This document shows positions 1-33,913 of a stretch of DNA of 33,913 nucleotides, piece by piece. The notes beneath the pieces were generated by a model. That model was given only the letters and a program-made list of their open reading frames with translations, was not told the origin of the DNA and did no database searches. The position numbers and the translations under genes are program-made. Each line of letters opens with the position of its first letter. Within the stretch, counting starts at the first letter, position 1. Source of the stretch: Actinomycetota bacterium (GTDB lineage: Bacteria > Actinomycetota > Actinomycetes > Nanopelagicales > Nanopelagicaceae); assembly GCA_026392945.1 (NCBI GenBank), contig JAPLBB010000033.1, positions 1 to 33,913 of the forward strand, given 5' to 3'.

Positions 1-99
1 AAGCAAGAAACTTTGCCAGATGGCCGAGTTAAATTGATCCTAAAGGATCCAAAGACAAATGATTTTAGTGATCGAGTAGTTGCAACGGTAAACGCTTAA
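1..99 (+). CDS. C-terminal end of an unidentified protein (partial)
   Basis: Frame 1 is open from the window edge to a TAA at 97-99, giving 32 residues that end in DRVVATVNA. The gene begins outside the window. It ends five bases before the stop codon of the convergent gene at 105-1028, the tight spacing usual in this genome. I do not recognise the family from so short a tail, which is polar and has no membrane segment. It could be a chance open frame, but the close fit to its neighbour supports a real gene end. Confidence 0.45.
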   Translation, partial: KQETLPDGRVKLILKDPKTNDFSDRVVATVNA

Positions 100-104
100 A
101 GCAA

Positions 105-1028
105 CTACAAGCTCATTGGCAGTAGGGCAGCAATCTGATTGCGTGCAATCAAAAAGCCCTGCTTAACCTTTTCATTTGTGCCTTCAAATCTACGATCCTC
201 ATGCTCGATGCAAAGCACGCCCTCATAACCAACTTGTGACAAAGTAGCTACGAAGTTTGCCCAATTGATCTCACCATAACCTGGAAGTCTTGGTCGTTGC
301 CAGCCAATTCCACCAGACATAATTCCGTTGTTATATAGACCTTCGCGATCAATCTCCATGTCTTTAACATGTGTGTGATAAATACGAGAACCAAACTCTC
401 TAATTACTCGTTCAATATCAATCATCTGCCAAAGTAAATGTGATGGATCAAGATTTAATCCGACGGTTGGACCAAATTTATCAAACATCTCTCGCCAAAT
501 TCTTGGAGAGTAGGCAACGTTATGTCCGCTTGGCCATTCATCTTTACTAAAAATCATTGGACAATTTTCAATCGCAATCTTTACATTACTATCGGTTGCA
601 ACTTTGACAATATCTGGCCAAACTTTCTGTGCCTCGGCCCAATTCTCGTCTTGAGATTTAGATGCATCAGCTCCAATAAAAGTGCTAACTACTGGAACAC
701 CCATTACACCAGCTGCTCTAATAACTTTCTTGGTGTGCTCGTTAACTAGCTTTCGTTGCTCAGGATCTGGGTGTAAATTATTTGGATAGTAACCAAGTGC
801 AGACATTTCAATTTTTCGTTCTTTTAATTGACCAACAATCTCTTGGCCACGATCTTTACTTAGATCTTCAACCTCGATATGGGTGATGCCGGCATATCTG
901 CGATTAGCACCAGAACTTTTTGGCCAACAACAAACCTCTAGCATCTCAAATTTTTCCGCCGCAGCCCACTCTGCAATTTCAAGCAATGGGACATCTGGTA
1001 GTGGTGCAGTTAGTAGTCCGAGTTTCAT
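105..1028 (-). CDS. sugar phosphate isomerase/epimerase, TIM-barrel (xylose isomerase-like) family
   Basis: A 307-residue protein of the AP-endonuclease-2/xylose-isomerase-like TIM-barrel superfamily, which includes IolE, IolI, hydroxypyruvate isomerase and sugar epimerases. The expected metal-binding positions are visible: Glu in IAIENCP (about 155), Asp and His in NLDPSHLLW (about 195), His in YHTHVKD (about 220) and Glu in CIEHED (about 275). The start is well placed, with AAAGGAG just upstream of the ATG at 1028. It is the last gene of the minus-strand run containing the oxidoreductase and the sugar ABC importer, so it probably isomerises or hydrates the oxidised sugar made next door. The exact substrate is unknown. 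Confidence 0.85.
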   Translation of the reverse strand: MKLGLLTAPLPDVPLLEIAEWAAAEKFEMLEVCCWPKSSGANRRYAGITHIEVEDLSKDRGQEIVGQLKERKIEMSALGYYPNNLHPDPEQRKLVNEHTKKVIRAAGVMGVPVVSTFIGADASKSQDENWAEAQKVWPDIVKVATDSNVKIAIENCPMIFSKDEWPSGHNVAYSPRIWREMFDKFGPTVGLNLDPSHLLWQMIDIERVIREFGSRIYHTHVKDMEIDREGLYNNGIMSGGIGWQRPRLPGYGEINWANFVATLSQVGYEGVLCIEHEDRRFEGTNEKVKQGFLIARNQIAALLPMSL

Positions 1029-1056
1029 TTGCTTCTCCTTTGATTGCCTAGATTAT

Positions 1057-2196
1057 CTATTTGTTTACCTTAATCCAAGAGGATTTTTTAGAACTTTCTG
1101 CGATTGCATCGGTAATTTTTAAGCTGCGAACTCCGTCAGCAAAAGTTGGGTAGGCACCAGAGCGGCTGCCAGTTTCAATATCTGAATAAACTCTTTCAAA
1201 AAGACCACGGAAGGTTTCAGAAAATCCTTCCACATGCCCGCCTGGATAAAAGGAAATCTTTGCTGCCTCCGGTGAAAGCATGCTGGGATCTTTATGCAGT
1301 ACCTCATTTGCTTGACCACGATGTCCAATCCAAAGTTGTTCTGGATTTTCCGCATCAAATGCTAATGATCCTTTAGGCCCTGAAATCTCCCAGTTAATAG
1401 AGTTCTTACGACCGGATGAGATTTGTGAAATTGAAATAGTTGCCCGAGCGCCATTTGCAAACCTGATTAATACTCCGGCTGCATCATCTGATGACATAGT
1501 TACGGTTTCTCGCTTAGAAGTTTTATCAATAGTAAAAGTTTGTACTGGTCCAGTTGGCTTCTGTCTGGTTTTAACTAGCGTATGAAGCTCAGCCATTACC
1601 TCAACAATCTCTAAGCCGGTAACAAAACCAATTTGATCAATTAAATGAGACCCAATATCTGCTACCGCCCGTAATTCACCGGCCTGCTCTGCTTCAAGAC
1701 GCCAGTTCCAATCAGTATCAAGTGTCAGCCAATCTTGATGGTAGTGACCCTTGATATATCTTGGTGTACCAATTAAATCTGATTTAACTAACGATCTTGC
1801 TTCATGAACCATTGGATAAAACCTAGTATTAAAGCAAGTTGCATTTACAAGGCCAGTCTTTTCTGCAAGTTCAACTAACTCAATACCCTCTTTTGCCGAA
1901 AGTGCTAACGGCTTTTCACAAATGACATGCTTACCGGCAGCCATCAATTCTTTAACTTGTGGGTAGTGAAGTGCGTTTGGTGAGGTTACGTGAACAACTG
2001 TCACATCTTTATCAGCAGCAATCTCTGCAACAGATTGGTATTGCGTTTTGATTGAAAGATTTTCAGCGCCTCTTTTAGTACTTTCAGCGCTCCCCGATAA
2101 AACACCTTTAACTAAAACACCAGTTCTTCGAATTGATTCAACATGGACTGTGCCAATAAACCCAGTACCAATAACCGCTGCTGAAGTAATTTTCAT
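1057..2196 (-). CDS. Gfo/Idh/MocA family NAD(P)-dependent oxidoreductase
   Basis: About 379 residues. The N-terminal Rossmann fold shows AVIGTGFIGTVHVESIRR, and the family's active-site segment appears as CEKPLALS near residue 100. The C-terminal alpha/beta domain contains the GHYHQDWL and DIGSHLIDQ segments typical of glycoside or inositol dehydrogenase-like members. I start at the ATG at 2196, directly before the Rossmann strand and four bases after the upstream permease stop; a longer open frame to 2250 would overlap the permease. Enzymes of this family oxidise a sugar or cyclitol hydroxyl with NAD(P). Pairing with a TIM-barrel isomerase and a ribose-type importer resembles inositol or keto-sugar pathways, but the substrate is not determined here. 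Confidence 0.88.
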   Translation of the reverse strand: MKITSAAVIGTGFIGTVHVESIRRTGVLVKGVLSGSAESTKRGAENLSIKTQYQSVAEIAADKDVTVVHVTSPNALHYPQVKELMAAGKHVICEKPLALSAKEGIELVELAEKTGLVNATCFNTRFYPMVHEARSLVKSDLIGTPRYIKGHYHQDWLTLDTDWNWRLEAEQAGELRAVADIGSHLIDQIGFVTGLEIVEVMAELHTLVKTRQKPTGPVQTFTIDKTSKRETVTMSSDDAAGVLIRFANGARATISISQISSGRKNSINWEISGPKGSLAFDAENPEQLWIGHRGQANEVLHKDPSMLSPEAAKISFYPGGHVEGFSETFRGLFERVYSDIETGSRSGAYPTFADGVRSLKITDAIAESSKKSSWIKVNK

Positions 2197-2200
2197 AAAA

Positions 2201-3229
2201 TTATGATTTCTCAGATATTTTTGCGTAAGTCCAAGCAAGAGCAAGCACAATTGCTCCGTATATCATTTGCTTCACTGCTTCAGATGAGTTGATAGTTGTT
2301 AACAGTGATGACAGCAAGGTAAGGATCAGTGTTCCCATCATTGTTCCTTTGTACCCACCAATTCCACCCATAATTGATGTACCACCGATAACAACGGCTG
2401 CAACTGATGGGAGTAGAAATGAGTTTGCCAAACTAAGTGCAACAGCGCCGGATTGGCCGCCTAATATAATTCCACCAATACCGCCAAGAATTGCACACAT
2501 TACATATGTAGTAACTTGAACCTGCCAAACTTTTACGCCAGCAAGTCTTGCAGATTGTGCATTATCTCCAATTGCATAGATCAATCTACCTAAACCGGTT
2601 CTAGCTAATATAAAGAGAACAATTAGACTGACAAGCAGCCAGATAAAAAATGGCCAAGATAAAGTGTCAACAATTGAAGCAAAAAATGGCCAAGATCTTG
2701 GATCTGCCGTCGCAGATTCAAACACCCAGCCACTAGTGTCAATAATTGATGCAGTACTTAGTGTGACAAGCGCTTCCGGAACTGTTGAACTTCCCTGCAA
2801 GAAAGTTGTTACTCCTACAGTAAATACACCAATCAGAACTGCGTTCATACCCAGCGTCATAATCAGTGGATTCATTCCTAATAAGCCGACTGCCAAGCCA
2901 TTAATTGCGCCAATCACCACGCAGTATAAAAGTGCAAGAGATAGAGCTACCAATAAACCAGAGGAAGATTTAACGCTAACAATAAATGCTGCGCCGGTAG
3001 CGATCATTGCTAGGGATAGATCAATTCCACCGGTAAGCATGCAAATTGTTTGACCGGCTGCCAAAAGCCCAAGAGCTGCACCTAAATAAAATATGTTTCC
3101 AATAGCCGGAATTGAGAAGTTATAAGAATCTAGTAACCCAGTAATTATATAAAGGGCAAATAAAATTCCAGTAAGTGACAGCATAGATTTAGAAATTCGT
3201 GACTCGTCAAACATTTTTAGCTTAATCAT
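2201..3229 (-). CDS. ribose/simple-sugar ABC transporter permease (RbsC-like), second subunit
   Basis: 342 residues, very hydrophobic, with about nine membrane segments. The branched-chain/ribose permease (BPD_transp_2) hallmark GGIDLSLAMIATGAA lies near residue 67, and the GGTSIMGGIGG segment near 285. It forms the membrane channel together with the other permease at 3226-4168. Its start codon overlaps the stop of that gene (ATGA at 3226-3229), implying translational coupling. Residues around 178-200 carry SWPFF twice, encoded by an exact 16-base direct repeat. It belongs to the same transcript as the ATPase and oxidoreductase. Confidence 0.9.
   Translation of the reverse strand: MIKLKMFDESRISKSMLSLTGILFALYIITGLLDSYNFSIPAIGNIFYLGAALGLLAAGQTICMLTGGIDLSLAMIATGAAFIVSVKSSSGLLVALSLALLYCVVIGAINGLAVGLLGMNPLIMTLGMNAVLIGVFTVGVTTFLQGSSTVPEALVTLSTASIIDTSGWVFESATADPRSWPFFASIVDTLSWPFFIWLLVSLIVLFILARTGLGRLIYAIGDNAQSARLAGVKVWQVQVTTYVMCAILGGIGGIILGGQSGAVALSLANSFLLPSVAAVVIGGTSIMGGIGGYKGTMMGTLILTLLSSLLTTINSSEAVKQMIYGAIVLALAWTYAKISEKS
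2645..2696. repeat. 16-base direct repeat inside the permease gene
   Basis: AAAAAATGGCCAAGAT occurs exactly at 2645-2660 and again at 2681-2696. The copies are 36 bases apart, so the reading frame is kept and the protein carries SWPFF twice, twelve residues apart. It lies in a loop or membrane edge of the permease and looks like the trace of an in-frame tandem duplication. Confidence 0.8.
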
Positions 3230-3909
3230 TTTTTTCCCGCCGTCCGTTTGCGAAGTAATCCGCCGAGTAACACAACCACTATCGTTAATGCTCCAGTTAC
3301 GATCTGGCTATAAGCAGGATCGATACCAAATGCAAGTAAAATTGTTGGAATAAAGTAAAGAATTAACGCCGCTAGGGCTGGTCCAACTAATCCACCAACT
3401 CCACCGGAGAGTGCCACTCCACCTAAAACAGCTCCAGCTACTGAATTTAATGTCGCTGTGTTACTTATATTTGCGAATGGACTAGAGCTTAAAGTTATAC
3501 CAGTTAAAGCTAATCCAGATAGGGCGGCGAATAAACCACCAAAAGCATAAAGCTTTATTCTTGTTAAATTAACATTTACTCCAGATAAAAATGCTGCGTC
3601 TTTATTTGAACCTATTGCATACATAGAGATTCCAAGTTTGCTGCGGTATAACGGAATCCAAATCAACAAAATTGGAAGTATTAGGCAGATTAGTGGAGGA
3701 ATAAAGTTTGGAACTTTTCCAGAGATTAGGTCAGCTAAAGTCTGATTAATTCCGCCACCGGGCTGTGGCATTACATACATCGCAACTCCCACTAGCAAAA
3801 AGCTTGTTGCCAGAGTTACCACAATATCTGCGATTCCAGATACGGAAATTATCCAACCAGTTAAAGCTCCAATCAGGACGCCAACGATAATGAAAACAAA
3901 TGCAAGCAT
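3226..3909 (-). CDS. ABC sugar permease, C-terminal part of a frameshifted gene
   Basis: 227 residues with about seven membrane segments. It matches the body of an RbsC-like permease: ALTGWIISVSGIADIVVTLATS near the N-terminus and AGAVLGGVALSGGVGGLVGP near residue 160. It lacks the family's N-terminal region, which is encoded just upstream in another frame at 3920-4168. The ATG at 3909 has no Shine-Dalgarno sequence, so it is probably not a genuine start. Skipping one base near 3915-3920 would join the two frames as SAKY-SKSLMLAF, giving a normal-length permease of about 313 residues. It ends in an ATGA overlap with the second permease. This may be a real mutation, a sequencing indel or, less likely, recoding. 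Confidence 0.8.
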   Translation of the reverse strand: MLAFVFIIVGVLIGALTGWIISVSGIADIVVTLATSFLLVGVAMYVMPQPGGGINQTLADLISGKVPNFIPPLICLILPILLIWIPLYRSKLGISMYAIGSNKDAAFLSGVNVNLTRIKLYAFGGLFAALSGLALTGITLSSSPFANISNTATLNSVAGAVLGGVALSGGVGGLVGPALAALILYFIPTILLAFGIDPAYSQIVTGALTIVVVLLGGLLRKRTAGKK

Positions 3910-3919
3910 AAGAGATTTA

Positions 3920-4168
3920 CTAGTATTTAGCTGACAAGCAGTTAATTAAGACCGCTTCAGCACCAATCGCTAAATTGATTCCACCCCCGATGATGATTAA
4001 CGCCTGCCCCATCGACAAAAGTGCAATAGGTAAAATTCCAAGTACAAATGTACGGGCTTCATATGCACCAAATTGCGGCAGTTGACTAATACGCCAAGCG
4101 CCTAAAACAAAAGCTAAAAGAATAATTGCCAGATTCCAACTTTGTCTTTTAATCTGAATTAGATTCAC
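3920..4168 (-). CDS. ABC sugar permease, N-terminal part of a frameshifted gene
   Basis: 82 residues: a basic N-terminus, two membrane segments, then the permease signature IIIGGGINLAIGAEAVL that normally begins the central transport domain. It stops at tandem TAG TAA codons after SAKY, exactly where the downstream open frame (3226-3909) takes up the rest of the family. The start overlaps the ATPase stop (ATGA, 4165-4168), which confirms this is the true beginning of the permease gene. Alone, 82 residues could not form a channel. If the frameshift is real, the importer would lack one permease half. Confidence 0.8.
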   Translation of the reverse strand: MNLIQIKRQSWNLAIILLAFVLGAWRISQLPQFGAYEARTFVLGILPIALLSMGQALIIIGGGINLAIGAEAVLINCLSAKY

Positions 4169-5640
4169 TTGGCTACCGCAATTCCGTGAGCGGCATTTAA
4201 CAAGTTTTCCTCATCGCACTTATCAATCGGTAAGTCTGCTTGAACTTTACCTTCATAAATTACTATTGCACGGTCGCACGCTAGTTGAATTTCACGTAGT
4301 TCAGATGTAAAGAGCAAAACTGATTTTCCTTGACTAGCAAAATCACGTACTAATTCATAAATTTGTTGTTTAGTTCCAACGTCAATTCCTCTAGTTGGAT
4401 CAAAACATAGTAGAAGATCAAAACCAGTGGTAACCCAACGTCCAATAGTTACTTTTTGTTGATTACCACCGGATAATCTCTTAACTTGAGATTTAGCGCG
4501 AGTATCAATTTGTAGACTTGAAACCGCATCATCAACTCGAACTTCTTCATCTTTCGAATTGATAAATCCCCACTTTGAAATTCCTCTAAATCTTGTTAAC
4601 GCTAAATTTTCTCTAATAGATCGTTGCGGCATAAGTGCAGACTTACGATCTCCCGGTACATACGAAATGCCTAATTTAATTGCATCACTTGGATGGCTAA
4701 ATATTACTTTTTTACCATTAATTAAAATGTCACCAGACTCTGGATTACTTTCCCCCGCCAATATTTCAAATAATAAATCCTGTCCTTGCCCTTCAAGGGC
4801 TGCTACACCAAGTACTTCGCCTTTCTTAATCGTAAAGCTCAAATCCTTTAGATGCTTACCGCCAGATATCCCTTTAATCTCTAGAAATGTCTCACTACTT
4901 ATATTTGATTTAGATGACCGAGAATCATTTGAATTTCCCTTATTTTTATCACCCAGCATTGCTTGAACAATCCGCTCTTCACTTCCCTGTGAAGCTTCAA
5001 AGGTATCAACATTAACTCCATCTCTTAATACCGTTGCCCGATCGCAAATCTCTTCAATCTCTGCAAGTCGGTGAGAAATAAAGATGATTGACTTACCTTT
5101 TGCTTTTTGATTATTCATAACAGCAATAACTTTTTCTGCTAAATCTATTGGTAGGGCTGCAGTAATTTCATCTAGAATTAGAAGTTCTGGGTCATGCGAT
5201 AGCGCACGAGCTAAGTCAATCATTCTAAGCAATGGCAACTCTATATTTGCCGCAATTTCATTAAGGTTTACTTTTAAGCCCATTGCGGCAAGCTCAGAAA
5301 TAAATCTAGCCTCATTTGTACCGGTAAGAGTTAGGTTTCTTTGAATTGAAATATCTGGAATTAAGGCTGGATCCTGAAAAACTGGTGCAACACCATTTTT
5401 TCTAGCATCATCTGGAGAAGAAAAAGTTAGTTGCTTTCCATTCAGAGAAATTGTTCCACTATTGCTTGTGATAACTCCGGTTAATATTTTTACAAGCGTA
5501 GATTTTCCGGCACCATTTGCGCCAAGTAGTGCGTGAATTTCACCTGGGCTGACTTCAAAGTCGGCATTTTTAAGGGCAATTACTGAGCCATACGATTTTT
5601 CTAATCCTTTAATGCTTAAGAGTGAGGAGTTGCTGGCCAC
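4165..5640 (-). CDS. sugar ABC transporter ATP-binding protein, two fused ATPase domains (RbsA/MglA type)
   Basis: 491 residues with two nucleotide-binding domains in tandem, energising the ribose-type importer. Domain 1 has Walker A GANGAGKS (about 40-47) and Walker B LLILDE. The usual LSxGxxQ signature is replaced by ELPLLRMID, and DEPTAAL reads DEITAAL. Domain 2 has the family's degenerate P-loop (ALEGQGQDLL), an intact LSGGNQQKV signature and a Walker B reading LLLCFDPTRGID, so the catalytic Glu is replaced. I chose the GTG at 5640 because GGAGGAG sits just upstream; a TTG at 5652 is the longer alternative. It is separated from the binding-protein gene by a strong stem-loop. Confidence 0.9.
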   Translation of the reverse strand: MASNSSLLSIKGLEKSYGSVIALKNADFEVSPGEIHALLGANGAGKSTLVKILTGVITSNSGTISLNGKQLTFSSPDDARKNGVAPVFQDPALIPDISIQRNLTLTGTNEARFISELAAMGLKVNLNEIAANIELPLLRMIDLARALSHDPELLILDEITAALPIDLAEKVIAVMNNQKAKGKSIIFISHRLAEIEEICDRATVLRDGVNVDTFEASQGSEERIVQAMLGDKNKGNSNDSRSSKSNISSETFLEIKGISGGKHLKDLSFTIKKGEVLGVAALEGQGQDLLFEILAGESNPESGDILINGKKVIFSHPSDAIKLGISYVPGDRKSALMPQRSIRENLALTRFRGISKWGFINSKDEEVRVDDAVSSLQIDTRAKSQVKRLSGGNQQKVTIGRWVTTGFDLLLCFDPTRGIDVGTKQQIYELVRDFASQGKSVLLFTSELREIQLACDRAIVIYEGKVQADLPIDKCDEENLLNAAHGIAVAK

Positions 5641-5683
5641 TGACTCCTCCAAACTGCTAATCGTCGAAATCCGCTTTTTTAAA

Positions 5684-5717
5684 CTTTAAGGCTTGAGGTT
5701 TCCCTCAAGCCTTAAAG
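5684..5717 (-). terminator. stem-loop between binding-protein and ATPase genes
   Basis: A perfect 15-base inverted repeat (5684-5698 with 5703-5717) closes a four-base loop, which on the transcribed minus strand reads GAAA, a GNRA tetraloop. The following minus-strand bases are TTTAAAAAAG, a weak U tract, so it is a partial terminator or an mRNA-stabilising end. Such elements commonly keep binding-protein mRNA in excess over the rest of the importer. Confidence 0.75.
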
Positions 5718-5759
5718 CGAGTTCTAATGGAATCTATTTTAATAATTAATTATTAATTA

Positions 5760-6833
5760 TTAACGAGATCCATCATCAGAGTCTTGTGGTGCCTTGCAAC
5801 GGAACAATTGCGCAGGTGTAAATGTGGTGATACCAGGCAATGAAAGTGTTGCAGAGAATGTAGCTTCTTGTGAAGGTACATAGTTAGCAGTTATTGCTGC
5901 CTTATCAGTCTTGTATGTAAGCGCCTTTGGAGTTAGCAGGTTCTTTGCTGGAACTGTCTTGCCATCAAGCAAGTCAATTGCAACCTGTGCTGCATAACCA
6001 CCAATAATTGCTGGGTTTGGTACAACAATTCCAACAAATCCCTTAGGTGCAAGAGAAGCTGTTAGGCGTTGGAACTCATTGTTATCACTACCAAATACTG
6101 GGATGTACTTACCCTTTAGCTTGGTTGTCATAGCAGTAACGACGTTGTAATCGATACCTGAAGTCCATACTCCTTGGAACTTACCTGGTACTAGCAATTG
6201 GCTAGCAAGTGTTCCGCCAGTTGCCCAATCCCAGTTAGTAAATACTTCTTTTGTAACCTTAATCTTTGGATACTTAGCTAGTGCTTCTTTGAAACCAGTA
6301 TCGCGATCGGTATCTGCACCAGCACCTGAAGCTCCACGCATGTAAAGAACATTTCCTTTACTGCCCATTGCCTTAAACAGTGCTTCTGCGCCTACGCGAC
6401 CATATGCAACCTGATCGTTAGAAACAAGAGTTGTGTTTGGTGCGGTAATTGCGTTATCAACTGCAATAACTTTAATTCCGGCAGCAACAGCCTCTGCGAT
6501 TGCAGCGTTGTTTGCTGCTGGATCTCCTGAGTTAACAATAATTGCGTTAACACCTTGAGTCTTTAGGGTACGGATATCAGCTGATTGACCAGCTGCATCT
6601 GTATTACGTGAAAGAACAGTTACGCTTGCAACTTTTCCTGAAAGTGCTGCTTGAGCTTTAATAGCGCAAACCATTGTTTCGCGCCATGAGTTTCCAGCCC
6701 AGCTATTACTTACACCAATCTTGTACGTACCTGCCGCTTGTGCTGGGGCTGCAATTAAAGAAGCACCCAATACAAGTGAGATTGATGAAGCAACTGCTAA
6801 GCCAGCTTTAATACGCTTTGAACTTAGTTTCAT
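5760..6833 (-). CDS. sugar ABC transporter substrate-binding protein (ribose-binding type)
   Basis: 357 residues. A basic N-terminus (MKLSSKRIK), a hydrophobic core to about residue 27 and the AQA site near 33 form a Sec signal peptide. The mature part is a periplasmic-binding-protein fold of the RbsB/Peripla_BP_4 family: YKIGVSNSWAGNSWRETM at the start, INSGDPAANNAAIAEAV near 100, and IPVFGSDNNEFQRL near 240. No lipobox cysteine is present, unusual for a binding protein in a single-membrane bacterium. AAGGA lies just before the ATG. It heads the importer run and would deliver the substrate to the permeases. Confidence 0.9.
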   Translation of the reverse strand: MKLSSKRIKAGLAVASSISLVLGASLIAAPAQAAGTYKIGVSNSWAGNSWRETMVCAIKAQAALSGKVASVTVLSRNTDAAGQSADIRTLKTQGVNAIIVNSGDPAANNAAIAEAVAAGIKVIAVDNAITAPNTTLVSNDQVAYGRVGAEALFKAMGSKGNVLYMRGASGAGADTDRDTGFKEALAKYPKIKVTKEVFTNWDWATGGTLASQLLVPGKFQGVWTSGIDYNVVTAMTTKLKGKYIPVFGSDNNEFQRLTASLAPKGFVGIVVPNPAIIGGYAAQVAIDLLDGKTVPAKNLLTPKALTYKTDKAAITANYVPSQEATFSATLSLPGITTFTPAQLFRCKAPQDSDDGSR

Positions 6834-6851
6834 TGCATTCCTTCCATTCCG

Positions 6852-6867
6852 ATAGTCGATCGACTAT
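6852..6867. promoter_or_regulatory. perfect 16-base palindrome in the binding-protein leader
   Basis: ATAGTCGATCGACTAT reads identically on both strands and lies 19 bases upstream of the ATG at 6833. On the minus strand a TTGACT lies 19 bases before a CATAGT inside this palindrome. If those are the -35 and -10, the palindrome covers the -10/start region, a typical repressor site. A shorter TTGAC/GTCAA repeat is at 6878-6893. The binding regulator is unknown. Confidence 0.5.
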
Positions 6868-6910
6868 GGGCCTATCCTTGACGAAATAGTCAAGATCTAC
6901 AACCCTTTTT

Positions 6911-6925
6911 TTGTATTGATACCAA
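6911..6925. promoter_or_regulatory. candidate GntR-type operator upstream of the binding-protein gene
   Basis: TTGTATTGATACCAA is an imperfect inverted repeat with half-sites TTGTAT and TTGGTAT. Its ATACCAA half is shared with the site at 7819-7830 beside the GntR gene. Its position upstream of the importer fits control by that regulator. The spacing differs slightly from the other two sites, so this is the weakest of the three. Confidence 0.35.
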
Positions 6926-6928
6926 ATT

Positions 6929-6952
6929 GATATCTACCCGGGGGTAAATATC
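6929..6952 (-). terminator. stem-loop just after the SIS gene
   Basis: Eleven-base arms (GATATTTACCC and GGGTAGATATC on the minus strand) pair fully if one G-U pair is allowed, starting five bases past the SIS stop codon. No U tract follows, so it may be a transcript-stabilising end, a weak terminator or a protein-binding palindrome. Confidence 0.45.
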
Positions 6953-6956
6953 TCGA

Positions 6957-7769
6957 TTAATCCGTACCCACCCTAGGAGATGTGGATCCGGTTAGTCGAG
7001 ATGAGAGGCGCCGAGCATGTTCGGCGTAGGCAGCATCGAAAAGTCTCTTACTTTCGGCTTCACCTACCACAGCGGAGCTAGTAATAACAGGTGGAATATA
7101 TCCGGCATTAACTAATTTTTCGGCAACTTGTACTTTAATTTCATTAACAACTGCAATTGCTGTAATTGTTGAACCAGGACCTACTGGTGTTTGCATGCCA
7201 GGAATTGCAACTAATGCATCCCCTACTGGCACCATTAAATCAATTACTAAATCTGCATTATCAGAAAGTGTTGTACCAGATGAGTGAGATGGCTTTCCAG
7301 TTTTATTACTAGCAACCGATGTAACTGCGATTACTTTTACACCACGTTTTTTTGCTCCGATGGCCATTTCAATTGGCACCGCAGTTTTTCCACCAACACT
7401 AAAAATAATCAATATGTCATTTTTGCTAAATTGCCAGTTTTTTAAAATCTCTTCGGCAAAGCCTTCAACTCGTTCGATAAACATTGCTTGTCGCTGACCA
7501 TTTGATCCAACAACTTGGGTATGAAAGGTCATTGATAGTTCAGCCATTGGATTAAAGCCTGGGTATGAGCCGTAACGTGGGAACATCTCTTCAAGTGGAA
7601 TACGAGAGTGGCCAGTGCCGAATAGGTGAACAACACCATCTGCCAAAATTGAATCTGCACACCATTGAGAGGCTTTGGCTATGTTTGCACCCTCTTGGCT
7701 GGATAAATCTTTGAGCAATTGAATTGCACCTTCAGTCCATTTACCCGCGAGCGCAGCTTTATCTGACAT
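6957..7769 (-). CDS. SIS-domain sugar-phosphate protein (UPF0309-like)
   Basis: 270 residues of the SIS fold that binds phosphosugars. HLFGTGHSRIPLEEMFPR (about 45-65) carries the phosphate-binding loop seen in UPF0309-type proteins. ILIIFSVGGKTAVPIEMA and VIAVTSVASN form the next two SIS strands. The start is the ATG at 7769, with AAGGGGG upstream; a longer open frame to 7856 would run over the promoter of the divergent regulator. Relatives are isomerases or etherases acting on amino- or keto-sugar phosphates, but the reaction of this subfamily is unsettled. With the ROK kinase and aldolase it likely processes the phosphorylated sugar. Confidence 0.8.
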   Translation of the reverse strand: MSDKAALAGKWTEGAIQLLKDLSSQEGANIAKASQWCADSILADGVVHLFGTGHSRIPLEEMFPRYGSYPGFNPMAELSMTFHTQVVGSNGQRQAMFIERVEGFAEEILKNWQFSKNDILIIFSVGGKTAVPIEMAIGAKKRGVKVIAVTSVASNKTGKPSHSSGTTLSDNADLVIDLMVPVGDALVAIPGMQTPVGPGSTITAIAVVNEIKVQVAEKLVNAGYIPPVITSSAVVGEAESKRLFDAAYAEHARRLSSRLTGSTSPRVGTD

Positions 7770-7818
7770 AACCGCCCCCTTACCCTCAAGCCAATGAACT
7801 GGTACGTTGTACTTTAAA

Positions 7819-7830
7819 TGTCTATACCAA
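7819..7830. promoter_or_regulatory. candidate GntR operator in the SIS/gntR divergent promoter
   Basis: TGTCTATACCAA (minus strand TTGGTATAGACA) resembles the TGGTCTAGACCA-type operators of HutC-subfamily regulators such as DasR/NagR. It lies 24 bases upstream of the GntR start codon and shares TGTCTATAC exactly with the palindrome at 10965-10980. Likely autoregulation plus control of the divergent SIS gene. Confidence 0.55.
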
Positions 7831-7854
7831 TTCTGAATAGAAGGTAGTCCAATC

Positions 7855-8631
7855 ATGCGGGCAGGTCAAGGCAAAGCTGGCGAAAAGGCCGCTTTGCGCT
7901 ACCAAGAAATTGAGGCCTGGCTAAGAGAAATCATCATGGCCGGCCGGCCTGGACAGGCGCTTCCCTCTGAGGTTGAGATTGCAACTAACTTTGAGGTTAG
8001 TCGAATGACAGCCCGACAAGCAGTTTTAAATTTAATGCGAGAAGGTTTAGTAGATCGAAGACGAGGTGCTGGAACATTTATTGCTGATAACCCCTTGCAC
8101 CGCAGAGAGGGCGTACTACTCTCATTTTCTGAGGATATGAAGCGGCGAGGACTTACACCATCTTCAACAATGATTTCAAGTAAAAAAGAGATTGCAACCT
8201 CAGAGGATAGAAACGCACTTGGTCTGAAAGATCCTTCCTCAGTTATTGTTATTAAAAGAATTCGAATCGCAGATGGCACACCATTAGCCCTTGAGCGAGT
8301 AGCACTTCTAACGCAATGTGCAGCAGTCTTAAATGAAGATCTTGAGAATGGATCACTACATGATGGGTTACGTAAAATCGGCTTTCAACCAACTGTAGCT
8401 AGTGGTTGGCTTAAGGCCCGGCTTGCTACCGCCCAAGAGGCAAGAAAATTAGATCTACCTTCAAAATCTCCACTGTTAGTTGAAACTAGAGTAATTGAAG
8501 ATGAAAATGGTTTAGCAATTGAACATACTGAAACTGCTTATGCGGCCAATCGTTACGTAGTGGACATTAAACTTAATTGTGCACCAGCGGTAATGGCGCC
8601 ATTTAAGGCAGCCCCAATGGCACCAGCATAA
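7855..8631 (+). CDS. GntR-family transcriptional regulator, HutC subfamily (UTRA domain)
   Basis: 258 residues. An N-terminal winged helix (about 15-80) shows the family pattern ALPSEVEIATNFEVSRMTARQAV followed by GLVDRRRGAGTFI. The UTRA ligand-binding domain (about 95-245) includes VIKRIRIADGTPLALERV and IEHTETAYAANRYVVDI. AGAAGGTAG precedes the ATG. It is the only plus-strand gene in the catabolic locus and is divergent from the SIS gene. HutC-type regulators usually bind a pathway sugar phosphate and release repression; matching candidate operators occur near 6911, 7819 and 10965. Its last 79 bases overlap the convergent kinase gene. Confidence 0.9.
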   Translation: MRAGQGKAGEKAALRYQEIEAWLREIIMAGRPGQALPSEVEIATNFEVSRMTARQAVLNLMREGLVDRRRGAGTFIADNPLHRREGVLLSFSEDMKRRGLTPSSTMISSKKEIATSEDRNALGLKDPSSVIVIKRIRIADGTPLALERVALLTQCAAVLNEDLENGSLHDGLRKIGFQPTVASGWLKARLATAQEARKLDLPSKSPLLVETRVIEDENGLAIEHTETAYAANRYVVDIKLNCAPAVMAPFKAAPMAPA

Positions 8632-9482
8632 AAACCTAGAGTTGCTGGCACAATATTTATTGCAGATTCTGGATAAATATTTGATTGTTTAGCCATTTCT
8701 TTACGGATCTCATTTAACAAAATATCACCAGATTGAGCAACCCCGCCACCAATAATTATTGTGTCTGGTGCAAGCACCACCATTACATTTGTTAGTGCAA
8801 TAGAAATCCAGTAGCCAACCTCTTTAAATGCAGCTAATGCTTGAGCATCACCGGCAACTGCTTTTTTATAAGCCTCTTCAGAAGTTTTTGTTCCGGCTAA
8901 TTTTGCAATTGCTGCTGAGTTTGTAAGTGTTTCAGCACATCCTCTGCTACCACAACCACATAGTGGGCCATCGACTTTAACAATCTGATGTGCAATTTCA
9001 CCAGCACCACCGGTTGATCCCATGTGAATCTTTCCATCGATAACGATTCCACCACCAACGCCGGTGCCAATTACATAACAGGCAACAGTTTTCTTACCAT
9101 GTGCTGCGCCCATAATTGCTTCAGCTAATGTAAAAGCGCGAGCATCATTAATTAAAGCGGTTGGTAATTTAACTGCATCTGCCACTGGAGCTAATGCTTG
9201 AAAGCCTTTCCAAGGTCCAGGCAGGTTTGGAAATAAGACAATAGTTCCATCTTTTGCGTTAAAAACCCCAGGTACGGCAACACCAACGCCAGCTAAATCT
9301 GGGAACTCTGCCAAATTATCTTTTGCTAATTTAGCTAATCTACTCACGACGTGAGCGGGTCCGCCTTCAGCTTCAGTTGCCTGATCATCTTTTTTTATTA
9401 CTTGCCACTTGTTATCAATTTTTTCAATAACAGCAACTTTAATGTTTGTGCCGCCAAGGTCTAAACCAAGATATTTAGTCAC
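8553..9482 (-). CDS. ROK-family sugar kinase
   Basis: 309 residues from a GTG at 9482, which puts the phosphate-binding motif LGLDLGGTNIKVAV right at the N-terminus as in other ROK proteins; GGAAAG lies upstream. In-frame ATG codons at 9500 and 9506 are alternatives. The ROK zinc motif CGCGSRGCAE is near residue 180, preceded by GAGEIAHQ, and the DLAGVGVAVPG segment near 75 is typical. It phosphorylates a hexose or aminosugar with ATP; sugar specificity is not readable. It overlaps the aldolase stop by eight bases (coupled) and the convergent regulator by 79 bases. Confidence 0.9.
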   Translation of the reverse strand: MTKYLGLDLGGTNIKVAVIEKIDNKWQVIKKDDQATEAEGGPAHVVSRLAKLAKDNLAEFPDLAGVGVAVPGVFNAKDGTIVLFPNLPGPWKGFQALAPVADAVKLPTALINDARAFTLAEAIMGAAHGKKTVACYVIGTGVGGGIVIDGKIHMGSTGGAGEIAHQIVKVDGPLCGCGSRGCAETLTNSAAIAKLAGTKTSEEAYKKAVAGDAQALAAFKEVGYWISIALTNVMVVLAPDTIIIGGGVAQSGDILLNEIRKEMAKQSNIYPESAINIVPATLGFYAGAIGAALNGAITAGAQLSLMSTT

Positions 9483-10164
9483 GGCCAAATCTTTCCACAT
9501 ATTCATCAATCATGATTGCAGTTGTAGTTGCGCCACTGCGAGAGATGCCAGCATCTAGATACTCAATTAATGCATCAAGAGTTCTAACGCCGCCTGCACT
9601 TTTAATCTTCATCTTAGGCGAAACACTACTACGCATTAACTTAATATCAGCAATAGTCGCACCCGTTGGGGCGTAACCGGTTGAGGTTTTAACATAATGC
9701 GCCCCGGCTGCCTCGGTAAGTTTGCAAGCGGTCACCTTTTCTGCCTCAGTTAAATATGCATTCTCTAAAATAACTTTAACTGTCTTATCACCTGCTGCTT
9801 TTACCACTGCTGCAATATCATCTTGCACCTGTTGATTTAAGCCAGATTTAAGCAATCCAATATTTAGCACTACATCAATTTCAGTAGCTCCATCTGCGAC
9901 AGCTTGCTTGGTTTCAAATACCTTAGTTTCGGTAGTAGAAGATCCGTGTGGGAAACCAACTACTGTGCCAATCTCAACATCAGTACCTTTAAGTAAGTCA
10001 GCACAAAACTTAACATCAGCAGGTTTGCAGCAAACTGATGCCACATCATACTTCTTAGCAATCTCACACCCAGTTTTTACTTCATCTCTAGTCATCTCTG
10101 GTTTTAGTAATGAGTGATCAATAGTTTTTGCTATCTGCTTCATTGAATACTTTGGATGTGCCAT
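9475..10164 (-). CDS. deoC: deoxyribose-phosphate aldolase
   Basis: 229 residues, normal DERA length. Key residues are visible: ATEIDVVLNIG with the catalytic-site Asp (about 100), the Schiff-base lysine in YVKTSTGYAPTGAT (about 160), and the second lysine in MKIKSAGGVRT (about 188). The reaction is 2-deoxyribose 5-phosphate to acetaldehyde plus glyceraldehyde 3-phosphate. AAAGGAG precedes the ATG at 10164. It lies between the SDR and ROK kinase genes and overlaps the kinase start. In this locus it may cleave a deoxysugar phosphate from nucleosides, or a related aldol substrate of the imported sugar. Confidence 0.93.
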   Translation of the reverse strand: MAHPKYSMKQIAKTIDHSLLKPEMTRDEVKTGCEIAKKYDVASVCCKPADVKFCADLLKGTDVEIGTVVGFPHGSSTTETKVFETKQAVADGATEIDVVLNIGLLKSGLNQQVQDDIAAVVKAAGDKTVKVILENAYLTEAEKVTACKLTEAAGAHYVKTSTGYAPTGATIADIKLMRSSVSPKMKIKSAGGVRTLDALIEYLDAGISRSGATTTAIMIDEYVERFGRD

Positions 10165-10181
10165 TTATTGCTCCTTTATTA

Positions 10182-10937
10182 TCAAACGCCAGAGATAGCG
10201 GACCATCCGCCATCAATTTCTAAAATTTGGCCAGTTACAGCTGGATTCTCAATTAAGTAGATATATCCAGAAACAACATTTTCTACCGGTAGTTGATTAC
10301 CAATTAACGGCTGCTTTCGGCTGGTGAACTCACTAATAATTTTATTTTCTGCTGCCCGAGCTGCCATTGGTGTTGCCACCAAACTTGGTGAAACTGCATT
10401 AATTCGTATGTTTTTGTCTAAGTAGGTGCTGGAAAGAGTTGTAACTAAGGTATTTATTGCACCCTTAGCTGCGGCGTAAGCATGTGTTTTGAAATGCTCA
10501 GGTGAAGGTGAGATTGCAAGTGCCGATGAGGTTAAAGTCAAAGAGCCTGGGCCATTACTTTTAAAGTATTTAATAGCCTCTCTGGCAGTCAAAAAAGCTG
10601 TAGTTAAATTTAATTCTAATGTCTTATCCCAAGCAGATTTTGTAATATCTTCAATTGCGCCATCTCCAAAAGATCTTCCAGATCCACCAACAATGGAAAC
10701 AACATGATCTAAGCCTTTTAGTTTACTTATTGCTTGTGCAAAGGCCTCTTCGGTTTGCTTTTCATCACGCAAATCAATTGGACTGAAACCAACAATATTT
10801 GAGCAACTTTTTTCTAATGCTTCACAATCTGACTTTTCACCGCCAATTAAATAAATTTCATACTTCCGCTCATTAAGCGCCTGTGCGAGCCCAGCAGCAA
10901 TCCCCCTGCTGCCAGTAATAATTACTTTTTGATTCAT
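10182..10937 (-). CDS. short-chain dehydrogenase/reductase (SDR)
   Basis: 251 residues, classical SDR length. The cofactor loop reads VIITGSRGIAAGLAQAL, slightly irregular against the usual TGxxxGIG. The catalytic serine is in LTLTSSALAIS (about 138) and the YxxxK pair in HAYAAAKGAINTL (about 152-156). The C-terminal VTGQILEIDGGW is typical. It probably uses NAD(P) to oxidise or reduce an intermediate of the sugar pathway. It is followed 17 bases later by deoC on the same strand and preceded by a palindromic candidate GntR operator, so it may start the SDR-deoC-ROK operon. Confidence 0.88.
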   Translation of the reverse strand: MNQKVIITGSRGIAAGLAQALNERKYEIYLIGGEKSDCEALEKSCSNIVGFSPIDLRDEKQTEEAFAQAISKLKGLDHVVSIVGGSGRSFGDGAIEDITKSAWDKTLELNLTTAFLTAREAIKYFKSNGPGSLTLTSSALAISPSPEHFKTHAYAAAKGAINTLVTTLSSTYLDKNIRINAVSPSLVATPMAARAAENKIISEFTSRKQPLIGNQLPVENVVSGYIYLIENPAVTGQILEIDGGWSAISGV

Positions 10938-10964
10938 TTGATAGAGCGTACCTAAAATCCTAAA

Positions 10965-10980
10965 AGTTGTCTATACAACT
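10965..10980. promoter_or_regulatory. palindromic candidate GntR operator upstream of the SDR gene
   Basis: AGTTGT-CTAT-ACAACT is an inverted repeat with six-base arms and the TTGT...ACAA form typical of HutC-subfamily operators. It begins 28 bases upstream of the SDR start codon at 10937. Its TGTCTATAC core is identical to the site next to the GntR gene, so the SDR-deoC-kinase operon is probably in the same regulon. Confidence 0.55.
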
Positions 10981-10990
10981 ATTAAACGCG

Positions 10991-12328
10991 CTATAAACCG
11001 ATCTCAGTAAGTGATTTAGAAAGAAGTTCTAAACCAAGCTTTGCATCACTCTCACCGATGTTACATGGTGGAACCATATGAATTCGGTTGAAGTTATTAA
11101 ATGGCATTAGCCCATTCTTTTTACATGTTGCAACAATCTCATTCATCTTGGCGCTAGACGCGCCATATGGTGCAAGTGGTTCGCGAGTTTTGCGATCTGT
11201 AACCATATCAATTCCCCAGAAAACTCCAGCACCTCTTATGTCGCCTATAACTTGATGCTTCTTAGCTAACTCATGTAATCCAGGACCTAAAATCTTTTCG
11301 CCAATCATTGCTGCATTTTCTACCATTTTTTCACTCTTCATAACATCAATTGTGGCAACCGCCGTTGCACAAGCCAGTGGGTGGCCAGAGTAGGTAAGGC
11401 CGCCTGGAAATACTCGTTCGTCAAAGGTTTTAACTACTGGCTCTGAAATCACAACTCCACCGAGTGGTACATAACCAGAGGTAACACCTTTAGCAAAAAC
11501 AATTAAATCTGGAGTTGATTTAGAGTGCTGATATCCAAACCACTTACCGGTTCTACCAAAACCTGACATAACCTCATCTGCAATCCATAAAATCTCATAC
11601 TTATCACAAAGTGCCCGAAGCCCATCTAGATAACCAGCCGGTGGCATTAATACGCCAGCAGTTCCAGGTACTGATTCAATTAATATTGCTGCAATAGTTT
11701 TGGGGCCCTCAAAAATAATTGTTTGCTCTAAATGCTCTAATGCCCGTTGTGATTCCTCTGCCTCATTTGTTGCCCAGAAAGCAGTTCGATATAGATATGG
11801 TCCCCAAAAATGCACATGTCCAAAACCAAACTCATTAGGAAATCTTCTTGGATCTCCAGTTGCATTTATCGCAGATCCAGTATTGCCATGATATGAACGA
11901 TAAGTTGAGAGCACTTTATGTTTATTCGTGTGAAGCCTGGCCATTCTGATGGCATTTTCAACTCCATCAGCTCCAGCATTCGTGAAGAAAACTTTCTTAA
12001 ATTTATCTCCGCCTATTTCTAGAATACTTTTTGCAGCCTCATTACGTGCCTCATTAGCATGTTGAGGAGCGATAGTAGTTAGTACATCTGCTTGCTCTTT
12101 TATGGCAGCAATAACTTTGGGATGCTGATGCCCGATATTTGTAAAAACTAATTGACTGGAAAAATCTAAATACTTTTTGCCGGTAAAGTCCCAAAAATAA
12201 GAGCCGGCTCCACCAGCAATTGCCATTGGTGAAATTTGAGCCTGGGCAGACCAAGAGTGGAAAACATTTGCCCGGTCATCAGCAAATACTTTTGCCGCTT
12301 TCTCTGGGTCATTAATTGGGGTACTCAC
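10991..12328 (-). CDS. class III PLP-dependent omega-aminotransferase
   Basis: 445 residues. PLP-site features: FTNAGADGVENAIRMAR (about 115), SYHGNTGSA (about 145), IADEVMSGFGRTGKWF with the cofactor Asp (about 245), and the Schiff-base lysine in VFAKGVTSGYVPLGG (about 277). This pattern is that of omega-amino acid/taurine/beta-alanine:pyruvate aminotransferases, which turn terminal amines into semialdehydes. The GTG at 12328 has AAGGGAG upstream. It diverges from the semialdehyde dehydrogenase gene, a pairing that suggests the two act in sequence on a beta-amino acid such as beta-alanine or 3-aminoisobutyrate. The amine donor is inferred. Confidence 0.88.
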   Translation of the reverse strand: MSTPINDPEKAAKVFADDRANVFHSWSAQAQISPMAIAGGAGSYFWDFTGKKYLDFSSQLVFTNIGHQHPKVIAAIKEQADVLTTIAPQHANEARNEAAKSILEIGGDKFKKVFFTNAGADGVENAIRMARLHTNKHKVLSTYRSYHGNTGSAINATGDPRRFPNEFGFGHVHFWGPYLYRTAFWATNEAEESQRALEHLEQTIIFEGPKTIAAILIESVPGTAGVLMPPAGYLDGLRALCDKYEILWIADEVMSGFGRTGKWFGYQHSKSTPDLIVFAKGVTSGYVPLGGVVISEPVVKTFDERVFPGGLTYSGHPLACATAVATIDVMKSEKMVENAAMIGEKILGPGLHELAKKHQVIGDIRGAGVFWGIDMVTDRKTREPLAPYGASSAKMNEIVATCKKNGLMPFNNFNRIHMVPPCNIGESDAKLGLELLSKSLTEIGL

Positions 12329-12429
12329 GCCACTCCCTTATCCCTTGCTTTGGTAGCCAATCTAATCACTTAAACAAAGGTTTTCCTAGCAGGGTGGAGA
12401 AGGCGATAAACCTGAAGTATTGTTGCGAT

Positions 12430-13914
12430 ATGAAAAGTATTTCGCATTGGATTAATGGCGCAGTTGTAAGTGAGAAATCCGACAAAACTGGTGAGGTATT
12501 CAACCCAGCAACTGGTCAGATTTGTGCAACTGTGGAGTTCGCAACACCAGCCACCGTTGATAAAGCGGTAACCGTTGCAACCGAAGCTTTTGCTAGTTGG
12601 CGACATAGCTCCCTTACTAAACGAACCCAAGTTTTATTTGCATTTAGAGAATTAGTTAATCAAAACAAAGAAAAAATAGCAGCGTTAATTACGCAAGAGC
12701 ATGGCAAGGTTTTAAGTGATGCCCTAGGTGAAGTAACTAGAGGACTTGAGGTTGCTGAGTTTGCATGTGGAATTCCTCATTTGTTAAAGGGTGGTTTCTC
12801 TGAAGAGGTATCAACTGGCGTAGATGTTTATTCAATTCGTCAGCCACTTGGACCAGTTGCGATTATTTCTCCATTTAATTTCCCAGCAATGGTGCCAATG
12901 TGGTTCTTTCCAATTGCACTTGCTTGTGGAAATACTGTAATTATTAAACCTTCAGAAAAAGATCCAAGTGCAATTATGTTTATTGCCGAACTTTTAAAAG
13001 AGGCCGGTTTACCCGACGGCGTATTTAACGTAGTCCATGGCGACAAGGTTGCAGTTGATGCACTTTTGGCCCATCCAGGAATTAAATCAATCTCTTTCGT
13101 TGGTTCAACACCAATTGCTAAATATGTTTATGAAACTGGCACAAAATCTGGAAAACGTGTTCAGGCATTAGGTGGCGCTAAAAACCACATGATTGTTTTA
13201 CCTGATGCTGATTTAGAACTTGCTGCTGATGCTGCCATTAATGCTGGTTTTGGCTCAGCTGGTGAGAGATGTATGGCAATTTCAGCAATAGTTGCAGTTG
13301 AGCCAATTGCAGATCAATTAATTGAAAAGATTAAAGAGCGTGCCTTAAAGATTAAGACTGGTGATGGCACAAAAGGTGCTGATATGGGACCTCTTGTTAC
13401 GAAAGTACACCGTGACAAAGTTGCTTCATATATAACTGCAGGTGAAAAAGAGGGCGCCAAGGTTGTAGTTGATGGCAGGAATGTTGATGTTGCTGGTGAT
13501 GGTTTTTGGCTAGGACCAACATTGTTTGATCAAGTAAAACCAAGTATGAGTATTTATCTAGAGGAGATATTTGGGCCAGTATTAAGTGTAATTAGAGTTA
13601 AAAGCTATGACGAGGCTTTAAACCTGGTTAATAGTCACCAATATGGAAATGGAACTGCAATCTTTACAAATGATGGTGGAGCAGCACGTAGGTTTCAAAA
13701 TGAAGTAGAGGTTGGAATGGTGGGAATAAATGTTCCAATTCCAGTACCAATGGCTTACTTCTCATTTGGTGGCTGGAAGAATTCTTTATTTGGAGATTCT
13801 CATGCCCATGGAACTGAAGGTGTTCACTTCTTTACCAGAGGAAAAGTTGTTACTTCTCGCTGGTTAGATCCAAGCCATGGTGGAATTAATTTAGGCTTTC
13901 CACAAAATACTTAA
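12430..13914 (+). CDS. mmsA: CoA-acylating methylmalonate/malonate-semialdehyde dehydrogenase
   Basis: 494 residues of the aldehyde dehydrogenase superfamily, MmsA/IolA branch. Distinctive marks are SPFNFPAMVPMWFFP (about 140), VGSTPIAKYVYETG (about 220), ALGGAKNHMIVLPDA (about 245) and the nucleophile in SAGERCMAISA (about 278). It converts (methyl)malonate semialdehyde, NAD and CoA to acetyl- or propionyl-CoA plus CO2. I start at the ATG at 12430, before KSISHWINGAVV, the usual N-terminus; an upstream open frame covers the promoter region. MmsA is the terminal enzyme of valine, beta-alanine, thymine and inositol catabolism, so it can serve either neighbouring pathway. Confidence 0.93.
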   Translation: MKSISHWINGAVVSEKSDKTGEVFNPATGQICATVEFATPATVDKAVTVATEAFASWRHSSLTKRTQVLFAFRELVNQNKEKIAALITQEHGKVLSDALGEVTRGLEVAEFACGIPHLLKGGFSEEVSTGVDVYSIRQPLGPVAIISPFNFPAMVPMWFFPIALACGNTVIIKPSEKDPSAIMFIAELLKEAGLPDGVFNVVHGDKVAVDALLAHPGIKSISFVGSTPIAKYVYETGTKSGKRVQALGGAKNHMIVLPDADLELAADAAINAGFGSAGERCMAISAIVAVEPIADQLIEKIKERALKIKTGDGTKGADMGPLVTKVHRDKVASYITAGEKEGAKVVVDGRNVDVAGDGFWLGPTLFDQVKPSMSIYLEEIFGPVLSVIRVKSYDEALNLVNSHQYGNGTAIFTNDGGAARRFQNEVEVGMVGINVPIPVPMAYFSFGGWKNSLFGDSHAHGTEGVHFFTRGKVVTSRWLDPSHGGINLGFPQNT

Positions 13915-15323
13915 CCGCGAAGATTTTTTGCAAGCTCCGCAAAATCATTAACCATAAAATCAACCTCGGCTTGGCCATGGGCCAAACTAATTAGCCACTG
14001 CTCATCTAATCCCGGTGGAGTCATAATTCCATGGTTTAACGCCCACAAGAATGATGTTTCTGCTACTAGAAAATCAGTGGCTTTGTAATCGCGATAATTT
14101 CTAACTGGTTTATCAGACCAAGTAACACAACCTTTAACACCAAAACCAACTGTGTGGGCAGGAAGTTCATACTCGGCAATAATTTCACTAATACGAGTAA
14201 GTGCTTGCATATTTAATGACTCTGCTTTTTCTAGTGCTTCTGGTGTACAAACTTTATCTACCGCTCTAACTCCAGCCATTGCTAAAATGTGTCCATTAAA
14301 TGTTCCTAGGTGAGGCATGCGTCCATCAGTAACTGGTTTCATAAACTCAGATTTACCACCAAAAGCTGCAAGTGGAATACCGCCACCAATCGATTTAGCA
14401 AGACAAATTAAATCTGGAACTACACCTAATCTTTGCGCTGCACCTTGTGGACCAGCGGTTAATCCAGTTTTTACTTCATCAAAAATCAAAACAATTTTAT
14501 ATTGATCGCAAAGTGCTCTTACCGATTCTAAATAACCTTCATCAGGCAAAACAATTCCGATATTTTCTAATACTGGTTCAACAATAAAACATGCAATTGT
14601 ATTTGCATGCTCTGAAAATACTTTTTCTAATGCTTGAATATTATTGAATGGCACAACATATGACTCACCTGGTATCGATGCATTTCCAATTACAGAGTTT
14701 GGTGCCTCTGCTGGGCCAGCTTTATCAAGTGAAGGCTTGGTTGAAACCATGACCGCGTCACCGCTTCCATGGTAGCCACCTTCAACTTTAACCACTCCTT
14801 CTTTGCCGGTGTAAGCACGGGCAGTTCTAACTGCATACATCGTTGATTCAGTTCCAGAGTTGGTAAAGCGAATCTGTTCAATTCCAAATCGGCGACATAA
14901 TCTCTCAGCAGCATCTCGTGAGATTGGAGATGGCGCTGTATATAGAGTTCCGACAGCTAAGGCAGCTTTAACTTCTGAAACCACCTCTGGATTTAAATGC
15001 CCAACTAACATCGAACCAAATCCCATAGAAAGGTCGAGCATCTTGCGGCCATCAACATCAGTCATCCAAGCTCCTTGCGCTGAGACGATAGCGATTGGGT
15101 ATGGCTCAAATGATTGGAAGGTTGAGTGAGCGCCCAGCGGAATATTCTGAACAGCTAATTGATGCTCAAGGCCTGAACTAAGTAATCTACTTTTATATAA
15201 ATCTAATTGTTGTTGTAAAAGTTTTTCTAATCTAGCGCTATCTAGCGGTTTTGAATGTGTAGGTACCGCGCGGAAGGTTTGAGGGTGATGCGTTTGTGTT
15301 TTCATGCGGATTTGTACAATCAT
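13911..15323 (-). CDS. class III aminotransferase, glutamate-1-semialdehyde aminomutase-like
   Basis: 470 residues. The core resembles HemL: MGFGSMLVGHLNPEVV (about 98), RFTNSGTESTMYAVRTAR (about 150), IFDEVKTGL (about 275) and the PLP lysine in LAKSIGGGIPLAAFGG (about 305). It carries about 60 extra residues before the core and departs from HemL at the active-site loop, so it is more likely a catabolic aminotransferase or aminomutase of the GSA-like group than the haem enzyme. Start codons at 15323 or 15305 are possible; neither has a clear ribosome site. Its stop overlaps mmsA's stop by four bases, and it diverges from the FAD oxidase. Substrate unknown. Confidence 0.82.
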   Translation of the reverse strand: MIVQIRMKTQTHHPQTFRAVPTHSKPLDSARLEKLLQQQLDLYKSRLLSSGLEHQLAVQNIPLGAHSTFQSFEPYPIAIVSAQGAWMTDVDGRKMLDLSMGFGSMLVGHLNPEVVSEVKAALAVGTLYTAPSPISRDAAERLCRRFGIEQIRFTNSGTESTMYAVRTARAYTGKEGVVKVEGGYHGSGDAVMVSTKPSLDKAGPAEAPNSVIGNASIPGESYVVPFNNIQALEKVFSEHANTIACFIVEPVLENIGIVLPDEGYLESVRALCDQYKIVLIFDEVKTGLTAGPQGAAQRLGVVPDLICLAKSIGGGIPLAAFGGKSEFMKPVTDGRMPHLGTFNGHILAMAGVRAVDKVCTPEALEKAESLNMQALTRISEIIAEYELPAHTVGFGVKGCVTWSDKPVRNYRDYKATDFLVAETSFLWALNHGIMTPPGLDEQWLISLAHGQAEVDFMVNDFAELAKNLRG

Positions 15324-15326
15324 AAG

Positions 15327-15341
15327 GGTTCAAATAGAACC
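15327..15341. promoter_or_regulatory. inverted repeat at the start of the GSA-like aminotransferase gene
   Basis: GGTTC-AAATA-GAACC is a perfect five-base-arm inverted repeat four bases upstream of the ATG at 15323. It is placed to act as an operator or a leader hairpin. A shorter palindrome AGTGCACT lies at 15351-15358. Short arms make chance possible. Confidence 0.3.
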
Positions 15342-15446
15342 AATGTGTGAAGTGCACTCTCCTAGTCAAACGTTGTCTTACTTAGGTAGTTTAGCAGAAC
15401 CAAAATTACTTTCAACCCCCATAAAACATGCGTAAAAATGTCAAAG

Positions 15447-15485
15447 TTTTAACAAGTAATACTGTTAAAAGGTAAGATCTACAAA
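15447..15485 (+). promoter_or_regulatory. promoter with overlapping inverted repeat, predicted leaderless start
   Basis: TTAACA (15449-15454) and TAAGAT (15473-15478), 18 bases apart, resemble the -35 and -10. The predicted transcript start falls on the A of the ATG at 15485, so the mRNA would be leaderless; no Shine-Dalgarno sequence is present. A perfect inverted repeat, TTTTAACA (15447-15454) and TGTTAAAA (15463-15470), spans the -35 and spacer, as a repressor operator would. Confidence 0.6.
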
Positions 15486-16873
15486 TGGTAAATAAGCGGG
15501 TTGATCTTTCGCCGGGACAAATTGAACATTTAAAAAGTTTAGTTACTGGATTAGTTTCAACAAATGAAACTGTGCTTGATCAACATGGGCGAGATGAATC
15601 TGCAATTCCACCAGTTAGGCCTTCAGCTGTGGTCATGCCGCAAAGCACCGAAGAGGTTTCTAAAGTTTTAGCTTATTGCAATACTGAAAAAATTCCAGTT
15701 GTTGCATTTGGTGCTGGCTCATCCCTTGAAGGACATGTTCTTCCATTATTTGGTGGAATATCACTTGATCTAACTGAAATGAATAAGATAGTTGAGATCC
15801 GCCCCGATGATCTGTTGGTAAGAGTTCAGCCAGGTGTACATAGAGTTGCATTAAATGAAAAAATTTCTAGCTCAGGTTTGTTCTTTTCTGTTGATCCTGG
15901 CGCCGATGCCACATTAGGTGGAATGGCAGCAACTGGCGCAGCTGGAACAACCACAGTTCGCTACGGATCTATGCGCGATAATGTTTTAGCACTAACAGCG
16001 GTAATGGCAGATGGCACCGTTATTCAAACTGGTCGAGAGACTAGAAAGCTATCTGCTGGCTATGACCTAACTAGATTGTTAGTTGGTTCAGAGGGAACTT
16101 TGGCAGTTATTACAGAATTAACACTTAGAGTGTTTGGTATTCCAGAAAAGATGGCTGCTGCGATAGTTCGCTTTGAAACTTTAGCTGATGGAGTAACCGC
16201 TGCAACAGCAATAGTTCGTTCTGGAATTTCTATTGCAAGATGTGAATTTTTAGATGCTAAGTGCATTAAGAATGTAAATGCACATGATGGGCTAAGCCTG
16301 GCTGAGGTTCCAACATTATTCTTTGAATTCCATGGTTCACCAGCCGGAGTTGCCGAAGATGCTGCTTCAGTTAAAAGTATTGTTGAAGAGTTTGGCGGCT
16401 CACAGTTTGAGTGGACAACTGATGAAGGTGCTCGTCGCAAATTGTGGCAAGCACGTCATAATGCTTATTGGGCTGGTATCGCAGCAAATCCAGGAAAGCG
16501 TGCGGTTAGTACTGATGCAGCTGTGCCACTATCAAAACTTTCAGATGCAGTAGCTGTTGCAGATCAAATACTTGCTAAACATCCTTACCCCTACTCAATA
16601 CTTGGTCATGTTGCAGATGCAAACTTTCACTGCTTTATAGTCACAGATCCAGCAAAGCCAGAAGAGTTAGAGGATGTGCGACACATTACTCATGAGATCA
16701 CAATGAAAATGATTGAGATGGGCGGCACTTGCACTGGTGAACATGGCATAGGCTCAGGAAAAATTCAGGCTTTAATTGCAGAAACCGGTGCCCCAGCAGT
16801 TAATATTATGAAATCTATAAAACAAACTTTAGACCCTAACAATATTTTAAATCCAGGAAAGGTTTTTAACTAA
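15485..16873 (+). CDS. FAD-linked oxidase, GlcD / D-lactate dehydrogenase type
   Basis: 462 residues. The FAD-binding-4 domain (about 40-215) shows VVAFGAGSSLEGH, DPGADATLGGMAATGAAG and GYDLTRLLVGSEGTLAVITE. The C-terminal FAD-oxidase domain ends with GHVADANFHC and CTGEHGIGSGK, the flavin/substrate signature of glycolate oxidase GlcD and D-lactate dehydrogenase. It oxidises a 2-hydroxy acid to a 2-oxo acid, passing electrons to the membrane chain or a partner. No GlcE/GlcF partner is adjacent, favouring the single-subunit D-lactate dehydrogenase type. Its stop overlaps the TerC gene start (TAATG), so the two are co-translated. Confidence 0.88.
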   Translation: MVNKRVDLSPGQIEHLKSLVTGLVSTNETVLDQHGRDESAIPPVRPSAVVMPQSTEEVSKVLAYCNTEKIPVVAFGAGSSLEGHVLPLFGGISLDLTEMNKIVEIRPDDLLVRVQPGVHRVALNEKISSSGLFFSVDPGADATLGGMAATGAAGTTTVRYGSMRDNVLALTAVMADGTVIQTGRETRKLSAGYDLTRLLVGSEGTLAVITELTLRVFGIPEKMAAAIVRFETLADGVTAATAIVRSGISIARCEFLDAKCIKNVNAHDGLSLAEVPTLFFEFHGSPAGVAEDAASVKSIVEEFGGSQFEWTTDEGARRKLWQARHNAYWAGIAANPGKRAVSTDAAVPLSKLSDAVAVADQILAKHPYPYSILGHVADANFHCFIVTDPAKPEELEDVRHITHEITMKMIEMGGTCTGEHGIGSGKIQALIAETGAPAVNIMKSIKQTLDPNNILNPGKVFN

Positions 16874-17772
16874 TGAGTATTACAGTCTGGGAAGTAACGA
16901 TTGCAGCCCTCCTTGCAGTATTAGCTTTTGACCTTGCGTTAGCGGTAATTAGAAGAAACAAAGAAACCTCTATAAAAGAGGCTGCGGCCTGGACAATTTT
17001 TTATGTAAGTGCAGCAATTGCTTTCGGGTATTCGTTAGGAATTTGGAGCACAACTCAAGCGCGTGGTGAGTTCTTTGCTGGCTGGATAACTGAGTACTCA
17101 CTATCAGTTGATAATCTATTTATATTTATTTTGATTCTTGCTCGATTTAAAGTGGATAAAACAAAGCAACAATTAGTTTTGTTAATTGGAATTATTATGG
17201 CTTTAATTTTGCGCGGAATTTTTATCGCGTTAGGTAGTGCTGCAATTTCAAGATTCTCTTGGGTGTTTTATATATTCGGTGCATTTCTACTCTTTACCGC
17301 TTATAAACTAATAAGCGAATCTGGAGAAAAGGAATGGAAGGAAGGTAAACTAATAACTTGGTTTAGAACAAAAGGTGCCTCTCCTTTAACTATTGTTTTA
17401 GTTGCGATTGCCTTTACAGACTTAATTTTCGCGCTTGATTCAATTCCAGCTATTTTTGGGTTAACAAAAGATCCTTATATAGTTTTTACAGCCAACGCCT
17501 TTGCGCTAATGGGCCTTCGCCAGCTCTACTTCTTACTTGGTGGGCTAATGAATAAGTTAATTTACTTAACTCAAGGGTTAGCCATAATTCTTGGATTTAT
17601 TGGCGTAAAGCTAATCATTGAAGCCATTCATGGTGGTGGCACCCACAAAATTCTTGGAGTTGAAATCCCAGAAATTTCCACTCAATTCTCTCTTATAGTA
17701 ATTGTTGGAACTTTGGTGACTACAACTATTGCAAGTCTATTCGTTAGTTCTAAATCAAAGGTCGCAGAATAG
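16873..17772 (+). CDS. TerC-family integral membrane protein
   Basis: 299 residues with about eight or nine membrane segments. The TerC hallmarks are the acidic intramembrane motifs EYSLSVDNLFIF (about 76) and IAFTDLIFALDSIPAIFG (about 178), plus the NAFALMGLRQLYFLLGG segment (about 210). Family members (Alx, MeeF, MeeY) export manganese or calcium, some serving metalloenzyme loading of secreted proteins. The start overlaps the FAD oxidase stop by one base, so it is transcribed with it, although a functional link is not obvious. A stem-loop follows before the convergent gene. Confidence 0.93.
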   Translation: MSITVWEVTIAALLAVLAFDLALAVIRRNKETSIKEAAAWTIFYVSAAIAFGYSLGIWSTTQARGEFFAGWITEYSLSVDNLFIFILILARFKVDKTKQQLVLLIGIIMALILRGIFIALGSAAISRFSWVFYIFGAFLLFTAYKLISESGEKEWKEGKLITWFRTKGASPLTIVLVAIAFTDLIFALDSIPAIFGLTKDPYIVFTANAFALMGLRQLYFLLGGLMNKLIYLTQGLAIILGFIGVKLIIEAIHGGGTHKILGVEIPEISTQFSLIVIVGTLVTTTIASLFVSSKSKVAE

Positions 17773-17778
17773 CTTTTT

Positions 17779-17811
17779 AAATAAAAAATACTTGCCTCTG
17801 GCAAACCAGAG
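17779..17811 (-). terminator. hairpin with U tract on the minus strand
   Basis: CTCTGG-CAAA-CCAGAG (17796-17811) pairs six bases around a four-base loop. On the minus strand it is followed by a TATTTTTTATTT tract, so it reads as a terminator for the membrane-protein genes at 17872-18402. It lies between convergent genes and may also slow the terC transcript. Confidence 0.55.
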
Positions 17812-17871
17812 AAATAACTAGCAATAATTTAAGTTTTTAAATGTTAGTTAACACACACTAGCTATCAAGAT

Positions 17872-18252
17872 TTATAACGGTAACACAAAAAATACAGCAG
17901 TAATTAATGCCGCTAGAGCGACTGATTTAAGCAAAATAGAAATTGCAGTTTTGCGATCTGCCTTACGATCTTCAGCAGACTGAACTTTAGAAATTTTTCC
18001 CAATCTTTCAAAGTTAAATGTTCCTGCCAACCCATAAGCTAGACAAAACTTACTTCTAGATTGCACAAAACCAATTGAAAAAACTAGTGCTGGTATAAAA
18101 ATCGTCAGACGAGAAGTTCTACTTTGATCAGTTGCGAAAAGTGCTGTTGCAGAAGATACAGTTAGAAAAATTCCGAGAAGGGCAACTAATTGGCGCTGCC
18201 TAATTTCACCTTTACCAATGTTGCAGGTGCCTGGGATATACCCGCTGCTCAC
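17872..18252 (-). CDS. small membrane protein with CNIG motif, unknown function
   Basis: 126 residues. The N-terminal GYIPGTCNIGKGEIRQRQ is a motif I associate with an uncharacterised family of actinobacterial membrane proteins. Three hydrophobic segments follow (about 22-40, 48-62 and 106-125), with a basic, lysine/arginine-rich stretch between the last two. It begins with GTG at 18252, immediately after the stop codon of the 49-residue gene upstream, so the two are coupled. No enzymatic motif is seen. A minus-strand hairpin with a U tract lies downstream. Confidence 0.65.
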   Translation of the reverse strand: MSSGYIPGTCNIGKGEIRQRQLVALLGIFLTVSSATALFATDQSRTSRLTIFIPALVFSIGFVQSRSKFCLAYGLAGTFNFERLGKISKVQSAEDRKADRKTAISILLKSVALAALITAVFFVLPL

Positions 18253-18402
18253 TTAAGCTTCTTCTTTTTCTTCATCATCATTCCAAACTTCATACTCATC
18301 ACTCTCAGAGCGAGCAAGCCAATTAAATAAAGTTTTAGCCGCACCAAAGACAATTAATACCCCGGCAAGAAATGCTATTAACCTTTTAAAAGCTTTGATC
18401 AT
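18253..18402 (-). CDS. 49-residue single-pass membrane protein, unknown
   Basis: ATG at 18402 to TAA at 18253. The N-terminus MIKAFKRLIAFLAGVLIVFG is basic then hydrophobic and forms one membrane helix (about 7-24). The tail, after a WLARSES segment, is strongly acidic and ends in DDEEKEEA. The helix/acidic-tail design and the direct TAA-GTG contact with the next gene argue for a real gene. No ribosome site is visible; TAGATT seven bases before the ATG could be a -10 for a leaderless start. The orientation is probably tail in cytoplasm, by the positive-inside rule or its reverse; this is uncertain. Confidence 0.55.
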   Translation of the reverse strand: MIKAFKRLIAFLAGVLIVFGAAKTLFNWLARSESDEYEVWNDDEEKEEA

Positions 18403-18437
18403 GGGATAAATCTACTACTACTTACAAACTCCGGTTG

Positions 18438-18923
18438 CTAGAAACCTTCACCGGCGAGTTTTTTCAGTGGATCACCTGAGAGTCTAAAAACCGTCCACTC
18501 ATTCATCGCAACGGCGCCAAATGATTTATAGAAATCAATAGCGGGCTCATTCCAATCAAGAACCCACCATTGATATCTTGGGTATCCCTGCTCAACACAA
18601 ATTTGTGCCAATCTGACCAACAATGCCTTGCCGTGACCTGCGCCCCGATACTTTGGATCGACAAATAAATCTTCTAAATACAAACCATGTTTACCTAGCC
18701 AAGTTGAATAATTTAAATGCCAAATCGCTATGCCAGTTACCACGCTACTTTCCTCAGAGAGTAAGCAGTGCACCTGTGGATTTTCACAAAAAAATGATTG
18801 CTTTAAATCATCAATTGAAAGTATTACTTCGTGTGGTGCTTTCTCATATTCAGCAAGTGCATGAATAAATCTAAATACTTCTGGCAGATCGGCAAGAGTT
18901 GCCGGGCGAACAATCACTGACAT
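18438..18923 (-). CDS. GNAT acetyltransferase, spermidine/diamine N-acetyltransferase type
   Basis: 161 residues, a single GNAT domain. The acetyl-CoA loop is YLEDLFVDPKYRGAGHGKALL (about 82-102 with RGAGHG), followed by QWWVLDWNEPAIDFYKSFGA (about 118-137). These two segments closely match the SAT1/SAT2 family, which acetylates spermidine, spermine or thialysine. The ATG at 18923 directly follows the stop of the cystathionine gamma-synthase-like gene (TAAATG), so the two are coupled. That neighbour points to an aminothiol-like substrate as well as polyamines. Confidence 0.85.
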   Translation of the reverse strand: MSVIVRPATLADLPEVFRFIHALAEYEKAPHEVILSIDDLKQSFFCENPQVHCLLSEESSVVTGIAIWHLNYSTWLGKHGLYLEDLFVDPKYRGAGHGKALLVRLAQICVEQGYPRYQWWVLDWNEPAIDFYKSFGAVAMNEWTVFRLSGDPLKKLAGEGF

Positions 18924-20057
18924 TTAGCTAATTTTTGCAGCAGCAAAAGCAGACTCTATATCTGCCCATAGATCGTCAACATTTTCAATACCAACTGAAA
19001 AACGAATTAAGTTCTCTGGAATAGTCTGACTCTCAGTTGCCCACCTGCGACGACGCTCCCAAATTGATTCAACTCCACCTAATGATGTTGCATTAGTGAT
19101 TAATTTGGATGAATCACACATTAAATCTATTTGAGCAGCAGTCGCTTTAACTTCAAATGAAATCATTGCCCCAAAGCCCTTCATAAATGATTTAGCCCGG
19201 GCATGGTAACGATCGGTTGCAAGACCTGGGTACCTAACTTTTGAAATCCTCGCATCTTTTGAAAGTCTCGTTGCCAAATCCATCGCATTTTCTTGTGAGC
19301 GCTGCATCCGAAGGGCAAAGGTACGTAATCCTCGTAGTGCCAACCAAACTTCAAATGGCCCAGCAATTGCTCCGCCATATCTTCGAGCCTGTTCTAATCT
19401 CCCATAAAGTGCTTGATCATTTGTGCTGACTGAACCAAGAATTATGTCACTGTGTCCAGAAAGATATTTTGTCACTGAATGAATACTGATATCAGCACCT
19501 AATGCTAAGGGATTCTGAATCAATGGAGTTGCTAGCGTGTTATCAACTGCAACACCACAACCATTCGCCTTGCTAGCAGAAATAATTTTAGGTAAATCAA
19601 CAACTTCAATAGCAGGATTTGTTGGAGATTCTAGGTAGACCATTGAAGCTCCAGGAATCGCCGCAAGCACAGCATCGGTATCAGCTAAATCAACAAATCT
19701 AACTTTTAATCTTTCGACCTCATTCATCTTTTTTAACATTGTTGTAGTGCCTTGATAGCCATTGTGGGCTGCAACAATTACTGAGCCTTCTGGTAATAAT
19801 GAAAACACTGAACTAATTGCTCCCATGCCAGATGAAAATATTAAAGTTTGACCACCTTCAAGTACTGAAATAGCTTCTTCTAAAGCACTCCATGTTTCAT
19901 TACCGTATCGACCATAACCAATTGGGCCACCAGCATGAAAAGTTGAGTTGAGGGCAATTGGTGGATTCAAAGCTCCATCAGATTCTTTTGTGGGGCGTCC
20001 CGCAGCAACAACCTTTGTTTCGAGTGAAAGTTTTTTCCAATCATGCTCTTGATTCAT
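18924..20057 (-). CDS. metB: cystathionine gamma-synthase/lyase family PLP enzyme
   Basis: 377 residues, Cys/Met metabolism PLP family. Visible features: an SSGMGAISSVFSLL segment near 78 that binds PLP phosphate, the AVDNTLATPLIQNPL segment near 170 with the cofactor Asp, and the PLP lysine in HSVTKYLSGHSDIILG (about 193). GRYGNETW near 48 matches the tyrosine/arginine region contributed across the dimer. It makes or cleaves cystathionine in transsulfuration, or forms homocysteine from an activated homoserine; the exact reaction cannot be fixed from sequence. Downstream is the coupled GNAT gene; upstream lie msrB and msrA, giving a methionine-themed run. Confidence 0.85.
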   Translation of the reverse strand: MNQEHDWKKLSLETKVVAAGRPTKESDGALNPPIALNSTFHAGGPIGYGRYGNETWSALEEAISVLEGGQTLIFSSGMGAISSVFSLLPEGSVIVAAHNGYQGTTTMLKKMNEVERLKVRFVDLADTDAVLAAIPGASMVYLESPTNPAIEVVDLPKIISASKANGCGVAVDNTLATPLIQNPLALGADISIHSVTKYLSGHSDIILGSVSTNDQALYGRLEQARRYGGAIAGPFEVWLALRGLRTFALRMQRSQENAMDLATRLSKDARISKVRYPGLATDRYHARAKSFMKGFGAMISFEVKATAAQIDLMCDSSKLITNATSLGGVESIWERRRRWATESQTIPENLIRFSVGIENVDDLWADIESAFAAAKIS

Positions 20058-20086
20058 AAGAGTAAGCCTAACTCATAAAAACAGTA

Positions 20087-20527
20087 TTACTTCTTGGGTT
20101 CAAGAATTAGTGCAACTGAATTAATACACCAACGCTCATCAGTTGGCACTGCATAACCCTCACCTTTGAAAACATGACCTAAATGAGACCCACATGCTGC
20201 GCACCTAACCTCAGTTCTTACTCTTGGAAACAATGATCTATCCTCAATTAATTCAACCGCATCCTCTTTAGTTGGTTCATAAAAAGATGGCCAACCGCAT
20301 CCAGAGTGAAATTTTGTGTCAGATCTAAACAATTCGGCAGCACACGCTTTACATTTATAGACCCCAATAGTTTCGCTGTCGGTGTACTCCCCGGTGAATG
20401 CAGCCTCAGTTGCTGCTTTACGCAAAACATCAAAAGAAAGCGGATCAACCCTATTTTTTAGCTCTTCTTCATTTAATTTAATCGGGTAGGCAACACCTTT
20501 TGAATTAATTTGAGTTATTTCATTCAT
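20087..20527 (-). CDS. msrB: peptide-methionine (R)-S-oxide reductase
   Basis: 146 residues. Two zinc CxxC pairs are present, CKACAAEL and CAACGSHLG, with the conserved HSGCGWPSF between them and the C-terminal GEGYAVPTDERWCINSVALILE carrying the catalytic cysteine in RWCINS. It reduces methionine R-sulfoxide in proteins. I start at the ATG at 20527, which overlaps the end of msrA by eight bases; a GTG at 20533 is the alternative. The coupled msrA-msrB arrangement repairs both stereoisomers, with no fusion. Confidence 0.95.
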   Translation of the reverse strand: MNEITQINSKGVAYPIKLNEEELKNRVDPLSFDVLRKAATEAAFTGEYTDSETIGVYKCKACAAELFRSDTKFHSGCGWPSFYEPTKEDAVELIEDRSLFPRVRTEVRCAACGSHLGHVFKGEGYAVPTDERWCINSVALILEPKK

Positions 20528-21053
20528 CAGCACTCGAAGTTATTAGAGGGTATGCAACTCCAGTAGAAGAATGACAATCATATCCGTTTGGATTTTTAAC
20601 TAAATATTTTTGGTGATAATCCTCAGCCAGCCAATAGGTGATACCAGAGGCAGGTAAAATTTCAGTAACAATTTTATCCATCCCATTATTGCTTAACTCA
20701 TTTTGATAGATATCTCTACTAGATAATGCTTCATTAAGTTGTTCAGCCGAAGTTGTATAGATGGCTGAGCGATATTGTGTTCCAATATCTCCACCTTGTT
20801 GATTTAGGGATGTTGGATCATGCATTACCCAAAACTCTGCCAATAACTTCTCATAAGAAATTATTGAGAAATCATAAATTACTTCAACTATTTCGGCATG
20901 ATTAGTTTTGCCGGTGCAAACTTCTTCATATGTTGGATCTGATTTACTTCCACCCATATAGCCAACTGAAGTTTGAGTTACACCCTCTAGTTGCCAGAAT
21001 CTGCGCTCTGCACCCCAAAAACAACCGGTTGCGAAGTATGCGGCTTGGCTCAT
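20520..21053 (-). CDS. msrA: peptide-methionine (S)-S-oxide reductase
   Basis: 177 residues. The catalytic motif GCFWGAERRFW is at residues 10-20, followed by SVGYMGG, HAEIVEVIYD, FWVMHDPTSLNQQGGDIGTQYRSAIY and the C-terminal EDYHQKYLVKNPNGY, all diagnostic of MsrA. It reduces methionine S-sulfoxide using thioredoxin. The gene starts about 100 bases upstream of the divergent tRNA-Arg gene, so the promoter lies in 21054-21157, and it overlaps msrB, so both are made together. Confidence 0.96.
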   Translation of the reverse strand: MSQAAYFATGCFWGAERRFWQLEGVTQTSVGYMGGSKSDPTYEEVCTGKTNHAEIVEVIYDFSIISYEKLLAEFWVMHDPTSLNQQGGDIGTQYRSAIYTTSAEQLNEALSSRDIYQNELSNNGMDKIVTEILPASGITYWLAEDYHQKYLVKNPNGYDCHSSTGVAYPLITSSADE

Positions 21054-21157
21054 TTGCTAATTCTCTCCTATTACTAAGCGCTCTGCAATCTGAAAATCAA
21101 TTAAATTAATTTGTGCTGCTGCTCAACTGATAACCTTTGACGGTTAGATGCTAATCA

Positions 21158-21229
21158 GCCCCCGTAGCTCAGGGGATAGAGCACCGCCCTCCGGAGGCGG
21201 GTGCGCAGGTTCGAATCCTGCCGGGGGCA
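21158..21229 (+). tRNA. tRNA-Arg, anticodon CCG
   Basis: A 72-base cloverleaf can be folded by eye: acceptor GCCCCCG pairs with CGGGGGC, D arm GCTC...GAGC, anticodon stem CCGCC/GGCGG around loop CTCCGGA, and T arm GCAGG-TTCGAAT-CCTGC. The anticodon CCG reads CGG arginine codons. The discriminator base is A and CCA is not encoded. It stands alone between msrA and whiB1. Confidence 0.96.
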
Positions 21230-21374
21230 CTTGATTAGAGAATGTGTGAGATAAATCTTTAAATATTTATATTTCTCAGCAGAATATCCTTGTTTATTAA
21301 TTAAATTAAGGAGAGAATAAGCCACGTAATTTTAATTGAATTCCAAACTTTCTACTGAAGGAGTTGACTGCCCT

Positions 21375-21644
21375 ATGGATTGGCGACATGAAGCTGCTTG
21401 TCGCGAAGAAGATCCAGAGGTTTTCTTTCCAGTCGGCAACACCGGTCCTGCCTTAGCTCAAATTGAAGAGGCAAAAAAGATTTGTGAAAGATGTCCAGTT
21501 AAAGAGCCATGCCTTGCTTGGGCACTTGAAAGTGGTCAAGATGCTGGAGTCTGGGGCGGTTTATCTGAAGATGAGCGTCGTGCAATGAAACGTAGAGCAG
21601 CCCGTAATCGTGCCCGCCAAATAGAAAGCCAAAACAGCTTCTAA
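21375..21644 (+). CDS. whiB1: WhiB-family iron-sulfur transcriptional regulator, WhiB1-like
   Basis: 89 residues from the ATG at 21375, which begins MDWRHEAACREEDPEVFFP as in mycobacterial WhiB1; a TTG at 21336 is the longer alternative. GAAGGAG lies 11 bases upstream. The four cluster cysteines are in AACREE, ICERC and EPC, followed by the GVWGGLSEDERR turn and a basic tail (KRRAARNRAR) that binds DNA. WhiB1 carries a nitric-oxide-sensitive 4Fe-4S cluster and works with the primary sigma factor. Its stop overlaps that of the convergent pdtaS by four bases, the mycobacterial arrangement. Confidence 0.95.
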   Translation: MDWRHEAACREEDPEVFFPVGNTGPALAQIEEAKKICERCPVKEPCLAWALESGQDAGVWGGLSEDERRAMKRRAARNRARQIESQNSF

Positions 21645-23107
21645 TTTGTATTAAAAGTTATTTCACCTCTAGTCAAACCATTTTCCCGAAACAACTTAAT
21701 ATTTCCCTGTAATTCATTTTTTGTAAGAGTGTTTGCGATTTGCAGCCCTAAATTTGCTGATTTTTCAAGATTAAACTCTGCCGGTAATCCAGCGCCATTA
21801 TCGATAACTGTAACTTTATAAGAATTACTATTTTTAACTATCTCAATAGATAACAAATCACCAGATTCAGATAAGCCGTGCTCAAGTGCATTATGGATTA
21901 ACTCAGTAATCACCAATGAGAGCGCAGTTGCAACTTTTGAGTCAAATGAGCCAAACTCGCCAGTTTTTGTATAGTTAATATCTCTAGGGTTTAAATCAAT
22001 TGCATTTTTAATGATTTGCTCAAAAATATGATCAAACTCAACAGATTCAGTTGACTGATTAGATAACGTCTCATGAACTAGCGCAATTGAAGCAACTCTT
22101 CGAACTGCTTCGGAGAGTGCGGCGCTAGCAATTGGATCTTCTACTCTCCTAGACTGCAAACGTAACAGCGCTGAAACCGTTTGCAAGTTATTTTTTACTC
22201 GATGATGGATTTCCTTAATAGTGGCATCTTTAGTTACTAATGCTCGATCCCTATTTCTAAGTTCGGTTACATTATGAAGCAAAACAATTGCACCAATTCG
22301 ATCTTCGCCTTGGGTTAGTGGAATCACTAATATATCAATTACACCATCCGGGCTTTCATACTCGGCCCGGCGCAAAAATTTTCCACTGAGCAAAGTCTGC
22401 CACGACTCATCAGTTGGCTGATTATCACCCTTGTGTAGTGATGCAAATATCTCACCTAATTTTTGCTGCTCTAGCTCGCTCTGAAATCCAACTCTGCTTA
22501 ATGCTGATCTAGCATTTGGTGATGCAAAGAAAACTGTTCCATTAACATCTAATCTAATTAAACCATCACCAACTCTGGGTGCTGATTCTGAACTGTAAAT
22601 ACTATTTCGAATTGGAAAATTACCTTCAGCCACCATTTGAAAAATTTTATGGGCAATTTCTCGATAATTTAACTCTAGCTTTGAAGGTAGTCGCATTAAG
22701 TCTGAGTTACGATGCCGTGAAATTACTGCCAAAGTCTTGCCTTTGAAATTTACTGGAATTGTCTCTTCTTTAATCATAATTTCCCCAACTAACTCTGGTT
22801 GGGTGTCTCTAACAATTTCACTTTCCGATAATGCTTGATCAATTCTTGGCCTTGCGCCCCAATTAATATTTGAGCCAATTAAATCATTACTAAAAACGGT
22901 AGCTGCTGTAGTAGGTCTGATTTGAGCTATCGCGACGTAGCCCTCTGGCCAAGATTTTTCATCTCGTCTAATTGGTAACCACAGAACCAAATCTGCGAAT
23001 GATAAATCGGCAAGCAAACGCCATTCAGCGACTAACTCAGCAAGATGATCTGCTTCATCAGCGCTTAGTTTTGAGTTATCAGAGATTAACTCAGCAAAGG
23101 TGGCCAT
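21641..23107 (-). CDS. pdtaS: sensor histidine kinase, PdtaS-like
   Basis: 488 residues, no membrane segment. An N-terminal GAF-type domain (about 1-160) opens with HLAELVAEWRLLADLSFADL, as in PdtaS. A PAS domain (about 170-285) follows, then a HisKA_2 dimerisation domain with the phospho-acceptor pair His301/302 in EIHHRVKNNLQTVSALL, and a HATPase domain with ELIHNALEHGL and DNGAGLP. The known partner is the RNA-binding antitermination regulator PdtaR, which is not in this window. No Shine-Dalgarno is seen before the ATG at 23107, which may be leaderless. The position beside whiB1 is conserved with mycobacteria. Confidence 0.93.
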   Translation of the reverse strand: MATFAELISDNSKLSADEADHLAELVAEWRLLADLSFADLVLWLPIRRDEKSWPEGYVAIAQIRPTTAATVFSNDLIGSNINWGARPRIDQALSESEIVRDTQPELVGEIMIKEETIPVNFKGKTLAVISRHRNSDLMRLPSKLELNYREIAHKIFQMVAEGNFPIRNSIYSSESAPRVGDGLIRLDVNGTVFFASPNARSALSRVGFQSELEQQKLGEIFASLHKGDNQPTDESWQTLLSGKFLRRAEYESPDGVIDILVIPLTQGEDRIGAIVLLHNVTELRNRDRALVTKDATIKEIHHRVKNNLQTVSALLRLQSRRVEDPIASAALSEAVRRVASIALVHETLSNQSTESVEFDHIFEQIIKNAIDLNPRDINYTKTGEFGSFDSKVATALSLVITELIHNALEHGLSESGDLLSIEIVKNSNSYKVTVIDNGAGLPAEFNLEKSANLGLQIANTLTKNELQGNIKLFRENGLTRGEITFNTN

Positions 23108-23128
23108 GGGTCAATCGTAGGGGCAGTT

Positions 23129-24124
23129 CTATATCAGGTGGTTACCAATTTTATCGATCTGTTTGCTGAAGGACGTGCTCTGCCAGAAATACTGCTTCCG
23201 AAGTGAATAAATACCTGCCACCTGCACCTTCGGATCATACGGGATTTGAATATTTAAGAAATTTTTTACTAGTTCTATAAATTTTTTTTGAATCATCCGT
23301 CCATAACGGTCAAATTTTGCATTATTCAAAATATATATAATCTTAGGTGGGTTAATTAAATTAGCAAAATCCTCCACAAACCTACTCAAGTAGAAAATAC
23401 CATTTTCATCTGCATTAATAATATAAATGAGATTATATGAAGAATTTATACTCTCAAATAACCATCGAGCATTTAGACGGCGATCGGATAAAGTTGAAGT
23501 TAATGAAATTGCACTGCCACCGTCAATTAGCAGATTCTTCTCAGATGTTTTGCTGATACTTTCTATCAGATCAGGCGCTGCGATCTTAATAACTACGCAG
23601 CCACTCTTAGGACGAATATTATGATGAACTCCAGCGATAACTTTAGCGTCAATACTTAATGCAAGATGGTTAGTAACGGTAGAAATTCCAGGTGAACCCG
23701 GTGACCCAATTACTGTTGTCAGATTACTTCTTCTAGATAATTTGTGAATTAGTGGTGGTTTACTAACTTGAGAAAGCTCTGTCAGTAAATTCAACCTATC
23801 GTCACTTAAGGTACTGGTTTCAATAAATCTATGTGCTTTAAACTTAATTGAAAAATATAATAAATCTTTTTCATTCAAAAAGTCCTTGGAATATACGATA
23901 TTTGATTGTGGCTGATTCTTGTCTAGAAATCTTTCAAGTGATTCTAAATTAAGCGCCCGATAGATGATATTACAACCCTGGGAAAATAGAAGCTCTGCAA
24001 TATTATCTTCTTTTTCACTATTACTAATTGCAGTAATTAAATTTAATTTTAAATTAGATGCTTCGGACAACAATAATCCTGCTATCTGAAAGTAATTGTA
24101 GGGTTGACAGAATCTGAGTGTCAT
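23129..24124 (-). CDS. CpaE-like MinD/ParA-family protein with degenerate P-loop
   Basis: 331 residues from the ATG at 24124, but that start overlaps the upstream gene by 71 bases. A TTG at 24070 with AGGA just before it gives a more natural overlap of 17 bases. The N-terminal part (about 28-75) resembles a receiver-like domain. The second half is MinD/ParA-like, but its P-loop reads GSPGSPGISTVTNHLAL: both expected lysines of KGGxGKT are missing, so ATP hydrolysis is doubtful. NLLIDGGSAISL and LIYIINADENG look like later strands of the fold. It pairs with the SAF/CpaB-like gene, suggesting a Flp-pilus-derived or secretion-related role. Confidence 0.6.
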   Translation of the reverse strand: MTLRFCQPYNYFQIAGLLLSEASNLKLNLITAISNSEKEDNIAELLFSQGCNIIYRALNLESLERFLDKNQPQSNIVYSKDFLNEKDLLYFSIKFKAHRFIETSTLSDDRLNLLTELSQVSKPPLIHKLSRRSNLTTVIGSPGSPGISTVTNHLALSIDAKVIAGVHHNIRPKSGCVVIKIAAPDLIESISKTSEKNLLIDGGSAISLTSTLSDRRLNARWLFESINSSYNLIYIINADENGIFYLSRFVEDFANLINPPKIIYILNNAKFDRYGRMIQKKFIELVKNFLNIQIPYDPKVQVAGIYSLRKQYFWQSTSFSKQIDKIGNHLI

Positions 24125-24644
24125 CTAAAATTACCAAGATACTGCCAACTCCGGAATTGCTTCTTTCCAACACCTGAGAGACAGATACATTGGCCGCCAG
24201 TAATTCTGGTGTAGTTATTTTTGAATCTCGCTTTGCAATCGCATATATATCAATTACATCTCCCCGGCCAAGACCAAGAGGCATATCTGTAAGTTCAACC
24301 GTAAGTGGGATTAACTTCGAATTCAGTGAATCAGAAGATGAGCTAACTGCTGCTGCTGGAATTAAGTCACCGGCGCTTATTTGTCGTAAAACCACCCCTC
24401 CGATAATTTGTGCGCTGGCTGACAGATAGTTATTAGCTGATTCTGGTAGTAATGCTGAAACCGGCGTAATGTCATTGGTAGTAATTAGTTCTCCGGGTGC
24501 TAACTCGCCTTTTGTCGCCCAAACTAATACGGTTCGATTCGCTTCTTTTGCAATCAAGGTTGCTGCCAACAAAGAAATAATTAGCAGTCCAAGCCCCATT
24601 GCTATTCTTGAATTTTTAATGATTTCAAAATTTGATAGCTTCAT
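24054..24644 (-). CDS. SAF-domain protein, CpaB/RcpC-like
   Basis: 196 residues from the ATG at 24644; a GTG at 24662 is possible. One membrane helix lies near the N-terminus (SRIAMGLGLLIISLLAATLIA, about 13-33). A SAF domain follows: GELAPGELITTNDITPV, then GGVVLRQISAGDLIPAAAV, then LPLGLGRGDVIDIYAI-like text near 120. These mark CpaB/RcpC proteins that sit at the outer face of Flp pilus machines. It is transcribed ahead of the CpaE-like gene. No CpaF, TadB or pilin gene lies nearby, so its system is unclear. Confidence 0.75.
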   Translation of the reverse strand: MKLSNFEIIKNSRIAMGLGLLIISLLAATLIAKEANRTVLVWATKGELAPGELITTNDITPVSALLPESANNYLSASAQIIGGVVLRQISAGDLIPAAAVSSSSDSLNSKLIPLTVELTDMPLGLGRGDVIDIYAIAKRDSKITTPELLAANVSVSQVLERSNSGVGSILVILDDTQILSTLQLLSDSRIIVVRSI

Positions 24645-24728
24645 AACTGCTTTATACCCCACCGCAATACAAGATAAATCATTCGTTCGGACGATCTAAA
24701 AATCAATAAAACAGTCCAATGTGGGCAA

Positions 24729-25169
24729 ATGACAATAACACAATCCGCTTCCGCATTATCTGCAGATGGTAATTCAAAACTGTATTTAGTACCCACCTGT
24801 GATCCAGAGTTTGGACAAGAGTGGTTTCACCCAAAATTTTCACCAATTCCTTCAAATTTAGCGCAGTTACCAGATTTACACTCATGGAGTAAAAGTTTTG
24901 TAATTATTCTTATCGAAGTTTGGTCTGGCAGAAGATCTGTTATGCAACTTGCTAAGAACTGCCATAGATCAGTAATGAATAAGATAATTGAGAAACAAAA
25001 AACGCTAAATATTGAGTGTCAAATTAGAAAGATTTATATAAGTCAGCCAATTGAAGGAGTATTGGAAGTAACAGTTACTTTAAACATAAAAAATCGAGTT
25101 AGATCACTTATCTTGAGATTTGAAGGTGTTGATAAGAAGTGGATCTGTACTGAACTAGATATTATTTAA
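24729..25169 (+). CDS. Rv3235-family protein (DUF6459-like), unknown function
   Basis: 146 residues, soluble. The central segment [20 protein letters not shown] (about 57-76) matches the family's conserved GRRP.xQL motif, and the C-terminal [23 protein letters not shown] fits its closing strand and W-x-C-x pattern. It ends with a four-base overlap onto the convergent secA stop. Family members sit near secA across actinobacteria, including Rv3235 in mycobacteria, hinting at a shared but unknown role. The first 50 residues are low in conservation and proline-rich. Confidence 0.75.
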
Positions 25170-27826
25170 GACTGCCCGTGGCACCTCTTGTATTTTTTGC
25201 CAGAATTACATGGGCATGGTGCATTCTTAGAAGTTCCACCGGAAGCGCTTGGTTCGATCTCTGCTGCTGAATATTGAAGTGCAGCAACTGGTGCAGGAGC
25301 CGGCGTTAATCCTTTAGCACCAACTTGATCGCCCTCAACTTGAACTTCAACATTGAATAAGTACCCAACCAGCTCTTCCTTTATTGCGTCCATCATGGCA
25401 GTGAACAAGTCAAAACCTTCTCGTTGATACTCAACCAACGGATCGCGTTGCGCCATTGCACGAAGTCCTATTCCCTCTTGCAAATAATCCATTTCATACA
25501 AATGCTCGCGCCATTTACGATCTAGTACTGAAAGTAAAATCTTGCGCTCAAGTTCACGCATAACCGTTGGCGTTAATTGATTCTCCCGATTTTGGTAAGC
25601 AATCTTAGAATCAGTCAGAATGCGGTCAAGTAAAAACTCACTATCTAGTGCAGAGGTACCACCAATTTCATTTAACAAGTCTTCATAGCTAAATGAGATT
25701 GGAAATAAAGCTTTAAGCGCTGTCCAAAGTGTTTTTAAATCCCAATCTTCAGCTACTCCGTTTGCTGTTGCTGCATTTACATATGCAACTAGTGTTTCTT
25801 CTAAGAACTTTTCAACAAGCTCTTTAATATCAGCACCTTCAAGTACTTCTCGTCGCTCTGAATAAACTACCGTACGCTGCTTATTCATAACATCGTCATA
25901 CTTTAAAACATTCTTTCGCATTTCAAAGTTCAAAGACTCAACCTGAGTTTGAGCTGATTTAATTGCGTTGCTAACGATTTTAGATTCTAAAGGAGTTTCC
26001 GCTGGCATACCTGCTGCGCCTAGGAAACGCTCAACTAATCCAGAATTAAATCTGCGCATAAGTTCATCTTGTAGAGATAAATAGAACCTTGACTCTCCTG
26101 GATCACCTTGCCGACCAGATCGACCGCGAAGCTGATTATCAATACGGCGAGATTCATGACGCTCAGTTCCTAATACATAAAGTCCACCAAGTGAAACAAC
26201 GGTTTCGTGTTCTTTAGCCACCGCATCTTTTTGTTTTGCAATCTCTACCGGCCATGCCTTTTCATACTCTTCTGGAGTTTCTACTGGACTTAAACCTTGA
26301 CGTTGTAATTCAAAGTCAGCCATAAACTCAGGGTTTCCACCCAACATAATGTCAGTTCCGCGTCCAGCCATATTAGTTGCAACAGTTACCGCGCCAATTG
26401 TTCCGGCTCTGGCAATAATTGCAGCTTCACGTTCATGTTGTTTGGCATTTAGAACTTCATGTGGAATGCCGCGGCGCTTTAAAATTCCTGATAACTCTTC
26501 GGATTTTTCAACACTAACTGTTCCAACTAAAACTGGTTGGCCTTTTTTATGCTTTGCAACGATATCTTCAGCTACAGCAGTAAATTTGCCTTCTTCAGAT
26601 TTATAAATTAAATCTGGCTGGTCAATTCGACTCATGATTTTATTGGTTGGAATTGGAATAACACCTAATTTATAAATTTGCATGAACTCTGAGGCTTCAG
26701 TCATTGCGGTACCAGTCATTCCGCTCAACTTCTTATATAGACGGAAGTAGTTCTGTAATGTAATTGTGGCCAGTGTCTGATTTTCGTCTTGTATTTCAAT
26801 TCGCTCTTTAGCTTCAAGTGCCTGGTGTAAGCCCTCGCTATAACGTCGCCCAGCTAACATGCGGCCAGTATGCTCATCAACAATTAACAATTCACCATTC
26901 ATTACTACATAGTCTTTATCTCGCTTGAATAACTCTTTTGCTCGAATTGCGTTGTTAAGATAACCAATCATTGGTGTATTAGCGGATTCATATAAATTCT
27001 CAATACCAAGCGCTTCTTCAACCCGAGTTACACCCTCTTCAAGAATTCCAACTGTCCGCTTCTTTTCATCAACTTCGTAATGAACATTTAGGGAAAGTTT
27101 TCCAACGATATTTGCAAACTCTACATACCATTTAGTTGCTTTATCTGCGGGTCCAGAAATAATTAATGGCGTTCTAGCCTCATCGATTAAAATTGAGTCG
27201 ACCTCATCGACAATTGCAAAATTATGTTCGCGTTGTACGCAATCTGAAAGCGTCCAAGCCATGTTATCTCGCAAATAGTCAAAACCAAACTCATTATTTG
27301 TACCATATGTAATATCTGCTGCGTAAGCCTCGCGTCGTTCTGCCGGTGACATACTTGCAAGAATCACCCCAACTTTTAATCCTAGAAAACGATGTACTCT
27401 TCCCATCCATTCACTATCACGCTCTGCTAAATAATCATTTACAGTAACAATGTGTACGCCTTTACCAGTTAGCGCATTTAAATATGCGGGTAAAGTTGAA
27501 ACTAAAGTTTTACCTTCACCGGTGCGCATTTCAGAGATATTTCCTTTGTGAAGTGCAGCTCCACCCATTAACTGAACATCGTAATGTCTTTGGCCAAGTG
27601 TTCGCTTTGCTGCCTCACGAACAACTGCAAAAGCTTCCGGCAAAATTGAATCAAGACTCTCACCGCTTGTTATTCGTTCTTTAAATTTATCTGTTTTACC
27701 TCTTAGTGCTAGATCATCTAGCGCACTTATTTCGCTTTCAAATTTATTTACCAGACCAGCAATTTTTTCTAACTCTTTAACTGCTCGTCCCTCACCGGCA
27801 CGCAAAACCTTGTCTAATAAACTCAC
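25166..27826 (-). CDS. secA: protein translocase ATPase SecA
   Basis: 886 residues, full length. I start at the GTG at 27826 before [13 protein letters not shown], with GGAGG upstream; a longer open frame to 27907 runs into comF. Domains in order: nucleotide-binding domain 1 with [11 protein letters not shown] (about 100) and [13 protein letters not shown]; preprotein-crosslinking domain; second ATPase domain with [12 protein letters not shown] and [18 protein letters not shown]; helical scaffold/wing; and a C-terminal zinc finger [14 protein letters not shown] that binds SecB-like partners or phospholipid. It drives secretion through SecYEG, including the signal-peptide proteins in this window. 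Confidence 0.98.
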
Positions 27827-27873
27827 AAAGATCCTCCGCGGGTATCTATAAATTATTGGTAATACTGAGGTGC

Positions 27874-28545
27874 TTATCGTATTAGAGAATTGCGCCCTAC
27901 TGCACACGCTGTCACCACGGCATCAACGGTGATTTTGGCTTCACCCAGGGCCCGAACCCCCTCATGTATTGATGCTCCAGTGGTCACTAGATCATCAATC
28001 AAAATCACCGCACTCTGAGAAATTGGTGAACTTTTCACTATAAACGCATGGCTCATATTTTCTTTTCGTTGTGAGCCATTCAAATCACTCTGATCTTTAA
28101 TCTTCTTGATTGGTTTTAGCAATGGTGAGTAAATGCTATAAATATTTTGTTGATTTAATTGAGATATTACTTCTTGTGCTAAATCTTTAATATGATCTCT
28201 ACCTCTTCTTCTGATTGCACTTAGTTGTGATGGAATTGTTACTAGATTTATTGGCTGAGATATACCTAAATTTAGAATAGCAAAACTTATTGAGCTCGTG
28301 ATGGATCTAGCAATTAACTTAACTGCATCCTTATTGCCTGACTCTTTCGCTGCAAGAATTACCGATGAAGTTGTTTCGTCATATGTGGTAACAAAAAATA
28401 AATAATTATTCTCAATTTTGGATTTATTTGGATTAGCTAGCCAATATTTAGAGCAATCATGGCAAATTTTTGCACCAGTTTTGCCACAGCTTAAGCAAAC
28501 ATTTGGATAGATTAGTTCCTTTAAACTGTGAATCGATTTAAGCAC
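27874..28545 (-). CDS. comF: ComF-family phosphoribosyltransferase-like protein
   Basis: 223 residues. An N-terminal zinc-ribbon ([15 protein letters not shown], about 17-31) precedes a phosphoribosyltransferase fold, with [14 protein letters not shown] near 110 and the PRPP loop [13 protein letters not shown] near 180. ComF proteins support DNA uptake in competent bacteria and are present in the secA-mtrAB cluster of actinobacteria. The start is a GTG at 28545 with no ribosome site; TATAAA five bases upstream could be a -10 of a leaderless transcript. The hpf gene found between comF and secA in mycobacteria is absent. Confidence 0.88.
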
Positions 28546-28580
28546 ATGCTTTTATAACAGAAGAATCCATCTAAAATAAG

Positions 28581-30137
28581 TTAGTCCACTACCAATGTTG
28601 ATGAAAATCCCTCTGGAATTAAATTAATAGGAAATGATTGAATCAAGTTACCGTGCTGTTTAGGGAGCGTTAACACAAAGTGAGCACCTTGATTCGGTCT
28701 TCCCCAGGCAAGTAATTGGCCTTGGTGAAGTTTTGCATCTTCGAGAGCAATTGACAGTCCTAGTCCGGTACCACCACTTGTCCTTGCTCTTGATGGATCA
28801 GCACGCCAAAAGCGATCAAATAAATGTGGTGCATCTTTTTCATCAAAACCTATACCAAAGTCTCTAACGCCAATTGCAACTTCATTATCACTTTCTTTTA
28901 TTTCAATCTCAATTTTATTTCCCTCACCGTGATCAATAGCATTCGATAACAAATTTCTTAAAATTCTCTCGATTCTGCGTGGGTCTGCTTCAATTTTAAT
29001 TGGGTCTAATGGGGCTGAAATGCTAAATAAGGCCGCTTTACTTGGGTGAAGATAGTCAACAGTTTTTCTCACTAAATTACTTATATCAAAATCAAGTGCG
29101 CCAAGCGATGCTGCTTCAGCATCGAATCTACTTACTTCAAGCAGGTCAGATAGTAAAAGTTCAAATCGATCAATTTGGTTTATTAGCAATTCACTACTTC
29201 TTGCAATATTTGGATCAAAATTTGTTTTTTGCTCATAGATTACTTCGGCAGCCATTCGTAAGGTGGTAAGTGGAGTTCGAAGCTCATGAGAAACATCAGA
29301 TACGAATCTTTGTTGTAGCAACGATAAATTCTCAAGTCTATAAATTTGCTCTTGAATTGAGGCAGCCATCTCATTAAATGATTTTCCTAAAGTTGCTATT
29401 TCATCTTGACTAGATACAGCCATACGGCTCGAAAAGTCCCCTTTAGTAAATTTCTCTGCAACCGCAGCAGCTTGCTGAACTGGCGAAACTACCTGGCGAA
29501 TTAAAAAATGGGTACTTAATGCAATAAGCATTACTAATAAAAATCCAGCGAGAAACAAAATCCAAGTAATTGTCGAAATGCTCTCATACTGTGCATTTAG
29601 CTTAAATAAATAATATATTTCATATACACCAGTTCGCGGAATATTTAATTTGCCACCAATAAGAAATCCAGGGTATTCATTACCGTCTGAGTAACGAATT
29701 ATCGTTCGCTTATCCATTACGGCATCAGAGTTTCTTACTTGTTCTCGGAAAGAGTCTGGGATCGAATCTAAAACTAATAGGGTTGGAACAGTCTGGTAAA
29801 TGTTCTGGGACCTAGGATCGTTTGTAACTGGCAAGAGCACTGTTTCGCGTCCTGAGAGTGAACCATCTTCCCTACTTGAGGTAATAAAATCTGTAACAAC
29901 TTTTTTCAATCCAGAATCATTTTGGAAACGAGCTATATCAAAGTGACCTTGAGCTAAGTAAAGAGCATTTGAAGTCTCAACTTTGGATATCGCTATTTTC
30001 TCATTAATAATTGTCGAGGCAACTCTATTGTGAAGAGTAAATCCGATAACTAACGAAATTAAAATTGAGAACGCAATACTGCTAGACAGTACTTTAAGAC
30101 TAAGTGATTGCTTAATCTTAATCTTGCTAATTAGCAT
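28581..30137 (-). CDS. mtrB: two-component sensor histidine kinase MtrB
   Basis: 518 residues. Two membrane helices (about 18-36 and 190-212) enclose an extracytoplasmic sensor region. A HAMP domain (about 212-262) follows, then the HisKA helix with His284 in FVSDVSHELRTPLTTLR, and a HATPase domain with NLLSNAIDHGEG, VRDFGIGFDEKD and GGTGLGLSIA. MtrB controls cell division, cell-wall and osmotic genes through MtrA. It starts two bases after the mtrA stop. lpqB, which usually follows mtrB and modulates it, is missing between here and comF. Confidence 0.93.
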   Translation of the reverse strand: MLISKIKIKQSLSLKVLSSSIAFSILISLVIGFTLHNRVASTIINEKIAISKVETSNALYLAQGHFDIARFQNDSGLKKVVTDFITSSREDGSLSGRETVLLPVTNDPRSQNIYQTVPTLLVLDSIPDSFREQVRNSDAVMDKRTIIRYSDGNEYPGFLIGGKLNIPRTGVYEIYYLFKLNAQYESISTITWILFLAGFLLVMLIALSTHFLIRQVVSPVQQAAAVAEKFTKGDFSSRMAVSSQDEIATLGKSFNEMAASIQEQIYRLENLSLLQQRFVSDVSHELRTPLTTLRMAAEVIYEQKTNFDPNIARSSELLINQIDRFELLLSDLLEVSRFDAEAASLGALDFDISNLVRKTVDYLHPSKAALFSISAPLDPIKIEADPRRIERILRNLLSNAIDHGEGNKIEIEIKESDNEVAIGVRDFGIGFDEKDAPHLFDRFWRADPSRARTSGGTGLGLSIALEDAKLHQGQLLAWGRPNQGAHFVLTLPKQHGNLIQSFPINLIPEGFSSTLVVD

Positions 30138-30139
30138 GG

Positions 30140-30814
30140 CTAAACTCTAGCCGCTCCCGCCTTATAGCCAACACCTCGAACAGTTAATACATGCTCTGGA
30201 TTATCTGCATCCGTTTCAATTTTAGAGCGCAATCTTTGAACATGAACATTGACCAATCTGGTATCTGCTGCGTGCTGATATCCCCACACCTCACTTAGTA
30301 AAGCTTCCCTGGTAAATACTCGACCAGGTTCTTTTGCTAGTGCAGCTAATAAATCAAACTCTAATCTAGTCAGGGCAATCTCTTGGCCATTTTTAAGCAC
30401 CTTGTGCTCCATCTGATCAATTACTAATGAACCGATTGAAAGTGATCCGACTTTTGTATTGCGACGTAATCTTGTATTTATTCGTGCCACTAATTCTTGT
30501 GGTTTAAACGGCTTGACCATGTAATCGTCAGCACCAGCTTCTAAGCCAAGTACTACATCTTGAGTGTCGCCTTTAGCAGTTAGCATAACAATTGGAACCA
30601 TCGAAGTTTCTCTAATAATTTTACAAACTTGTATTCCATCAATACCTGGCAACATAACATCTAATAAAATTAGATCAGGTGGATTTGAATTAAATAAATC
30701 CATTACTTGGTCACCGCGGTTTACTAAATCAACTTCCATCCCAGCAGCAGTCAGGACGATGCTAAGCATCTCTGCTAAGTCTTGGTCGTCGTCAACAACC
30801 ATGACTAATGGCAT
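30140..30814 (-). CDS. mtrA: two-component response regulator MtrA
   Basis: 224 residues, OmpR/PhoB class. The receiver domain (1-118) has the acidic cluster VVDDDQDL (about 7-13), phospho-acceptor Asp52 in LILLDVMLPG, and the switch lysine in MVKPFKPQELVAR. The winged-helix domain (about 128-222) ends in TVRGVGYKAG. It is nearly identical in layout to mycobacterial MtrA, an essential regulator of cell-wall and division genes. The start codon abuts the S-adenosylhomocysteinase stop (TAA-ATG), so translation is coupled to that gene. Confidence 0.96.
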   Translation of the reverse strand: MPLVMVVDDDQDLAEMLSIVLTAAGMEVDLVNRGDQVMDLFNSNPPDLILLDVMLPGIDGIQVCKIIRETSMVPIVMLTAKGDTQDVVLGLEAGADDYMVKPFKPQELVARINTRLRRNTKVGSLSIGSLVIDQMEHKVLKNGQEIALTRLEFDLLAALAKEPGRVFTREALLSEVWGYQHAADTRLVNVHVQRLRSKIETDADNPEHVLTVRGVGYKAGAARV

Positions 30815-32092
30815 TTAAGAACCGTGTTCCCAGGAGTTCAAGTAGAGCTCTTGTGCTGGCGTAAGAACATCTAATGAAGAACCCATACTCTCAAGTTTCA
30901 GCCTTGCTACATCTTTATCGATACTTACTGGGACATTGTGTAATCCAGCAGTTAAATCTTTCCCAGCTTTTAATAGCCATTCTGCAGTTAAAGCTTGGTC
31001 AGAGAATGACATATCCATCACAGATGCTGGATGTCCTTCTGCCGCGCCTAAGTTTGCCAATCTGCCCTCGGCAATTAGGAGGATACGGCGATTATCTGCC
31101 ATTACATATTCATCTGTTTGATGACGCATCTTTGAATTCTTTTGTTTTGCATTTTTCTCAAGCCATGCCACATCAATTTCAACATCAAAGTGACCAGAGT
31201 TGGCAAGAATTGCGCCATCTTTCATAATTTTAAAGTGTTCATCGCGCAACACATCTCGGTTTCCAGTTACGGTAATAAAAATGTCACCTATCCCCGCAGC
31301 TTTTGTCATTGGCATCACTCGAAAACCTTGCATAAGTGCATCTAAAGCTTTTGTAGGATCGATTTCAGTGATAATAACTTCTGCGCCTAAACCTTTTGCT
31401 CGCTCTGCTACACCTTTTCCGCAGTAGCCGAATCCAGCCACAACAACAATTTTTCCAGCAACTAAAGTATTAGTCGCACGGAAGATTGCATCAAATGTTG
31501 ATTGGCCAGTGCCATAACGATTATCAAACATGTGTTTCGTGTCGGTGTCATTAACTGCGATCATTGGAAACTTTAATGCACCATCTTTGGCCATTTGGCT
31601 TAACCTAATTACTCCAGTTGTTGTCTCTTCGCAACCAGCCATTACGCCTTCGATTAACTCAGTACGAGTAGTGTGCAAAACATTAACTAAATCGCAGCCA
31701 TCATCGAAAACCAATTGCGGCTTGATATCAAGAGCTGAATTTAAATGAGAATAATAACCATCACGATCTACTGCATTTCTAGCAAAAACTGAAATGCCAT
31801 ACTCATAAACAAGTGCTGCAGCAGTGTCATCTTGAGTCGAAAGTGGATTAGATGCGCAAAGTGCAAGATCTGCTCCGCCGGCCTTTAGTGCCAACATTAA
31901 GTTTGCTGTTTCAGTTGTGACATGCATACAAGCTGCAATTCGAATTCCGTTAAATGGTTTTTCTTTTGCAAAGCGTTCTTTAATTTGTGTTAAAACTGGC
32001 ATATTACGAGCAGCCCACTCAATCCGCTTCTTTCCTTCACTGGCAAGTGATGGATTTGCAATGTCGTTTTTAATCGCGGTCGTGGTGCTCAT
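30815..32092 (-). CDS. ahcY: S-adenosylhomocysteinase
   Basis: 425 residues. The substrate region carries IAACMHVTTETANLMLAL; NAD binding is by VVAGFGYCGKGVAERAKGLGA (about 225) and the NRYGTGQSTFDAI loop precedes it. The C-terminus ends in LNSWEHGS, shorter than the KPDHYRY tail of most homologues, as in the shorter archaeal/thermophile-like branch. It splits S-adenosylhomocysteine into adenosine and homocysteine, which links to the transsulfuration gene at 18924. AGGAGAG precedes the ATG. It heads the operon with mtrA and mtrB directly behind. Confidence 0.95.
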   Translation of the reverse strand: MSTTTAIKNDIANPSLASEGKKRIEWAARNMPVLTQIKERFAKEKPFNGIRIAACMHVTTETANLMLALKAGGADLALCASNPLSTQDDTAAALVYEYGISVFARNAVDRDGYYSHLNSALDIKPQLVFDDGCDLVNVLHTTRTELIEGVMAGCEETTTGVIRLSQMAKDGALKFPMIAVNDTDTKHMFDNRYGTGQSTFDAIFRATNTLVAGKIVVVAGFGYCGKGVAERAKGLGAEVIITEIDPTKALDALMQGFRVMPMTKAAGIGDIFITVTGNRDVLRDEHFKIMKDGAILANSGHFDVEIDVAWLEKNAKQKNSKMRHQTDEYVMADNRRILLIAEGRLANLGAAEGHPASVMDMSFSDQALTAEWLLKAGKDLTAGLHNVPVSIDKDVARLKLESMGSSLDVLTPAQELYLNSWEHGS

Positions 32093-32179
32093 TTGCTCTC
32101 CTATGATTTAGTTCTTATCAATGGCTATTAACCAGTTTTAGGGGATAAAGATACCCTGAGTTACGACCATTTATCACCT

Positions 32180-33526
32180 TTAAATCAAGGACAGTACGGT
32201 GTCCCTAATCTTTACCATCTCTTTTTCTGTATCTGCCTCGACATTTAGTCTAAGTAAAGGCTCGGTATTTGATGGTCGAAGGTTAAACCACCAGGTATCT
32301 GCCGTAATTGTTAAACCATCTAACTCATCAACTAGATATTTATCACAGTACTTCTTACGGATAATCTCAATTGATTCCTCTGCATTTTTTACTTTGCTAT
32401 TAATCTCACCACTTGCTACATATCTATTAAATGGGTCAAGCAACTCTGAGAGTGTGTTTTTTGTGGCCATAAGTTCCGTAAGTGCATAAAGTGCTGCCAA
32501 CATCCCAGAGTCTGCACGCCAAAAATTACTAAAATAAAAGTGGCCTGAATGTTCGCCACCAAATATTGCACCAGACTCAGCCATAAGGCTTTTGATATAA
32601 GAGTGACCTACCCGGCTTCGAACGCCAATACCACCATGTTCAGCAATCACCTCTGAAACTGCTTTTGATGAAATTAGGTTATAGATAATAGTTGAGCCAG
32701 GCTTTGTTTTTAACTGGTGAACAGCAATCAGCGATGTTAGCGCTGAAGGATTTACTAATTCGCCTTTTTCGTCAATTAAAAAACATCGATCTGCATCTCC
32801 ATCAAAAGCCAAGCCAATATCAGCTTTCTCTTTTTTTACTCGTTTTTGAAGGTCTTTAAGATTTTTTGCTTCAATTGGATTTGCCTCATGGTTTGGAAAA
32901 TTTCCATCTAACTCAAAGTACATTGGAATTAAGTCAATATTCAACCGCTCCATTACTGCTGGCGCAGTAAAGCCAGCCATGCCATTGCCTGCATCAATCA
33001 CTACTTTTAACTTTCGTTTTTCAAATGCTTTCTTTGGAAAAAGTGAGAGTAAATAATCCACATACTCCTTCAATAAATCTTGGTGTCGCATAGATCCAAT
33101 TGGGCGATTTGAGATTGGAACGCCTTGTTCAATTAATTGGCGAATTTTAACTAAACCAGTTTCTTGACCAATAGGTCGGGCACCACTTTTGCATAGTTTC
33201 ATGCCATTGTATTTTGCTGGATTATGACTTGCAGTAAACATTATTCCTGGCAGGTTTAATTGTCCAGAGGCAAAATAGAGCATATCTGTTGATGCTAAGC
33301 CGATTCTGATTACATCCATACCTTGACTAATAACTCCGTCAGAAAAAGCATCTGCGAGCAGTGGTGATGATGGTCGCATATCTTCGCCAACCACAATCGT
33401 TGCAGGTTCGCGTTCATACTCTAAAAATTTGGCGAACGCGATTCCTAATGAAAATGAAAAATCAGGGGTGATCTCATCCTTAACTAAACCTCTGATGTCA
33501 TAGGCCTTGATGATTTTCTCTAACAT
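32180..33526 (-). CDS. manB: phosphomannomutase/phosphoglucomutase
   Basis: 448 residues, four-domain alpha-D-phosphohexomutase. The phosphoserine is Ser100 in FTASHNPAKYNGMKL. The magnesium loop is DGDADRCF with Asp242, 244 and 246. The sugar-binding loop is GGEHSGHFYF (about 318) and the phosphate-binding loop RPSNTEPLLRLNVEA near the C-terminus. It interconverts mannose 6- and 1-phosphate (or the glucose equivalents) for GDP-mannose and cell-wall glycans. It corresponds to ManB/PmmA (Rv3257c) by context, next to a DUF3499 gene. Confidence 0.95.
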   Translation of the reverse strand: MLEKIIKAYDIRGLVKDEITPDFSFSLGIAFAKFLEYEREPATIVVGEDMRPSSPLLADAFSDGVISQGMDVIRIGLASTDMLYFASGQLNLPGIMFTASHNPAKYNGMKLCKSGARPIGQETGLVKIRQLIEQGVPISNRPIGSMRHQDLLKEYVDYLLSLFPKKAFEKRKLKVVIDAGNGMAGFTAPAVMERLNIDLIPMYFELDGNFPNHEANPIEAKNLKDLQKRVKKEKADIGLAFDGDADRCFLIDEKGELVNPSALTSLIAVHQLKTKPGSTIIYNLISSKAVSEVIAEHGGIGVRSRVGHSYIKSLMAESGAIFGGEHSGHFYFSNFWRADSGMLAALYALTELMATKNTLSELLDPFNRYVASGEINSKVKNAEESIEIIRKKYCDKYLVDELDGLTITADTWWFNLRPSNTEPLLRLNVEADTEKEMVKIRDTVLSLI

Positions 33527-33561
33527 AAGACTCTTAACTTTGAAGTTTTAAAATTTTAAAA

Positions 33562-33912
33562 TTAGTTTGAAGGCAGAACACGTAGGTGACCGCGGCGACC
33601 CAGTTCAGGCTGAATTGATTTATTATTTAAATCGGAATTAACAACTTCTCTTACCGCATTCGCAATTGCCATCAAATCTTCATCTGTTGGGCCAGTGTTG
33701 TAATCAATTACCTCTTCTTTAATTACATTCCAGCCAACTGGAACAGTTAACCGTTCACTATGAACTGCACAGAGATCATAATTATGTGGCTCTGCATAAG
33801 TTGAGAGTGGGCCAAGCACAGCAGTTGAGTCAGAGTAAATATATGTAAGAGTTTTTACAGCAGCACTCACACAGCTTGCTCTTGAACATCTGCGGCCAGA
33901 CAACTTCTTCAT
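33562..33912 (-). CDS. DUF3499 family protein
   Basis: 116 residues, complete: the ATG is at 33912, one base from the window edge. The N-terminal CSRASCVSAAVKTLTYIYSD and the later YDLCAVHSERLTVPVGW are diagnostic of this actinobacterial family; the cysteine/histidine spacing (CxxxxC and CxxH) suggests a small zinc-binding fold. The C-terminal third is polar. Function is unknown, but the gene lies beside manB in many actinobacteria, as Rv3258c does, and probably shares its promoter region. Confidence 0.9.
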   Translation of the reverse strand: MKKLSGRRCSRASCVSAAVKTLTYIYSDSTAVLGPLSTYAEPHNYDLCAVHSERLTVPVGWNVIKEEVIDYNTGPTDEDLMAIANAVREVVNSDLNNKSIQPELGRRGHLRVLPSN

Positions 33913-33913
33913 A

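Follow-up and report, generated by a model that had tools for sequence, protein, structure and literature searches.

Does a sugar ABC permease whose coding sequence is divided between two reading frames reflect a protein made by recoding, the loss of a channel subunit, or an error of assembly? We addressed this question for the gene that we call permease A, which is located on contig JAPLBB010000033.1 (33,913 nt, analysed at its full length and referred to here as the window) of assembly GCA_026392945.1 from an Actinomycetota bacterium (Nanopelagicaceae). The gene is part of a minus-strand cluster that contains, in order, genes for a substrate-binding protein, a two-domain ABC ATPase, permease A (broken), permease B, a Gfo/Idh/MocA oxidoreductase and an AP_endonuc_2 protein. 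As originally predicted, the remainder of the importer operon is intact, with the binding protein, the ATPase and permease B all encoded by whole ORFs.

Table. Features of the importer gene cluster in the window (L039, closest orthologue of permease A)
Feature	Position	Strand	Remarks
Substrate-binding protein (Peripla_BP_4)	5760..6833	-	intact
ABC ATPase (AraG/AlsA/RbsA-like), two-domain	4165..5652	-	intact; GTGA overlap with permease A
Permease A, whole locus	4168-3226	-	broken
Permease A, N-terminal part	3920..4168	-	82 aa; GTG start; 91% identity to L039 residues 1-82
Permease A, putative deletion point	3922..3924	-	about 17 bases absent by alignment; placement ambiguous by 1-2 bases
Permease A, C-terminal part	3226..3909	-	227 aa; other frame; BPD_transp_2 positions 61-269 of 269
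Permease B, second permease	2201..3229	-	intact; ATGA overlap with permease A
Gfo/Idh/MocA oxidoreductase	1057..2196	-	intact; same cluster
AP_endonuc_2 sugar isomerase/epimerase-like protein	105..1028	-	intact; same cluster

The two ORFs of permease A do lie in different frames, as had been proposed, and sequence comparison shows that together they make up a single RbsC-like (BPD_transp_2) permease, with 3920-4168 encoding its N-terminal and 3226-3909 its C-terminal part. The N-terminal part ends in ...SAKY followed by the predicted tandem stops, TAG (3920-3922) and TAA (3917-3919), and the C-terminal part opens with an ATG (3907-3909) that is separated from the TAG by 10 bases. Both parts align to single intact orthologous ORFs, with identities to the closest of these of 91% for the N-terminal part and 89% for the C-terminal part; thus, their pairing is not due to chance. 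The C half matches PF02653 (BPD_transp_2) with 84.3 bits, compared to a gathering cut-off of 26.8, while Pfam returns nothing for the N half by itself. When the halves were each scanned against NCBIfam, neither was assigned to a specific named sugar permease (RbsC, MglC, AraH and others), the best score of the C half being 88.5 bits versus an equivalog cut-off of 386; similarly, all NCBIfam matches of the cluster proteins to named sugar importers (ribose, galactose, allose, arabinose and others) are below threshold.

Two further claims about the ends of the ORFs were confirmed in part. Of the ATGA overlaps predicted with both neighbours, the downstream one with permease B is as described, but the upstream one with the ATPase is GTGA, since permease A starts with GTG at 4168. 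The C-terminal part was said to have no ribosome binding site, and indeed there is no Shine-Dalgarno-like match before 3909; however, its absence is weak evidence, because this crude scan also detects none ahead of two intact coupled starts, those at 4168 and 3229. A scan for promoters and terminators gave nothing useful. In the neighbouring gene, we observed that permease B of both the window and the closest relative is ∼24 residues longer than in other orthologues, and that a mid-protein stretch, SWPFFASIVDTLSWPFF, resembles a short internal duplication.

To compare permease A with its relatives, we assembled orthologues from genome searches and from a separate scan of contigs. The DNA search of the genus matched 2 of 25 genomes, the window's own and one other (G018, 76% identity), and the family search matched 11 of 296, counting the window's own; the order-level search again tallied 296 genomes and yielded nothing beyond the family-level search. 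The contig scan found ten loci, nine orthologues and one distant paralogue. We dropped this paralogue (L042, from Streptomyces, 29% identical) and a 62-aa contig-end fragment that stops short of the junction (L054, in G230), and the nine full-length proteins are the identical set in both collections. The remaining matches are to other permeases, with ∼35% identity or less among the matches listed, and viral contigs scanned for relatives and for the exact junction contained neither.

The comparison with related genomes, which had been suggested as a check on the split, gave a uniform result: all nine full-length orthologues have a continuous open frame across the junction, and the frame change is found in none of them. 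In a nucleotide alignment of the window gene and the nine orthologues, with 5′ ends cut to a common point, there is a single internal gap, which is 17 bases long, occurs only in the window and falls exactly at the junction; the remaining gaps are all at the 3′ end. The closest orthologue (L002/L039), which encodes 319 residues in a metagenome-assembled Actinomycetota genome (JAQCGQ010000001.1), is 76% identical at the DNA level and has 17 extra bases exactly at this point. The stretch absent from the window corresponds to about residues 83-88 of this orthologue and includes, as its final residue, a Phe conserved in 9/9; hydropathy indicates that the stretch is short, hydrophilic and flanked by two hydrophobic segments. 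An AlphaFold2 model of the same orthologue, built with the nine sequences, is poor (mean pLDDT 41.2) and was given no weight; its secondary structure breaks at approximately residues 83-87, matching the hydropathy trough. PDB sequence searches with the orthologue and with a nine-sequence profile produced no match at the thresholds used.

We are therefore highly confident, on these alignments, that a deletion of about 17 bases, whether present in the cells or confined to the consensus, explains the split without recoding. Permease A, which belongs to a sugar or polyol importer of the RbsABC type, has lost ∼17 bases between two hydrophobic segments; as this number is not divisible by three, the frame shifts and translation stops at the TAG directly past the junction, after 82 residues. 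If this is the true allele, the organism would lack a complete permease A and its importer would probably be inactive, with the loss, based on the substitution patterns, likely too recent for decay in the remaining gene or operon.

A gene that had escaped selection for an appreciable fraction of the period separating it from L039 would be expected to carry many more changes than are seen here. The pN values of the two halves relative to L039 are 0.070 and 0.067, lower than those of permease B (0.095), the ATPase (0.129) and the binding protein (0.117), similar to that of the Gfo/Idh gene (0.069), and higher than that of the isomerase-like gene (0.018). The dN/dS ratio of the C half is 0.047, compared to 0.053 for permease B, 0.059 for the ATPase and 0.058 for the Gfo/Idh gene, although these ratios are rough, as synonymous change is near or past saturation, and for the N half dS has reached saturation. 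Likewise, neither half has an excess of amino-acid changes found only in the window over those found only in L039 (0 versus 2 in the N half, and 7 versus 10 in the C half). Because both halves are conserved like intact neighbour genes, we infer that the break is either very recent or absent from the cells, that is, an error of a fragmented assembly.

With respect to these two origins, we favour, with some reservation, a true recent deletion in the cells. The same deletion might instead have arisen in the consensus, with 17 bases lost from an intact gene through, for example, low coverage or merged strains, a possibility that we rate as appreciable and still rather doubtful. In its favour, the assembly is both fragmented and incomplete (69 contigs totalling 1,027,970 bases; completeness 84.57%), both halves show every sign of being under selection, and one published study (PMC11017572) attributes many purported pseudogenes in bacterial assemblies to assembly errors. 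Against an assembly error, no other split gene was seen in the window, which argues that frame errors are not general, and a loss of 17 bases is unlike the miscounting of a homopolymer. We found no second copy of permease A in the assembly: the N half has no match there other than its own sequence, and the C half has, apart from its own, just permease B (26%) and a single distant partial match (28%).

The Pfam scans covered 34 window proteins, the two halves and 32 others; at E 0.001, no match was obtained for three of these (the N half and the ORFs at 17875-18252 and 23132-24124). Elsewhere in the window, a GntR/UTRA regulator ORF (7855-8631, plus strand) and a ROK-family ORF (8553-9509, minus strand) have a tail-to-tail overlap of 79 bases (8553-8631), and there is one tRNA gene (21158-21229, plus strand; Rfam RF00005). 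In the region 27874-30137, a ComF-like gene and SecA come immediately after an MtrB-like histidine kinase; lpqB, which occupies this place in other Actinobacteria, was not seen there.

The original prediction had attributed the break to a single base, at which skipping would rejoin the frames at the right place. Skipping one base does restore the frame, but the resulting protein would have 313 residues versus 319 in the closest relative, and the gene remains 17 bases short of every full-length orthologue. A one-base insertion or miscount would thus require a lineage in which the permease was already six residues shorter, and we regard this as improbable. With the nearest orthologue just 76% identical, an older in-frame loss of 18 bases followed by the insertion is formally possible, but two events are needed, the short form exists in no orthologue, and the ten aligned sequences have no internal indel besides the 17-base gap.

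Still less probable is a functional two-piece permease specific to this lineage, in which termination at the TAG is followed by reinitiation at ATG 3909 and the membrane pieces assemble. The short distance between stop and restart and the position of the break in a hydrophilic stretch with hydrophobic segments on either side fit such an arrangement, and the C-terminal piece could be made by reinitiation at this ATG; however, none of the nine full-length orthologues is split, about six residues are lost as well, the Shine-Dalgarno-like match is missing (weak evidence, as noted above), and we found no support for a functional two-piece channel. Programmed +1 frameshifting to yield a full permease, although the two frames have a +1 relationship and come together at tandem stops, has almost no likelihood, as the length of the deletion already accounts for a frame change that none of the nine full-length orthologues shares, and some six residues common to all of them would be absent from the product.

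Most simply, then, this locus appears to represent a recent deletion or an assembly mistake and not a new mode of protein making. Its significance is mostly one of annotation hygiene: annotators should treat this genome's importer as uncertain and should avoid interpreting the frame break in permease A as recoding. Should the ∼17-base deletion prove real, it would provide a snapshot of the first step in the loss of a sugar importer from a small-genome bacterium.

Permease A has the features of a recent frameshift pseudogene or a spurious assembly pseudogene, with one lesion in an otherwise conserved gene, present in one genome only and missing from all nine full-length orthologues; we found nothing that distinguishes it from such pseudogenes. 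It also resembles RbsC/MglC-type permeases (PF02653) in the profile match of its C half, in its clustering with a binding protein, an ATPase and a second permease, and in having intact orthologues in nine other genomes, but differs from them in being cut into two frames by the ∼17-base gap.
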